Source of the DNA: Synechococcus sp. PCC 6312
GTDB taxonomy: Bacteria; Cyanobacteriota; Cyanobacteriia; Thermosynechococcales; Thermosynechococcaceae
Direction: 5' to 3'
DNA: 64,000 nt
Assembly: GCF_000316685.1 (NCBI RefSeq)
Contig: NC_019680.1
Location: 1,365,501 to 1,429,500 of the forward strand
A program made the position numbers and the translations under genes. This document shows positions 1-64,000 of this stretch, in pieces. Numbering within the stretch: position 1 is the stretch's first letter; each line of letters opens with the position of its first letter. The notes beneath the pieces were generated by a model, which was not told the origin of the DNA, searched no databases, and worked only from the letters and a program-made list of their open reading frames with translations.

Positions 1-764
1 CCCCTGATGATCATGCCCCTTTTGTCGGGTTATCGGCGTTTGCCCATAAGGGTGGCATTCATGTCAGTGCTGTCCAGCGTAATCCCCGCACCTATGAACA
101 TCTAGAACCCCATCTAGTCGGCAACCAACGGCGGATTGTCGTCTCAGACCAGGCCGGACTCAGCAACATCTTGGCCAAGGCAGCCAGTTTGGGCTTGAGT
201 TTGGATCGCCAACATCCGGCCAGTCGCGATATTCTGACCCAACTAAAACAATTAGAAAGCCAAGGCTATCAATTTGAAGCGGCTGAGGCCAGTTTTGAGC
301 TGCTGATTCGGGATGCTTTGGGGCAACGCCCGGCCTGGTTTAGCTTAAAGGGGTTTGATGTCTCCTGTCGGTCTGGGGATTGGGGCACAACGGGCCTGGA
401 AAGCCAATCCTTAGCCACCATCAAAGTTGCAGTTAACAATACAGAAATGCTCACCGCAGCAGAAGGAAATGGCCCCGTTTCGGCTCTGGATGCAGCCCTC
501 CGTAAAGCCCTCTTAACGTTTTATCCAGCAATTGCCACCTTTCACCTGACAGACTATAAGGTGAGGATCCTAGATGGCCTGGCTGGAACCTCAGCGAATA
601 CCAGGGTTTTAGTGGAATCCAGTAATGGCCATGAACGCTGGACAACGGTCGGGGTTTCCACCAACATCATCACCGCTTCCTACCAGGCCGTCACCGAAAG
701 CCTTGAATATGGCCTCCTCCTCGCCAGCAAAGAGACCGTATCACCGGAATTAACCTCGGTTTAA
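1..764 (+). CDS. cimA: Citramalate synthase, C-terminal part (partial at window edge)
   Basis: The reading frame is open from base 3 to the stop at 764, so the gene begins upstream of the window. The visible part starts in the linker after the catalytic barrel (AFAHKGGIHVSAV, then RNPRTYEHL and LVGNQRR) and ends with a LeuA-type dimerisation/regulatory domain. The family joins pyruvate and acetyl-CoA to (R)-citramalate, the entry to threonine-independent isoleucine synthesis. The TYEH and VGN-RR signatures fit CimA better than 2-isopropylmalate synthase. The catalytic barrel cannot be inspected. An internal TTG at 171 is not a real start. Confidence 0.88.
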   Translation, partial: PDDHAPFVGLSAFAHKGGIHVSAVQRNPRTYEHLEPHLVGNQRRIVVSDQAGLSNILAKAASLGLSLDRQHPASRDILTQLKQLESQGYQFEAAEASFELLIRDALGQRPAWFSLKGFDVSCRSGDWGTTGLESQSLATIKVAVNNTEMLTAAEGNGPVSALDAALRKALLTFYPAIATFHLTDYKVRILDGLAGTSANTRVLVESSNGHERWTTVGVSTNIITASYQAVTESLEYGLLLASKETVSPELTSV

Positions 765-773
765 TGCCCCCCA

Positions 774-1055
774 ATGAACCCACTCGCCCCAACTCCCCCA
801 GATTGGATTGCCCAGGCCAGCCATGCCCGTGGATTTGAATGTTCGCGTTGTGGAGCGGCCCCTAGTCAGGCCCAGGCCGTCTGGATTAACCGTCGCTCTC
901 CCGTTTATACCGCCAATCATCAACGGAAATGGCAAGAGTTTTATCACTGTCAGTGTAGGTTTGTCTGGTGGGCCTGGAGTAGTGATCGCCCCCCTTCAGA
1001 ATTGGCTCAACACCATCGCCCTCATCCCCTAGATCCATCAGCCCCAGAGGAATAA
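774..1055 (+). CDS. Small conserved cyanobacterial protein with zinc-ribbon-like cysteines
   Basis: 93 residues with ATG start, 9 bases after the cimA stop, so probably co-transcribed. It has a CSRCG pair near residue 23 and a HCQC group near residue 58, which together look like a four-cysteine metal site. The middle is rich in aromatic residues (FVWWAW). No signal peptide or membrane segment is visible. I do not recognise a function. A compact zinc-binding protein is the best structural guess. Confidence 0.6.
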   Translation: MNPLAPTPPDWIAQASHARGFECSRCGAAPSQAQAVWINRRSPVYTANHQRKWQEFYHCQCRFVWWAWSSDRPPSELAQHHRPHPLDPSAPEE

Positions 1056-1074
1056 CTGTAAAAGCCCTGAGAGC

Positions 1075-1839
1075 CTAAAACTGAAAGTAAGGCAGCGTCA
1101 AGCAACCTAAGAGAATTGCCTCTGTCCATTCCACAATCGCCCCATAAGTATCCCCCGTGTGCCCACCCAATTTTTGATCCAACCAGGCCCCCAGCCCAAA
1201 ACTAACCAGTAAGCCCAATCCAAACAAGCACAGTAGGGAGGGCCAAACCGTCAGAGTTTTAGTCAACGGGTAAGCCATCACCAGGAACAGGGCGAGAATT
1301 CCCGGTCCAAAGTCTTGGGGAAACTGACAGGTTGTTTTATGAAAAGCACCTGTTCCTTCCGCTTTTAAGTAGGGATAACAGGCAATGGCCCAAACTTGTC
1401 CCCACCGCCCCCAGGCCATCACCAGTCCCAAAGCCCAAAATCCCGGAGCCGGTAACACTGCCAACGCCGTAATTTTTAAGCCGAGAATCAGAATCGCTGC
1501 CATCACGCCAAAGGCCCCCGTGCGACTATCGGCCATCACCACTAGCCGTCGACTCGGATCTAGGACGGCCAGGCCATCCGCGGTATCCATTGCCCCATCT
1601 AAATGCAAACCTCCCGTGAACCAGACCCAAGCCCCCACAACAGCCACCGCCCGCAAATTATCCCCTAGACCCAGGCCGGCTAATCCCCAGTTGATTCCCC
1701 CCAAGAGTAGGCCCAACACCAAGCCAACCCAAGGACACCAACGGGCAATGCCAGCTAATTCAATCGGCCAAGGGCGCGGTAACGACAGCGTTGTATAAAA
1801 CACAATTGCCCCTAACCATTGTCGCCAAAGGTGTCCCAT
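1075..1839 (-). CDS. cobS: Adenosylcobinamide-GDP ribazoletransferase (cobalamin synthase)
   Basis: 254 residues, a normal length for CobS/CobV. It is an integral membrane protein with several hydrophobic helices. The family signature lies at residues 76-90 (GGLHLDGAMDTADGL), whose acidic residues bind metal. The enzyme joins adenosylcobinamide-GDP and alpha-ribazole in the last steps of B12 (pseudocobalamin in many cyanobacteria) synthesis. It converges with the small plus-strand gene upstream, with about 20 bases between the stops. cobO lies 5 kb away, so the pathway genes are scattered. Confidence 0.93.
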   Translation of the reverse strand: MGHLWRQWLGAIVFYTTLSLPRPWPIELAGIARWCPWVGLVLGLLLGGINWGLAGLGLGDNLRAVAVVGAWVWFTGGLHLDGAMDTADGLAVLDPSRRLVVMADSRTGAFGVMAAILILGLKITALAVLPAPGFWALGLVMAWGRWGQVWAIACYPYLKAEGTGAFHKTTCQFPQDFGPGILALFLVMAYPLTKTLTVWPSLLCLFGLGLLVSFGLGAWLDQKLGGHTGDTYGAIVEWTEAILLGCLTLPYFQF

Positions 1840-2141
1840 GAGTTCTTTAAGGCAAGGTTCTCGAATGCTACTTGGGAAAAGATAAAGGGTAAGCCAAGGT
1901 CTCTCAACTCTACAGGTGTTTGATCTGTTTCAATGGCACGACTTTAGCTAATGTACCCATGTCATTGAATTTTACGCCAACCATTAATTAAAGCTCTCCA
2001 TCTGAAGACGATTCGTTCGCTGCATTCTGGGTGGCAGGGGTAAATTTGGCAGATGGAGCCGTAACCGGTCATGTGATAATACTTAATAATTCCGCAAATC
2101 CGATTCCGGCACTGTTTATTGAGGTTATTCTGACGATCCCT
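1840..2141. other. Divergent intergenic region between cobS and rubA
   Basis: About 300 bases between the start of cobS (minus) and the preferred start of rubA (plus). It must hold promoters for both directions. An AT-rich stretch near 2072-2086 (GATAATACTTAATAA) could contain a -10 element for the rubA operon, but no convincing -35 box pairs with it. I looked for a cobalamin riboswitch upstream of cobS and saw no recognisable B12 box. Confidence 0.4.
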
Positions 2142-2474
2142 ATGAGTCCTGAAGCTCTTCCCGATGCCTTAGATAGATATGAATGTCGCTCCTGTGGCTA
2201 TGTCTATGAACCCCTCAAAGGCGATAACACCACTCAAGTTGCCCCCAACACTGCCTTTACGGATATTCCAGAAGAGTGGCAATGTCCCGTTTGTAAAGCC
2301 CGCAAAACCCAATTTAGCAATATTGGCCCAGTAGGCACTCCTTCGGGATTTAAGGAAAACCTGGGCTACGGCATTGGGGTGAATACCCTGACACCCGGCC
2401 AGAAAAACCTACTGATTTTTGGGGTGTTGCTTTTGGGCTTCCTATTCTTAATTAGCTTCTACGGCATTCAGTAA
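2142..2474 (+). CDS. rubA: Membrane-anchored rubredoxin
   Basis: The preferred ATG at 2142 gives 110 residues. The frame stays open up to 2031, but the extra N-terminus is unlike the family. Two CxxC pairs (C15/C18 and C48/C51) form the Fe(SCys)4 site, in the contexts ECRSCGY and WQCPVCKA. A linker and one C-terminal membrane helix (about residues 87-106) follow. In oxygenic phototrophs this protein is needed for photosystem assembly. The order rubA-ycf48-psbEFLJ seen here is the classic cyanobacterial arrangement, which supports the assignment. Confidence 0.93.
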   Translation: MSPEALPDALDRYECRSCGYVYEPLKGDNTTQVAPNTAFTDIPEEWQCPVCKARKTQFSNIGPVGTPSGFKENLGYGIGVNTLTPGQKNLLIFGVLLLGFLFLISFYGIQ

Positions 2475-2530
2475 CCTATCCCTAATATTTTTTAAGTTCT
2501 AATTCTAATTATTGAGGTTGAGCAAGACTT

Positions 2531-3556
2531 ATGGGGCGTTTGATGCGACTGTGGCAATCTTTAGTCATGGGCCTGGTGGTGGTGCTGTTGTGTACCGGCT
2601 GTGGATTTCTACCATCCCTCGACTTTAATCCCTGGGAAGTTCTACAACTGCCAACCAAATCCACGGTCTTAGACCTCAGTTTTATCAACTCCAAACATGG
2701 CTGGCTTGTTGGCAGTAATGCCCTTTTGATGGAAACCCTAGATGGCGGTCGGACTTGGGAACCGCGCAGTTTGGCTCTGGATACTGAAGACTATCGATTT
2801 GCTTCCGTTAGTTTTTCTGGTTCAGAGGGGTGGATCACCGGCCAGCCTTCCGTTTTGCTCCATACGACTGATGGTGGGCAATCTTGGGAACGTTTAGCCC
2901 TCAGTGCCAAATTACCAGGCGCGCCCAATACAATTTTTGCCTTGGGTAATGGGAACGCTGAACTGACAACTGATATTGGTGCTATTTACCAGACTCAAGA
3001 TCAAGGAAAAACTTGGCAAGCCCTGGTTCAAGAGGCCGTGGGTGTCGTTCGGAATATTTCCCGTTCCCCTGAGGGGCAATATGTGGCAGTTTCATCCCGG
3101 GGAAGTTTCTACTCCACATGGTCTCCGGGACAACCGGCCTGGGAACCCCACAATCGGACTAGTTCGCGGCGGGTTCAAAATATGGGCTTTGGTCAAGATG
3201 GCCAGTTGTGGATGCTCATCAATGGTGGCAATCTGAGTTTTTCCGAAGGCCGTGATTGGGAGTCCTGGACAAAACCGACGAATCCCCAAGTGGCTGTGAG
3301 TGTGGGGCTATTGGACTTGGCATACCGTACCTCAGAAGAAATTTGGTTGGCCGGCGGTAGTGGTAATTTGCTCTGTAGTACAGATGGCGGGAAAACCTGG
3401 AAGAAAGACCGGGATATTAACGAAGTTGCCTCCAACTTGTATAAAGTTCGCTTCTTTGGCCCGAATCAAGGCTTCATTCTGGGTCAGCAGGGGATTTTAC
3501 TGCGCTATGCCTCAGAACTCCAGGCCAATACGACACCTGTGATCCCGGCCAGTTAG
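2531..3556 (+). CDS. ycf48: Photosystem II assembly factor Ycf48 (HCF136)
   Basis: 341 residues. A signal peptide ends in a lipobox (LLCTGC, with the lipidated cysteine at residue 24), so the protein should be a lumen-facing lipoprotein. The rest is a beta-propeller with repeated BNR/Asp-box-like motifs (DGGRTWE, DGGQSWE, DQGKTWQ, DGGKTWK). Ycf48 binds precursor D1 and helps form the D1-D2 reaction-centre complex. It lies 56 bases after rubA and just upstream of psbE. Confidence 0.95.
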   Translation: MGRLMRLWQSLVMGLVVVLLCTGCGFLPSLDFNPWEVLQLPTKSTVLDLSFINSKHGWLVGSNALLMETLDGGRTWEPRSLALDTEDYRFASVSFSGSEGWITGQPSVLLHTTDGGQSWERLALSAKLPGAPNTIFALGNGNAELTTDIGAIYQTQDQGKTWQALVQEAVGVVRNISRSPEGQYVAVSSRGSFYSTWSPGQPAWEPHNRTSSRRVQNMGFGQDGQLWMLINGGNLSFSEGRDWESWTKPTNPQVAVSVGLLDLAYRTSEEIWLAGGSGNLLCSTDGGKTWKKDRDINEVASNLYKVRFFGPNQGFILGQQGILLRYASELQANTTPVIPAS

Positions 3557-3663
3557 TTACTGGAAAAATCCCGAATGTGTGATTGTGAGGAAGCCCCTGG
3601 TTGCGTATCATATAGAATCATTGCCGATTGTGATTAATTTCTTATTTTTGGGAGGTATAAAAA

Positions 3664-3918
3664 GTGGCTGGAACTACGGGTGAACGCCCCTTCTCAGACA
3701 TTATTACGAGTGTGCGCTATTGGGTCATCCACAGCATTACCATTCCGGCGTTGTTTATTGCGGGTTGGTTGTTTGTCAGCACTGGCCTGGCCTACGATAT
3801 TTTTGGGACTCCTCGCCCTGACACCTACTTTTCCCAAGAACAACAAGCTGCCCCGGTGGTTTCCGATCGGTTTGAAAGCAAACAACAAATTAACGAGTTT
3901 CTCAAGGATTTAAACTAA
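3664..3918 (+). CDS. psbE: Cytochrome b559 alpha subunit
   Basis: 84 residues from a GTG start at 3664. A clear Shine-Dalgarno sequence (GGGAGGT, about 3650-3656) fixes this start. The single membrane helix carries the haem-ligand histidine in RYWVIHS, followed by the conserved [12 protein letters not shown] segment. PsbE pairs with PsbF to bind one haem in the photosystem II reaction centre. It is the first gene of the psbEFLJ operon. Confidence 0.98.
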
Positions 3919-3924
3919 GGCCCT

Positions 3925-4062
3925 ATGACTAGCAACACTCCCAACCAAGAACCTATTTCTTACCCAATTTTTACAGTCCGTTGGTTAGCTGTGCATACCC
4001 TTGGTGTACCGACAATCTTCTTTTTAGGGGCCATTGCGGCGATGCAGTTCATTCAACGGTAA
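3925..4062 (+). CDS. psbF: Cytochrome b559 beta subunit
   Basis: 45 residues, starting 6 bases after the psbE stop. It contains [18 protein letters not shown], in which the histidine is the second axial haem ligand, followed by one membrane helix ending FIQR. The length and sequence match the family over its whole extent. Confidence 0.98.
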
Positions 4063-4120
4063 TTTTGTCCAACTCCTGACCTGTTGGTCTTTTTGTTGAC
4101 TTTACTTTAGGGTGTATTCA

Positions 4121-4234
4121 ATGGAACCAAATCCGAATCGTCAGCCCGTTGAGCTAAATCGCACCTCCCTTTACCTGGGATTGTTGTTGATTTTTGTTGT
4201 GGCTTTGCTATTCTCGAGCTATTTCTTTAACTAA
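4121..4234 (+). CDS. psbL: Photosystem II protein L
   Basis: 37 residues (ATG at 4121, TAA at 4232-4234). The N-terminal [18 protein letters not shown] is diagnostic, followed by one membrane helix ending SSYFFN. PsbL lies at the photosystem II dimer interface and affects electron flow at QA/QB. It is the third cistron of psbEFLJ. Confidence 0.97.
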
Positions 4235-4322
4235 TCCTTAATGTCCCTCTGGACGCGTTGACTGAAATGCCACCAGAGTCACTGCTTTGATCAATAAAAA
4301 TAGAGTTTTAGGAGGTTTAACC

Positions 4323-4442
4323 GTGTTACAAAATGGTCGGATCCCCCTTTGGGTGGTCGCAACTGTGGCTGGAATGGGTGTGATTACAATTGTCAGTATT
4401 TTCTTTTATGGAGCTTACGCTGGCCTGGGTTCAAGCCTCTAG
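4323..4442 (+). CDS. psbJ: Photosystem II protein J
   Basis: 39 residues from a GTG start at 4323, with a strong ribosome-binding site GGAGGT at 4311-4316. The N-terminus [15 protein letters not shown] and the single glycine-containing helix ending [11 protein letters not shown] match PsbJ. PsbJ is a small photosystem II subunit near the QB site. It is the last gene of the operon. A hairpin terminator follows 58 bases downstream. Confidence 0.97.
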
Positions 4443-4500
4443 AGGCTAAGGCGAGTTGTAGCCTACTCAGACTAATTTCCTCAAAAATCTTAAGATCAAC

Positions 4501-4527
4501 CAGGCCTGTCACGGGTCTGTTTTTTTT
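4501..4527 (+). terminator. Rho-independent terminator of the psbEFLJ operon
   Basis: A six-base-pair stem, CAGGCC pairing with GGTCTG (one G-T pair), encloses a short loop and runs straight into a tract of eight T. The left arm coincides with one copy of the genome's frequent CCAGGCC heptamer. Confidence 0.8.
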
Positions 4528-4593
4528 GCAGGTTTTTTTCCGGAAAGATTAGCTTAAGATAAAGGTGGCAAATCTAGCTGGTAGGGCCTGGCT

Positions 4594-4863
4594 GTGGCAG
4601 AACCTGATGAAATCAAGAAACAGCAATTTCTCTACCCGACCAGTCGGTATCAAGGTGAATTTAGCCCCCAAAATTTAGCCTTTAATGCCAACCTGCAAGA
4701 ATTTGCCCAACGAATTGGCTATATTTGTAACTTAGAGACCGGGGGTAAGATTAGTCCCCAACAGGCCTACAAGGACATTAAAGAACTTTGGAAAATGCTC
4801 AAGCGCTCCAAAGCCGAACTCTTATCTGAGCCCAATACTCCTGACCCCCCAGAATCCGACTGA
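4594..4863 (+). CDS. Conserved small cyanobacterial protein (DUF7219-like)
   Basis: 89 residues from a GTG start (MAEPDEIKKQQ). The protein is soluble, charged and mostly helical, with the stretch LYPTSRYQGEFSPQNLAFNA and a KISPQQAYKDIKELW segment. I recall this pattern as a conserved cyanobacterial family of unknown function, possibly catalogued as DUF7219; that label is from memory. It lies downstream of the psbEFLJ terminator and is likely transcribed separately. Confidence 0.7.
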   Translation: MAEPDEIKKQQFLYPTSRYQGEFSPQNLAFNANLQEFAQRIGYICNLETGGKISPQQAYKDIKELWKMLKRSKAELLSEPNTPDPPESD

Positions 4864-4893
4864 GCCGTTGCCGCAATTCACTGTGTTTAACCT

Positions 4894-5091
4894 ATGTCTC
4901 GCCAATTTTCCCCGATGAGTTCTTTATGGGTGAGTTTAGCGACCCCCCCCCTACTTTGCGGAATTTTAGCGCAGGATATTTATTTAGATGTGATCCAGTC
5001 AGTCGGTAAAGCAAGTTTAGAAATTTTTCGGGGAGAACAGTTGCCACTGTTGAAGGTTTCTCTCTCCACCCAGGCCAAGCGCGAAGAGTGA
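4894..5091 (+). CDS. Small hypothetical protein, possible membrane or exported peptide
   Basis: 65 residues, 30 bases after the preceding gene. It has a hydrophobic N-terminal half (SLWVSLATPPLLCGILA) that could be a membrane anchor or signal sequence, then a charged tail containing EIFRGEQLPLL. An overlapping minus-strand frame is judged a shadow. The plus-strand assignment rests on a family-like look and operon-like spacing. Function unknown. Confidence 0.55.
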   Translation: MSRQFSPMSSLWVSLATPPLLCGILAQDIYLDVIQSVGKASLEIFRGEQLPLLKVSLSTQAKREE

Positions 5092-5155
5092 ACAATAAAA
5101 AACTAGCATAGTCGCTCCTCCAACTTTTTAGATTGAGTTTATCTTGGGCAATTCC

Positions 5156-6577
5156 CTAGGGAAACCATTGGGGATGAATACCCGGCCCAAGAGTTTGTGG
5201 GGGTAGCAGTTTAATCACTTCTCCCTGTTCGAGGGCTTGAATGGGTAAGAGGATGACTTGAAAATCCTGCTGTTGCCCAGGGGTGGTTTGATCAAAGACC
5301 AGGCCAGAGCCATCGGCGGCTAAACCAATCCCCAAGTTTTTCTGGCCAATCAGGTCTAAAATCGGCGTTAAATGCCCATCCCGAATATCTACCATGGCAA
5401 TAAAAGACTGTTCGCGAAATTGTTCATCGGGGCGGAGGCGAGTCATTAGGCAATAGAGAACTTTTCCGCGGGGGTCAAAGGCGGCACTCAGGAGTGAACC
5501 CGTTGTTTTGAGCAGTTCCTTCGCCTGTCCTTGACTGTTAACCAAATAGAGGGAGCGGGTAAAGTCCGGGTTGAATTTGACCATTGCCGCATCTCGACCA
5601 TCGGGGCTAAAGGCCAAGACCATCCCGTACTGGGGTAAGAAACTGAGCAGCTCGGCCTGTTGTTGCTTGGTGAGGGGGACAATGGCTAAACCCTGTCCTT
5701 GGGCCATGACCAAGTTTTCACTATCCGGGGCAATATGAAAATCTCCAGTGGCGGGTTGGTTGAGTTGCTGGGGGGCCTGGTCACCTTCAATCAGCCAAAG
5801 AGAGGCTTCGCCGCCAGCGGGGCCCCGTTGAATGCGTTGGATGACAAGGCGTTGCCCATCTTGGGATAACTCAAACTTGACCAGTTGATAGTCTCGATTG
5901 TCTAAAATCTTTGTTACTTCCCCAGGTGGTCGGGGGGAATGGGTTGGCTCTTCTGGGGGGGTGACGACCAGGCCAGTAGTGACGGTATAAAGCTCTGGGT
6001 CACCATTGCTCTGATCGCTGGGGGTAGCAGAAAAAAGAATTTTCTCGCCACTGGGGTAGAGTTGAAAGTCTAAAACATTAAGATTAGCCGGGGTAAGGGT
6101 CAGCTTTTGTTGCAGAGTTAAATTATTGAGAATCAGCTTGCCCGCCTCGGGGCCAGTCCCAATATAGGCAATGACCCGATCGCGACTGCGGAAAAATCCT
6201 GAGAAGGGTTCCATTTCGGGCTTGGCTGGTGGTTCAGTCGGAATATCAACATTGATTTGAAACCCCTGACCATAGGGAATAGGCTCAAGCAAGGTGTAAG
6301 CCAGCCGCCGCCCTGACCAACTGGTTTTACCGGGTAATGGGGGATCAATCGTAATCGCCTCGCTGATCAACTCCCAATCCATTTGCCGACTAAAGCTGAG
6401 GATAAAGGCTCGATCAGCAGCACCAATATCCCGATCCTGCCAAGTAAAATAGCGCACCCTTGGTAATGTTTGATCGCCCCCCCAGGCCAAGCCAGCAATC
6501 ATCACCATGACCACAGTTATTAAACCGAGAGCAACTCGATCCAGGGGCTGCCACTTAAAAAACCAATGTTTGAGCAT
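5156..6577 (-). CDS. Exported Ig-like plus beta-propeller protein
   Basis: 473 residues. One N-terminal membrane segment (about residues 16-34) suggests a signal anchor. Residues 40-125 resemble a bacterial Ig-like domain of the SbsA (Big_5) kind. The rest shows weak repeats of the TolB/PD40 propeller type (YPSGEKILFSATPSD, FELSQDGQRLVIQR, FSPDGRDAAMV, FDPRGKVLYCL). No catalytic motif is visible. It is probably a conserved cyanobacterial periplasmic protein of unknown role. Confidence 0.72.
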   Translation of the reverse strand: MLKHWFFKWQPLDRVALGLITVVMVMIAGLAWGGDQTLPRVRYFTWQDRDIGAADRAFILSFSRQMDWELISEAITIDPPLPGKTSWSGRRLAYTLLEPIPYGQGFQINVDIPTEPPAKPEMEPFSGFFRSRDRVIAYIGTGPEAGKLILNNLTLQQKLTLTPANLNVLDFQLYPSGEKILFSATPSDQSNGDPELYTVTTGLVVTPPEEPTHSPRPPGEVTKILDNRDYQLVKFELSQDGQRLVIQRIQRGPAGGEASLWLIEGDQAPQQLNQPATGDFHIAPDSENLVMAQGQGLAIVPLTKQQQAELLSFLPQYGMVLAFSPDGRDAAMVKFNPDFTRSLYLVNSQGQAKELLKTTGSLLSAAFDPRGKVLYCLMTRLRPDEQFREQSFIAMVDIRDGHLTPILDLIGQKNLGIGLAADGSGLVFDQTTPGQQQDFQVILLPIQALEQGEVIKLLPPQTLGPGIHPQWFP

Positions 6578-6718
6578 AAACTTACCCAGGGAAGTAAGAA
6601 CGGGAACCCATAGTCCAGGTGTCCTGATGGCCGGTCAGCCCTAATCTTGATCCTAAGCCAGGATAGTCCCAGCATCTACCTCTCGACTCGTCCCAGCCCT
6701 TCCGGATCTCAAACTCCC

Positions 6719-7321
6719 CTAAAATTCGATGCCAGCTTGGGCCTTCACTCCCTGTTCTCGAAAGGGATGTTTAACGAGGGTCATTTCTGTCACTAAATCC
6801 GCCTCGGCAATGAGTTCTGGGGGTGCGCCTCGGCCAGTCAAAATCACGTGGGACGTTGCAGGCTTTTCGGCCAGGCCTTGGAGGACTTGTGAGACGGATA
6901 GATAGCCCAGTTTTAAAGCCACATTAACTTCATCAAGTAGCACGAGCCGAAATTCTGGATCGCTCACATAGCGCAAGGCCGTTGACCAGGCCGCTTGGGT
7001 GGTGGCAATGTCTCGCTGGCGGTCTTGGGTTTCCCAGGTAAAACCTTCGCCAAGGGCCTGAAATTCCAATTGTGGAGAAAATTTTTCGAGAATTGCTTTT
7101 TCGGCTGGCTCCCAGGCTCCCTTAATAAATTGGACAATTGCCACCCGATAGCCATGGCCCAAAGAACGCAACACCATCCCCAAGGCAGCGGTTGTTTTTC
7201 CTTTTCCATTACCGGTATGGACAATGATCAGCCCTTTCTCTAAACTCCGCTCGGCCACTCGCTGGGCCTGGACTTCCTTGCGGCGTTGCATCTTGGCCTG
7301 GTGCTGGGCATCCGTGATCAT
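6719..7321 (-). CDS. cobO: Cob(I)alamin adenosyltransferase (CobO/BtuR type)
   Basis: 200 residues from the ATG at 7321; a TTG two codons further upstream (7327) is an alternative start. The P-loop HTGNGKGKTTAALG near residue 35, the VQFIKG segment and the LLDEVN motif are those of the CobA/CobO/BtuR family. The family transfers adenosyl from ATP to the cobalt of corrinoids. The C-terminus ends in the typical KHPF-EQGVKAQ-GIEF. It sits directly downstream of a 59-residue membrane protein gene and is probably co-transcribed with it. Confidence 0.95.
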   Translation of the reverse strand: MITDAQHQAKMQRRKEVQAQRVAERSLEKGLIIVHTGNGKGKTTAALGMVLRSLGHGYRVAIVQFIKGAWEPAEKAILEKFSPQLEFQALGEGFTWETQDRQRDIATTQAAWSTALRYVSDPEFRLVLLDEVNVALKLGYLSVSQVLQGLAEKPATSHVILTGRGAPPELIAEADLVTEMTLVKHPFREQGVKAQAGIEF

Positions 7322-7327
7322 CAGCAA

Positions 7328-7507
7328 CTAACCTTTTAAGGCTCGCGTAAAGTTTTGACGATAGGTCTTGTTCGTAATCATCACCGGCCAGAGTATTGTC
7401 AAGATAAACCGGGATTGAGAATAACTGGTGCGCTCAAACCCATTCCAGAACTTCCAGCTACCCGTCAAGTAGAGAATCACTAAAACCAGGCCAATTAAAG
7501 TTCCCAT
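7328..7507 (-). CDS. 59-residue conserved membrane protein
   Basis: ATG at 7507, TAG at 7328-7330; 59 residues. An N-terminal hydrophobic helix (GTLIGLVLVILYLTGSW) precedes a tail with WNGFERTSYSQ and KTYRQNFTRAL. The stop codon ends within 7 bases of the cobO start, so the two are probably translationally linked. The pattern looks like a small protein conserved in cyanobacteria, but I cannot name a function. Confidence 0.65.
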   Translation of the reverse strand: MGTLIGLVLVILYLTGSWKFWNGFERTSYSQSRFILTILWPVMITNKTYRQNFTRALKG

Positions 7508-7532
7508 CGCCTTCTACTCTCAACCCTCAACT

Positions 7533-7949
7533 CTAAAGCTCAACCGAGCCACCCGCTGCTTGTAGTTTAGCCCGCGCCTGACGAAATGCTTGGGTAGCCT
7601 GGAACTTGGCCTGGCGGTTATCCCCTTGTTCAGCCTTAGCGAGTTGCTCCCTGGCCTGGGCATAGTTGGCTTTGGCAGTTTCTAGATCAATCGAGTCACC
7701 CCGCACAGCCCCATTAACCAAAACGGTTAGTTCATTATTCTCAACTTCAGCAAACCCACCCATCAAGGCAATGGAGAGCCAATCTTTGCCAGAGCGCACC
7801 CGCATTACTCCAGTTTCTAAGGCCGTGAGTAAAGGAGCATGATTGGCCAAAATCCCAAGCTGGCCGGTAGTGCTCGGCAAAATCACTTCTTCAGCGGGAG
7901 CATCCCAAACCGTTTTATCAGGCGCAATTACCCGGACAGTCATCACCAT
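7533..7949 (-). CDS. atpC: ATP synthase epsilon subunit
   Basis: 138 residues starting [16 protein letters not shown], the typical cyanobacterial N-terminus. An N-terminal beta-sandwich ([16 protein letters not shown]) is followed by a C-terminal helical hairpin. The subunit belongs to the F1 central stalk and regulates ATP hydrolysis. It lies 94 bases downstream of atpB on the same strand, the standard cyanobacterial atpBE arrangement. Confidence 0.97.
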
Positions 7950-8043
7950 AGGTTTCGAGTTCCTTGTGCAAACAGTAGCGCAACAGGTTATTCAAACTAA
8001 AACGCAGGGATGAGCCGGCCCACCCCTAGAAAGTCAGAGCATC

Positions 8044-9495
<1,452 letters not shown>

Positions 9496-9679
9496 CTACG
9501 CCTTCTTACCTTTGATGATTGACTGAGTGCGAAACCCCAACTAAACAGAGAAGTTACGCAAATTGGGAAGTTACTGTGCCCGAAAACGCACCATCATTAA
9601 CCCTATCACACGGGGATCCTCTCGATACATCCGAGCGGCAATGCAGGCTAAAAAACCTGGAAACCCAGGCCGGGGAGGG

Positions 9680-9874
9680 TTAAGCGATGACTTCAATTTC
9701 GTCTTCAAAAAACCAAGTGCTGCCTTCGCCCTCAAATTTGACAACCACACCGACCCCACTGCCATCGGTCATTTTGAACCCAGTAATCACGCCAAATTTG
9801 CCCAGTGTGTTGGCGACCCCTTGATTAACCCGATCGCGAATCCGACAGACGCGGACTTTTTGCCCAACTTCCAT
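9680..9874 (-). CDS. petP: Cytochrome b6f subunit PetP (DUF2862)
   Basis: 64 residues with an SH3-like beta-barrel pattern (MEVGQKVRVCRIRDRV, KFGVITGFKMTDG, TWFFEDEIEVI). It matches PetP, the small peripheral subunit of the cytochrome b6f complex in cyanobacteria and red algae. It faces the stroma/cytoplasm and influences linear electron transport. It lies about 190 bases upstream of atpB on the same strand, a fitting bioenergetic neighbourhood, though co-transcription is unproven. Confidence 0.88.
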   Translation of the reverse strand: MEVGQKVRVCRIRDRVNQGVANTLGKFGVITGFKMTDGSGVGVVVKFEGEGSTWFFEDEIEVIA

Positions 9875-10025
9875 ACTGCTTCCTCTGTGTTCTCTTCTGA
9901 AATCACGCCCCAGACCTGGGGAACTGCGCTTAAATCCTTGCTCATCCTACCAGGCCCGAATCCCCTTGACATAGAAATTTTAGAGCAGTCAAGAGTAATG
10001 TCGATCCTGCGGCCAGCACAATATT

Positions 10026-11918
10026 TCAGTCCACACTAGTTTCTCGATCATGGGTGACTGGATGGAAGTAATCATAAATTTGTTGGGCTAGGCGGGGGCC
10101 AATATTGGGAACAGCGGCGAGTTGGGCCAGGCTGGCCGTGCGGATAAAATCAATGGAGCGAAAGGTGGCTAAGAGTTGCTTTTGGCGGTGATAGCCCAGG
10201 CCAGGGATTTCTTCTAAGCGCGACCGCCGCATTCGATCACTTCGTTGTTGACGATGGAAACTGACGGCAAAGCGATGGGCCTCGTCTCGTAAGCGTCTTA
10301 ATAGCTGCACTCCGGGTTGGTCTGGCTCTGTGAGCAGGGGTTGGGATTCACCCGGTAAAAAAATTTCTTCCCGTTGTTTGGCCAGGCTGACGATTTTGAC
10401 ATCTTCTAAAATGCCGCCATCTCGTAACACATTCACCACCGCCGAGAGTTGCCCTTTACCGCCATCAATCATGACCAGATCCGGCCAATTGGCATCCCCG
10501 ACCCGCTCTTTGTTGGGATCATCAAGATACGTCCGAAATCGTCGTTGTAAAATCTCGGCTAAACTCGCAAAATCATCGGAATGGCCGGTTTTAACCTCTG
10601 GGTTGCGAATCTTATACCGCCGATAATGTTGTTTGGCGGGCAGACCATTGATAAACACCACCCGCGACGCCACCGCATCCGAGCCTTGAATATGGGAAAT
10701 GTCATAGCCTTCAATCCGCTGGGGCAGTTCGGGTAAATCTAAGAGTTCAGCTAAATCCTTGAGGGCGGCGGTATTCCGGTCACTGACTTTTTGAGTACGG
10801 GCTAGTTCTAAGAGGGCATTGCGCTCCACCATTTCAATCAGTTCGGCCTTGGCCTGGCGTTGGGGAACGGTAATGGTGACTTTGCGCCCCTTGGCCTGGC
10901 TGAGATAGGCCGCTAAAAATTCAGCTTCTGGTAAGGCGGTTTGCACCAAGATTTCCGGGGGAATCTCGACCGGATCGGCCTGGGCATAATGTTCTTCTAA
11001 GACGCGCTGCAAAATTAAACCCGGTTGACCGGCCTGGGCATCAGCGACAAACCCTAACCGCCCGACTAACCGCCCTGAGCGAATTTGAAATAACTGAATA
11101 CAGGCCTGGTGGTCATCGGCCGCTAAGGCAATGGCATCCCGCGACACCGTATCGTCCGAGAGGGAAACTTTTTGGTCCGCTCCGAGGTGTTTCAATCCGG
11201 CAATTTGATCCCGCAGCCGTGCCGCTAATTCAAAATTTAAGACTTCTGCGGCCTGATCCATCTGAGTTGTTAAGGTATCAATCAGTTCTCCTGTCCGCCC
11301 TTGGAAAATCATCGCCACCCGTTGCAAGGTTTTGCGGTACTCCTCCGGCGTAATTAGTTTTTGACAGACTCCGGGACAGCGGCCCATATCGTAATTGAGG
11401 CAAGGCCGATCCTTAAAGAGGGGCTGGGGGCGTTGGCGCAAGGGAAAGAGGCGTTTGATCAGGCCCAGGGTTTGCCGGAGTAACCTTGTATCCACATAGG
11501 GGCCGTAGTAGCGATCTTTTTCGGCTTCGCGGCGGCGTTTGCGGGTGATAAAAATCCGGGGATAGTCGTGAGACCAGGTAATACAGAGATAGGGATATTT
11601 TTTATCGTCCTTGAGCAAAACATTGAAATGAGGCTGATGTTGCTTAATCAGGTTAGCTTCTAGGGCCAGGGCTTCGGCTTCGGTGTCCGTGACAATAAAT
11701 TCAATATCTGCGACTTGATAGACCATCAACTCCAAACGCGGCCCCAAAGTGGCAGGTTGGCGAAAATAGGATCGGACGCGATTTCGGAGGCGTTTTGATT
11801 TACCGATATAGAGAATTTGATCAGTCTTGTCCCGCATCAGATAAACCCCTGGCTCTAGAGGCAATTCTTTTAAGCGAGCTTCTAACTGCTCCCGATTTTT
11901 AAGTAGCGGCTCCGACAT
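10026..11918 (-). CDS. uvrC: UvrABC excinuclease subunit C
   Basis: 630 residues from the ATG at 11918 ([12 protein letters not shown]); a TTG at 11942 would add eight residues and is less likely. The N-terminal GIY-YIG nuclease ([18 protein letters not shown]) makes the 3' incision. A cysteine-rich segment ([13 protein letters not shown]) and UVR domain follow. The C-terminal RNase-H-like nuclease contains GYDISHIQG and MIDGGKGQL, and the tail has tandem helix-hairpin-helix motifs ([23 protein letters not shown]). It acts in nucleotide excision repair. Confidence 0.97.
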
Positions 11919-12129
11919 GGTGGACAGATGAAGGGTCGTCAAAGGTAGAACGTCAAGGCGGCAAAAAGCCCAGGCCTGGGTCTGCTTAGTCTTTCAAACC
12001 ATATCACCCCCAACCAAAACAAACCTCCAGGCCCGCTTGAGGGAACAACCCAGACAGAAGCAAAACTGATGGGTAATTAACTTGTTAAACTATGTAAAGC
12101 ATTTCTGAATCCAGTTACGAGTTGCGTCT

Positions 12130-13569
12130 ATGCAGGTGGCGATTGTTGGGGCAGGGTTAGCCGGATTAGCGGCGGCCATTGATCTGGTGGATGCCGGCCA
12201 CCAAGTGACGATTTACGAGTCTCGCCCGTTCATTGGCGGCAAAGTGGGGAGTTGGGTCGATCCCGATGGCAATCACATTGAAATGGGCCTGCACGTTTTC
12301 TTTTACAACTACGCCAACCTGTTCGCGCTCCTTGATAAGGTCGGGGCTAGGCAAAATCTCTTACCGAAAGAACATATCCATACCTTTATCAATCGGGGTG
12401 GGATGACCGGAGGCTTGGATTTTCGCTTTCCCCTCGGTGCGCCGTTTAATGGCTTGAAGGCATTTTTCACCACTAGCCAACTGAATGTCCAAGATAAGCT
12501 GCAAAATTCCATTGCCCTTGGCACAAGTCCAATTGTCCGCGGCCTGGTGGATTACGAAGGGGCCATGAAACAAATTCGGGGCCTGGATAAATACAGCTTT
12601 GCCGATTGGTTTCGCCGGCACGGGGGATCTGAAGGCAGCCTCAAACGCCTTTGGAATCCGATTGCATATGCCTTAGGTTTTATTGGTGTCGAAGAGATGT
12701 CGGCCCGCTGTATGCTGACGATTTTTCAGATGTTTGCCGCCAAAACTGAAGCCTCCAAACTGAATATGCTGAAAGGCTCACCCGATAATTATTTGCTTAA
12801 GCCCTTGGTGGATTACTTAACGGCGCGGGGGACAGAAATTTTTACCAGGCGGCGGGTCAGGGAGATTTTATTTGATCAGCAAGAGGGTAAAACTACTGTG
12901 CAGGGCCTGGTGATTGCCAAAGGGGAAGAAACCGAAACCATAATCGCCGATGCCTATCTTTGTGCCTGTGATGTCCCCGGAATTCAACGCCTCATCCCCC
13001 AGGCCTGGCGGCAGTGGCCAGAATTTAACAACATTTTCAAACTAGATGCCGTTCCCGTGGCCACAGTTCAACTCCGCTTTGATGGCTGGGTGACAGAACT
13101 GCAAGACCCGGAAAAACGCAAACAACTCCAACAGGCCAGCGGAATTGACAACCTCCTTTATACCGCCGATGCTGATTTTTCCTGTTTTTCAGATTTGGCC
13201 CTTTCTAGCCCCGCTGACTATTACCGAGAGGGGCAAGGTTCCCTGATGCAAGTGGTTTTAACGCCGGGTGATCCCTTTATGAAACAAAGTAATGAAGCGA
13301 TTGCCCAACACGTTCTCAAACAAATCCATGACCTGTTTCCCTCCTCCCGAGACTTAACGATGACTTGGTTTAGTGTGGTGAAATTAGCTCAGTCTCTTTA
13401 TCGAGAAGCTCCGGGGATGGATCCCTACCGCCCAGCCCAGGCTACCCCAGTGTCTAACTTCTTTTTAGCAGGGAGCTACACTCAACAAGATTATATTGAC
13501 AGTATGGAGGGGGCAACCATGTCCGGTCGGCAAGCGGCACAGGCCATATTGACAGGGTGGAATTCATGA
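12130..13569 (+). CDS. zds: Zeta-carotene desaturase
   Basis: 479 residues. It begins with a dinucleotide-binding fold ([13 protein letters not shown]) and the CrtI/Pds-type [11 protein letters not shown] segment. The C-terminal FAD motif ([19 protein letters not shown]) is intact. This is the plant-type desaturase (also called crtQ) that converts zeta-carotene to lycopene with plastoquinone as acceptor. It is divergent from uvrC. The next gene overlaps its stop codon, so the two form a translationally coupled pair. Confidence 0.96.
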
Positions 13570-14024
13570 GTGAGTGGCTTGAGCATACCGTCCAAATTGA
13601 AGTAGCCGCCCCAATGGACTTGGTTTGGGATCTTTGGTCAGACCTGGAAAAAATGCCCCTTTGGATGAAATGGATTGACTCCGTTAAAGTCCTAGAAGAG
13701 AATCCAGATTTATCCCGCTGGAAGTTGGCCACCGGAGGCCTGGAATTTAGTTGGCAATCTCGGATTCGGCAGCAGATTTTTCATCAAATGATTCAATGGG
13801 AATCTGTCGATGGCTTGCCCAATCGGGGGGCGATCCGCTTTTATGATCGCCACGGGAGTAGTATCGTCCGTCTGTCAGTGGCCTATGCCATTCCCGGAGT
13901 TCTGGGAAAAATTATGGATCGATTGTTCCTCGGTAAAGCAGTAGAAAATAACCTGCTGGAATCCCTCCAGGCCTTTCGGGACTATGCCCAGGCTGTGGCT
14001 AAACCGGTTTCCCAACCCAATTAA
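13566..14024 (+). CDS. SRPBCC (START-like) family protein coupled to zds
   Basis: 152 residues from ATG 13566, overlapping the zds stop as ATGA; the upstream GTG at 13557 is less likely. The N-terminal [28 protein letters not shown] and the [29 protein letters not shown] pattern fit the polyketide cyclase/dehydrase (COG2867-like) fold, a hydrophobic ligand pocket. Its fixed place after zds in cyanobacteria suggests a role with carotenoid or quinone substrates. That role is inference. Confidence 0.85.
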
Positions 14025-14126
14025 TTTAAGAAAAACTGGCCTGTACTGGTACAGACGAGCAGAGTAAGGTTATCCTGATAGCAATCTTGCTCAATTTTTG
14101 TCTTTTTTTACCAACTTTATGCCACT

Positions 14127-15641
14127 GTGAGTGCTCCCCCCCGTAGTCCCAACCCCAATCCTCCCCTCTCACTGGGCGAACAAGTGGAGCGTTTACCGGC
14201 CCTGTTTGCAGCGGCGCGCCCTCAACGTCCAGGTGATAATGGCTCGCGCTCAAGTCGGATTACCCCAGCCCAAACCGAATTGATTCGTTGTTTGAAAACT
14301 ATTTTGGAGCAGCCCCTCCCCCAAGAAGACGGGATTTTGCGCGGCGGCTATCTGCAACGGTTAATTGAAGCCTATGCTCAGTTATTTGCCAGTTGTTTAT
14401 CTGGAAGCAATAGCCAACTCCAACACCAGGCCCTTGTTCAAACCGTCCAACGCCTCAGCCAAATCCCGATGACGGTAATCCAAGAAGATTATGATCGTCT
14501 CAACCGGGGTCATTATAACGTCCCCCTCAAGCAGCTTGTTCTCTCCTTTAGTCGTCCTACCTTGGCTCAACGGGCTACCCCCCCCACCTTAACGGAAGCG
14601 GAATGTTTTTTAGCCATTTTTATCCAAGCCCTCCGTCAACAACTGGGTTCGGTGGTTTTATTCAGTGATGAATTTAGGCGCGACTATCGAGATTTACTCC
14701 GGAGTGTCTGTAAGGCAGCCCCCGATCCGGAACTTTGCCAAAGTAATCTCCCCGGTTGGCTTTGGGAAGCAATGAAGTCCTTTGACCCCCTCAAGGCGTT
14801 TAGTGCCACAGGCCATGGGCGGCCAACCTTTGAGGCCTGGGTGCGAACCGTTGTCAATAATAAACTGGCCGATGAAAAACGGAAGCTCCTCAAGCGGGAA
14901 GCCGATGAACTGCTGTTCTATGAAAGTCGGGCCCTCCCCATGTTTGAACAGCGCTATGGGGCAGCTGGGGCAGCGGTGCAAGAGGAGTTAGATTTAGCTG
15001 CTTGTTGCCAACTGATCAAAATTGTCCAATCGGAAATCACTGACCCCCGGATTCGGGCCTCAACCACCCGCCTTCGTCAACAAATTGCCCAACTCTTGGG
15101 GTGGACGATTGAATATACCCGCGAAATTCATCAACAAGTCCGGCGGATTTTGGGGCGTTATGTCCAGTCAACCCGCTCTCTGAACATTACCTCCACTGAC
15201 AGCAATCAAGAATGGATTGATAATTACCCCGATGCCCGTACCCTGCCTAATTTAGGAAATCAGGGGGTAGATTGCATGGTGGAATTTCTCAATGATCAGC
15301 AAACACCTATCTGGGTGCGAGATTGGTGCGAAAAACGGCGGACTCAGGCCGAAATTGCCGCCGAACTCTTTGTCAGCCAACCCACTATTTCCCGTTGTCT
15401 CGGCCGTGAATATCGTCTCTGGCTTTACCGTAAGTTCTTCAAAGATCAACAAACCCCAGAATGGATGAGGCAATGGTACGATACCCAAACCATATCCAGT
15501 CCCCATCAACGGCGGCAAGCGCGACGGGATATTCATGGAGACTATGCCCGTGGTGTGTTTACGGCAAAGCAGATTGATGACCAAATTGAGGCGCGGCTAG
15601 AGGAATGGTGCTTACGCAATGGCATTTATTATTTAGCCTAA
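14127..15641 (+). CDS. Sigma-70-like DNA-binding protein, divergent
   Basis: 504 residues from GTG 14127. Residues 1-210 are helical and not recognised. Residues 218-254 (FDPLKAFSATG...TFEAWVRTVVNNKLADEKRKL) resemble sigma-70 region 2. Residues 405-432 (RTQAEIAAELFVSQPTISR) are a clear helix-turn-helix like region 4 or a resolvase-type HTH. No classical region 1.2 or region 3 is visible, and the protein is too long for an ordinary ECF factor. It is followed 34 bases later by a DUF1822-like gene, a pairing I recall from other cyanobacteria. It may be a specialised sigma factor or a regulator derived from one. Confidence 0.6.
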   Translation: MSAPPRSPNPNPPLSLGEQVERLPALFAAARPQRPGDNGSRSSRITPAQTELIRCLKTILEQPLPQEDGILRGGYLQRLIEAYAQLFASCLSGSNSQLQHQALVQTVQRLSQIPMTVIQEDYDRLNRGHYNVPLKQLVLSFSRPTLAQRATPPTLTEAECFLAIFIQALRQQLGSVVLFSDEFRRDYRDLLRSVCKAAPDPELCQSNLPGWLWEAMKSFDPLKAFSATGHGRPTFEAWVRTVVNNKLADEKRKLLKREADELLFYESRALPMFEQRYGAAGAAVQEELDLAACCQLIKIVQSEITDPRIRASTTRLRQQIAQLLGWTIEYTREIHQQVRRILGRYVQSTRSLNITSTDSNQEWIDNYPDARTLPNLGNQGVDCMVEFLNDQQTPIWVRDWCEKRRTQAEIAAELFVSQPTISRCLGREYRLWLYRKFFKDQQTPEWMRQWYDTQTISSPHQRRQARRDIHGDYARGVFTAKQIDDQIEARLEEWCLRNGIYYLA

Positions 15642-15675
15642 TTTCAAACTTGGCCGAAGCTATTCACTTGTACGG

Positions 15676-16509
15676 ATGATACTATTTATGAGTTCTATGT
15701 TTGCCCCTGTAGTTCCTATTGCTCGGCAGGCCTGGGATGCGGCCCAATCCGTCTTGCAAACCTGTAGCCCCCATCGCCAAAAAGCGGCCTTACCTTACCT
15801 GTTGGCAATGTATAGCTTTATGGCCTGGTGGGAAGAGGATGCGCAGGCCAGCAACGGTGGTTTAGAACGGGAGTTATCCTTAACGACGACTTGGTGTGAA
15901 CAACCAGAGGTTTTAGAACTGATCAATCTGGCCGATTTGAATGTGGAGGGAGTGCAGTTAGCTTTCTATCCTCTCGAGGTTGGTCAAAGCAGTTTTGAGA
16001 TTCATTGTCCAACATTCTTAGGGGTTTTACAGGCTGACTTGGCTGTGGCCGTAGAGTTAGATCGGCATCAGTGCTGGGCTAAATTACTAGGTTTCTTAGA
16101 TCGGGCGGCTTTAGTTCAACATTGGCAAGCCCAGCCCCCAGATACCCAAGGTTTTTCCCCAGTGCCCCTAGAACTTTTGCAACCGATTTACTACTTACCT
16201 GAGCAAATTAGCTACCTTCAACCCGCGATCCCCCAGGCCAGCCCTAAAACCCAGGCTAAAGCTAAAGCCAATAAAACTAATCGCAATCAGCCCCAGCCAG
16301 CCTCAGGTACGCCCACAGATGTCCATCACCTCACGGCTAAGTTGCTGCAATTGGGAGTCACACCGGTCGCCCCAGGCCTGGAAGGACAATCCACAGAAGC
16401 GACTCCCAGGATTTCTACCCAGTCAAAAGATGCTAGTTCCGTGAATCGTTTAGTCCAGGCCTTGCAGATTTATAACGGCATCAGTACCATTGAGAAGATC
16501 AACTATTAA
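15676..16509 (+). CDS. DUF1822-like protein
   Basis: 277 residues. The N-terminal two thirds (KAALPYLLAMYSFMAWW, then LINLADLNVEGVQLAFYPLE, VAVELDRHQCWAKLLGFLDRA) follow the DUF1822 pattern, a cyanobacterial family of unknown function. Residues 185-260 are a low-complexity linker rich in Gln, Ala and Pro. Short spacing to the sigma-like gene suggests an operon. It could be a partner or anti-sigma-like regulator of that protein; this is inference from position only. Confidence 0.6.
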   Translation: MILFMSSMFAPVVPIARQAWDAAQSVLQTCSPHRQKAALPYLLAMYSFMAWWEEDAQASNGGLERELSLTTTWCEQPEVLELINLADLNVEGVQLAFYPLEVGQSSFEIHCPTFLGVLQADLAVAVELDRHQCWAKLLGFLDRAALVQHWQAQPPDTQGFSPVPLELLQPIYYLPEQISYLQPAIPQASPKTQAKAKANKTNRNQPQPASGTPTDVHHLTAKLLQLGVTPVAPGLEGQSTEATPRISTQSKDASSVNRLVQALQIYNGISTIEKINY

Positions 16510-16568
16510 ACCCGGATTACCCTCTCTTGTCGGGGTCTAGCATAGATTTGGCAGAATTACCAGCGAGA

Positions 16569-17318
16569 TCAGGTTGTACTCTTGATCACTCGGTAGGCAA
16601 CACTCCCATTTTGATAAAAGGGTTGATAGACAACGCCACTGCAACTGAAATACTGGCTACCATTTTGATTCAAGGCCTGGCAACCATCAGGTAAATAGGA
16701 AACTACCGCTCCTACGGGTGGGGCGACCACAATATAGGAGCTACCTTGGGGAGATAAATAAACTCCATCGGAATAGAGATAGGGCGTACCCGACACATAG
16801 ATGTTGGTGTAGTAGGGAGGGGGTTGACTAATAGCTGCCCCAATCGCTAATCCACCCGCGAAAGCCGCAGCCCCCCAACCCCAGCCAGGTGGGACATAAT
16901 AGCCTCCTCCGTACCAGCCACCGCCACGCCAGTTATTTCCATCCACATTGACCGTATTGCCACTGATGTTGGTGATATTCCGGCTCGGATCGTTGGTATT
17001 AATGGTTCGATTTGGGCTGTAGGTATTGATTGTATTACCGCCGCGGTTATTGACGGTATCATTGCTAAAATTGCCGCTGTTAACCCGAGTTGAACTGGAG
17101 TTAAGGCCACTGCTACTGACGGGGCGACTGGTGAAATTACTAGAATTTTGGAGATTGTGGGAAAAGCTGCCACTTTGACGAACATTGGTACTCCGAATAT
17201 CACCTCCGCTAAAACTTCGCCCCCCGCCAGAGGGACGGGCCTGGGCCATGGTCATTAACCCTAAGGACATGGCCAAGCTCAGGGCAGAGAGGCAGAGAAC
17301 AGAGGAACGTTTCATCAT
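16569..17318 (-). CDS. Secreted low-complexity protein with DUF6515-like C-terminus
   Basis: 249 residues. A Sec signal peptide ends near QARPSGGG. A long Ser/Asn/Thr/Gly-rich region (residues about 30-135, many NTIN and RNIT motifs) is followed by a glycine-rich hydrophobic stretch (GWGWGAAAFAGGLAIGAA). The C-terminal repeat-like region (VVAPPVGAVVSYLPDGCQAL, then YFSCSGVVYQPFYQ) resembles DUF6515. Probably cell-surface or periplasmic; function unknown. Confidence 0.65.
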   Translation of the reverse strand: MMKRSSVLCLSALSLAMSLGLMTMAQARPSGGGRSFSGGDIRSTNVRQSGSFSHNLQNSSNFTSRPVSSSGLNSSSTRVNSGNFSNDTVNNRGGNTINTYSPNRTINTNDPSRNITNISGNTVNVDGNNWRGGGWYGGGYYVPPGWGWGAAAFAGGLAIGAAISQPPPYYTNIYVSGTPYLYSDGVYLSPQGSSYIVVAPPVGAVVSYLPDGCQALNQNGSQYFSCSGVVYQPFYQNGSVAYRVIKSTT

Positions 17319-17645
17319 GAAGCTACCAAATCAGTATCGCTATTCGATGCCATTCTAGCGAACCCGTCCCGATGGGCCTTTGGAACGGGGACTGGCTGGG
17401 TCAAGACGGTATGGTTCTAAGGTTGTCAAATTAAGCGAATCTGCCCTACCCCTTGGAAATGAGAGAATCAGATGTGTCGCCTGAGGCAAACTATTCTGAC
17501 TCGAAAAATCTAATCAGTTGTTTTCTCAACTATTGCATCAGATGGGTTTTAACTGGTTTCTCACCAACCCCAATTGGTTCAGTCCATAGGATTATTCAGT
17601 CTTTTTTGATGCGTGTTTGATACGTGCTAATCCAGGTAAGTGCCG
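17319..17645. other. Divergent intergenic region
   Basis: About 330 bases between the secreted protein gene (minus) and a membrane protein gene (plus). No gene, repeat or RNA is recognised. Presumed promoters for both genes. Confidence 0.4.
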
Positions 17646-18383
17646 ATGTATCCAATCCGAGACTTTCTCGTCATTGCTTGGTATCAGGCCCGCCAGCGTT
17701 TACCCCTTTGTTCCCTAGGGTTGTATTTAGCTTTGATGGCGATGGTGGCAGCCGTATTTACACCCATCTATATCGGACGGTTGAGTCGTGCAGTCCCAGG
17801 AGTAGTCATTCGGTCTGGAGATTCTCTCAGGAACTTTGAAGGGATTATGGAACCAGGCCTGGAACAGCAGTTCGAGAAGATATTTCTCCCAATTAGCATT
17901 TTATTTTCAGCCCTGCATCAGTTTTGGCTACCTTGGATCATGGCCTTGGTCTTTGCGGCGTTCATCACTCAATACTTTGTTGCTCAGCGCAGTCGGATCA
18001 ATTGGTTTGGGCTAGGGGCGGGAAGTTCAGGCATGGCCATTGTCCTGATGGTGTTGGGGTTATGGGTTGAACCCGTGCTGGCAGTGGTCATCCCGATTGT
18101 GGGCTTTCCAGCCGGAGCGGCGGTTGTGTTTCTGTATCGGGAATTGGAATGTCAACGCCTGGCCTGGCGATCATGCTTGGCAATTACCACGTTGGCAACG
18201 CTATTTGGGTTGATTTTGGGAATTTGGTTGTTAATTGGCTTTTTACAATTTCGGGCCATTGGGATTCCGGCGGGACAATCCGGGCATACCTTGGCCTTGG
18301 TGCTGTTCCCCTATGTTTGTTTCCTTGGCCTGGGCTTGGTGATTGCCCTCTTATCCCCTTGGTTTCGCCGTCCTTCAGCCTAG
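17646..18383 (+). CDS. Multi-pass membrane protein, unknown
   Basis: 245 residues from ATG 17646 (MYPIRDFLV); a GTG two codons upstream is an alternative. Six or so hydrophobic segments are visible, with a loop at about residues 45-75 (RAVPGVVIRSGDSLRNFEG). The pattern of paired helices resembles ABC-transporter-linked or YIP-type membrane proteins, but no diagnostic motif is present. The gene stands alone upstream of the pil operon. Confidence 0.6.
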   Translation: MYPIRDFLVIAWYQARQRLPLCSLGLYLALMAMVAAVFTPIYIGRLSRAVPGVVIRSGDSLRNFEGIMEPGLEQQFEKIFLPISILFSALHQFWLPWIMALVFAAFITQYFVAQRSRINWFGLGAGSSGMAIVLMVLGLWVEPVLAVVIPIVGFPAGAAVVFLYRELECQRLAWRSCLAITTLATLFGLILGIWLLIGFLQFRAIGIPAGQSGHTLALVLFPYVCFLGLGLVIALLSPWFRRPSA

Positions 18384-18944
18384 AATTGCTACCTCCCTTA
18401 GGTTGCGAAAGTCGTTATCAAGAGCACACCAACCTATAACAGATGATGACTTTTATCTTGTCGGTTTAGGGCAGATGTCTTGCAGTTTTGCTTCAGACTC
18501 CTGATCTACAGTCATGAATCCCAGGCCTGCAATCAATTCACTTAAGATGAAAGAGTGTGGCCTGAAACGATGAAGGGTGAGGGAGTCCCAGCCCTGATTG
18601 TTGGAAATGACCCACCTTAGGGAAATTGATAGTAGCCGTCCCGTGCCAATTTGTGCCTTTATCCCCCTTGATGGGGATCATTTTTGTGACATTCAGGAAA
18701 CTGTCTGGCCAGATATTAAAGTTCTGTTACCCTCCAGCTATGGTTAGGGTCGGGATTCGCTTAGGGCTAGACAGTATTTTGTGTTTCTTTGAGGCGGCGC
18801 ACCCGATTCACTCAGTTCTGCATAAGTCCTGAGAATTAGCCCTAAAGCATTGGTAGTTGACGGTTTGCTCCTCTTCGTTTATTTCTGATTGGATTGTTCA
18901 TTATCGTCCAATTTTTCGGCCTATATGGGAATTTAGGTGCAGTT
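18384..18944. other. Long intergenic region upstream of pilM
   Basis: About 560 bases without a convincing gene. A 68-codon frame at 18626-18832 lacks a plausible ribosome-binding site and family resemblance. The region presumably contains the promoter and leader of the pilMNOQ operon. I see no recognisable riboswitch, although its length leaves room for a leader RNA. Confidence 0.4.
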
Positions 18945-20024
18945 GTGATTGCTAGTTTATTTACCAAACCAAAACAAGGCCTGGGCATAGAACTTACCCC
19001 GGAGCGAGTCAATATCGCCCTTTTAGAGCAGGGACGGCAGGGAATTAAGTTAAGTTCCTTTGTCTCTGTTCCCCTCAACGAAGGTGCCATCGAAGAAGGG
19101 CGGATCATGGACACAGCCACCGTGGCAGAAGCCATTCGTCAAGGTCTCGAAGAAAAGAAGATCAAGGCCAAAAATGCTATCAGTGCTATTCCTATGGGAG
19201 ATGCGGTGATTCGCTTGATTCGCCTCCCTGCGGAATTGAGTAATGCCGAGCTTCGGGAAATGGTGCTGTACCAAGAAGCTCCCCTTTATCTGCCCTTTCC
19301 CCGAGAAGAAGCTGATGTTGATTATCAGAAGTTGGGTAGCAGCCTGGATGATGATGGGATTGAGCGGGTGGAAGTTTTGCTGGTGGGGACGTTGCGCTCT
19401 GTCACTGATACCATCGCCAGTACGTTTATCCAGGCCGGTGTGCAACTGACAACGTTAGAAGTGTCTAGCTTTGCCCTGATGCGGACGATGCGAGAACAAC
19501 TCCAGCAATTAGTTGGGGAAGCCGTGGCGATTGTGGATATTGGCTACGACGGTACAGAAATTAGCATTGTTAAGGATGGGATTCCCCAATTTAATCGTAA
19601 AGTCCCCATTGGCACAGCCCGGATGCAAGAGGCTATTAGTCGAGCCATGAATTTACCGCCAGCAATGGGTGTGGATCTGCTTAGTAGTTTATCGGTTCCC
19701 GTGGGACAAATAGATGGTGTTCCAGCTAACCCAAGTTCGGCGGCAATCTTACGAGTGTTGGGGGATTTATCCGATGAAATCCGCCGTTCGATTGATTTCT
19801 ACTTAAATCAAGGTGAAACATTAGAAATTTCGCAACTTCTTTTGGCGGGAGTTGGGGCAGGAATTGGTCAAATTGATGACTTTTTTAATGAAAAGTTGAA
19901 CTATGTCACCCTCCTCATGGATCCGATTGCCAACCTCTCACTCCAGGTGAGTGATGAACTTTCCCCAGATAAACGCCCAGGCCTGGGAACAGTCATTGGT
20001 CTGGGTTTGCGCGGCGTACTCTAA
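18945..20024 (+). CDS. pilM: Type IV pilus assembly protein PilM
   Basis: 359 residues from GTG 18945 (MIASLFTKPKQGLGIEL); a TTG at 18894 would add an unlikely hydrophobic stretch. The protein has an FtsA/actin-like ATPase fold, with conserved segments GIELTPERVNIALLEQ, PMGDAVIRLIRLPAELS and VAIVDIGYDGTEISIV. PilM is the cytoplasmic ring component that binds the N-terminus of PilN. It is the first gene of pilM-pilN-pilO-pilQ, which supports twitching motility and natural transformation. Confidence 0.95.
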   Translation: MIASLFTKPKQGLGIELTPERVNIALLEQGRQGIKLSSFVSVPLNEGAIEEGRIMDTATVAEAIRQGLEEKKIKAKNAISAIPMGDAVIRLIRLPAELSNAELREMVLYQEAPLYLPFPREEADVDYQKLGSSLDDDGIERVEVLLVGTLRSVTDTIASTFIQAGVQLTTLEVSSFALMRTMREQLQQLVGEAVAIVDIGYDGTEISIVKDGIPQFNRKVPIGTARMQEAISRAMNLPPAMGVDLLSSLSVPVGQIDGVPANPSSAAILRVLGDLSDEIRRSIDFYLNQGETLEISQLLLAGVGAGIGQIDDFFNEKLNYVTLLMDPIANLSLQVSDELSPDKRPGLGTVIGLGLRGVL

Positions 20025-20042
20025 GCAGGAGATGAGCGACTT

Positions 20043-20822
20043 ATGTATGTAATTGACATTAACTTACTGAGAGACCGACCAGAATTTGGCGGCGAAGTTG
20101 ACTCTGGCACTGTTGGGGGAGGCACTGACAATACCCCAATTATTATTGGTGGAGTTGCCGCAGCTGTTTTCATTGGCCTGGTTGTTTTGGGAGCTGCTGG
20201 AGCCACCTACTGGACAAGCCAACTCCAAGCCAAGAAAGCTGAAGTGGAAGCCCGCCTCGGAGAAGTTGCCCCCAAGTTAGCGGAACTCGGAGAATTAAAA
20301 ACTCAGGTTACCAATATGACCGCAGAAACCAAGGCCTTAACAACAATCTTTAATCAGGTCAAGCCCTGGTCAGCCTTGCTACAAGATATAACTCGGGTAA
20401 CGCCAACTGGCATTCAGGTTACTAAAATTACCCAAGCTGCTCCGCCTGCTCCACCCCCGCCACCGCCCGTCAAAGAAGGAGAGGCTCCACCCCCACCCCC
20501 GCCGCCACCCATGACGAGTGAGTTAACTATTGAAGGACAAGCTAGCTCCTTTGATAGCATCAATGACTTTCTTCTTTTACTTAACCAGAAATCTCCATTT
20601 GTAGTTAAAGATGCTAGCCGGTTGGTCGCAGCTGCCCGTCCTGGCGTTTCTTCACCTCTACAGGTTGCTAACTGCGAGCCATCTTTTATTTGTTTTCGAG
20701 TCATGACCACGGTTAATGATGTTCCGGCTTCTGAATTGATTCAAGCCTTAGAGCAGAACGGTGCATCCGGTTTAGCCTCTCGGATTAAATTTTTGAAAGA
20801 ACGAGGAGTGGTAACACAATGA
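20043..20822 (+). CDS. pilN: Type IV pilus assembly protein PilN with polyproline insert
   Basis: 259 residues. The cytoplasmic N-terminus (MYVIDINLLRDRPEF) carries the INLLR motif that docks into PilM. One membrane helix (about 33-57), a coiled coil and a periplasmic ferredoxin-like domain follow. Residues 133-157 are an unusual polyproline tract (runs of 6 and 8 prolines split by VKEGEA). It overlaps pilO by four bases (ATGA), so translation is coupled. Confidence 0.93.
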   Translation: MYVIDINLLRDRPEFGGEVDSGTVGGGTDNTPIIIGGVAAAVFIGLVVLGAAGATYWTSQLQAKKAEVEARLGEVAPKLAELGELKTQVTNMTAETKALTTIFNQVKPWSALLQDITRVTPTGIQVTKITQAAPPAPPPPPPVKEGEAPPPPPPPPMTSELTIEGQASSFDSINDFLLLLNQKSPFVVKDASRLVAAARPGVSSPLQVANCEPSFICFRVMTTVNDVPASELIQALEQNGASGLASRIKFLKERGVVTQ

Positions 20823-21547
20823 CCCTAACTGGAGATTTTGGCTCCCCCATTCAAGACAGTCCGCCCCCGTCTTATCCCACCGTATTTGGGGTTACTTTCA
20901 CGCCCATTGTTACAGGGATTCTGATTGCAGTTGGTGGTTTATTAGTGGCCGCTTACCTTGGCTCAATCCTCGTTGCTCCAAAACTCGAAGAAGCGACTAC
21001 CTTGCAACTTGAGCTCTCCCAACAAGAGGATGACCTGAAGCAGCGGGAGGAGACCCTCAAGCAACTTAACAAAGTGGTCGCTGACCTTGAGCAGGCCAAG
21101 GTGAATAACCAACAAGTACGGACTCTCTTTGCGGATCAAAAAGCCTTGGATACACTTCTCCTAGATTTGAATCAGATTATCAATGCTAGCCAAGCCCGCC
21201 TAGACAAGTATGAGCCACAACCCCCTACAGTTGTTTCAGATAGCTCCCTTGGGCCTGAACTCAATAACAAAATTAAGCAACAAGTCACTAACGTGATCAT
21301 GGAAGGCTCCTATGAACAGACGATTAAGGTGATGCAGAGCATTGATAGCCAACAAAATTTCTTGGTGGTGCGGGGATTAACGGTTGAAGCCGTTCCGAAC
21401 AAGCCTGGCCTGGTCAAGTCAACCTTTAACATGATTGCCTATGTCCCCCTTACCCCAGAGGAATTGGCGGCGGCCAATCCACCCCCAGAACCCAAGCCGG
21501 AAGGGGAAGGGCAAAAAGATGGCCAACCTAAACCGGAGGGTACCTAA
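20819..21547 (+). CDS. pilO: Type IV pilus assembly protein PilO
   Basis: 242 residues. A short cytoplasmic N-terminus, one membrane helix (about residues 28-50), a strong coiled coil (LELSQQEDDLKQREETLKQLN) and a periplasmic domain are visible. The C-terminal tail is proline- and glutamate-rich. PilO dimerises with PilN to align the secretin with the inner-membrane platform. The start overlaps the pilN stop. Confidence 0.93.
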   Translation: MTLTGDFGSPIQDSPPPSYPTVFGVTFTPIVTGILIAVGGLLVAAYLGSILVAPKLEEATTLQLELSQQEDDLKQREETLKQLNKVVADLEQAKVNNQQVRTLFADQKALDTLLLDLNQIINASQARLDKYEPQPPTVVSDSSLGPELNNKIKQQVTNVIMEGSYEQTIKVMQSIDSQQNFLVVRGLTVEAVPNKPGLVKSTFNMIAYVPLTPEELAAANPPPEPKPEGEGQKDGQPKPEGT

Positions 21548-21657
21548 GTCATTATTAAGCCCCAGAGACTAACCAACTGTTAAGACCAACCCGTGATCTA
21601 GAAATTCATCCTTCTTTATTGTTCTGAGTTTTGCCAAGTTTTGTGAGGAGTAGAGTC

Positions 21658-23832
21658 GTGAACCAGTCTCAAGCGTTACAACGAATCGGGGTCAGTTGCC
21701 TGACTGCTAGTCTCCTGTTGCCTTTAGCCCAACCCGCGGCTTTTGGGGCAGATACGGAAATTACCGGGATTAAGTTGAACAGTACCCCCAATGGGATTCA
21801 AGTTGTCTTTAATGTGCAAGGAAATTTGCGTCCTCCTGTCTTCACGGTCAATCGGGGTAACGCCTCCATTGCCGATATTTCCAACAGTCAACTCCGCTTA
21901 CCCCAAGGAGGAGCCTTCCGCCAAGATAACCCGGCTCCTGGCATCACCTCCTTAGAAGTTGCCCAGCTTGATCCCAAAACGATTCGGATTACAGTTAACG
22001 GTGTTGCTTCGGCCCCAAGCTCTCAGGTTGTCCGCAAACCCGATGGCTCCGGGCTACTTCTGAATTTTATCACCGCCCAAAAACCCGCTGGCCCAGCGAC
22101 TCCACCCATTTCTGGACAGCCCGCCAATACATTCCCCGGCCCAAACCCTGTGCCACCACTCCAAGCCCGCGCCGTGGCCCCACCTGTGGGAGATATCGTG
22201 ATTGCCCCGGTGCTCTCTGACCCGGATGTGATTGATTTGGGAACCTCTGAACGAATTCCTCGCCTCCTCTTACGGGAAGCCCCAGTCCGCGAAGTATTAG
22301 GTCTTTTAGCCCGGGCAGCAGGAGCTAACATTGCCTACTCAGAGGACAGTGGTGGGCCTGGGGCAGGGCCACAAACCATATCCCTAGATATTGAAAATGA
22401 GTCTGTCCAAGATGTCTTCAACTATGTGATTCGGGTAGCAGGATTACAGGCTAATCGCCAGGGACGCACCATTTTCGTTGGCTCCCAACTTCCCCCAGAG
22501 GCCCAAAATCGGATTGTCCGCACCATTCGGTTGAACCAAATGTGGGCTACCATTCAAACCCAGACGGTACAAACCCTCACTTCCCAGGCCAATACAGGTG
22601 GGAGTGTCGGTGCAATTGCTGGCTCCGCTAGCAGTGGGACAACGGCTGGTACGTCTACCCCTGTCCAAACCTCCATTAACCGGCAAACCCAGATTACCGA
22701 TAACATCAATCAACTCGGGGCCCTCGAACTGTTGCAATCCTATGGGGCAAACCAAGGTGCAACAACCCCACAAGGTTCCCAGTTTCAAAGTACCCTATTG
22801 GCTGGCCTGTCCGTAATTGCCGATGCGCGGACAAACTCTGTCACCTTGATTGGCACTCCCCGGAAGGTGGAAATGGCCATGAGTATCATTTCCCAATTGG
22901 ATGTTCGCAAGCGACAAGCCATGGTGAACGTTAAGTTTGTGGATGTGAACCTCCTCAAGGGCCGAGTGTTTAACACTAATATTCAAACCAATTTTGGCGA
23001 TAGCTTGACAGCAGCAATCTTCGATCCTAATGGCTTAAGCGTTAGCAGTGGCACTCAACCCCCTGGCCAAAGCCCCCCTGTTGTCATCCCACCGGATCGG
23101 GAAAATACAACGGCGATTATCTTTCCGCCCATTGCCATCCCAGGCCTGCCTGTCGGTCAAACCGTTAGTAATTTCTTTGCCAATATCATCCTTCAAGTAC
23201 AAACGGGAAATGTAACCATCCTGACCAATCCAACCCTAGTCATTCAAGAAGGGAGTGCGGCTCAGGTTAACTTGACCCAAGAAGTGTTTTCGGGGATTAC
23301 TTCCACGGCTTCTACAACGGGTACAGGGAGTGGAGCCGCCGTTGCTGCGACCAGTATTACGCCCATCATTCGCCAGGCCGGGGTCATTTTTAACGTCACG
23401 ATTGACCAGATTGATGATAATGGCTTTATTACGATGCAACTGTCGCCGGAAGTCAGTGCCCCCAGTGGAACTTACTCAGTGGTTTTCCCAGGTGTTTCTC
23501 TGCCTTCGACTGGAACCTTATTATCCCAACGACGAATGGAGTCGGGGCGGATTCGCCTACGGGATGGGCAAACTCTGGTTCTGGCAGGGATTATTCAGGA
23601 TCAGGATCGTTCAACCGTGACGAAAATTCCCATCTTGGGTGATCTTCCGATCCTGGGACGTTTGTTCCGGCAAGAATCGAGTACCCGTGATCGGCGGGAG
23701 TTGGTGGTGATGGTGACACCAAAAGTGATGGATGATTCCCAAAACGCCACCAACGGCTACATCTACTCCCCAGGCCAAGGCATTAGCCCCCAAATGCAGC
23801 AGCAAATTCTCACCCCTCCTCGCCGGTACTAG
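21658..23832 (+). CDS. pilQ: Type IV pilus secretin PilQ
   Basis: 724 residues from GTG 21658, which has GAGGAG just upstream; the TTG at 21631 is rejected. A signal peptide ends near AAFGA. AMIN-type beta domains (residues 30-140) are followed by a proline-rich linker, STN/N-domains (LLLREAPVREVLGLLARAAGANI) and the C-terminal secretin core (SGRIRLRDGQTLVLAGIIQ, VTKIPILGDLPILGRLF). It forms the outer-membrane pore for pili. Last gene of the operon; a hairpin terminator follows. Confidence 0.96.
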   Translation: MNQSQALQRIGVSCLTASLLLPLAQPAAFGADTEITGIKLNSTPNGIQVVFNVQGNLRPPVFTVNRGNASIADISNSQLRLPQGGAFRQDNPAPGITSLEVAQLDPKTIRITVNGVASAPSSQVVRKPDGSGLLLNFITAQKPAGPATPPISGQPANTFPGPNPVPPLQARAVAPPVGDIVIAPVLSDPDVIDLGTSERIPRLLLREAPVREVLGLLARAAGANIAYSEDSGGPGAGPQTISLDIENESVQDVFNYVIRVAGLQANRQGRTIFVGSQLPPEAQNRIVRTIRLNQMWATIQTQTVQTLTSQANTGGSVGAIAGSASSGTTAGTSTPVQTSINRQTQITDNINQLGALELLQSYGANQGATTPQGSQFQSTLLAGLSVIADARTNSVTLIGTPRKVEMAMSIISQLDVRKRQAMVNVKFVDVNLLKGRVFNTNIQTNFGDSLTAAIFDPNGLSVSSGTQPPGQSPPVVIPPDRENTTAIIFPPIAIPGLPVGQTVSNFFANIILQVQTGNVTILTNPTLVIQEGSAAQVNLTQEVFSGITSTASTTGTGSGAAVAATSITPIIRQAGVIFNVTIDQIDDNGFITMQLSPEVSAPSGTYSVVFPGVSLPSTGTLLSQRRMESGRIRLRDGQTLVLAGIIQDQDRSTVTKIPILGDLPILGRLFRQESSTRDRRELVVMVTPKVMDDSQNATNGYIYSPGQGISPQMQQQILTPPRRY

Positions 23833-23887
23833 AACAAGGATGATTGATTAAAGCTAAAGCAGAAGCTCTCCAAGCTCATTGTTTAGG

Positions 23888-23928
23888 AATGGCGAATTGA
23901 GATTAAGTTCTTGATTCGTCATTTTTAT
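23888..23928. terminator. Bidirectional hairpin terminator between pilQ and folP
   Basis: AATGGCGAAT (23888-23897) pairs with ATTCGTCATT (23914-23923) with one G-T pair. The inner bases extend the stem to about 15 pairs around a short loop. It is followed by a T-rich stretch on the plus strand, and it lies between convergent genes, so it could also serve folP. Confidence 0.7.
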
Positions 23929-23945
23929 GTTTTTAGTTTATGTTT

Positions 23946-24833
23946 TTAGGGTTTTCGCCAGAGGGCATCGGCCATGCGACAGGTTTGGACTATTTCCAGG
24001 CCATCATGGACGCGAACCAGATCTACCCCTTGGGCAATGGCATAGCAACAGGTGGCAGCAGTTCCCCAAACCCGGCCCTTTGGCTCTGGTTGGTTGAGGA
24101 TTTCGCCAATAAACCGTTTCCGAGAGGTTCCGACCAGAATGGGACAGCCGAGGGTTTGAAAATGCCGGAGGTTTTGCAAGAGTTGGATATTTTGAGTCGT
24201 TGTTTTGGCAAAGCCGATCCCTGGATCAATCACAATCCGAGACTTAGAGATACCAAAACTTAGGGCAGTCGAAATTTGGGTCTGGAAAAACTCTTGTAAT
24301 TCCCCAATTAAATCCCGGTAATCGGTCAGAGTTTGCATGGTTTGGGGAGTGCCGCGGCGGTGCATCAAGATGATTGGAGCCTCGGTCTGGGCTGCTACTT
24401 GAAAAATTTTGGGATCATCTTTCCCTCCAGAAACGTCATTAATCAGATCGGCTCCGGCATTCAGAGCGGCCTGGGCCACCTCGGAGCGAGTTGTATCAAT
24501 CGAAATGGCTATGTCTAATCCCTGGCGGATCGCTTGAATCACTGGAATGACTCGCCCTAGTTCTTGATCTAATGAAATTTCAACAGCCCCAGGCCGGGTG
24601 GATTGGCCGCCAACATCTAAAATATCCACGCCCGCATCAGCTAATCCTTGAGCTTGTTTTAAGGCTGCTTCTAGGCTGACAAACTCACCCCCATCACTGA
24701 AACTATCTGGGGTGATATTCAAAATCCCCATCACATAGGTCTTCCGGCCCCAAATAAATTCCTGCCCTCGAATGCGCCAACCCCCAGGCCCGTCAACCGG
24801 ATGCACACTTGCCTTGTTAGGATAGAAATCCAC
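23946..24833 (-). CDS. folP: Dihydropteroate synthase
   Basis: 295 residues from a GTG start. Family signatures are MGILNITPDSFSDGGEF (pterin-pyrophosphate site), DVGGQSTRPGA, LINDVSGG, ILMHRRGTP and the C-terminal RVHDGLEIVQTCRM. The enzyme condenses p-aminobenzoate with dihydropterin pyrophosphate in folate synthesis. The N-terminal 30 residues before the barrel are longer than in E. coli FolP, which is common in cyanobacteria. Confidence 0.96.
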   Translation of the reverse strand: MDFYPNKASVHPVDGPGGWRIRGQEFIWGRKTYVMGILNITPDSFSDGGEFVSLEAALKQAQGLADAGVDILDVGGQSTRPGAVEISLDQELGRVIPVIQAIRQGLDIAISIDTTRSEVAQAALNAGADLINDVSGGKDDPKIFQVAAQTEAPIILMHRRGTPQTMQTLTDYRDLIGELQEFFQTQISTALSFGISKSRIVIDPGIGFAKTTTQNIQLLQNLRHFQTLGCPILVGTSRKRFIGEILNQPEPKGRVWGTAATCCYAIAQGVDLVRVHDGLEIVQTCRMADALWRKP

Positions 24834-24949
24834 TCTATTTGCCTACTGTTCTGTCGTGATTCTCGCCCTATGGTAGCAAGGGGCCTGGGACTAGAGACAA
24901 ACCATTCTGCCCCATTGAGCAATGTTCTGACTGACCATGAGCGTTAACC

Positions 24950-25990
24950 ATGCAATTTATTGATCAAGCCGAAATTGAAGTCCGGGCCGGGAAAGGGGGA
25001 GATGGGATTGTCGCCTTTCGGCGGGAAAAATATGTGCCAGCCGGGGGGCCAGCCGGGGGCAATGGCGGCCATGGCGGTTCCGTGATTTTGGAGGCGGTGA
25101 CTCATTTACAAACTCTTTTGGATTTTCAATATGCCCGCATTTTTAAGGGTGAAGATGGCAAACGGGGCGGCCCGAGTAATATGACTGGAGCGAGTGGGCC
25201 GGATCGGATCATTCAAGTTCCCTGTGGCACAGTGGTTTTAGATGCGCAGACTGGGGAAATGTTGGGGGATTTGGTCGAGCCAGGCCAGCAGTTATTAGTC
25301 GCTAAAGGGGGAAAAGGGGGCCTGGGGAATAAACATTTCTTGAGCAACAGCAAACGAGCCCCAGATTATGCCCTACCCGGCCTGGCAGGAGAAGAACGAT
25401 TTTTGCGACTAGAACTCAAACTCTTAGCCGAAGTGGGGATTATTGGTCAGCCCAATGCCGGTAAATCTACCTTAATTTCCATTCTCTCCGCTGCCCGCCC
25501 GAAAATTGCTGATTATCCCTTTACAACTTTAATCCCAAATTTAGGGGTAGTCCGCCGACCGAATGGGGATGGAACTGTGTTTGCCGATATTCCGGGATTG
25601 ATTGCAGGGGCGCATTTGGGGGCCGGCCTGGGCCATGAGTTTTTACGCCATATTGAACGCACCAAGGTCCTAATTCATTTGCTGGATGCCACCGGAGATG
25701 ATCCTTTTGCAGCCTATGAGACGATCCAGGCCGAGTTAGCCGCCTATGGTCATGGGTTAGCCAGCCGCCCGCAAATTGTGGCCCTGAATAAAATTGATGC
25801 CCTACTCCCAGAGGATATAGAGACAATCCAGGCCCAGTTTCCCGATTCCTTAAATATTTTGACGATTTCTGCCGCGACTGGAGCTGGCCTGGAAGTGCTT
25901 TTAACCCATGTTTGGGCTTGTCTGGATGCCTACAATCAAGATAGGCAAGATATGAATGATGACGATACGCTGCTTTATGTCCCCATCTGA
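24950..25990 (+). CDS. obg: Obg family ribosome-associated GTPase
   Basis: 346 residues. The glycine-rich Obg fold comes first ([34 protein letters not shown]). The GTPase domain has G1 [10 protein letters not shown]3 [10 protein letters not shown] and G4 NKID. It takes part in late 50S ribosome assembly and stress control. The 3' end overlaps the start of a small membrane-protein gene by 14 bases. Confidence 0.96.
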
Positions 25991-26372
25991 ACCCGACTTA
26001 CTGGCTCCTGAATTCCAGGCCGCGGTGGAACGACTCCATGAACTGACTCTGTGGTGGCGATGGTTCTTGGTCATTGTGCTGTGGATTACGGTCGGGGGCT
26101 TTAGTCTGTGGATACTCCGGGGTGATATAAGTCTTTTGAAGGAGCATTTTACCTGGGCATCTGTCCGCTATGCCTTAGCGTTTAATCGGGGTGCTGCCAT
26201 TGGCCTGGGCTTGTGTCTGGGCATGACCTTGGCGGTATTGATGTGGCAAACGCGCAATATCTTATGGGGCCGCCCCCAGGCCTGGCAAAAACGTCTAGAG
26301 CGGCGGGTTTGGCAAATTCGTTTACAGGGCAGCAGTCATCCCCTATGGCGTTGGGTGTGCGCTCAAAAGTAA
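25977..26372 (+). CDS. Small two-helix membrane protein following obg
   Basis: 131 residues from ATG 25977 ([14 protein letters not shown]), overlapping the obg stop in another frame, which suggests translational coupling. Two membrane helices are visible ([22 protein letters not shown] and [19 protein letters not shown]). Its 3' end overlaps the end of the convergent site-2 protease gene by 30 bases. It looks like a cyanobacterial protein of unknown function. Confidence 0.68.
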
Positions 26373-27800
26373 ACCAGCTAAGGGTTCTGGCACCGGGAAA
26401 ATAATTAAAATCAATAATCCTAATGCCACCAGTCCCAGACCATCGCGCCAAGAATTAAGTTCCGAGACATCATTGACGGCGGGTTCATCAAAGGCTGGCA
26501 TCAGAAAGAGAATGATGGCCCAAAAGAAGAGCCAAGGTTGCACAAAGGACAGGACTAAGACCAAGAGGCGGGTAATTTGCCCAATGATCGCCCCAGCCCG
26601 ATGACCATACATGGCATGAACAATATGTCCGCCATCCAACTGACCCACAGGCATCAAATTTAAGGCCGTCACCACCAGGCCCAAGGCCCCCGCAATCGCC
26701 ACTGGATGTAGGTGAATCCCGGAGAGGGTCGTTAAATCGGCTCCCCAGACAAAACGGCAGAACAAGGCAAACAAAATCGAAATCCGCGGATTCAGGGCCT
26801 CAATGCTCAACCGACTGCTGCTGTCTTGGGGAAGTTCGACCAGTTGTGATTGCCCCAGGCCCCAGACCAAAATCGGTAATGTCACCAAGAGTCCTGCCAA
26901 TGGCCCCGCAATGCCCACATCAAACAAGGCCCGGCGATGGGGAATCGGAGAGCGAATTTGGATAAAGGCCCCCAACGTCCCCAGGCCAAAGGGAATTGGA
27001 ATAAAGTAGGGCAACGTGGCCTGGATTTGGTAATACTTGGCCATAAAATAATGCCCACTTTCATGAACCCCCAAAATTCCCACCAACGCCAAGGCATAAG
27101 GCAAACCAGCCAGCAAGAGTTGGGGAGAACGAATTACCATCGCCACAGTCAGATTGGGTTGGGCCAGGGCGGCTCCGGCTAAGGTCGTGGTCAGCAGGGT
27201 GAATGCAAACAAAAGTCCGGTGACGAGGGGGCGGGTTAACTGGCCAGGGCTAGGAATCCGTTGCTTGGGAATTAGGGCAAAAAAGGGTTTATCGCTGCCT
27301 CCCATTTGAAACGTGACTAAAAACCGATCCCCAAACTGGAGGGCAATATTGTCTTGAACGGTGGTATAAACTTTCTCGGCCTGACCCCGCATCTGCCCCC
27401 GACAAATCACGGCCTGGGGACGATATTCAATTTGCTGAAGATAATAGAGTGACCAGGGAAAACAGCCTTGGAGTTGTGCTTCTTCAGCCCGGTTAAGTAG
27501 GTTTTGAACTGGTTCTGCCTCTGCTTGGGCCTGGGGGTTTGTTTCGGGGGTGGGAGCAGCGGGTAAATTTCGGCGCAGTAAAACCCAATATAGGAACGAG
27601 CTAAAAATAAAGACCATAATCAGCAGCAGGGAGGGAATGGCTTGTTGTCCCTTGACGAGCATCCAGGCCACGATGAAAAAAGCTGGCATCATCAAAACCA
27701 GCCACAGCAACCAGGCCGGAGTCCGACTCATTCGGGCCGCCCCGCGTTGAACCAAGAGATAGAGGATCAAGCCCAGAAGCAGTAGAGACACCCAAACCAT
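26343..27800 (-). CDS. Site-2 protease family (M50) membrane metalloprotease
   Basis: 485 residues, many membrane helices. The zinc-binding motif HESGH lies at residues 246-250 inside a membrane segment. The third ligand region NLMPVGQLDGGH comes later. The N-terminal cytoplasmic part (residues 80-190) and overall length match the EGY1/cyanobacterial type of S2P rather than RseP, and no PDZ domain is seen. Such enzymes cleave membrane proteins within the bilayer; the substrate is unknown. The 3' end overlaps the convergent gene. Confidence 0.9.
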   Translation of the reverse strand: MVWVSLLLLGLILYLLVQRGAARMSRTPAWLLWLVLMMPAFFIVAWMLVKGQQAIPSLLLIMVFIFSSFLYWVLLRRNLPAAPTPETNPQAQAEAEPVQNLLNRAEEAQLQGCFPWSLYYLQQIEYRPQAVICRGQMRGQAEKVYTTVQDNIALQFGDRFLVTFQMGGSDKPFFALIPKQRIPSPGQLTRPLVTGLLFAFTLLTTTLAGAALAQPNLTVAMVIRSPQLLLAGLPYALALVGILGVHESGHYFMAKYYQIQATLPYFIPIPFGLGTLGAFIQIRSPIPHRRALFDVGIAGPLAGLLVTLPILVWGLGQSQLVELPQDSSSRLSIEALNPRISILFALFCRFVWGADLTTLSGIHLHPVAIAGALGLVVTALNLMPVGQLDGGHIVHAMYGHRAGAIIGQITRLLVLVLSFVQPWLFFWAIILFLMPAFDEPAVNDVSELNSWRDGLGLVALGLLILIIFPVPEPLAGLLLSAHPTP

Positions 27801-27954
27801 TCATTTCCTCGCCGTTTTAGCAGTGATTTCTCAAGCGTTGTGGCCATCTACCGGGCGATCTGGGGCATCTCTGGGGACACTCAAATTTTTCCGGGATGTT
27901 AGTATTCCATCTCCATTGTAGGAATGACAAGAATCACTGCGCAAACCGAGAGAG

Positions 27955-28845
27955 CTAGGGAATTTGTTCGTGGGTCATGACCGTAAACCGAAAGAAGTTC
28001 CGCAGCACCTCTGGATCCACTTGTACCAGTCCCGCCTCGCCAATCCAGGTATTAATTAACTCAGTGGCTTGGGGGTCACCCCGCAGAAACTCCCCCATAA
28101 ATTTGACAATGGTGTAGTTGACTTGGCGGCGAAAGGTGGCATCGCCCTGGGGCAGCATACAACCCACACCATAACTAGCCAGGGGAGACTGGGGAGCTAA
28201 ATCCAGGTTTGTCATCCCTAAGCTTTGACTCAGGGCCATAATAAATAGACTATCCCCAACTACTCCATCTACTTTTTTGGCTTTTAAGGCTTTTAAGGCA
28301 TCCGTAAAGGTGGCAATAGGAACCAACGTGGCCTGGGGTTGAGCTAACTTAGCCGCTTTTTCAAAAACCGTATTGGGAACCACTGCCAGGCGTTTTCCGG
28401 CCAAGGCCTGTAAAGTCAGTAAATTACTGCCTTGGGGAACCAATACCCGGACATTGACAATGTTGTAACTTGTTGAAAAATCTACATACTGATCTCGGTT
28501 CCAGGTAAAGGCGGTATTACAAACAATGTCCACTTCCCGATTTTGGAGCTTGCTAATCTGAGCAGCAGCATCTTCAGCTTGGACGGCCTGGAGGGTGATG
28601 GGTTTACCCAGTTCTTGGCTCAGTTGGTTGCGGATTAAGTTCACCACATTGACCGAATAGCCATCAATTTCATTTTCAGCGTTGATATAGCTATAGGGGG
28701 CCTGGTTGAGACTAATCCCCACCGTTAAGATGCCAGTCCGAGCGACTTTTTCCATCACCGTTTCCGCCAGACCGGCCCGCGGTGTGACGAGCAACAACAG
28801 ACTAGATAAGAGCAGAAGTTTAACTTTGGTAAACATATAGGGCAT
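27955..28845 (-). CDS. Amino-acid ABC transporter periplasmic binding protein
   Basis: 296 residues with a signal peptide ending near RAGLA (the second ATG at 28836 is an equally good start). The type-3 solute-binding fold is shown by GILTVGISLNQAPYSYI, the IDGYSVNVVNLI segment and DIVCNTAFTWNRDQYVDFSTSY. The family binds polar or acidic amino acids. No permease is adjacent. The two amino-acid permeases at 42.8-44.7 kb are natural partners, as in the NatF-NatG-NatH system, but this link is inference. Confidence 0.85.
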   Translation of the reverse strand: MPYMFTKVKLLLLSSLLLLVTPRAGLAETVMEKVARTGILTVGISLNQAPYSYINAENEIDGYSVNVVNLIRNQLSQELGKPITLQAVQAEDAAAQISKLQNREVDIVCNTAFTWNRDQYVDFSTSYNIVNVRVLVPQGSNLLTLQALAGKRLAVVPNTVFEKAAKLAQPQATLVPIATFTDALKALKAKKVDGVVGDSLFIMALSQSLGMTNLDLAPQSPLASYGVGCMLPQGDATFRRQVNYTIVKFMGEFLRGDPQATELINTWIGEAGLVQVDPEVLRNFFRFTVMTHEQIP

Positions 28846-28881
28846 CCCAGGAATGGCTCTCAGTCTAAGAGGAATCAGGGT

Positions 28882-30090
28882 TCACTGGCAAGACTGGGCA
28901 AAATTCGCAGGGTCTTGGTCACGCCGATGTTGTTGGGGAATCGGGGGGCCTTGATTGGGGCCGACTAAACTAGCGGTTAACTCCAAAGAGTCTCGCAGTC
29001 GCTTGGCCGCATAGATAGACATATCCCGAGGCACACTAATTCGATCCCGGAGATACCTTAATGCCGCATCAGAATGAGCTGGAGGTATTACTGCTGCTCC
29101 TGTCATCAAATGGGTGAGGGCGGCGCGCAGGGCTGGATCAATCAGAGTCGGTGGGCCCGGATTAACCTGGATAATTTTTTCACGATGTTTGAGCACGCGA
29201 GTGAGGGCTTCAGTGCGGCTAGTTTCCGGTTCAGGGTAGGTCACGTCCGGTAGTCCAAACCAAGGGCCCTGATCCACCCGTTGCTGATAGGCATTGGTTT
29301 GAGGTTCCATATTGCTGTAACAGCCCCCCATCTGTGGCGGTAAATCATGGGCATGGGTATGGAAATCACTTTGGGTGCCGCGATAGGTTGGCAGCGTTTC
29401 CAGGCCTGTGAACCATTCCCCTAAGCTTGGGTTTTCCTCCCGCAGTGAGTATCCTTTGTAATAAAACAAGCTGGCATTCATCCGCTCCACATAGGGGACA
29501 AACACCACATCGGCGGTACTGAATTCTTCTAGGAAAAATGGGCCAGGAGTTTGAGCTAAGGCTGCCTCGACTTGGGCCACCACTTGCAAAAATTGAGCTT
29601 TATTTTGGACCTCTTCTCTAGCAGAGCGGGTCGGATAACAGAGCCAATTACACCAGGCCCGGAACAGTAACCGTTCTAAGCGGCGCAATGGCAACACCCG
29701 TGCATCAGTCATCCCCCAACCCAAGGGGCCAAAGGTAGTTTCTAAAGCTAAGAGAATGTCATCACTTTCCGTCAGTAAGCGGCCATCTAATTCCACTGCC
29801 GGGAGCATTCCAGAGGGGACTTTGCGCTTATACCAGGCCTCTTTTTGGCCATAGCAAAACATGGTGACTTTGGTAACTCGGTAGGGAATTTGCCTCTCTT
29901 CTAGCCAGAGCCAGACCTTCTGACAGTAGGGACACCAGGCATGATGATCTCGGTAAAGCGTCACCCGCACTGCTGATTCCGACTGGCCAAATAACCGGAG
30001 CCGGGCCTGGGCATTGGTGGGGCCGTTGACTAAATCCGGATGAAAATTGGCAAGGGCGGCTAATTCTGACCATGAGAGGGGGTAATTCAT
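28882..30090 (-). CDS. Long glutathione S-transferase family protein
   Basis: 402 residues. An N-terminal thioredoxin-fold domain carries a CPYC redox motif (C53, C56) in [15 protein letters not shown] and the cis-proline context [16 protein letters not shown]-terminal helical domain and a 150-residue tail follow. The CPYC motif points to a glutaredoxin-like or omega/lambda-type activity. The ATG overlaps the ATG of the divergent gene at 30089, so there is no separate intergenic promoter. Confidence 0.85.
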
Positions 30091-30988
30091 GCGGCGCGAC
30101 TCAATTTTTTACCAACTGTTTCAGCAATTTCCGTCTCTGTTGTTTCAACTTGTGGACGCACCCCCTACTAATGCTAGTGCCTATCGGTTTGAGTCTGTCG
30201 CAGTCAAGGAAGCTCAGTTTCAAATTGATGGAGTCTTTTTACCACCGGAAACAGCAGGACCTGGAACAATTTATTTCTGTGAAGTGCAATTCCAACGAGA
30301 TGAACAACTGTATGAACGTCTGTTTGCTGAGTTATTTCTCTATTTTTACCGTCATCGGGGTAACTTTTCTGACTGGCAGGCCGTGATTATTTATCCCCAT
30401 CGCAACACAGAGCAGGCAGAATTAACTCCCTATGCTGAATTATTGAATAGTGGCAAGGTTCACCGGATTTTTATTGATGAGTTAGGAGAGCCAGAGAATT
30501 TATCCCCAGAATTAGGACTGATGCGATTGACCATTGAATACGAATCCAGTGCGCCGCGATTAGCCGGAGTAATTCTAACCAAAGCCGAGGCATCTACTCC
30601 CAAGAGGCAAGCCATAATAGACTTAGTGACAACGATTATGGTTTATAAATTCACAACCTTAAGTCGGCAGGAGGTTGAGGCGATGTTAGGGTTTACGGTC
30701 AGCGAATTACAACAAAGCCGCTTTTATCAAGAGGTCAAGGACGAAGGACGGCAAGAGGGGCGACAAGAAGGTGAGTGAATTGGTACACAATGAGGGCGGC
30801 AAGAGGGATTAGAGTTAGAGGCTCGGTCATTGGTGCTGCGGCTGTTGACTCTGAAACTTGGGACTTTACCAGTCGGGATACAAAATCAAGTAGAGAGTTT
30901 AGGATTGCCCCAGTTAGAAGAATTAGCGATGGCGTTGCTAGAGTTTCAAGAGGTGGCGGATTTGGGGGCCTGGTTACAGAAGTTTTAA
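30089..30988 (+). pseudogene. DUF2887/DUF4351 (Rpn-like nuclease) gene with two in-frame stops
   Basis: Residues 1-229 form a DUF2887 protein ([15 protein letters not shown], then FQIDGVFLPP, YFCEVQFQRDE, VIIYPHR), a PD-(D/E)XK nuclease relative of the Rpn family. The frame is broken by TGA at 30776-30778 and again at 30791-30793. The same frame then continues as GRQEGLELEARSLVLRLL...LGAWLQKF to TAA at 30986-30988, the DUF4351-like tail. The N-terminal 229 residues could still be made as a truncated protein. The gene starts head-to-head with the GST gene. Confidence 0.82.
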
Positions 30989-31071
30989 TTTTCTATCAAA
31001 TTATGACGATTATGTTTTCTAGAAGATAAGTTTGGCTAGGATCACCCCAAAGTTTATTGAGAATTGAGATC

Positions 31072-34000
31072 ATGAAAAGCGGTAGGGGGCTAATTGCAGG
31101 GCTGTTACTGTGTCTAGGGGGAGCTCCGATAACTTTTTCCGGAGAAGTCATTGCTCAAGTTAGGCCGACTGAATACATTAGTCAAAGTGGGGGCCTGGCA
31201 GAAGCAAATCAACTTAATGAGCAAGCTGTAAAGCTTTATCAACAAGGACGTTACAATGAGGCCCTGCCTCTCTACCAACGTAGTTTAGCAATTTGGGAAA
31301 AAGCTCTTGGCCCCAACCATCCTAATGTTGCTACTGGCCTCAACAATTTGGGAGCACTCTACCAAGCTCAAGGGAACTACGCCCAGGCCCTGCCCCTCTA
31401 TCAGCGTAGTTTAGCAATTCGAGAAAAAGCTCTGGGCCCGGATCATCCCGATGTCGCTTATAGTCTCAACAATTTGGCAGCACTCTACCAAGCTCAAGGG
31501 AACTACGCCCAGGCCCTGCCCCTCTATCAACGTAGTTTAACCATTTGGGAAAAAGCTCTGGGCCCGGATCACCTCAATGTCGCTTATAGTCTCAACAATT
31601 TGGCAGGACTATACCAAGATCAAAATAACTACCCCCAGGCCCTGCCCCTCCACCAACGTAGTTTAGCCATTCGACAAAAAGCTCTCGGCCCGGATCACCC
31701 CGATGTAGCCATCAGCCTCCATAATTTGGCAGCACTCTACCAAGCTCAAGGGAACTACGCCCAGGCCCTGCCCCTCTATCAACGAAGTTTAGCGATTCGG
31801 GAAAAAGCTCTCGGCCCCGATCACCCCGATGTAGCCCAAAGCCTCAATAATTTGGCAGCACTCTACCATGCTCAAGGGAACTACGCCCAGGCCCTGCCCC
31901 TCTACCAACGTGGTTTAGCAATTCGAGAAAAAGCTCTGGGCCCGGATCACCCTGATGTAGCTAATAGCCTCATTAGTTTGGCAGTAGTATACAAAGATCA
32001 AGGGAACTATGCCCAGGCCTTGCCCCTCAATCAACGTAGTTTAGCCATTCGAGAAAAAGCTCTCGGCCCCGATCACCCGTATGTAGCCTCCAGCCTCAAC
32101 AGTTTGGCAGGAATATACCAAGATCAAGGGAACTACGCCCAGTCCGTGCCCCTTTATCAACGTAGTTTAGCCATTCGAGAAAAAGCTCTCGGCCCCGATC
32201 ACCCTGATGTAGCTACTAGCCTCAACAATTTGGCAGTAATATACAAAGATCAAGGGAACTATGCCCAGGCCCTGCCCCTCTATCAACGTAGTTTAGCCAT
32301 ATTGGAAAAAGCTCAGAGCCCCAATGACCCCATTCTGGCCGCCAGCCTCAACAATTTGGCCATTTTATACTGGGCTAACAATACCACAACCCAAAGCCTC
32401 CCCCTCTTCAACCGAGCCTTGAATATTGAAGAAACAAATCTGGCGCAAAACTTAGTCATTGGCTCCGAAGAATACAAACGCAATTACTTAAAAACATTTA
32501 CAGAGTCAACTAATGGGGCTTTGACTTACCACCTCCAGGCCATGCCGAGTTCCCCTGAAGCAGCCCAACAGGCCCTAACAACAATTCTCCGCCGCAAAGG
32601 ACGGGTCTTAGATGTGCTCAGTAACGCCAGCCTCAGCCTTCGCCGCAACTTATCCCCCGCCGCTGCCCAACTCTTAGATGACTTGAGTGCGATTCGGACG
32701 CAAATTGCCCAAATTACATTTGCCACGGATTTGAAGCCCGGACAAATTGCAACGCTAAAAAACCTACAAGCGAATGCCGACAAAATTGAAACTGAACTCA
32801 GCCAGCGCAGTGCCACTTTTCAAGCCGTAACTCAACCTGTAACTATTGCCGCACTCCAACAGAAAATTCCAGCCGATGCTGCCCTGATTGAGTTTATGCA
32901 ATACCAGCCCTTTAACCCGAAAATAGGTCAATTCCAGGCCCCGCGCTATGCTGCCTATATTCTGTTGCCCCAAGGAAACGTACATTGGGTAGATTTAGGT
33001 GAGGCCGCCAGACTGGAAGTGCAACTCAAAGAATTCATGAACAAAATCAGCGATCCCCGCTTGCCCAGTGGTGCCGTCAAGCCCGTTGCCCGCCAAACCG
33101 ATGCCCTCCTCCTTGAACCCATCCGGGCTAAATTGGGAACTCAGGTGAAGCATTTACTCATTGCTCCTGATGCCGAACTCAACTTAATTCCGTTTGCCGC
33201 TCTCGTCGATGCTCAAAATCGCTATTTAATTGAAACCTATCAAATTACCTATCTCACCTCTGGTCGAGACTTACTCCGCCCCGGTACCCCTAGCTCGAAC
33301 CCGCCCCTGATTTTTGCCAATATTGACTATGACCGACCTGGGGTGCCCAGCAGCACTCCCACTCTCCTTGCCCAAGGATCATCATCAGCCAGTGGAACGA
33401 GAGGTGTTAACCAAGTCAGTCAAGAGTTAGCAAAACTTACCTTCGGCCGCCTGCCCAACACCGGTCCCGAAGCTGAAGCAATTAAAGCCTTATTACCCGC
33501 CGCCAAAATTTTTACAGGTGCCACAGCCACTGAAAATCAACTTAAAGCCAGCGTTCAGCCCCTTGTCTTGCACTTGGCGACACACGGATTCTTTCAGAGC
33601 AATGCCGTCCGCAAACCTACCAATGTTGGAGATAGAGCCATTCGAGGAGTTGAGGGAGAAATTTCTGGCTTACCTGTAGAAAATCCCTTGTTGCGGTCGG
33701 GTCTTTGGCTGGCGGGAGGTAATGTTCGTCAAAGCGGTAAGGAAGATGGCATCTTAACAGCACTAGAAGTTTCGGGCTTAGATTTGCAGGGAACTCAGCT
33801 AGTTGTCCTCTCGGCTTGTCAATCGGGGTTGGGGGATGTGCCGACTGGAGAAGGTGTGTATGGCTTGCGGCGGGCGTTTGTCTTAGCCGGTGCAGAAAGT
33901 CAACTCAGCTCCCTGTGGATTGTAGGTGATGCTGGAACCAAGGAGTTGATGATCAAGTATTACGAAAATTTGCTGAGGGGACAAGGACGGGGGGAGGCAT

Positions 34001-34122
34001 TGCGGCAGGCACAGTTGAGCTTTGTAAAGGGTACACAGTACAACAACACCTACTATTGGGCAGCATTTATCCCAACTGGGGAGTGGGGGCCGATGAGGTT
34101 TTCTGGCAATCGCCCTCGGTAG
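31072..34122 (+). CDS. TPR-CHAT protein (caspase-like protease candidate)
   Basis: 1,016 residues from ATG 31072 (a TTG at 31057 is rejected). A signal peptide ends near VIAQV, so export is likely. About nine 42-residue kinesin-light-chain-type TPR units (YAQALPLYQRSLAIREKALGPDHP) follow, then a helical linker and a C-terminal CHAT domain. The catalytic pair is His in LATHGFF (about 838) and Cys in LSACQSG (about 916). CHAT domains are clan CD peptidases related to caspases. The gene is isolated next to a broken nuclease gene. Substrate and role are unknown. Confidence 0.9.
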   Translation: MKSGRGLIAGLLLCLGGAPITFSGEVIAQVRPTEYISQSGGLAEANQLNEQAVKLYQQGRYNEALPLYQRSLAIWEKALGPNHPNVATGLNNLGALYQAQGNYAQALPLYQRSLAIREKALGPDHPDVAYSLNNLAALYQAQGNYAQALPLYQRSLTIWEKALGPDHLNVAYSLNNLAGLYQDQNNYPQALPLHQRSLAIRQKALGPDHPDVAISLHNLAALYQAQGNYAQALPLYQRSLAIREKALGPDHPDVAQSLNNLAALYHAQGNYAQALPLYQRGLAIREKALGPDHPDVANSLISLAVVYKDQGNYAQALPLNQRSLAIREKALGPDHPYVASSLNSLAGIYQDQGNYAQSVPLYQRSLAIREKALGPDHPDVATSLNNLAVIYKDQGNYAQALPLYQRSLAILEKAQSPNDPILAASLNNLAILYWANNTTTQSLPLFNRALNIEETNLAQNLVIGSEEYKRNYLKTFTESTNGALTYHLQAMPSSPEAAQQALTTILRRKGRVLDVLSNASLSLRRNLSPAAAQLLDDLSAIRTQIAQITFATDLKPGQIATLKNLQANADKIETELSQRSATFQAVTQPVTIAALQQKIPADAALIEFMQYQPFNPKIGQFQAPRYAAYILLPQGNVHWVDLGEAARLEVQLKEFMNKISDPRLPSGAVKPVARQTDALLLEPIRAKLGTQVKHLLIAPDAELNLIPFAALVDAQNRYLIETYQITYLTSGRDLLRPGTPSSNPPLIFANIDYDRPGVPSSTPTLLAQGSSSASGTRGVNQVSQELAKLTFGRLPNTGPEAEAIKALLPAAKIFTGATATENQLKASVQPLVLHLATHGFFQSNAVRKPTNVGDRAIRGVEGEISGLPVENPLLRSGLWLAGGNVRQSGKEDGILTALEVSGLDLQGTQLVVLSACQSGLGDVPTGEGVYGLRRAFVLAGAESQLSSLWIVGDAGTKELMIKYYENLLRGQGRGEALRQAQLSFVKGTQYNNTYYWAAFIPTGEWGPMRFSGNRPR
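31252..32385 (+). repeat. Nine tandem 126-base units encoding TPRs
   Basis: The TPR array of the CHAT protein is also a DNA-level tandem repeat of 126 bases. Most units share long identical stretches (for example around GCCCTGCCCCTCTA and AAAGCTCTCGGCCC). The first and last units are the most divergent. Such homogeneity implies recent duplication or gene conversion, and copy number may vary between strains. Confidence 0.9.
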
Positions 34123-34164
34123 TATTCTGACAACACTATAGTTCCGTCCCTAGGATCATTCCCA

Positions 34165-35001
34165 ATGACTATTGCTCAAACCTATACCCTCAGCCATGAC
34201 CAGGCCCATTTAGAAGTTGTCCCAGGCCGGGGCGGCATCATTACCCGTTGGCAGGTGTCGGGGCAGGATTTACTTTACTTAGACCAAGAACGGTTTGCAG
34301 ATCCGAATTTAAGTGTCCGGGGCGGCATCCCAATTCTGTTTCCGATTTGTGGCAACTTACCGGAGAACACATTTCACCATCAGGGACAGGTTTACTCCCT
34401 CAAGCAGCATGGGTTTGCCCGTGACCAGGCCTGGGATGTCAACCAACCAACCTCCAACAGCCTGACCCTCAGCCTCAGCCATAATCCAACTACCCTCAGC
34501 CAGTACCCCTTTCCCTTTAGCTTGGAATTGACCTATACCCTCACGGCCACCAGCCTGACCCTCGCGACCACCCTCCACAATCCTGGCCCCACCGACTTAC
34601 CCTTTAGTTTCGGCTTTCATCCCTATTTTCAAATTGCCAATAAGTCAGCCGTAGAACTCGTCATTCCCGCTACCACCGTCACGGATCAAAAAGCACAAAT
34701 CACAACCCCCTTTGACGGCAGATTTGACTGGACGGCCCCAGAGTTAGATTTAGCCTTTCGCCCCTTGGCGCAAACTCAGGCCCAGGTGATCAATGCTGCG
34801 ACCGGAACAACCCTCACCCTTGATTTTTCCGAAGATTATTCGACTTTAGTATTTTGGACAATTGTTGGCAAAGATTATGTCTGTGTTGAACCCTGGACAG
34901 CCCCTCGCAATGCCTTAAATACGGGGGAAGATTTATTAACGATTCCGACCGGCGGGGCCTGGCAAGCGGAATTTAAGCTAACAGCTACTCCTACCTCCTA
35001 A
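34165..35001 (+). CDS. Aldose 1-epimerase family protein
   Basis: 278 residues with the galactose-mutarotase beta-sandwich pattern: RGGIITRW, GGIPILFPICGNLP, KQHGFARDQAWDV, FSFGFHPYF and VCVEPWTAPRNALNTGED. The histidines in HGFAR and FHPYF are the usual catalytic and binding residues. It is closest in style to the YeaD/glucose-6-phosphate 1-epimerase branch, so the substrate may be a sugar phosphate. It lies downstream of the CHAT gene without obvious link. Confidence 0.87.
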   Translation: MTIAQTYTLSHDQAHLEVVPGRGGIITRWQVSGQDLLYLDQERFADPNLSVRGGIPILFPICGNLPENTFHHQGQVYSLKQHGFARDQAWDVNQPTSNSLTLSLSHNPTTLSQYPFPFSLELTYTLTATSLTLATTLHNPGPTDLPFSFGFHPYFQIANKSAVELVIPATTVTDQKAQITTPFDGRFDWTAPELDLAFRPLAQTQAQVINAATGTTLTLDFSEDYSTLVFWTIVGKDYVCVEPWTAPRNALNTGEDLLTIPTGGAWQAEFKLTATPTS

Positions 35002-35005
35002 AAGT

Positions 35006-36646
35006 TTATTCATAGCTACAAGTAATTTCGCCAATGCGTTGATTGAATCGGAGATTTTCGCTGTAGTCCACAGGCACATCAATAATGGTGGGGACATCCT
35101 GTTCGAGGGCTGTTTTGAGGATCGGAATAAAGTCCAAAGCCGACTCGACTCGGTATCCTTTCAGTCCCATACTTTCGGCCAACTTGACAAAATCTGGATT
35201 ACCAAACTTGATAAATGCCGACTCGCCAAAATAGCGATGTTGCTTCCACTCAATCAAGCCATAGCCGCCATCATTAAAAATAATTGTGGTGAAGTTTGTC
35301 CCTTCCCGGAGAGCGGTCTCAAGCTCCTGAAAATTCATCATGAAACCCCCATCGCCAGTCACCGCGACAATGTGCCGATCGGGATGAACTAACTTAGCGG
35401 CTAAGGCCCCTGGAACCGCAATGCCCATGGCCGCAAAACCGTTAGAAATCAGGCAAGTATTCGGGCGTTGGCAGTGGTAGTGGCGGGCCATCCACATTTT
35501 ATGGGCCCCAACATCGGAAATGACAATATCATCTGGCCCCATGACTTGGCGCAGATCATAAATCAGTTTTTGGGGTTTAATCGGAAAACCGTCATCACGG
35601 GCATATTGCATATAGTCAGCCACAATGTCTTGCCGCAAATGCAGGGCGTAAGGGGTGGGTTTATCGTGACGGTCTGCCCGTTTGAGAATTTCATAGAGTG
35701 AGTCGGAAATATCCCCCACGACTTCTGTTTCAGGAATATAGCTGCTGTCAATTTCGGCATGGGTGGTGGCAATGTGAATAATTTTGATGCTCCCATCCGG
35801 GTTCCAGCGTTTGGGGGAATATTCAATCAGGTCATAGCCCACCGCAATGACTAAATCGGTATGATCAAACCCACAACTGATATAGTCCCGCTGTTGTAAC
35901 CCCACTGACCAGAGAGCCAAGGGATGATCGTAGGGAATACCGCCTTTCCCCATAAAGGTATTGGCAACGGGAATATTGAGTTCAGTCGCAAAATGTGTAA
36001 GGGCGGCTGAGGCATGGCCCCGAATGACTCCATTCCCAATCAGAACAATTGGATTTTGGGCTTGGTTAATGAGTTCGGCGGCGGCCTGAACTGCTTGATA
36101 GGAGGCATAGGTTTTTTCGTGATCGGTCGTCCTCAGGGGGTTACCAATCGCTTCCATAGCCGCAATATTTTCGGGTAAATCAATGTGGACGGCTCCCGGT
36201 TTCTCGGCCTGGGCCAACTTAAAACCACGGCGGACAATTTCGGGGGTAATGCTGGGGCGGACAATTTGAGCATTCCACTTGGTGACAGGCGCAAACATGG
36301 CCACAAGGTCTAGGTATTGGTGGGATTCAATGTGCATCCGGTCGGTTCCCACTTGTCCGGTGATGGCGACTAAGGGCGCACCATCCAAATTGGCATCAGC
36401 CACTCCGGTCATTAAGTTGGTTGCCCCAGGCCCCAAGGTAGATAAACAAACCCCCGCCTTTCCGGTTAATCGCCCATAAACATCGGCCATAAAGGCGGCC
36501 CCTTGTTCGTGGCGGGTGGTGATGAATTTTATCGAAGACTGGCGCAGGGCCTGGAGGACATCAAGATTTTCTTCACCGGGCAGGCCAAAAATATACTCTA
36601 CCCCTTCGTTTTCCAGGCATTTAACTAAAAGTTCCGCGGTATTCAT
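35006..36646 (-). CDS. Thiamine-diphosphate enzyme, acetolactate synthase large-subunit type
   Basis: 546 residues. The catalytic glutamate is E47 in TTRHEQGAAF; the TPP-binding motif GDGGFMMN...NDGGYG lies around residues 430-460. The order of domains and GLPGEENLDV start match acetolactate synthase. It is shorter than typical anabolic IlvB and no small subunit (ilvN) is adjacent, so a catabolic-type or stand-alone enzyme (as in cyanobacterial IlvG) is possible. It converges with the epimerase gene with 4 bases between stops. Confidence 0.87.
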   Translation of the reverse strand: MNTAELLVKCLENEGVEYIFGLPGEENLDVLQALRQSSIKFITTRHEQGAAFMADVYGRLTGKAGVCLSTLGPGATNLMTGVADANLDGAPLVAITGQVGTDRMHIESHQYLDLVAMFAPVTKWNAQIVRPSITPEIVRRGFKLAQAEKPGAVHIDLPENIAAMEAIGNPLRTTDHEKTYASYQAVQAAAELINQAQNPIVLIGNGVIRGHASAALTHFATELNIPVANTFMGKGGIPYDHPLALWSVGLQQRDYISCGFDHTDLVIAVGYDLIEYSPKRWNPDGSIKIIHIATTHAEIDSSYIPETEVVGDISDSLYEILKRADRHDKPTPYALHLRQDIVADYMQYARDDGFPIKPQKLIYDLRQVMGPDDIVISDVGAHKMWMARHYHCQRPNTCLISNGFAAMGIAVPGALAAKLVHPDRHIVAVTGDGGFMMNFQELETALREGTNFTTIIFNDGGYGLIEWKQHRYFGESAFIKFGNPDFVKLAESMGLKGYRVESALDFIPILKTALEQDVPTIIDVPVDYSENLRFNQRIGEITCSYE

Positions 36647-36874
36647 GTCGTGTCACACCAATGATTTAAGTCAGGCAGGCCAGAAGTTATCCCAGGCCAG
36701 GAAATTAGCCATATGCTTGCGAACAGGGGCCGAGATACAAAAATTTAGAAAACCCAACCTGTATCCGGTGTTAATTGTTTATCAATAACTTGTCTGAATC
36801 AATGGCCAATGAATTAAAAACCCTCACACCCGCTAATTCCTACTCTACTCTTGGATTTAGGGGGATGCCAAAAT

Positions 36875-37207
36875 TTAAGAGAATTCTTCCAAAATCCATT
36901 CACTGGTTCGGTCGCCCAAATCTAAGGGAATACTGACGGCTTTACCAAGGCGAGGTTTTTCGCGGGTGCGTTCAATAAAGGTCAAAACCTGATCCACACA
37001 GCCCCAGGCCTGGAGATATTGGACAATGGCATTCAGATGTTGCCGATATTCAAGTTCATTACTGGGAAACGAGGCCTGTTCGAGGTAGCGCCACATAACT
37101 TGCAGAAAAATCTTACCTTGAGTCCGCCGTAGTTGCAGATCATAGGAACGCCCCCATTTATCTAGGAGCTTTTGGTGTAACTCAGCCCCGGTCATGGTTT
37201 CCCGCAT
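36875..37207 (-). CDS. DUF3067 family cyanobacterial protein
   Basis: 110 residues from ATG 37207; ATG 37195 (MTGAELHQKLL) and GTG 37225 are alternatives. Conserved stretches include KWGRSYDLQLRRTQGKIFLQVMW, YLEQASFP and EKPRLGKAVSIPL, the DUF3067 signature of cyanobacteria and plastids. Soluble and helical, function unknown. It lies 40 bases from the nhaA stop on the same strand. Confidence 0.78.
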   Translation of the reverse strand: MRETMTGAELHQKLLDKWGRSYDLQLRRTQGKIFLQVMWRYLEQASFPSNELEYRQHLNAIVQYLQAWGCVDQVLTFIERTREKPRLGKAVSIPLDLGDRTSEWILEEFS

Positions 37208-37264
37208 CGCTATTACAGCCGTCACATCTCTCCTGCTTTATTTTGACCCACGGGTACTGGAGAT

Positions 37265-38656
37265 TCACTGATTGTTAATTAAGGATGTGGTCAATGGGGT
37301 ATTGCTTAAGGAGGTTTGCCCAGGCCTGGGGAGGAGCCACACCAACAGCAGCATTCCCACCACCGCACTCAGGGCCGACCCCAACAAAATCCCTAGTTTG
37401 GCTGCATCTAAGAGATCTCCAGTTAAAGCTAGCCCAGCAATAAACAGGGACATCGTAAAGCCAATCCCCGCCAAAATCCCACTCGCCCCCAATATCCCCC
37501 AGGTCATGTCATCAGGCAACTTGGCCCACCCCAGCAACACCGTCAAGCCGCTGAAGAGGAGAATCCCGACTGGCTTACCCACAGCTAACCCGACAATTAA
37601 GGCCATCACAATAGACTCTCTAAAGCCCGCCCCTTGAATTGGAATCCCCGCATTGGCCAGGGCAAACACAGGCATAATCCCAAAGCCAACCCAAGGATGG
37701 AGGGCCGCTTCTAAACGTTCAACGGGAGAGGTAGATTCCTGGGCGGCCACGGTAACAGACTCCACAAGGGCCTGGCGTTCATCTCCCAACAGTCCACTAT
37801 TTCCCTGGAGAACATCCCCTAACTTTTGGACAAACTCCGCCAATAGTCCCTGACTGATCCAGGCCTGGGCCGGTGTAATCAATCCCAAAATAACCCCGGC
37901 AATCGTGGCATGGACACCCGACTCATGAAAGCCAAACCACACCCCCAGACCCAGCAGGACATAAAGGGGCAAACTCCGCACACCAATTTGTAATAACAAC
38001 CCGATCAAGCCAATTCCGCCAAACCCCCAGGCCAAGGCATTCAAGTGCAGTTCATCGGTGTAGCCAATCGCAATCACCAAAATAGCCCCAATATCATCAA
38101 TTATTGCCAGGGTCAGGAGTAAAATTCGGAGACTTTTCGGTACTCGGGTTCCCAAAATGGCTAAACAACCCACCACAAAAGCAATGTCAGTGGCCATTGG
38201 GATCCCCCAACCCCGTTGTCCGGCCTCCCCCCATTGCAGAAGAAGGAAGAAGGCCGCTGGGATCACCATGCCCCCCAACGCCGCTACCAGAGGAATAATT
38301 GCTGCCCGTAGGTTTTTAAGTTCCCCCAAAACAATTTCCCGCTTCACCTCCAGGCCAATGACAAAGAAAAAGACGGCCATCAGTCCATCATTGATCCAAT
38401 GTTGGAGGGAATAATTCATCTGCCAGGAGCCAACAGAAAGACTCAGGGGAGTTTGCCAAAAGCGCAAATAGGAGTCAGAAAAGCTCGAATTTGCCAAGAT
38501 TAAAGCAACAACCGTCACCAAAAGCAGAACGATGCCACTCGCAGACTCAACGTGCAGAAAGCGGGAGAAAGGCTCAATCAGGCGATCCACGGGTTCAATC
38601 GGCAAGCGTGGCTCCGGCAACAGGGTTTGCTGATCCTTGTCCTGGACATTTTCCAT
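37265..38656 (-). CDS. nhaA: Na+/H+ antiporter NhaA
   Basis: 463 residues with about 12 membrane helices. The ion-binding aspartates are in ATDIAF and LAIIDDIGAI, and the family signatures QHWINDGLMAVFFFVIGLEVKRE and VHATIAGV are intact. A 50-residue hydrophilic insert (about 265-320) is longer than in E. coli NhaA, as often seen in cyanobacterial NhaA. It exchanges Na+ for protons in pH and salt homeostasis. Confidence 0.95.
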   Translation of the reverse strand: MENVQDKDQQTLLPEPRLPIEPVDRLIEPFSRFLHVESASGIVLLLVTVVALILANSSFSDSYLRFWQTPLSLSVGSWQMNYSLQHWINDGLMAVFFFVIGLEVKREIVLGELKNLRAAIIPLVAALGGMVIPAAFFLLLQWGEAGQRGWGIPMATDIAFVVGCLAILGTRVPKSLRILLLTLAIIDDIGAILVIAIGYTDELHLNALAWGFGGIGLIGLLLQIGVRSLPLYVLLGLGVWFGFHESGVHATIAGVILGLITPAQAWISQGLLAEFVQKLGDVLQGNSGLLGDERQALVESVTVAAQESTSPVERLEAALHPWVGFGIMPVFALANAGIPIQGAGFRESIVMALIVGLAVGKPVGILLFSGLTVLLGWAKLPDDMTWGILGASGILAGIGFTMSLFIAGLALTGDLLDAAKLGILLGSALSAVVGMLLLVWLLPRPGQTSLSNTPLTTSLINNQ

Positions 38657-38951
38657 TGCCCCTGTCCTCAGTGCGGGTAAAATTAGTGCTTAAATCCTAG
38701 CAGCCATCACCGACATGGTTATTAAGTTAAAACCTCCCGCAAGCAGCAATTTCACAGGTTAAATGCCAACCTGGCTCGCCAGGGGGAACGGGATGTTGCC
38801 TCAATTTACACAGAAATCATCAAAGCTAAAAAAAGGTTCAGGACTTAGCCTAAAGGTATGGCCAGTTCCATGCTTAGTCATAGTCTCAACACCATTTTAC
38901 TTTGCTAAGTAAGTTTTGCCTCCTTCTCAGACCCTTACTCTGGTGACTGCT
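38657..38951. other. Intergenic region with a possible coding remnant
   Basis: About 295 bases between nhaA (minus) and a small helical protein gene (plus). Bases 38741-38848 read without a stop as a charged peptide (RQGERDVASIYTEIIKAKK) but have no start codon or ribosome-binding site. It may be a decayed gene end or chance. Confidence 0.3.
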
Positions 38952-39194
38952 ATGGATATTTATCGCCCTGAATCTGCTCCCTCAACACCGGAAATGATGG
39001 CGGAACTCAAACGCTTACAAACCCTAATTGAAAGTGCCATCGCCGATGGTTCTCTCTCTGCTGACGAGATGGCCCGCATTAAACAGCAAATTGCTGCGGA
39101 TGGCCAAGTGACCTTTCAAGAACTAGAACTCTACCGGCAGTTAGTTTTAGACAAAATTACCCAAGGGGATCTGGCACGGGACTTTGACCCCTAA
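38952..39194 (+). CDS. Small helical acidic protein
   Basis: 80 residues from ATG 38952 (MDIYRPESAPSTPEMMAELKRLQ); a TTG at 38916 is less likely. The sequence is mostly amphipathic helix with repeated ADG motifs (AIADGSLSADEMARIKQQIAADGQVTFQEL) that recall EF-hand or TerB-like acidic loops. It converges with the GTPase gene, 20 bases between stops. Function unknown. Confidence 0.62.
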   Translation: MDIYRPESAPSTPEMMAELKRLQTLIESAIADGSLSADEMARIKQQIAADGQVTFQELELYRQLVLDKITQGDLARDFDP

Positions 39195-39214
39195 CCCAGG
39201 AGACTACCGATGAA

Positions 39215-40663
39215 TCAAGCTCGGCTGGGGCGCAGACGTTGTTGCAATTCTGATTTGAGGCGGCCCAAGATTTCGGACTGATCCAGTGACGCGAGAATGT
39301 CCCGCACGACTGTCTTTGGCCCAGCGACTCCCCAAGATGCCCCATTGGCTAGGTATTCCTTACTCACCTGCCCAATCGTGTAGGAGGAAAAGCCAGCTAT
39401 CCCGGCCTGGGTAATCGCTACCGAAACATAGGGAACTAAGGACGCGCCGCCAGTAGCCGGGGCCGCCAAGCCTAAGATTCCCTTTAAGGAACTCAAGCCG
39501 AGATTAGCTAACATTTCACTGGCACTGATTCCCCCCATGGTCAAGGCGATTTTTTGCAAGAGTTGGGTCGCTCCTTCCCGAGTCATTTCCAGGCCGTAGA
39601 GTTTTGCCAAGGCTTGAATCATCGTCAGATCAATCACCAGGCTACTGACAATATCCACCATTGTGATCGGGTTGAGAGCAATCGCAAGAGCTTTGGCTGT
39701 CGCACTTTTCCAGATGAGTTGATTGGCCTGGCTGTCCCGGATGGCCATTTTTCGTTCGGTAATTTGCTCATTGACCCCATCGGCAAACAAGAGTGTATTC
39801 AAAGCTACCAGGGCTTTGCCTTCTTCCTGAAGCACTTGCAAAATCTTTAATTTCAAATCTTCAATTTGTGGTGGACCAGGGGTTAGCTCAGCCGTGATCC
39901 GCCCATCAGCATGATTGACCAATTTGGGAACGAGGGGAGCCGCTGCCACCATGACAATTTCATTGGGGGTCAGAATTTCCTTCACCCGATCATCCCGAAT
40001 TTTGGCATAAATGGCCTGGCGATCGGCCTCTGGGTACTGATCCACTTTGTTAAACACTAAGAGGATCGGCTTGCTGGCTTGGCGTAATTCCCACAAGGCC
40101 TGGTGCTCCAGCTTCGTCATATCCCCAGAAATGACAAATAAAATTAAGTCTGCTTGCTGAGCCACCCCTTGAGCTAGGGCTTGGCGCGCTTCCCCACCCA
40201 CTTCATCCAGGCCAGGTGTATCAATCAATTCCACCCGCGACTGCCCCAGGCCGGGTAACACCACTCGAGAACTACCGGATGCTCCCCCCGCCGATGTTGC
40301 CCAGACCGCCCGGGAACTAGTTTGCGTCACCCCATGAATTGGCCCCGTCGCAAAACAATCTTGTCCCAGTAGGGCATTGAGCAAGGAAGACTTACCCCGT
40401 CCCACCAGCCCAAATACGGCAATATGCACGACCCCTTCTTGGAGCTTGGTGAGCATCTCTTCCAAACTGTTAAGTGTTTCGGCTAGTGCTGCGGCTTCCT
40501 GGGGGGCTAAATCCAACCGCTCTAGAAGATGATGCAGAGAAGACTGGGCCTGGTGATAGTTTAAGTCGGCCTGGTACTGTTCAAGTTCTTGGAGAGCTTG
40601 CTCCAAATCCAAATCATGATCCTGTGAAGAGCCATCCTTACCAGCCTCAACCATGTTGTTCAT
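39215..40663 (-). CDS. Membrane-associated dynamin/Era-like GTPase with DUF697-like C-terminus
   Basis: 482 residues. Residues 1-75 are coiled-coil-like. The G domain has G1 GLVGRGKSS (85-93), G3 DTPGLDEVGG and G4 NKVD. The C-terminal 170 residues hold hydrophobic segments (LGLSSLKGILGLAAPATGG, VAITQAGIAGFSSYTIGQV) of the DUF697 type, which suggests membrane association. This family is widespread in cyanobacteria, where a role in membrane organisation or division is suspected but not shown here. Confidence 0.82.
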   Translation of the reverse strand: MNNMVEAGKDGSSQDHDLDLEQALQELEQYQADLNYHQAQSSLHHLLERLDLAPQEAAALAETLNSLEEMLTKLQEGVVHIAVFGLVGRGKSSLLNALLGQDCFATGPIHGVTQTSSRAVWATSAGGASGSSRVVLPGLGQSRVELIDTPGLDEVGGEARQALAQGVAQQADLILFVISGDMTKLEHQALWELRQASKPILLVFNKVDQYPEADRQAIYAKIRDDRVKEILTPNEIVMVAAAPLVPKLVNHADGRITAELTPGPPQIEDLKLKILQVLQEEGKALVALNTLLFADGVNEQITERKMAIRDSQANQLIWKSATAKALAIALNPITMVDIVSSLVIDLTMIQALAKLYGLEMTREGATQLLQKIALTMGGISASEMLANLGLSSLKGILGLAAPATGGASLVPYVSVAITQAGIAGFSSYTIGQVSKEYLANGASWGVAGPKTVVRDILASLDQSEILGRLKSELQQRLRPSRA

Positions 40664-40949
40664 CTGCTCTTAATCTAATTATCTAAAGCTTTATCTCTTA
40701 GGATACGACCATGATTTCTTGACCTTCCCCTATGCTGCGGGGCGGATATCATCAACTGCTGCTGCAAAATTCATTAGAGGGGTTGACGATGATTGGCTCG
40801 TGTCTTAGTATATTAGGTGATGGTGTATTAATGATAACTCAAGCTATATCTCTAGCCTGAAAATACACTACTTTTGCATCAGGATGAGGCAGAATCAGTA
40901 ATCTATTCTGTATCTCCTAATAACCGAGTGAGTGAGGAGTAAATTAATC
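40664..40949. promoter_or_regulatory. Promoter and leader region of the porin gene
   Basis: About 285 AT-rich bases between the divergent GTPase gene and the porin gene. Several TATTAATGATAACT-like stretches (around 40826-40840) could be -10 elements. The leader ends in GAGGAGT just before the GTG start. No Fur box could be assigned with confidence. Confidence 0.4.
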
Positions 40950-42725
40950 GTGAACAAGAATTATCTATTGGCAGGTAGCTTGAGCCTTTTAGGGGTAATT
41001 GGTGGCTTAAATCCTGCCCAAGCTGTAACAGATTCCCTAAGCAATGCTACTTCTGAAGCTGCTCAAGTTTCTACAGCTAAATTTGATGCCCTACTGGCTG
41101 CTCAACCCAATGATGTGGCTCCGGCTCCTGTTTCTTTGCCTGCTGCGACCCCAACTGTTGCTGATAACTCCAACGTCACCTCCGTCAGTCAGTTGATGTC
41201 CGTAGAAGACTCCATGGGGCAGGTGACTTCTGTCTCCCAATTGTCTGATGTCCGTCCAACCGACTGGGCTTACCAAGCTTTGGCTTCCTTGGTTGAGAAG
41301 TACGGCTGTATTGCCGGTTATCCTGATGGAACGTTCCGGGGGAATCGGGCTGCCACTCGTTATGAAATGGCTGCGGCTTTGAATGCTTGCTTGGATGTGA
41401 TTAGCGATCGGTTTGCCACCAAAGAAGACTTGGCTGCTCTTCGCAAATTGATGGACGAGTTTGCGGCTGAATTAGCCACACTTCGGGGTCGGGTTGATAA
41501 TTTAGAAGCTCGTACTGCTGCCTTAGAAGCTACCCAATTCTCTACCACCACTAAACTTTCTGGATTGGTGACCATTTCGGGTCAATACGGCGGCGCTACC
41601 TCTGGTCCTGTCAATAATGCCATCAATCCAAACGGACCCATTGGCTCCTTGAACCCAACTGTTATTGCTGGCGTTCTTCTTAGCTTAAACACTAGCTTTA
41701 CGGGTTCTGACTTATTGGAAACAACATTGAGCACTGGTAATGGTGGTCTTGATGCAATCAGCCAGTACAACATTGGTGCAAACAGTAACTTGGCCTCTGG
41801 TGGTCCCCTTAATACTCAATCCTACTTCAACCCTGGCCAATACTATTGGGCTGGCTTTGGACCAACTGTTGGTCTGTATCGATTAGCCTACACCTTTAAG
41901 CCAGTTGAGGATGTCAGCGTGACTGCTGCAGCCCAATTTTATCCCAGTGATATCATTGATACTAATAGCTGGGCTAACTCTCCTGCTAAGGACTTCGGCA
42001 GCTACTTCTTCATCAATAACCCCTTCATTGTTCCCTACGCCATGAACTTTTTGGGTGGGGCTGGTGCTGCGATTCAGTGGAACCCGGGTGAAGGTGGCTT
42101 TACCGTTCGCGCCCTCTATGCTGCTGCTAACGCTGGTCTTGCCAATCCTAACGCTGCGGCCTTTAATACAAGTGGTGGTTTTGGCGGTGATCCTTATCAA
42201 GCCTCTGTTGAATTTGAGTACGCTGGAAACATTAACAGTGATGGTTCCAACAACTATGTTGTGAAAGCTCAATACACCAACTCTCGCACCTTTGGTGTTC
42301 CTGCCAATGCCGGTGGTATCAACTTTGAAGTCAACTTAGGTCAGTTTGGCATCTTTGGTCGGGGAGGTATTGCCGGAATTAGCGATGCCGCTGTTACCCC
42401 TCTCCCTGGTTCTCAAATTGGCGGTGTAATTATTGATCCGGCTTCTGGTAGTCTAACCGTTGGAACCTTTATGGCTGGTATTGGCTATAAAGACCTCTTT
42501 ATTCCTGGCTCTACCTTGGCTGTGGCTGCTGGTTCTCCATTCATTAATGGTGGCGGTTCACAACAAGTTAATGTTGAAGGATTTTATCGCTTCCCTGTTA
42601 GCGACAATATCAGCATTACACCAATCATCTCTGCGATTATCAACCCGAATACAAGTGGTGGTGCTGGCTTCAACTCTAACCCTGCCATTGTTCAAGGTGT
42701 GGTTCGGACAACCTTCAGCTTCTAA
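40950..42725 (+). CDS. SLH-OprB type outer-membrane porin (iron-uptake porin family)
   Basis: 591 residues from GTG 40950, preceded by GAGGAG about 10 bases upstream. A signal peptide ends near NPAQA. An SLH domain (about 98-150, VRPTDWAYQALASLVEKYGC) is followed by a coiled coil (152-195) and a C-terminal OprB-like beta-barrel ending in Phe (VRTTFSF). This is the major cyanobacterial porin class (SomA/SomB). Codon use looks biased, and the frequent CCAGGCC heptamer is absent over the whole gene, which fits high expression. Confidence 0.92.
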   Translation: MNKNYLLAGSLSLLGVIGGLNPAQAVTDSLSNATSEAAQVSTAKFDALLAAQPNDVAPAPVSLPAATPTVADNSNVTSVSQLMSVEDSMGQVTSVSQLSDVRPTDWAYQALASLVEKYGCIAGYPDGTFRGNRAATRYEMAAALNACLDVISDRFATKEDLAALRKLMDEFAAELATLRGRVDNLEARTAALEATQFSTTTKLSGLVTISGQYGGATSGPVNNAINPNGPIGSLNPTVIAGVLLSLNTSFTGSDLLETTLSTGNGGLDAISQYNIGANSNLASGGPLNTQSYFNPGQYYWAGFGPTVGLYRLAYTFKPVEDVSVTAAAQFYPSDIIDTNSWANSPAKDFGSYFFINNPFIVPYAMNFLGGAGAAIQWNPGEGGFTVRALYAAANAGLANPNAAAFNTSGGFGGDPYQASVEFEYAGNINSDGSNNYVVKAQYTNSRTFGVPANAGGINFEVNLGQFGIFGRGGIAGISDAAVTPLPGSQIGGVIIDPASGSLTVGTFMAGIGYKDLFIPGSTLAVAAGSPFINGGGSQQVNVEGFYRFPVSDNISITPIISAIINPNTSGGAGFNSNPAIVQGVVRTTFSF

Positions 42726-42752
42726 GACTCTTGTCTCTTAAGTTGATAATCT

Positions 42753-42792
42753 AAGGGAGTGTCTCACAAATCCGAGGCACTCTCTTTGTTTT
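42753..42792 (+). terminator. Strong terminator between the porin and permease genes
   Basis: A 13-base-pair stem (42753-42765 with 42774-42786, two G-T pairs) encloses the loop ACAAATCC and is followed by TGTTTT. It ends the highly expressed porin transcript. The ATG of the next gene starts at 42793, directly after the T tail. Confidence 0.85.
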
Positions 42793-43689
42793 ATGAAGCA
42801 ATCCTTAATCAAACAACTTGTATCCCAGGCCCTGATGTTGGCTTGTCTCGGGGGGCTTTTCTATTTTCTCTGGGACAACCTTAGCTTCAATTTGCAGCGG
42901 TTAAATCTGACCCCAGGATTTGGCTTTCTGAATTTCCAGGCCAGCTTTTCAATTGGGGAAAGTATCATCAGCTATCGTCCAACCCAAAGTTACTGGCGGG
43001 CATTGTTGGTTGGCTTATTAAACTCCCTACGGGTGATTGGAGCCAGCTTAATTTTAGCGACAGTGATTGGTTTAGCCGTTGGCATTGGCCGATTGGCCCA
43101 AAATTGGCTGATCCGCCAGTTAGCGTTCATTTATATAGAAATTCTTCGTAATACACCGTTGTTGCTGCAATTATTTTTTTGGTACTTTGCAATTTTTCTG
43201 AGCCAGAGTAATACTCGGAGTAGTGGGGGGATTGTTACGATTAGCCAGCAAGGATTGGGGTTGCCCTTTGGCGTTATCCTATCACCGGAATTTTCGGCGT
43301 TGTGGCTGGGCTTGGCGGTCTATACGAGTACGTTTATTGCGGAAATTGTCCGGGGGGGAATTCAAAGTGTGCCTAAAGGTCAGTGGGAAGCTGCCCATTC
43401 CTTGGGGGTGCCGGGCGTTATCACCCTCTGGTTGGTGATTATTCCCCAGGCCATGCGGGCAATTATTCCCCCTCTTGGCAATCAATATCTCAATTTAGCC
43501 AAAAATTCTAGCTTGGCCATCGCCGTGGGCTATCCCGATCTCTATGCTGTCGCTTCCACAACTTATAACCAAACGGGGCGAGCCTTGGAGGTGATGGCGT
43601 TAATTATGGCTAGTTACTTGAGCTTGAGTTTAATTATTTCAGCAGTAGTTAACTATCTCAATCGCCGGATGCAGTTGGTAAGCCACTGA
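42793..43689 (+). CDS. Amino-acid ABC transporter permease (NatG/AapQ type)
   Basis: 298 residues. It is a polar-amino-acid-type permease with the HisM-like signature (YIEILRNTPLLLQLFFWYF and the EAA loop GQWEAAHSLGVPGVITLWLVIIPQAMRAIIPPLGNQ). The length and N-terminal insert fit the AapQ/NatG branch. It has no Shine-Dalgarno sequence because the porin terminator ends at its start codon. It overlaps the next permease gene as TGATG. No ATPase gene is adjacent. Confidence 0.9.
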   Translation: MKQSLIKQLVSQALMLACLGGLFYFLWDNLSFNLQRLNLTPGFGFLNFQASFSIGESIISYRPTQSYWRALLVGLLNSLRVIGASLILATVIGLAVGIGRLAQNWLIRQLAFIYIEILRNTPLLLQLFFWYFAIFLSQSNTRSSGGIVTISQQGLGLPFGVILSPEFSALWLGLAVYTSTFIAEIVRGGIQSVPKGQWEAAHSLGVPGVITLWLVIIPQAMRAIIPPLGNQYLNLAKNSSLAIAVGYPDLYAVASTTYNQTGRALEVMALIMASYLSLSLIISAVVNYLNRRMQLVSH

Positions 43690-44690
43690 TGCCATCGCCG
43701 CTATTGTCTCGATCAACTTCTCCCCAGGCCTGGCTGCGTAAGAATTTGTTTGCCACTGGGTTGGATACAAGCTTGACTCTTGTTGTGGCTATTGGCATCC
43801 TTTGGGGAGGGTGGCAGTTACTAGACTGGCTATTGTTCCAGGCCCAGTGGCAGGTCATTGGGCAAAATTGGCTCCGATTTTTAATTGGGCGGTATCCCCT
43901 CGACCAGGCCTGGCGGATTGGTTTGTTGCTTGTTCTGGGGCTATGCCTCTGGGGAATTGGCCAATATTTCCGGCATGTTAACCGCTGGGCGGGTATCCTA
44001 ATTGGATTTGGCCTGGCTGGCTGGCTGATTGCCGGGGGCCTGGGCTTAACGGTTGTGCCGACTAATCTTTGGACAGGGCTGCTTTTAACGTTGATCGTCG
44101 CGGTCGCGAGTATTGTTTTGGCATTTCCCCTCGGAATTGTCTTGGCAGTGGGGCGGCAAAGTTCTTTACCAGTATGGCGATATGGGGCCACGGTTTATAT
44201 CGAGTTGGTGCGGGGGTTGCCCTTGATTGGGATTTTATTCATGGCCCAAGTGATGTTACCGCTTGTACTACCGGGAGCTTGGCAGTTGGATCGGCTCTTA
44301 CGGGCAGTGGCGGGCCTGGTGCTTTTTAATGCGGCCTACTTGGCTGAGAATATTCGCGGGGGGTGGCAGGCGATTCCGCGGGGGCAATTTGAAGCAGCGG
44401 CGGCATTGGGTTTGAACCCCAGTCTAGTGATTGGTTTGGTGATCTTGCCCCAGGCCTTGCGAATTAGTGTGCCTGCCATTGCCGGACAGTTTATTGCGCT
44501 CCTGAAAGACACGGCCCTCTTATCCTTATTTGCCCTTCTGGAATTGACGGGGATTGCCCGAGCGATTTTGGCTCAACCCAATTATCTAGGGCGATATGGG
44601 GAAGTCTATCTATTTATTGGTTTTCTATATTGGCTGTTTTGTTTTGGGTTGTCTTGGTTGAGTCGCCACTTGGAGCAGACTGGAAAATAA
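43689..44690 (+). CDS. Amino-acid ABC transporter permease (NatH/AapM type)
   Basis: 333 residues, partner of the preceding permease. Signatures are VYIELVRGLPLIGILFMAQVMLPL and the EAA loop GQFEAAAALGLNPSLVIGLVILPQALRISVPAIAGQF. The first 130 residues hold extra helices, as in AapM/NatH. The two should form a heterodimeric channel energised by an ATPase encoded elsewhere (BgtA-like) and fed by a binding protein such as that at 27.9-28.8 kb; the partnership is inferred. Confidence 0.9.
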   Translation: MPSPLLSRSTSPQAWLRKNLFATGLDTSLTLVVAIGILWGGWQLLDWLLFQAQWQVIGQNWLRFLIGRYPLDQAWRIGLLLVLGLCLWGIGQYFRHVNRWAGILIGFGLAGWLIAGGLGLTVVPTNLWTGLLLTLIVAVASIVLAFPLGIVLAVGRQSSLPVWRYGATVYIELVRGLPLIGILFMAQVMLPLVLPGAWQLDRLLRAVAGLVLFNAAYLAENIRGGWQAIPRGQFEAAAALGLNPSLVIGLVILPQALRISVPAIAGQFIALLKDTALLSLFALLELTGIARAILAQPNYLGRYGEVYLFIGFLYWLFCFGLSWLSRHLEQTGK

Positions 44691-44770
44691 GAAAATGCTG
44701 GGGTTTTACTAATGGGGAGATTTACAGTAGCTTGAAGAATAGAAACATTTAAATGCGTACTTAGTTTTCT

Positions 44771-46249
44771 ATGAATATCCAGGCCCCCACAACTGCTGTG
44801 CTGAATTGGTCAGGTGACTTAATTGCCTTTGGATTTTTTACCGAGTCGGATGCGGTAGTTTGGCCAGCAGAGTTAGCTGAGTTACCCCAGGCCTGGGATG
44901 GCATCTTACCTGAGCTAATCCATGACGCAAAATTTCAAGGCAAAGCGGGAACTTCATTGACGGTCAGGCTCAGTCCTAAATCTCCAGTTAAAAAAATCAT
45001 GCTCGTTGGCCTGGGGGCAGCTTCTGACTTCACCTTAGAGACGCTTCGCCGGGCTGCTGCTACGGTTGTTAAATCTGCTCGTAAAGATCACGACAAAACT
45101 GTCGGCCTGTACGTTCCTATCTATGACAACGATCCCACCCAGGCCTTGGCCGAAGGGATTCACTTAGGACTCCATCAGGATCTCCGGTTTAAGTCTGATC
45201 CTGAAGCTAAAGAAAATCTTGCTTTTCCAGAATCCATTGACCTCCTCGGGCCTGGAGTCGTTCAAGAGGCCTTACCCATTGCGGCGATTCGGGCTGAGGG
45301 GGTGATCCTAGCGCGGGAGTTAGTCAATGCCCCGGCCAATGTGATCACCCCTGTGACCTTAGCCGAAAAAGCCCAGGCCATTGCCAGCACCTATGGTTTA
45401 GAGTCAGAAATTTTAGAACAAGCGGATTGCGAAGCCTTGGGCATGGGAGCTTACCTTGGAGTGGCCCAGGCCTCGGATTTACCGCCAAAATTTATCCATC
45501 TCACCTACAGACCCCAGGGAACAGCCACTCGAAAACTAGCGATTATTGGCAAAGGCCTGACTTTTGATTCTGGTGGTCTAAACCTGAAAGTTTCCGGGAG
45601 TGGTATCGAAACCATGAAAATGGACATGGCTGGATCCGCAGCAGTTTTAGGCGCGGCCCAAGTGATTGCCCAACTCAAACCCAGTGCCGAAGTTCACTTT
45701 ATTGTTGCCGCGACCGAAAACATGATCAGTGGCAAGGCGATGCACCCCGGCGATATTCTCACAGCCGCCAACGGCAAAACCATCGAAATTAATAACACCG
45801 ATGCGGAAGGGCGGTTAACCTTAGCCGATGCCCTGATCTTTGCCGAAAAGTTGGGTGTAGACGCGATTGTGGATTTAGCCACCCTGACCGGAGCTTGTAT
45901 TGTTGCCTTGGGCGAAAGTATTGCTGGATTATGGGCGACAGATCAACCGCTTGCGGATCATCTCTTAACCGCAGCAAATCAGGCGGGGGAAAAGTTCTGG
46001 CAAATGCCCATGGAAGAAAAATATTTTGAGGGGATGAAATCTCCCATTGCCGATATGAAAAATACAGGGCCCCGGGCCGGGGGATCGATTACCGCGGCTC
46101 TCTTTTTGAAACAATTTATCCAATCTACTCCTTGGGCCCATCTAGATATTGCTGGGCCTGTGTGGGTTGAAAAAGAGGATGGCTACCTCAATCCAGGGGG
46201 GACAGGGTTTGGCGTGCAGACCTTGGTGAATTGGGTCTTGGCGAGTTAG
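44771..46249 (+). CDS. pepA: Leucyl aminopeptidase (M17)
   Basis: 492 residues. The C-terminal catalytic domain has the M17 signatures: [38 protein letters not shown] and the two-metal ligands (Lys, Asp, Glu) they carry. The enzyme removes N-terminal leucine and other residues in protein turnover. The N-terminal domain is the usual variable one. Confidence 0.95.
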
Positions 46250-46291
46250 TCCCGTCTAGGGTAAGAGCATTCCATAACTTGGCAGATTTTG

Positions 46292-47224
46292 ATGGTTAGT
46301 ACATCCAAACTTCGGGCTGGCTTGGGTTTAGCTGTTTTTACCCTGGTTTTGATTGTGGGGTTCCAATGGCCCTGTTGGGGAATTATTAGTGCCACAGGCC
46401 AAAGCCCAACCCGGAAACCATTGCCCTTGAACCAATACACGGGTGTTGTTTATCTTGACCCTGTGGCCTGTAGTGGTTCGCTCCTCAAAGGTGGGATGTA
46501 TGTTTTGACCGCAGCCCATTGTTTAAACGAGGGTCGCACCAGCCCAGACGAAAATGTGACCGTTGTTTTTAAGCTGCCTGGCTCTGTTGAGAAAATTCCT
46601 GTTGGCCTGCATATCGTTCATCCGGGCTGGACGGGCTATACATCGGAAGTTGGTCATGATATTGCCCTGCTCAAGTTAAAACGGCTTGCTCCCCCTGATG
46701 CTGAACAGTATGAACTTTACCGGCGCAAAGATGAAGTTGGGCAAGTCTTCACAAAAGTGGGCTACGGCTATCTGGGCACAGGGTCTCAGGGCCAAGATGA
46801 TTCATCTAATACTGCAATTCGTCGCTATGCTGGGCAAAATCGCTATGAAGCCGTGATTGATATTCTCAGGAACTCAACCGAATCAGACTTTTCGGAATTA
46901 GTGTTGGGGAGTCAGCTCCTGTTTGACTTTGATAGTGGTCGTTCAACCCATGATGCCCTGGGTCGGCATTTCCCAAAACTGGCAGATGCAGGCCTGGGTG
47001 AGATGGAAATTGGCACAGGCAATGGCGATTCGGCTGGCCCATCGTTTATTGGGGGCAAAATCGCTGGAATCAGTTCTTGGGGCTACAGTGATCGGGGCTT
47101 TTTTAAGGGGAATATTGCCGATATTGACAGCATTGATAACAACGGCAGCTTTGGTGAAATTTTTGGCGATACCCGGGTTTCCTTTTATATTCCCTGGCTT
47201 GATAAAATCATGGCTACCTATTAA
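46292..47224 (+). CDS. Secreted trypsin-like serine protease
   Basis: 310 residues from ATG 46292 (the upstream TTG at 46289 is rejected). A signal peptide or signal anchor covers residues 8-35. The S1 triad is H76 (TAAHC), D123 (GHDIALLKL) and S247 (GNGDSAGPSF). No PDZ domain is present, so this is not a Deg/HtrA protein. The N-terminus after cleavage lacks a clear zymogen motif. It probably acts in the periplasm or outside the cell. Confidence 0.85.
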   Translation: MVSTSKLRAGLGLAVFTLVLIVGFQWPCWGIISATGQSPTRKPLPLNQYTGVVYLDPVACSGSLLKGGMYVLTAAHCLNEGRTSPDENVTVVFKLPGSVEKIPVGLHIVHPGWTGYTSEVGHDIALLKLKRLAPPDAEQYELYRRKDEVGQVFTKVGYGYLGTGSQGQDDSSNTAIRRYAGQNRYEAVIDILRNSTESDFSELVLGSQLLFDFDSGRSTHDALGRHFPKLADAGLGEMEIGTGNGDSAGPSFIGGKIAGISSWGYSDRGFFKGNIADIDSIDNNGSFGEIFGDTRVSFYIPWLDKIMATY

Positions 47225-47331
47225 CTGCGCTGACTCAGGTCGGTTCTTAAGATCTTGCATGGCTTAAACAGAACTGGGGTAGTTAAGGCATTAGGAATTG
47301 ATCAAACGTTCTTGTTGGTGCAGCATCTCCT

Positions 47332-48225
47332 ATGAACTTAGCGGATTGTTATCGAGTTTTAGGTCTGCCTCCCTATGCCACCCTGACCCAAGTCAAGCAA
47401 AGTTATCGGCGTTTAGCCCGGCAGTACCACCCGGATAGCAATCAGGCACAGTCCCAGGATTACTTTATCCAAATTCACCAGGCCTACCAAACCCTCCGCC
47501 AAGTCTTACCCCCGGACAGAAAAGTGGCCCCCCCACCCAAACCTGTCCAATCGGCCCCAACCCCAATCCGCCTAGAGGTGAAACAACCCGATGCCCCCTA
47601 TCGGACTCCTCAAGCCAGTTCTCCAGTGCATCAAGCCCCACGCCCGCAGGAAAAGACTCCGGACACCCCCTCCCAAGCCCCACAGGCCCCAAAAACTACC
47701 GTTGTGCCATCTTCCCCAGGCCCAGTTCCCCAACGTCGCCCCTCTAAACCCTATTCCCCGGTTAATCCCCAACCCTTCCCCATCCCTACCCCACAAGCAA
47801 CCACTGCCCCAACCCAGGCCCCTGATGATCGCTCTAAATTGCCAACGTTGCCTAAAATTCCTGTGTCATCTCCCCCCACTGCTGATCGGGTTTCCCTAAC
47901 GCCCTTTGAGCAACAACTAAAAAGACGCTCCTATCAGCAACTCCAAGAACTTCTCCGCTATCGGCGCTTTGAACGAGCTACTATCTTGACAGAAGGATTA
48001 CGCCAAGCCCTCCCGACTGATCCAGAGGTGAAACAATGGCAAGGGATTACCTATCACTGCTGGGCCCGAGAGTTAATCAAACAAGGACAATCCGCCCAGG
48101 CCTGTTATTATCTCAACCAAGCTCGACAGGCAGATCCCCACAACCCGGCCCTTGCCCAGGCCATTGATCAAGATTTAAGCCAACTGGAACGCCGCTTTCC
48201 CAAACGTCAACTGGTGGCCATCTAA
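47332..48225 (+). CDS. J-domain protein with proline-rich linker and TPR-like C-terminus
   Basis: 297 residues. A J domain occupies residues 1-65, with the HPD motif at 33-35 (RQYHPDSN). Residues 66-180 form a Pro/Gln/Ala-rich linker. The C-terminal 110 residues are helical with a TPR-like pattern (LRYRRFERATILTEGLRQALPTDPEVKQW, WARELIKQGQSAQACYYL). Zinc-finger and client-binding domains of DnaJ are absent, so this is a class C co-chaperone that stimulates a DnaK protein. Function otherwise unknown. Confidence 0.85.
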   Translation: MNLADCYRVLGLPPYATLTQVKQSYRRLARQYHPDSNQAQSQDYFIQIHQAYQTLRQVLPPDRKVAPPPKPVQSAPTPIRLEVKQPDAPYRTPQASSPVHQAPRPQEKTPDTPSQAPQAPKTTVVPSSPGPVPQRRPSKPYSPVNPQPFPIPTPQATTAPTQAPDDRSKLPTLPKIPVSSPPTADRVSLTPFEQQLKRRSYQQLQELLRYRRFERATILTEGLRQALPTDPEVKQWQGITYHCWARELIKQGQSAQACYYLNQARQADPHNPALAQAIDQDLSQLERRFPKRQLVAI

Positions 48226-48238
48226 GTCGGTTGTCTGG

Positions 48239-49075
48239 TCAATCTAGAGAATATTGTTCTCTTAATTTTTTTGTCATTGTTAAGTACTGCTCCAGGCCTG
48301 GCCAATCTCCAGCGGCAATTTTCTCAACTAGTGCCGTTAATTCCTGTTGATAAATCCTTAAACAGAATAATAACTCCGCCTGATTAAATTCCGCCATCAT
48401 CCGTCCCAATTCTGGATTCCCGCCCCCCACCCGGCTTGTATCGCGAAATCCCGAACTGGCCAAGGCCTGGGCTAATTGGGCTAATTCTGGTTCTTGACCA
48501 CCGGCTCCAATCAAGGCGGCACTGACCATCACGGGTAAATGGGAAATCCAGGCTACGGCTCGGTCATGGGCTTCAGGAGAGCAGAGATAACGCGTCGCAC
48601 CGAGGGCATCCACAAGCTGACTTAGTAGTGCCAAGGCTTCGGGATCTGTTTCTGGGATGGGGGTCAAGACATAGGGACGTTGATCAAAGAGATGTTCTTG
48701 AGCAGCTAAAACCCCAGATGCAGCGGTTCCGGCCATGGGATGTCCACCGATAAAGCGTGGCCAAACGTGGGTCAGGGTTTGACAAATGGCCCCCTTGACA
48801 GAGCCAACATCCGTGAGGATGGCCTGGGGGTGTAAGACGGGTTGAATCTGTTGCGCCACTGAAACCATCTGCCCCAAAGGTGGACAGAGAAAAACAAGAT
48901 CACAGGTGCTTAAAATTCTTGGATCGGGGCTGGCCTGGTTGACGATGCCGCGTTCTCGGGCCACTTCACAGGTCTTCTTTTGCCGACTGAGTCCAAAAAC
49001 CTCATGCCCCAGGCCCCGTAAATCTAACCCCAAAGATCCGCCAATCAGACCCAAGCCAACAATCCCAATTTGCAT
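48239..49075 (-). CDS. tyrA: Prephenate/arogenate dehydrogenase
   Basis: 278 residues from ATG 49075 (MQIGIVGLGLIGG); a TTG at 49108 is rejected. The N-terminal dinucleotide-binding motif GLGLIGGSLG, the ILTDVGSVKG and FIGGHPMAG segments and the AWISHLPVMVS stretch are those of TyrA. Cyanobacterial TyrA usually prefers arogenate and NADP. It makes tyrosine. It converges with the J-domain gene. Confidence 0.93.
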   Translation of the reverse strand: MQIGIVGLGLIGGSLGLDLRGLGHEVFGLSRQKKTCEVARERGIVNQASPDPRILSTCDLVFLCPPLGQMVSVAQQIQPVLHPQAILTDVGSVKGAICQTLTHVWPRFIGGHPMAGTAASGVLAAQEHLFDQRPYVLTPIPETDPEALALLSQLVDALGATRYLCSPEAHDRAVAWISHLPVMVSAALIGAGGQEPELAQLAQALASSGFRDTSRVGGGNPELGRMMAEFNQAELLFCLRIYQQELTALVEKIAAGDWPGLEQYLTMTKKLREQYSLD

Positions 49076-49329
49076 CGGTTTCTTCCAAGTCTCAATATAG
49101 TCACCCAAGTTATAGCGTTACCCAGATGGGCGATCTGTCGGTGTTTGGAGAGCAGAATCTAACTAGACAAGGATGGATGCTCAATACTGCCGATATTTCT
49201 ACTCTGGCGCAACGCTCTAGATAAAGTCAAAGGTAAAGGTATATCTATGGATTGTCGCCCTACGGATTTTTGCTGTTATACTTCATAGCGATAATGACAT
49301 CTGTCATTTTTTAGTAGGAGTTTTTAAGG

Positions 49330-49860
49330 ATGTTACACCGTTTAAGCCGTTGGTTCTTATTGCTATCGTTGCCCGTCGGCATTTTGACTACAACACTACC
49401 TGCCCGGTCTGCCCAAAATCTTTCCTTGGTTTATGGCCCCTTTCAACGCTCAGTACCGATGTCAGAAGTTAGCTCTTTTGCCGAAACTGGCCAGGCCACG
49501 GGACGGTTACAAGCTCTGTTGCGCTTAGTCCCCAAAAATGAGCAAGAGGAACTACTTAAAGCTCTGCGCCTGAAACTTCCCATTGGCGTTGTCCAAGTCA
49601 ATAAACTCCTGAACTCTCCCATTGGCAAACAAGTGGTTGAAAAAGTCTCTCCGGTCATTTTACGGCGGGATAAAGCAGGTACTTTTGCTATCAGTGGTGC
49701 GTTACTGACTGCGGCTGGTTCTAAAGATGGGTTGGGTCTGCTCAGCTTTTTGGAGTCCTATCCTGCCGAAACTATTGAAGTTGATCTGCGGGGAATCTCC
49801 AAACTCTTTAGTCAGACGGAGGGCCTGGGTGCGCTTTTAGGTGGGGCCTTAGGTCGTTAA
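49330..49860 (+). CDS. Secreted DUF1400 protein
   Basis: 176 residues. A signal peptide ends near PARSA. The mature part (LSLVYGPFQRSVPMSEVSSFAETG, then LLNSPIGKQVVEKVSPVILR) matches DUF1400, a cyanobacterial domain that often precedes an alpha/beta hydrolase. Here it stands alone, without a hydrolase domain. It ends with a glycine-rich tail (LGALLGGALGR). Convergent with hisD, 25 bases between stops. Confidence 0.82.
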   Translation: MLHRLSRWFLLLSLPVGILTTTLPARSAQNLSLVYGPFQRSVPMSEVSSFAETGQATGRLQALLRLVPKNEQEELLKALRLKLPIGVVQVNKLLNSPIGKQVVEKVSPVILRRDKAGTFAISGALLTAAGSKDGLGLLSFLESYPAETIEVDLRGISKLFSQTEGLGALLGGALGR

Positions 49861-49885
49861 TCTAAGTATAGGTTTGCATTTCCGC

Positions 49886-51205
49886 CTAGGAATTTTGTTC
49901 GGGTTGCTCCAATCGTAAGCGGACAGAGTCTCCATGGGCAGGAAGTCCTTCGGCCTCGGCTAGTGTCATGATAGCTGGGGCCATTTTAATTAAGGCATTG
50001 GCTGAATATTCAATTAAGCTTGAATGTTTTAAAAACGTTTCTACACTTAAAGGTGATGCGTAACGGGCTGCGCCGGATGTGGGTAAAGTGTGGTTCGGGC
50101 CGGCTAAGTAATCGCCCACCGCTTCGGGGGTGGATTTCCCTAGAAAAATAGCTCCCGCATGACGGATTTTATCCAGCAAGTCCCAGGGGGCAGCAATTTG
50201 CAGTTCTAAGTGCTCCGGGGCAAATTCATTGGACAACTGAGCCGCCACTTCTAGGGATTCCACAACCCCCACCAGGCCAAAATGGGCGATGGATTTTTCA
50301 GTTGGTTCCCGGCGGGGGTGATATTCCAACTGGTGCAGAACTTCGCGAGCGACTTTTTGGGCTAAAGCGGCGTTGGTGGTCAGCAAGATTGAAGCAGCCA
50401 AGGGGTCATGCTCGGCCTGGGCCAGCAGATCTGCGGCTAGATGGACAGGATGGGCGGTTTCGTCTGCAATGACTAAAACTTCTGAGGGGCCAGCCAAGGA
50501 GTCAATCCCCACAGTGCCAAAGACTAGTTTTTTTGCTAAGGTCACATAAATATTCCCAGGCCCGGTAATTAAATTCACAGGGGCAATTGTTTCTGTTCCG
50601 TAAGCCATCGCCGCAATGGCCTGGGCTCCCCCAACCCGATAAATTTCATCCACCCCTGCTTCTTGGGCCGCCACTAAAATCGCCGGATTGATTGTTGTAT
50701 TGACTCCGGGGGGAGTGACCATAATGATCCGTTTGACCCCTGCCACTTTTGCCGGGATTGCGTTCATCAATACCGTACTGGGATAGGCCGCCCGCCCACC
50801 GGGGATATATAAACCCGCCGCATCTACTGGGGTATAACGTTTGCCTAAAACGACTCCCTCGGCAGGAAATTGGATCCAGTTTTTGGGAATCCGTTGTTCA
50901 TGGAAGGCTTTAATTTGCTGATGGGCAAGGCGGATGGCATCTAGGAGTTCTTTGGAGACCTGTTGATAGGCTGCATCCAATTCGGCACCACTGACCCGCA
51001 AGGAATCCACAGTCAATTCAACGTGATCAAATTCGGCGGTGTAATGGATGAGGGCGAGGTCTTTTTGTCGCTGAACCGTTTGGAGAATTTGCTGAACGGT
51101 CGCCTCTTTATGAATCACCTGATCATCGTGGATACGATCACAGATGCGCCGCAATTCGGAGCGAATATCTTCAAGGCAGTTCAGGATTCGCAGCATGATC
51201 CCCAT
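49886..51205 (-). CDS. hisD: Histidinol dehydrogenase
   Basis: 439 residues. Signatures include PGGRAAYPSTVLMNAIPAKVAGV, ITGPGNIYVTLAKK, DSLAGPSEVLVIAD, QAEHDPLA and HTLPTSGAARY. The catalytic zinc and NAD-binding residues of the family lie in these blocks. It catalyses the last two steps of histidine synthesis, L-histidinol to histidine. The N-terminus MGIMLRILNCLEDI leaves two candidate ATG codons. Confidence 0.96.
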   Translation of the reverse strand: MGIMLRILNCLEDIRSELRRICDRIHDDQVIHKEATVQQILQTVQRQKDLALIHYTAEFDHVELTVDSLRVSGAELDAAYQQVSKELLDAIRLAHQQIKAFHEQRIPKNWIQFPAEGVVLGKRYTPVDAAGLYIPGGRAAYPSTVLMNAIPAKVAGVKRIIMVTPPGVNTTINPAILVAAQEAGVDEIYRVGGAQAIAAMAYGTETIAPVNLITGPGNIYVTLAKKLVFGTVGIDSLAGPSEVLVIADETAHPVHLAADLLAQAEHDPLAASILLTTNAALAQKVAREVLHQLEYHPRREPTEKSIAHFGLVGVVESLEVAAQLSNEFAPEHLELQIAAPWDLLDKIRHAGAIFLGKSTPEAVGDYLAGPNHTLPTSGAARYASPLSVETFLKHSSLIEYSANALIKMAPAIMTLAEAEGLPAHGDSVRLRLEQPEQNS

Positions 51206-51305
51206 TGTTTAAGTCAGACCAGCAGTAGCTTTGATCATAGCTCAGACACCCGAAGAGGGGGGAGGCTTGGCCTGGCCAAAGGTGAAAGCAGCCAAACCTT
51301 AACAA

Positions 51306-51674
51306 GCAGTGGCTGGACGAGCTGCCGGGATTGAATCCCAAACTTTACGCCAAGAAGTGAGTACCGTCACCCAATTACTGGCTGGGTTAAAGTAAAAGAA
51401 AGAGTTAATTCAGGCAATCTTTCGGGAGGGCGTGATGCGAGAGTCAGTCATTTATTAGGAAACTCTGACAGAGGGAATACAGGAAGGACTGCAAGAGGGA
51501 GAGTCTCAAGTGATTTCGCGATTATTTAGGCGGTGGCTGGGTGATCTGCCGATGAATTTAGTCGAAAAAGTATCTACCCTTGCTATTCCTGAGCTTGAGA
51601 ATTTAGCTGAGGCAATTTTTGATTTTACGCAATTAGAAGATGCCCAGGCCTGGTTAGAGCAACGTCAGTCTTAA
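51306..51674 (+). pseudogene. Relic of a DUF4351-type (Rpn-like) gene
   Basis: One reading frame runs from 51306 to a TAA at 51672-51674 but is broken by TAA at 51393 and TAG at 51456. It reads IESQTLRQEVSTVTQLLAGLK, stop, KKELIQAIFREGVMRESVIY, stop, ETLTEGIQEGLQEGE...VISRLFRRWLGDLP...AQAWLEQ. This is the C-terminal half of a DUF4351-containing Rpn-family protein; the N-terminal nuclease part is missing. It is the second decayed member of this superfamily in the window. Confidence 0.75.
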
Positions 51675-51706
51675 GGATTGATTAAGCAAGACAAAACAGA
51701 TGAGAA

Positions 51707-52585
51707 CTACATTTTAAATTTGTCGTATAGTTCTTCCCTAACTTCACGAGTTTCAATATCTCTTTTGATGCGTTCCAGGAAACCTTTGAAATCTGGGTTT
51801 AACTTTGCGAGCTTATTGACAGTCTCCCAGTCAACAAAGTCTTTTGCCTTTGCAGGAAACATGATTTTAGATGAATTAGGATCAGCAATCTCAAGGCGAA
51901 TCAGGCCAATACCAAAGGCTGTGCAGAGTCTTTTTAACTCATTGAGAAATTCTTCATTAGAGTCAATCAAAGAGGCAACGAGATATCCTTCATTTGCCCA
52001 TGACGAGTTGGAAACAGCTTGAAAGAAAGACTCTCGTAAGTTGGCATCTGATAACTCTCTTTTGATTTCAAAGGAATATAGTTTAATTGCTGAGTTTGCC
52101 ATCAAAGTACTCACATTAAATACTTCTTCTCTCCACTCCTGAAATGGGAAGTAACAGCCAACAACATCCGGGTGAATCCACTCGTTAAAGCCTTTTTTAG
52201 TTGATCTACTATGATTAATTGTTTTTGAATACACGTTGAGGTGATTATAAACAAAGTAAGCCAGAACTGGGTGTAAATCTTTTTCTAAAAAATCAAGCTT
52301 GGACTGTTTTGAAATAATTTCACTCACAAATGTTTTAGTGACACCAGGTTTACTTAGGGCATAACGTTTTGGATTTTCAGAGTGGATGTATATCTCAGAA
52401 TCTTCACTCCTTAGTAGATAGTGATATAGAGTTGTACTTAGGGTGGCTGTTGGTGTTTTCCCAGAAGAGTTTACAAGTTTGTCATATCCCTTTTCTTCTC
52501 CAATTTTCCAAATTTCTGCAGGCGTTAAGGCCGTATCCTCCTCTGATAATACTTTTAGCGCTAACTCTAGAAATGTGAGACTCAT
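51707..52585 (-). CDS. HARE-HTH protein with PD-(D/E)XK nuclease-like residues (HrgA-like)
   Basis: 292 residues. Residues 1-85 look like a HARE-type winged helix (FLELALKVLSEEDTALTPAEIWKIGEEKG). The middle has a PD pair (P139-D140 in WIHPDVVG) and, 33 residues on, an ExK pair (E173, K175 in YSFEIKREL) followed by AVSNSSWANEGYLVA. This spacing fits a PD-(D/E)XK nuclease core, as in HrgA-like restriction-associated proteins. The gene is AT-rich (two sampled lines 30% and 37% GC against 53% in hisD) and lacks the CCAGGCC heptamer, so it is probably acquired. No methyltransferase is adjacent. Confidence 0.72.
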   Translation of the reverse strand: MSLTFLELALKVLSEEDTALTPAEIWKIGEEKGYDKLVNSSGKTPTATLSTTLYHYLLRSEDSEIYIHSENPKRYALSKPGVTKTFVSEIISKQSKLDFLEKDLHPVLAYFVYNHLNVYSKTINHSRSTKKGFNEWIHPDVVGCYFPFQEWREEVFNVSTLMANSAIKLYSFEIKRELSDANLRESFFQAVSNSSWANEGYLVASLIDSNEEFLNELKRLCTAFGIGLIRLEIADPNSSKIMFPAKAKDFVDWETVNKLAKLNPDFKGFLERIKRDIETREVREELYDKFKM

Positions 52586-52627
52586 GGAAAGCTAATTAAT
52601 AACTATATTTTTACGGATAAATCTATA

Positions 52628-55027
52628 TTAATGTGATTTATGTAAACTCTTAAGTTGTCCATACATCGCCCAAATCGCCATCGGTCGCAGATACATACAG
52701 GCCCGAAAGGTTCCCACAGCCGTAATCGCTTCCGGAGTCCGAAATTGCAGGCCATTGTCATAAATTTGCCGAATCACGGTTTGCGTTAACCGCCAGGCCC
52801 CGTCTTCTAAACCCATTTGATACAAGAAAGCAGCCAGGCCATAGTTAATTCCAATCCAAACTTCGAGCGGGTGAGTGGCATTGGGTTTTTCCGGGGAACC
52901 ATCGGGTAACAGGCCATTGGCCGCCCCAAATTGACCCTCATGGAACTTCAAAAAACAGACATCATAAACGGTTTTTAAGGCCGACTCAGCACATTCAATC
53001 GGGACAACATCCGGTAAATTGAGTAACCTGGCATAGTATTGGCCACAGAGTTGATCCGCCATCACTACTTGGGAGTTACTATCACTATCCAGACGATAAA
53101 ACTGACCGTTCCAGAGTTTCGCTTGATAAGTGGGGCGGGATTGACTGAGCCAGGCCTGCCATTTCTCTTGTTCGAGTTTTGTATTATTTCCCTGTTTCTC
53201 TAAAATCTGGGCAATGGCCAAAGCTGCTTCTAAGGCTGCAATCCACAGGCCCCCACAATAGGCACTGACTCCTTTGAGTTGCCAATCATCATAGGTTTGA
53301 TCCGGTGCGCCACTGTTTTCCGGTAAGCCATCCCCATCCGTATCAAAGGTTTTCAAGTAATCCAAACTACTGACAATCGCGGGCCAGCAATCGGTTAAAA
53401 ACTCAAGATCCGTTGCGCCCGTTAATAGGTAATCCCGATAGACCAACAAGACAAAATCCGAGGCTAAATCTTTCCAAAGGTTGCAGTCTTGATAACTGGT
53501 GTAATTGCTCGCTTGCCAGGGATGTTCGTTGGGTGCGCCGAGATCGTGGGGCGTGGCATGGGCAATTTTCCGGGGTGCTCTATGGGCTGTTTCGGGATCG
53601 CCTTGGTAGTAGTAGCCAATGATCCGGAGTTTGGGGTCTTCCGTGGGAATCGCTCTGGCAAAGGCCCGCATCACCCCTTTTTCCAATTCTGGCCACAAGT
53701 AAAGTAGAGCAAAAGAACCATAGAGTCGAACATCTAAACTTTCATACCAGCGATAATCCAAACATTCCAAAACCGCATATTGTCCCAAAGGATCAAGTTC
53801 CGATGCTGCTGTCCATAAACTGCCGCCACTGGTCAAATCATAAAGCTCATTAATCAGAGCCATTTTGAAGTCATCGGGCCAATCGGGATGCTCTAAAATT
53901 GGTTGTTGCCAGGCCCCGATCTGTTCACTCCATTTCTGATAGTTTTCTAAAGCAACTTGAGCAATCGTTTCAGCATTGGTTCCCGAGCGATTCCAGAAAT
54001 CCGTATAACGGCGAAAGTAATTAACATTTGGGGCAAATTCCGTCACCGGCAAATCCCAGGCCAGGCCAAAGGGAATTTCTTTGGATTCACCGGGAGCCAA
54101 GGTAAACCGGACTGCCAACGTCGCCCCAATTTGTTCGATATCCGATGCCGGTTGATTATTTTCAAGATTACTGAGTGAACCATCCCGACTAAAGGATGAC
54201 CAAAGTTCCCCCCCATCGCCAACTGGGTTCCAACGGGTATGGTAGAAAATTTCGAGATCATCTCTCACGGGTACTGAAAACGCCCATTCGCCCTCGCCTT
54301 CTTTAATGGCTGTATGCGGATCCCGCTGACGTTGGAGTAAACAACTGGCCTGGGTTTGGGATTGATGAAAACTGTTGTAATTCCCCTGACTTTGCCCCAA
54401 GCGTGGCGTGTAGTCATAAACCGGACTGCCATCATCCCGGATGCGAATTTCTGAGGCTGGCGTGGCATTACTAAACCAACCGACCAGATTTTGCCAACTG
54501 AGCATGATGCTGAGGGTGATCGGCTGATCTGTGGGGTTATGGGCTGCCCAAACAAACACGGCAACGGGATAACTGGTCTCTTGATAGTTATCGGGAATAA
54601 TCGGCGAAAACTGCTCACAGGTTAAACCGGCCTGGAACACCCCCTGATACTGAAACCAACTGCGGGGATAGAGCGCGCCATAGGTTCCTTTTGCGGTCGG
54701 ATACCAATTCCAGGCCCCGAGGGTTCCATCTGACGGCGGTTCGGTACAAAGGGCATAGGCCTGGGAGTGATCGCCAGCTTGTTCAAACACAGAAAACTGA
54801 CAGCCGGGCATGGTTTGGAAAATATGTTCGCCGCCATCCAAATGCCAGAGGTTAAAATCTCCCCGTGAAGATCGCCCAATACAACCCGCTCCAAACCCAC
54901 CTAGGGGCATTCCGTGCCAAGGGCCATCGTCTAAATTACTGGCATAACGGACGGTGTAGGGCTTTTCCCAACCTTGACCAATGGATCGTTGCCAGGCCTG
55001 GGGGGGGATAGAGGGGGGGACTTGCAC
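52628..55027 (-). CDS. GH116 family beta-glucosidase/glucosylceramidase-like protein
   Basis: 799 residues from a GTG start. The N-terminal domain (GMPLGGFGAGCIGRSSRGDF, HLDGGEH) and the C-terminal (alpha/alpha)6 barrel match non-lysosomal glucosylceramidase GBA2/GH116. The nucleophile should be the Glu in NELYDLTSGGSLW and the acid/base the Asp in TYDDWQLKGVSAYCGGLW, by analogy to the bacterial GH116 enzyme. No signal peptide is evident, so it is probably cytoplasmic. Substrate unknown; a glucoside or glycolipid is likely. Confidence 0.9.
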   Translation of the reverse strand: MQVPPSIPPQAWQRSIGQGWEKPYTVRYASNLDDGPWHGMPLGGFGAGCIGRSSRGDFNLWHLDGGEHIFQTMPGCQFSVFEQAGDHSQAYALCTEPPSDGTLGAWNWYPTAKGTYGALYPRSWFQYQGVFQAGLTCEQFSPIIPDNYQETSYPVAVFVWAAHNPTDQPITLSIMLSWQNLVGWFSNATPASEIRIRDDGSPVYDYTPRLGQSQGNYNSFHQSQTQASCLLQRQRDPHTAIKEGEGEWAFSVPVRDDLEIFYHTRWNPVGDGGELWSSFSRDGSLSNLENNQPASDIEQIGATLAVRFTLAPGESKEIPFGLAWDLPVTEFAPNVNYFRRYTDFWNRSGTNAETIAQVALENYQKWSEQIGAWQQPILEHPDWPDDFKMALINELYDLTSGGSLWTAASELDPLGQYAVLECLDYRWYESLDVRLYGSFALLYLWPELEKGVMRAFARAIPTEDPKLRIIGYYYQGDPETAHRAPRKIAHATPHDLGAPNEHPWQASNYTSYQDCNLWKDLASDFVLLVYRDYLLTGATDLEFLTDCWPAIVSSLDYLKTFDTDGDGLPENSGAPDQTYDDWQLKGVSAYCGGLWIAALEAALAIAQILEKQGNNTKLEQEKWQAWLSQSRPTYQAKLWNGQFYRLDSDSNSQVVMADQLCGQYYARLLNLPDVVPIECAESALKTVYDVCFLKFHEGQFGAANGLLPDGSPEKPNATHPLEVWIGINYGLAAFLYQMGLEDGAWRLTQTVIRQIYDNGLQFRTPEAITAVGTFRACMYLRPMAIWAMYGQLKSLHKSH

Positions 55028-55392
55028 GTTGATCTCCAGTAGGGCTAACGCTGCCAGACTGTTATTTTAAGGCCAAGACTCAAATATTGACGGTTCTCAG
55101 AGGTATTGATTAGCTGTCTAACAACACTGGCAATGATTGATCCCTAAAGAAAATAGCCTTACCCCTGCTGCTAACGGTCAGCCCCTAGAAAATACTCACT
55201 CGGAAACAGTTGTTAAACCTAACTGCCCCCTATGGAATTTTGCCAGGATGGAGTAACGCTATGGTTAATTGATTTCTCAGTCATTAACAGGTTTAACTTG
55301 GGTGAAGACAAGAAGAATAGGATCGTTTTACAGGCCTGTATTGATGAGAAAAGAGTAGGGAACACAATCAAAACAGAACGCAACAACCTTGA
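55028..55392. other. Intergenic region between hsp20 and the GH116 gene
   Basis: About 365 bases upstream of the GH116 gene and downstream of hsp20, both on the minus strand. No gene, RNA or repeat recognised. It presumably holds the GH116 promoter and the hsp20 3' end. Confidence 0.4.
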
Positions 55393-55839
55393 TTATTGAG
55401 ATTGAGGCAAGCTAACTCGAACCACTTTATTTTTTTCTTCTTCCGCTTTGGGGAGTGTCAGCCGAAGAATCCCATCTTTATAGTCAGCCGCCACAGTTTG
55501 ATGATTGACCCGGCCGGGGAGCGGAATCACCCGTTGGAATTTGCCATAGTGGAACTCAGTCCGAGTCATGCCCCCTTCTTCGACTTTGGTTTCAGATTTG
55601 CGTTCACCAGAGATCGAAACAGCACTAGCGGTTGCTTGGATATCCAAATCTTCCGATTTAATCCCCGGCAATTCTAAGCGCAACTCATAGGCTTCGGGAG
55701 TTTCGGTGAGTTCGGCTTTGGGAGAAAATGCCAGGCCAACACCATCGGTTTGACTAGAGGACAAACTATCAAAGATGCGATTTAATTCTCGTTGCATTTC
55801 ATCAATTTCTCGAAAGGGTTGCCAACGAACAAGAGCCAT
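55393..55839 (-). CDS. hspA: Small heat-shock protein (Hsp20/HspA)
   Basis: 148 residues from ATG 55839 (MALVRWQPFREIDEMQRELNRIFD); a GTG at 55848 is rejected. The alpha-crystallin domain spans about 45-140 (ELTETPEAYELRLELPG, GERKSETKVEEGG, YKDGILRLTLPKAEE). It is an ATP-independent chaperone, class A in cyanobacteria. It lacks a clear C-terminal IXI motif beyond VVRVSLPQSQ. No CIRCE element was seen upstream. Confidence 0.93.
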   Translation of the reverse strand: MALVRWQPFREIDEMQRELNRIFDSLSSSQTDGVGLAFSPKAELTETPEAYELRLELPGIKSEDLDIQATASAVSISGERKSETKVEEGGMTRTEFHYGKFQRVIPLPGRVNHQTVAADYKDGILRLTLPKAEEEKNKVVRVSLPQSQ

Positions 55840-56052
55840 AATTAACACGCTCCTTTTTTGAGCTAACCTACATTCTTAATCTAGTCCATCATCTGGGTTT
55901 AATAAGTTCGGTTTTACCCCCAGGCCGACTTTGGATCACCGTACTCGATTGTTAAGTTATTGACATCCACTAATGGGTTTATTCGGGTCTTTACGGTATC
56001 TTAAAGTTATCAACAACAAATTTTTATTTCACCTTAAAAAGGCTTGTTCAGC

Positions 56053-58791
56053 GTGGATATTGTTCTGTGTCACGTCACCGCAGATTTTGATACGTTGGGG
56101 GCAGCGGCCGGATTAGCCTATCTTCATCCAGGGACACGGATTGTTTTAACGGGTGGGGCCCATCCGCGGGTGAGAGATTTTCTGGCTGTGTATCGGGACG
56201 AGTTTCCCATCATTGCCGCCCGCGCCGTCGAGCCACGCCGGATTCAAAAACTTTGGATTGTCGATACTCAAGCCCGGCAACTCTTGGGCAGTGCAACATC
56301 TTGGCTAGAGCAACCCACCGTTGAAATTGTTGTTTATGATCATCATCTTGGCCAAGAGAGTGATTTACCCCCACATCAGGCGATTATCGAACCTGTAGGA
56401 GCCACCAGTACCCTCATTAGCGAAATTCTCCAGGCCCAGGGAATTGCCTTAACGCCTTCAATCGCAACGGTTTTAGCTCTGGGAATCCATGCCGATACGG
56501 GGTCTCTCACCTTTGCCGCGACTAAGCCTCGGGATGCGGCGGCCTTGGCCTGGTTATTACAGCAAGGGGCGAACCAACTCACCATTCAAGAGTTTGCCGG
56601 GGCTGGCCTGGAACGGGATTTACAGCCGTTATTGAATGAGGGTTTAGCCCAACTCCAACAAGAAACGATTCAGGGCTATCGGCTCAGTTGGGTCCTCCTA
56701 GAAACACCGAATTACTTGCCGGGGCTATCCTCCTTGGTTTCAGCCTTGGTCAGTGCCAGTGAAAGTGATTTCTGTTTGCTGGGCCATTGTTATCGTTGGC
56801 AGGCAGTGGGGTGTCATTTAGCGATCATCGGCCGGAGTCAAATCCCTGGCTTAGACCTGGCCCAACTCTTTCAACCCCTCGGTGGGGGTGGCCATGCCCA
56901 GGCCGCGGCCGTAACCGTCAAAACCCCTGATCCCCAAACCGTTCTCAAAACCCTCTGGTCGCAAATCAAAGCTGCCATTCCCGCCGCCCCCACAGCCCAA
57001 ATTTTGATGTCCGCCCCGGTTCGCACCATTCGTCCCGAAAGTCCCATTGACCAGGCCCAGCGGGTGTTATTGCGCTATGGCCATTCAGGCTTATCAGTCG
57101 TCACAGATGGCGGTGATTTAGTGGGTGTGATTTCCCGGCGCGACTTGGATATTGCCTTACATCATGGGTTTGGTCACGCACCAGTGAAAGGATATATGAA
57201 AAAGCCTGTCCGTACCATTAACCCCGAAACTCCCCTGAACGAGATTCAACGCTTAATGGTCACCTATGACATTGGCCGGCTTCCTGTAGTAGATTCACAG
57301 CGGGGCCTGGTGGGCATTGTCACCCGGACTGATGTTCTCCGCCAACTCTATCAACTCCATCGCCCGAAGCAACCTGTGGATCAACCGCCCCATCATTTAC
57401 CCGCTGACTGGTTAACTGGATTCCCACCTGGCCTGGGAGAGATTTTAGTCACCGCCGCGACCCTAGCCCAAACTCACGGCTGGCAGTTATATCTAGTCGG
57501 TGGGGCCGTGCGAGATTACTTTTTACGGCTTCAGGATACAAGCTACACCTCAGCAGTCCGAGAATTTGATCTAGTGGTGGATGGGATGGATCAGATGCAA
57601 CAAACTGGAGCCGGAGTTGTCTTAGCCCAGGCCTTGCAAGCCCAGTATCCCGAAACGGAACTCCAAGTCTATGGACGATTTCAAACGGCGGCTCTCCATT
57701 GGCCCCACGGATCGCAACATTCGCGCTTTGCCGTTGATATTGCTACGGCCCGCAGTGAGTTTTACCCCTATCCCGCCGCCCACCCGGAAGTGACCGCCAG
57801 TTCCATCCGCCAAGATTTGTACCGCCGGGATTTTACGATTAATGCCCTGGCCATTCGGCTAACATCACCCCAGGCCGGAGAACTCTTAGACTTTTTTGGC
57901 GGTTGGCAGGATTTAAAAACTAAGCAAATTCGTGTTTTACATCCCAATAGCTTTATTGAAGATCCAACTCGGATTTTTCGGGCTGTCCGCTTTGCCGTCC
58001 GCTTAGGATTTCAGTTGGATCCAGGCAGTCAAGACCTGATTCAATCTGCCCTGACCAGTGGAGTGTTTGACGCCATGCCACAACGGGAGCAAAAACGGCC
58101 CTCCCTCCAAAGTCGCCTCCGCAACGAACTGCGCTATATTTTGCAACTCCAGATGGGCCCAACCGATTGCTTTCCTGGGGAAAAAGCTCTGCGACAATTG
58201 GCTCAACTCAATGCGCTTCAATGTCTCCATCCCAAAATTATGCTTCCCCCAGATTTATGGGGCCGGTTATCCTGGGCCTGGACTTGCCTCCAAACCTACG
58301 GATCCCCAAGTGAGCGACAGGGGGCCTGGGAAATCTTACTAACGGTATTACTCGCTGCCTTAAGCCCAATCTCACCGATCTCGGATCTGGAAAATCTCCC
58401 CTTGCGGATGGCCCAACAACTTCACCTCTCTGGCCCCGCCCAGGCCCGTTTAGCCGGTTTACCCCATCACCTCGCTCTCTTGGCCGGACTCATGACAACA
58501 TCCCCTCGACCGAGCCAACTTTGCCAGGCCTGGGATGCCTTAAACTTAGACAACTTAATCCTGTTAGCCAGTCAAACTCCCCCCGCCCAGGGGTTAATTG
58601 AACAATATTTAAATCAGTGGCGAGATTTTACTCCTCCTTTATCCGGCCATGACCTCCAGCAATTAGGGTATCCTCGCGGCCCGATCTTTGCTGAAATCCT
58701 CAAAGCTCTACGAATTGCCTGTTTAGATGGAGTTGTCACATCCCCAGAAGCAGCGTTGGCCTGGTTGTCTGTCTATTTTCCCTTAACTTAA
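56053..58791 (+). CDS. DHH-CBS-tRNA nucleotidyltransferase fusion (A-adding type)
   Basis: 912 residues from GTG 56053 (MDIVLCHVTADFDTLGA); the TTG at 56044 is rejected. Three parts: a DHH phosphoesterase (1-300, TADFDTLGAA, VVYDHHLG, GGGGHAQAAAV), a CBS pair (about 315-440) and a class II nucleotidyltransferase (about 460-880, LVGGAVRDYF, RRDFTINALAIRL). The catalytic pair reads ExD (REFDL) where most family members have DxD. Such long fusions are the A-adding partner of split CCA synthesis in cyanobacteria. A tRNA gene follows 38 bases downstream. Confidence 0.88.
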   Translation: MDIVLCHVTADFDTLGAAAGLAYLHPGTRIVLTGGAHPRVRDFLAVYRDEFPIIAARAVEPRRIQKLWIVDTQARQLLGSATSWLEQPTVEIVVYDHHLGQESDLPPHQAIIEPVGATSTLISEILQAQGIALTPSIATVLALGIHADTGSLTFAATKPRDAAALAWLLQQGANQLTIQEFAGAGLERDLQPLLNEGLAQLQQETIQGYRLSWVLLETPNYLPGLSSLVSALVSASESDFCLLGHCYRWQAVGCHLAIIGRSQIPGLDLAQLFQPLGGGGHAQAAAVTVKTPDPQTVLKTLWSQIKAAIPAAPTAQILMSAPVRTIRPESPIDQAQRVLLRYGHSGLSVVTDGGDLVGVISRRDLDIALHHGFGHAPVKGYMKKPVRTINPETPLNEIQRLMVTYDIGRLPVVDSQRGLVGIVTRTDVLRQLYQLHRPKQPVDQPPHHLPADWLTGFPPGLGEILVTAATLAQTHGWQLYLVGGAVRDYFLRLQDTSYTSAVREFDLVVDGMDQMQQTGAGVVLAQALQAQYPETELQVYGRFQTAALHWPHGSQHSRFAVDIATARSEFYPYPAAHPEVTASSIRQDLYRRDFTINALAIRLTSPQAGELLDFFGGWQDLKTKQIRVLHPNSFIEDPTRIFRAVRFAVRLGFQLDPGSQDLIQSALTSGVFDAMPQREQKRPSLQSRLRNELRYILQLQMGPTDCFPGEKALRQLAQLNALQCLHPKIMLPPDLWGRLSWAWTCLQTYGSPSERQGAWEILLTVLLAALSPISPISDLENLPLRMAQQLHLSGPAQARLAGLPHHLALLAGLMTTSPRPSQLCQAWDALNLDNLILLASQTPPAQGLIEQYLNQWRDFTPPLSGHDLQQLGYPRGPIFAEILKALRIACLDGVVTSPEAALAWLSVYFPLT

Positions 58792-58829
58792 TCTTGGTTT
58801 TGTGGTTATAATCATAAAGCCCTTTTTAA

Positions 58830-58902
58830 GCCGGGATAGCTCAGTTGGTAGAGCAGTGGACTGAAAATCCACGTGTCACCAGTTCAAGTCTGGTTCCTGG
58901 CA
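58830..58902 (+). tRNA. trnF: tRNA-Phe (GAA)
   Basis: A 73-base cloverleaf. The acceptor stem GCCGGGA pairs with TCCTGGC (one G-T pair) with discriminator A. The D loop has AGCTCAGTTGGTAGAGC, the anticodon loop CTGAAAA gives anticodon GAA, and the T arm has GTTCAAGTC. CCA is not encoded, consistent with enzymatic addition. Confidence 0.97.
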
Positions 58903-58989
58903 TCTTCATTTAAGACCCTTCGTGCTGAAAAGCTGCCAAAGCCAATTCAGGTGTAGCCCCCTGTCCAGGCCAGAGGAGATCAAGGCAAG

Positions 58990-59024
58990 AAAAAAATCCC
59001 CCAGGCCTGGTGACATGAGGGATT
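58990..59024 (-). terminator. Rho-independent terminator of ftsH
   Basis: Read on the minus strand, AATCCC pairs with GGGATT around a loop that contains the palindrome CCAGGCCTGG, followed by a T tract (A tract at 58990-58996 on the plus strand). It lies 28 bases after the ftsH stop. Confidence 0.75.
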
Positions 59025-59051
59025 AGAAGCTTAGTAGGAGTAATTTAGGGC

Positions 59052-60947
59052 TTAAATCTGGGGCACAAAGCGCTCCTTATCAGGAACTACTGTATATTCC
59101 GCCACAATTTGCCGGAACTCTTCCCCGTCAATGGTTTCTTTGTCAATTAACAAATCTACTAAGCGGTCAATCACATCCCGATTTTCCCGGACAATTTTGA
59201 CTGCCAGTTCATAGCTATGTTGAATTAACTCCCGCACCTGGGCATCAATCCGAGCGGCAATTTCTTCAGAATATTCAGAGCGAGAGACCAAATCCCGGCC
59301 CAAGAACACTTCCCCATTTTGAGTTTCCAAAGACAGGGGGCCAAGATCTGACATCCCAAACCGAGTCACCATCTGCCGCGCCATGCTTGTGACTTGTTGC
59401 AGATCACCGCCCGCGCCTGTCGTGACTTCCGAATCCCCAAAGACGACATATTCTGCGGCCCGGCCACCCAACGCCCCGGCCATCCGAGAGGTTAACTGTG
59501 AGCGAGAAATTAAACCTGAATCTTCCGAGGGCATGAACCAGGTTAACCCACGGGCCTGGCCACGGGGAACTAGGGTGACTTTTTGGACGGGATCGTGATC
59601 TTTGAGCAGGGTTCCGACAATGGCATGGCCAACTTCGTGATAGGCAATTAGGCGTTTGCTTTTCCCATCCACTAAAGGCGTGCCTTCCATCCCAGCCACA
59701 ACCCGATCCACGGCATCATCAATTTCCAACATCGTGATTGCAGGTTTGCGCCGCCGGGCCGTCAAAATTGCCGCTTCGTTGAGTAAGTTGGCCAGATCTG
59801 CCCCTGTGAAACCAGGAGTTCGGCGAGCAATGGCTTCTAAGGAAATTTCCGCAGCGAGCTTTTTGTTGCGGGCATGGACATTGAGAATTGACAAGCGACC
59901 TTTAATGTCCGGGGCATCCACTGTGACTTGGCGATCAAATCGGCCGGGACGCAATAGAGCAGAATCCAAAACATCGGGGCGGTTTGTGGCGGCGATGATG
60001 ATAATCCCAGTGTTCCCTTCAAAGCCATCCATTTCGGTCAGGAGTTGGTTCAGGGTTTGTTCCCGTTCATCATTTCCCCCACCAATGCCAGCCCCCCGCT
60101 GCCGACCCACCGCATCAATTTCATCAATGAAGATCAAACAGGGGGCATTTTCCTTAGCTTTTTTGAACAGGTCACGGACACGGGAAGCCCCCACACCGAC
60201 AAACATCTCGACAAATTCAGAACCGGAAATGGAGAAGAAGGGTACGCCGGCTTCCCCCGCAATGGCTTTGGCAAGCATGGTTTTCCCGGTTCCTGGGGGA
60301 CCAACGAGTAAAACACCCTTGGGAATTTTGGCCCCAACGGCGGTGAATTTTTCCGGTTTTTTCAGGAAGGTAACAACTTCTTCGAGTTCTTCTTTAGCTT
60401 CATCGACACCCGCGACATCGTCAAACATCACGCCAGTTTTAGCTTCCATTTGAAAGCGGGCCCGAGATTTACCAAAACTCATGGCCTGGCCTGGGCCACC
60501 GGGCATATTATTAGACCGCCGGAATAAGAAGAAAAGGCCTGTAATCAACAAGACTGGAAAAATTAGATTACCCAACAGCCCCCAAACCGCACCGTCATTC
60601 CGGGCTGGGTGAACATCTAAGTCAATGTGCTGGTCTCGTAACTTAGTAATGAACTGGGGACTGGCACCGGGCATATCAACTCTGACGCGTAAGGGCCGCC
60701 CACCCGTAATTTCTGGATCAGACACTTCCACAATCGCTGTGCGTCCGCCATCAAATAAGTCCACTTTACTGATCCGCTGATTATCCAAATAATCTAGGAA
60801 GCGGCCATAGCTCATGCGGGTACTGGCGGTGTTTACCGGGGGTTGCTGCTGGCTGGGAATGACATTAAAGGCCCCCTGCCAAATAAAGAATCCAATAATG
60901 AGGGCCGGTAAAAGCCATAACAGTGCTGTTTTCCACGGAAATTTCAT
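59052..60947 (-). CDS. ftsH: ATP-dependent zinc metalloprotease FtsH
   Basis: 631 residues. Two membrane helices (about 8-25 and 122-142) flank a periplasmic/lumenal domain. The AAA module has Walker A GPPGTGKT (216-223), Walker B IFIDEID and the second region of homology. The protease domain has HEVGH (HExxH) near residue 435. Cyanobacterial FtsH proteins degrade damaged D1 and other membrane proteins. Four paralogues usually exist, so which one this is cannot be said from this window. Confidence 0.97.
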
Positions 60948-61112
60948 AGGGCAATGCCACCGAGATGATACGGTTCTTAATCAAATTTAACTTAATTCTC
61001 AGAATTGTCACACCTCCAGGCCCCAGAAATATTTTTAGATTGGGATTAATCCAGGCCTGGGAAAGTTGCTTAGAATGAAAAGGTGAATGTAAACAGATGT
61101 AACGTGATTCTC

Positions 61113-61817
61113 ATGAATGCCCCCTTGGTTGAAATCTCTGAAAAACTCGACAGCCAAAATTCCCGTGACCGGATGTTGGCCCTGGCGGCGTTGCGGGATG
61201 TCCCGGCGGTGGATGCGGTGCCACTGATTAAAAAAGTTTTGCAGGATGAGGTATTACAGATTCGCTCAATGGCGGTGTTTGCCTTGGGGATTAAACAAAC
61301 GCCAGAGTGTTATGGCATCCTCGTTGATTTACTGGAAAATGAGTCCGATTATGGGATTCGGGCCGATGCAGCAGGGGCATTGGGGTATCTGGAAGATGGA
61401 CGGGCCTTTGAACCCCTGGCGCGGGCCTTTTATGAGGATACGGATTGGCTCGTCCGATTTAGTGCGGCGGTCTCTCTGGGGAACTTGCGGGATCCGCGGG
61501 GTTATGACGTATTAATTGAAGCCTTGAAATCTGAGGATGTGTTGTTACTCCAAGGAGCGATTGCTGCTTTAGGGGAAATTGGGAATCCTGCGGCTGTGCC
61601 CCATATCTTGAAGTTTGTCCAGGCCGAAGATTGGCTCTTGCGGCAACGGGTGGCAGAAAGTCTAGGGTTTCTGGGGGATATGAAAGCCGAGTCTGCTCTG
61701 AAATACTTAGCTAAGGATGACCACCCTCAAGTGAAAGCTGCTGCCGAAATTTCCCTGGAGAGATTGAGCCAGTCCAATCCCCCCTCTTCAGCAGTAGAGT
61801 CCAGTAACTGGGCTTAG
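61113..61817 (+). CDS. HEAT-repeat protein (phycobilisome-degradation NblB/lyase-like family)
   Basis: 234 residues from ATG 61113 (MNAPLVEISEKL); a GTG at 61083 is rejected. About six HEAT repeats of some 31 residues (RDRMLALAALRDVPAVDAVPLIKKVL, then FALGIKQTPECYGILVDLL, and others). The pattern resembles the CpcE/NblB HEAT family that interacts with phycobiliproteins, but no lineage-specific motif decides between lyase, NblB or another scaffold. Transcribed away from ftsH. Confidence 0.75.
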   Translation: MNAPLVEISEKLDSQNSRDRMLALAALRDVPAVDAVPLIKKVLQDEVLQIRSMAVFALGIKQTPECYGILVDLLENESDYGIRADAAGALGYLEDGRAFEPLARAFYEDTDWLVRFSAAVSLGNLRDPRGYDVLIEALKSEDVLLLQGAIAALGEIGNPAAVPHILKFVQAEDWLLRQRVAESLGFLGDMKAESALKYLAKDDHPQVKAAAEISLERLSQSNPPSSAVESSNWA

Positions 61818-61864
61818 GCTTCCTGTCTGTTTTGATCAAAGAACTGCAATAACACCCAGAGTTT

Positions 61865-62872
61865 CTACCCTTGGACAATCGCCTGAGTAACTCGATCAGC
61901 CTCGGTTGGGATGGTAGCCCAGGCCCCTTGGGACGCAAATTTGCCTTGATTCAATTTTCCCTCAGGACTCCGGGCAGCGTGTAAAATTTCCCCGATAATT
62001 TCCGCCGAATCCACCAGTCTTGGGCCGGGACGGTTGAAATATTGATTGCCATCTACGGCATAGAGTTTAGGATGTTCTCTTGCTAGAAGATTTACCCAGG
62101 CCGGTTGACTCAACAACTCCTGCACCGCTATTTGGGTTTGGAATAAATTAAATCCACAGGGCATAAAAATGATTACATCGGGTTGATGCTTGACCAATTC
62201 CTGAAAATCGAGCCAAGGGGAATGTTCACCAACTTGTCCAAGCAGGTTTTGACCACCGGCTAATTCAACTAATTCCGGTACCCAATTTCCGGCGGCCATG
62301 AGGGGATCTGTCCATTCAATACAGGCCACCTTGAGGGGATTTGTATTCGTTTGAGTTTGAAATAAATCAGGAGTTCGAGATTCTAGATTGACAATTGTGA
62401 GGCGAGTTTCAATGTCATCAAGAACAGGCTTGGGATCAAGATGCAAGGCCTGGGCTACGGTTTGAATATCCTGATAGACATCGGCCAATGTTCGGGGTTG
62501 GAGAGAAATAATTTCTGGGGCTGTTTCGGTTAATTGATTCACCGCGGCCTGGACATCCCCGAGGCTAACGGCACAGACCTCACACTGGGCCTGAGTAATA
62601 ATATGGGTCGGGTTTAACTGTTTCAATTGCTCTAGATCAACTCGATAAATACTGAGAGCTTTTTCTAAGAGTTCTGTCACCCGTTCATGAATGGCCTGGC
62701 TATTCCCTTGAGGATTAAAGTTGGGAGCGGTACAAATGGGCAACTGTTTAACGGTTTCTGGATAGTCGCACTCATGGGAACGCCCCACTAAGAAGAGTTC
62801 GCCGCCCAACGCCGCCACAATTTCAGTCGCACTGGGAATTAGGGAAATAACACGGTGGTTTTCAGTTAGCAA
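61865..62872 (-). CDS. Cobalamin-binding protein, BtuF-like, without signal peptide
   Basis: 335 residues; the only start found is TTG 62872 (MLTENHRVISLIPSATEIVAALG). It has the class III periplasmic-binding fold of BtuF (LVGRSHECDYPETV, THIITQAQCEVCAVSLGDV, DVIIFMPCGFNL). No signal peptide is seen, so it may be cytoplasmic, as for several bacterial BtuF-like proteins that act as corrinoid chaperones or are mis-targeted. It is convergent with the HEAT gene. Confidence 0.82.
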   Translation of the reverse strand: MLTENHRVISLIPSATEIVAALGGELFLVGRSHECDYPETVKQLPICTAPNFNPQGNSQAIHERVTELLEKALSIYRVDLEQLKQLNPTHIITQAQCEVCAVSLGDVQAAVNQLTETAPEIISLQPRTLADVYQDIQTVAQALHLDPKPVLDDIETRLTIVNLESRTPDLFQTQTNTNPLKVACIEWTDPLMAAGNWVPELVELAGGQNLLGQVGEHSPWLDFQELVKHQPDVIIFMPCGFNLFQTQIAVQELLSQPAWVNLLAREHPKLYAVDGNQYFNRPGPRLVDSAEIIGEILHAARSPEGKLNQGKFASQGAWATIPTEADRVTQAIVQG

Positions 62873-63141
62873 AGCCCAATCCTATCGTCATTAATCTTGA
62901 ATCAAGAACTATAGCAACCCTTTTTGATTTCCAAACCCTAGAACCTGGACATAAGAGGATTTCTAACGTTTAAAAGTTCTATAACCAGGCCGGATTGCTT
63001 GATGGTCACTTCCTATATTTAGCAAGAGAGAGGAGCCAAAATCACACCATCTCCTCCACACTTAGGATAACAAAAAAGAATATGTCATCATCATAAACAG
63101 TGAAGAGTATCATCCCCTACACTGTCGAAGGAATGTGGACA

Positions 63142-64000
63142 ATGACAATAAATATTCAATTCCTGGGAAGTACCCTATTGGCGGTGCTTTCGGCTCTAGT
63201 TCTAGAAGCGACACTTTTGTCTTCTCCAGCCCAGGCCTGTACCCGGATTTTGTGGAATAACAATAAATTGGCTGTGGTGGTGGGGCGAACCATGGACTGG
63301 CCAGAATCTACGGAACCCATCCTGACGGTCTTTCCCCGCGGAATGAAACGGAATGGCGGACTTTTGGGGCCAACCCTAGTCGTACCAGAAAATCCGGCTC
63401 AATGGACATCTAAATATGGGAGCCTTGTCACCACTGTCTATGGAATGGGGACAGCAGATGGCCTGAATGAAAAGGGCCTGGGGATGCATATGCTCTATCT
63501 AACAGCGACAGAGTTTGGGCCTCGGAATCCGAGTAAAGCGGGGGTGCAGGCCGGCCTGTGGGGACAATATTTATTAGATAATGCCGCCACGGTTAAAGAC
63601 GCTATTGCCTTGATGAATCAGATTCAGCCGGTCATGGTTGCGATTGATGGCATGAAGTCAACTGTTCATTTAGCGATTGAGGATGCCAGCGGAGATTCAG
63701 CAATTCTGGAATATATTAACGGCAATCTAGTTATCCACCATGGCCCAGAGTATCGGATCATGACCAATGATCCCCCCTATGACCAACAGCTAGCATTTCT
63801 GAAGAATTGGGACTTTACGAATGCGACGCGGCAAACTCCCCTCCCCGGCAATGTGGATCCGAAAGATCGCTTTGTCCGGGCCACCTATTACCAAATGATG
63901 CTGCCAGAGCCGAAAACGCAACAGGAAGCCATTGCCGGTATTTTAGCCATTGCCCGAAATGTCTCCGTTCCCTTTGGGGCCCCGAATAATATCCCTGGCT
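63142..64000 (+). CDS. Linear-amide C-N hydrolase (choloylglycine hydrolase family), 5' part
   Basis: At least 286 residues; the gene runs off the window. ATG 63142 has AAGGA 9 bases upstream; ATG 63133 is an alternative. A signal peptide ends with AQA, directly before C33 (AQACTRILWN). Removal of the peptide would make this cysteine the N-terminal nucleophile, as in Ntn hydrolases. Conserved segments include GRTMDWPEST, GMGTADGLNEKGLGMHML and MTNDPPYDQQLAFLKNW. The family includes bile-salt hydrolases, penicillin V acylases and quorum-signal (acyl-homoserine lactone) acylases. Substrate unknown. Confidence 0.9.
   Translation, partial: MTINIQFLGSTLLAVLSALVLEATLLSSPAQACTRILWNNNKLAVVVGRTMDWPESTEPILTVFPRGMKRNGGLLGPTLVVPENPAQWTSKYGSLVTTVYGMGTADGLNEKGLGMHMLYLTATEFGPRNPSKAGVQAGLWGQYLLDNAATVKDAIALMNQIQPVMVAIDGMKSTVHLAIEDASGDSAILEYINGNLVIHHGPEYRIMTNDPPYDQQLAFLKNWDFTNATRQTPLPGNVDPKDRFVRATYYQMMLPEPKTQQEAIAGILAIARNVSVPFGAPNNIPG

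Follow-up and report, generated by a model that had tools for sequence, protein, structure and literature searches.

The window analysed here, a 64,000-nucleotide stretch of the Synechococcus sp. PCC 6312 genome (contig NC_019680.1), encodes in a single uninterrupted frame with an ATG start and a TAG stop (genome position C1:1417207-1418085) a protein that joins a HARE-HTH winged helix to a predicted PD-(D/E)XK nuclease domain and that is an ordinary additional member of the already described HrgA family. We posit, with roughly even confidence in the mechanism as a whole, that it is a solitary, horizontally acquired HrgA (HARE-REase) nuclease acting in stand-alone, type IV-like restriction. 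The HARE winged helix would bind DNA and the PD-(D/E)XK domain would cut it through a metal-dependent active site formed by D140, E173 and K175; the HARE domain would permit cleavage where it meets a mark or sequence missing from the host chromosome, and incoming DNA would be restricted by the protein on its own. We regard this as the most likely mode because the gene is solitary and its host is rich in DNA methyltransferases, while the defence role and the specificity for modified DNA are perhaps to be expected by analogy and from context. The features discussed below are collected in Table 1.

Table 1. Features of the nuclease gene, its surroundings and a related operon (window positions unless a locus is named).
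Feature	Position	Strand	Basis or remark
HARE-HTH + predicted PD-(D/E)XK protein gene (HrgA family), 292 aa	51707..52585	(-)	Open frame; PF05066; full-length relatives at up to 56% identity
HARE-HTH winged-helix domain, residues 4-65	52391..52576	(-)	PF05066; winged-helix structural matches
Predicted PD-(D/E)XK nuclease core, residues about 98-235	51881..52294	(-)	AlphaFold2; structural matches
D140, predicted metal ligand (P139-D140 motif)	52166..52168	(-)	D in 11/11, 77/77 and 38/38 aligned rows
E173-I174-K175, predicted E-x-K catalytic motif, central strand	52061..52069	(-)	E173 and K175 in 11/11, 77/77 and 38/38 aligned rows; strand 168-178
hisD neighbour	49886-51205		Flanks the nuclease gene; name from translation
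DUF4351-type gene remnant	51459..51671	(+)	PF14261, E 8.3e-19, profile positions 1-59 of 59
GH116-type glucosylceramidase gene	52628-55027	(-)	42 bases upstream of the nuclease gene
Operon of the G026 relative: short N6-methyltransferase-like ORF, Eco57I methyltransferase, HARE nuclease, T5orf172 protein of 838 aa	L159 7036-12700

The C-terminal half is very probably a PD-(D/E)XK nuclease domain, an assignment of fold and family that leans on structure prediction. AlphaFold2 modelled the whole chain with a pLDDT of 90.2 and a pTM of 0.68 (77 sequences) and the nuclease domain alone with values of 90.7 and 0.88 (60 sequences), and the same core was seen both times. Its elements, namely helix 101-116, strands 119-122, 141-145 and 168-178, helix 183-194 and strand 199-207, follow the helix/three strands/helix/strand order of the superfamily, with two helices, a short one at 147-150 and a longer one at 153-161, inserted ahead of the third strand. 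Sequence and profile searches against the PDB gave no meaningful match and no Foldseek match to the PDB reached E ≤0.001, the best for the nuclease domain being PaqCI (E 7.5e-3, probability 0.99). Alignment of the domain with VIA-align also ranked the PaqCI nuclease domain (PDB 8em1/8epx; 12% identity) highest with a Z of 9.5 (rmsd 3.3, 130 residues aligned), together with 3dnx (8.9), NucS (7.7), EndoMS (7.4), the modification-dependent AspBHI (6.5) and MspJI (5.8), HindIII and FokI (5.7-5.8), HamA (5.1), and Hjc and NucC (both 5.0). We take PaqCI to be a type IIS enzyme with further domains (482-506 modelled residues) and 3dnx to be MmcB-like. A single Z value in this range may arise by chance; nonetheless the list belongs mostly to one superfamily, in that most of its 50 rows are presumably PD-(D/E)XK enzymes and at least one, a carboxylase, is presumably not. 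A search of predicted viral structures (BFVD) returned seven matches reaching E 0.001, one of them named MmcB-like DNA repair protein, a name borne by two of the viral matches overall. The model therefore contains the core whose absence the first-pass annotation had named as telling against its proposal of a possible PD-(D/E)XK nuclease, and the proposal gains from the invariant D...ExK residues described next.

In the model D140 lies just ahead of the second strand and E173-x-K175 within the third, corresponding to the conserved D...(D/E)xK of the superfamily, and both motifs occur exactly where they had first been read from the sequence. D140, E173 and K175, and likewise E101 and Q189, are invariant in every row of three alignments that share some rows: A1, with 11 rows from plasmids and other relatives; A2, with 77 rows, comprising the window protein and 76 homologues from 73 of 80 genome loci and 3 of 66 viral loci; and A3, with 38 rows (30 viral, seven from genomes and the window protein) that hold divergent viral-contig copies. 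Loci L075 and L077, which have a stop in the matched stretch, are omitted from A2, as are, by choice, the Chlorobiota loci L079, L083, L087, L088 and L089. An intact ORF is present in 141 of the 146 loci (63 of the 66 viral ones; not in L075, L077, L096, L097 and L150), and 137 of these 141 carry the strict pattern PD...SxExK...Q...NSSW, the other four all retaining E-x-K and three of them also PD, with the fourth (L157) truncated by the start of its contig. The patterns used in scanning (FQ[AS]VSNSSW with [NAG][EQH]W[LIV]HPDxV[GA] for genome contigs; FQ[AS]VSNSS with WA[NH][EF]GYLV for viral contigs) themselves account in part for the invariance of P139-D140 and FQAVSNSSW; E173 and K175 lie outside these patterns, and the plasmid rows were found by tblastn independently of them. 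Window residues E101, D140, E173, K175 and Q189 resemble E127, D160, E174, K176 and Q187 of Pyrococcus abyssi NucS as given in PMC7343888, and VIA-align pairs model residues 100-234 with NucS 126-233; NucS/EndoMS has a similar E-D-ExK-Q residue set on a PD-(D/E)XK core. A profile alignment (hhalign) with one archaeal NucS_C-family protein reached a probability of only 1.4 and did not align the motifs.

The HARE-like N-terminus suggested by the first-pass annotation is confirmed by a match to the HARE-HTH profile at E 1.3e-8 and 35.5 bits against a curated cut-off of 25.9. Helices 5-16, 22-31, 34-37 and 45-59 and strands 65-70 and 73-77 of the model make up a winged-helix fold whose helix-turn-helix carries an additional helix, and VIA-align of model residues 1-80 returned winged-helix matches at Z 7-8.7, including Z-alpha domains, ASFV I73R and forkhead domains (7viv_A, Z 8.7, 67 aligned, rmsd 2.5; 7c0j_B, Z 8.7, 62 aligned, rmsd 1.9). 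We infer that this domain is the DNA reader of the protein. PMC11037411 describes HARE-HTH as a winged helix with an extra helix and cites Aravind and Iyer 2012 for the suggestion that it reads modified cytosine; according to its Pfam description it is also carried by the human chromatin proteins ASXL. Being small and solitary, with its predicted active site undamaged, a bacterial HARE nuclease of this sort offers a convenient test object for that suggestion.

Kinship with HrgA, likewise anticipated from the sequence, is borne out by plasmid-encoded proteins. A tblastn search of plasmid records gave 27 matching records, 11 of them annotated as HrgA protein (E 5e-31 to 5e-36), and these align with 34-42% identity over window residues 101-273 or somewhat more. 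By sequence comparison the window protein thus belongs to the widespread HrgA (HARE-REase) family, the homology extending over the nuclease half: HrgA proteins (Helicobacter, Campylobacter cj1602 and plasmid proteins) share this half and, where aligned, its PD...ExK and NSSW motifs, whereas alignment to the HARE domain of the window protein is poor for Vibrio, Proteus and Alteromonas, one Helicobacter row has a longer and different N-terminus, and HARE-HTH is matched in 5 of the 11 rows of the plasmid and relative alignment. A single-protein scan of genome contigs gave no match, but an alignment scan did find relatives, with at least 566 of 592 pattern-matching stretches encoding one; the 80 loci kept include Bacteroidota, Planctomycetota, Chloroflexota, Spirochaetota and archaea. 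A further 66 relatives occur in IMG/VR contigs (L093-L158). These may be prophage cargo or mis-called contigs, and tblastn of 50,697 phage records yielded no match with the window protein or Proteus HrgA. Among 5426 E. coli genomes 44 have matches, none spanning 80% of the Proteus hrgA query, and each of the eight matches listed covers 97 bp only. Widespread as the nuclease domain is, no usable Pfam, NCBIfam or PADLOC model covers it in the window protein and the 11 alignment rows scanned; neither a PADLOC-DB family nor an NCBIfam model matches the window protein, and PADLOC on the 11-row alignment produced one weak match in one row (AbiEii, E 0.0032). Surveys built on these model collections would probably miss the domain because no model covers the nuclease half in the members scanned.

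Restriction genes recur beside relatives of the window gene, yet the state usually observed is solitary. Restriction-modification-like genes lie within 5 kb in at least 13 of the 80 loci, a lower bound because many contigs are short, and 67 loci have none with the queries used; most copies therefore appear solitary, and adjacency to a methyltransferase is not obligatory for the HrgA family. Eight restriction-modification queries account for matches within 5 kb in 10 of the 80 loci, N6_N4 methyltransferases occur near L066 and L075, and L087 has one by BLAST only. Pfam families among the 144 immediate neighbours include N6_Mtase and HSDR_N (three each), YhcG_C (three, in two loci), Eco57I and Nmad3 (two each) and ResIII (five); among the best 25 of 180 families, on which the control counts rest, no such restriction family reaches two members in 110 control genes more than 6 kb away, which include one C5 methyltransferase, while AAA_15 and AAA_21 were found in both sets. 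PADLOC assigned REase_I to three and type IIG to four of the neighbours; the families listed for the controls included MTase_II, oMTase and REase_III, with one match each, and several ATPase models (e.g. AriA). The motif [DNS]PP[YFW] is present in 5 of 144 neighbours, of which L024 is false by Pfam, versus 1 of 110 controls. Neighbour ORFs were called by a simple longest-first script and may include spurious ones, and one control (L058:1352-2602) is an hsdS from the same operon as a near match. We reject a distance gradient and claim none, since restriction-like genes are equally dense near and far (15 of 620 genes within 5 kb versus 7 of 323 beyond, all seven sharing loci with near ones). This survey, for which the first-pass annotation had called, upholds its link between HrgA and restriction for some homologues, namely those whose neighbours are restriction-modification genes. 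A gene for Nmad3 (nucleotide modification associated domain 3) adjoins the HARE nuclease gene at L062 11368-12195 (Pfam) and at L065 2865-3248 (BLAST link).

One such association is the operon of the Thermosynechococcaceae relative G026 (Table 1), whose Eco57I methyltransferase matches PF07669 at E 2.7e-39 and whose T5orf172 protein we take to be of GIY-YIG type. Homologues of this methyltransferase lie 46 (L050) and 4 (L056) bases upstream of a HARE nuclease in two distant genomes, which share a homologous downstream gene that in L050 combines T5orf172 with ResIII. This compact Eco57I methyltransferase/HARE nuclease/T5orf172 operon may represent a distinct type of restriction system. The plasmid copies closest to the window protein, from Leptospira and Persicobacter, have no annotated restriction gene adjoining, though a GIY-YIG protein is encoded two genes from the Persicobacter relative.

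Similar proteins have been described in the literature. An A. baumannii hrgA copy has no methyltransferase neighbour (PMC6563999), and in Campylobacter hrgA flanks a putative type II system without replacing it (PMC4615327). HARE-HTH/REase fusions, by description the same domain pair as in the window protein, are noted near Dnd systems, with discrimination of modified DNA proposed (PMC10853773), and are listed among BREX-associated effectors (PMC12839542). The 6mA-dependent type IV enzymes FcyTI and Psp4BI (PMC11037411) also combine PD-(D/E)XK and winged-helix domains, but their winged helix, going by the name of the architecture, follows the nuclease, and it reads Gm6ATC, whereas in the window protein a winged helix of HARE type precedes it. 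Such winged-helix fusion nucleases were argued in the same paper to be type IV since 87% have no methyltransferase among three genes on either side, and the HrgA relatives, most of them apparently solitary, show the same pattern. No biochemical test of an HrgA-family protein surfaced among the open-licence papers searched, which is weak evidence of absence.

Whole-genome matches to four methyltransferase families bear on whether the window gene might have a partner at a distance. The host has 19 such matches, comprising seven to N6_Mtase (six above the cut-off), five to N6_N4_Mtase, three to D12 and four to C5 methyltransferase, 18 of them exceeding the family cut-off, although the N6_Mtase set may include non-DNA enzymes. 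None lies within 100 kb of the nuclease gene, the nearest being at C1:1314298-1315038, which extends to more than 100 kb the earlier observation that no methyltransferase is adjacent; there is accordingly no linked cognate methyltransferase of the kind found in type II systems or in the H. pylori hpyIII-type locus. If the nuclease acted where 6mA or 5mC is common, it could damage its own host, so either the mark it recognises would be absent from the host or a host methyltransferase would protect its site. The second branch amounts to a type II-like enzyme with an unmethylated target sequence, against which a distant host methyltransferase would give protection. The 19 matches would supply candidates, some relatives are encoded beside methyltransferases, and in H. 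pylori hrgA replaces the endonuclease gene hpyIIIR (PMC4687069, PMC6563999) beside its methyltransferase gene (PMC6563999); the window copy differs from this arrangement, compared by description only, in adjoining none. With no match closer than 100 kb, no restriction-modification gene recovered by the queries used within 5 kb in 67 of 80 homologue loci, many on short contigs, and no match in the window's genome to the G026 partner methyltransferase (a search run without a positive control), we consider a type II-like mode unlikely, and favour stand-alone restriction of incoming DNA.

Composition and distribution indicate that the gene is horizontally mobile. Its GC content of 0.372 (GC3 0.331) is the lowest among the 48 ORFs with a length of 120 aa or more that a simple script called in the window (mean 0.504, s.d. 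0.028), in agreement with the first-pass reading of an AT-rich gene. Relatives are found in only 3 of 58 genomes including its own: the window's, G010 (56% identity) and G026 (46%). The latter two are the only ones among the 28 other Thermosynechococcaceae genomes, and the 29 genomes taken from the class beyond that family have none. This is not the pattern of a gene kept by all related strains at one locus with normal composition, which had been set out beforehand as evidence against transfer; moreover, the G010 and G026 homologues have different gene contexts as far as their contigs reach, that of G010 starting a short distance ahead of the gene. A tree of 82 rows places the window protein with L013, a Thermosynechococcus MAG contig that is apparently the one from G010, and with two Chloroflexota and three Planctomycetota (support 89/98, below the starred level), while G026 falls in a separate starred group with Sumerlaeota and Hydrogenedentota. 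We are unsure of the exact placement of the window protein because its branch is long (1.35). The low GC, the presence in 3 of 58 genomes and the grouping with Chloroflexota and Planctomycetota together point to mobility, and transfer between phyla is the simplest reading of these sequence comparisons. The proposal of recent transfer thus stands as regards the foreign composition and the patchy, mixed-phylum spread but not as regards its date: no close donor was found, the nearest relatives being about 56% identical, so the age of the transfer cannot be read.

The same long branch, together with a C-terminal tail about 15 residues shorter than that of the nearest relative, makes weakened constraint possible, and the gene could be a decaying, non-functional remnant of a transferred one, as its AT-richness and the adjoining remnant of another gene might also suggest. 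Its frame is nevertheless intact. Of the 68 positions with 90% or higher conservation across the other 76 rows, the protein deviates at only four, which all lie in the HARE domain and spare the active site; 11 of those 76 rows deviate at more such positions. We therefore think decay rather improbable.

A third alternative makes the protein an accessory subunit working in trans with type I or similar systems, for instance by swapping with HsdR or assisting it. HrgA is encoded between hsdS and hsdR on Vibrio plasmid pVPS43 and a Proteus plasmid (order hsdM-hsdS-hrgA-hsdR), and downstream of hsdS...hsdR on a V. alginolyticus plasmid; type I genes are also the commonest restriction neighbours found, and two strong N6_Mtase matches in the host lie in frames of roughly HsdM length (531 and 540 aa). 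Both matches, however, are more than 300 kb from the window gene, most relatives showed no type I genes nearby, and the N-termini of the type I-embedded plasmid copies align poorly with the HARE domain, which only 5 of 11 rows match, so an accessory role appears distinctly improbable. That the protein serves repair or recombination instead of defence, as its structural matches to NucS/EndoMS, 3dnx and Hjc and to the two viral MmcB-like DNA repair proteins might hint, is highly improbable given a patchy presence, a mixed-phylum tree and restriction-type neighbours, all of them unlike housekeeping repair.

Extending the stand-alone restriction reading from the window protein to its relatives, we tentatively suggest, with less than even confidence, that the HARE-HrgA family comprises uncatalogued, widely transferred modification-sensing nucleases that would work on their own, as a module of type I systems, or as the nuclease of the Eco57I-methyltransferase/GIY-YIG-helicase system. 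If this is true, the window copy would be a stand-alone form reading a modification of phage DNA that its cyanobacterial host, itself heavily methylated, lacks.

Judging by their translations, the genes flanking the nuclease gene are presumably hisD, for histidinol dehydrogenase, and one for a glucosylceramidase of GH116 type. Around the nuclease gene there is no evident target-site duplication, short repeats being the only ones and probably due to chance, and promoter-like sites are in no excess (3 versus 3.1 in shuffles). Among 17 relatives that have both hisD and the GH116-type gene, no empty site can be defined because the two lie on separate contigs in 10 and are separated by 100 kb or more in seven. 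Between hisD and the nuclease gene, downstream of the latter and convergent with it, lies a broken gene of DUF4351 type, presumably of the Rpn/transposase-associated nuclease type; it spans window positions 51303-51671 (+), and same-frame stops precede the open piece that matches Pfam (Table 1). This remnant is a mere neighbour and stands outside the nuclease system.

The heptamer CCAGGCC/GGCCTGG, whose absence from the gene had been taken as a further sign of transfer, occurs 235 times in the 64-kb window against 16.4 expected. It is indeed missing from the nuclease gene, where about 3.2 copies would be expected per 879 bp at the window mean rate (Poisson about 0.04), but this is weak evidence of foreign origin because longer heptamer-free gaps exist elsewhere in the window (e.g. 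40574-42825), and we have rejected it as a strong argument. CCAGGCC looks like a signature motif in the manner of HIP1 with a different sequence; the octamer GCGATCGC, the cyanobacterial HIP1, is absent from the 64-kb window (0.43 expected), and a literature search on the heptamer brought up nothing relevant. At window positions 31383-32019 CCAGGCC recurs at a spacing of 126 bases six times running, pointing to a tandemly repeated unit of 42 codons.
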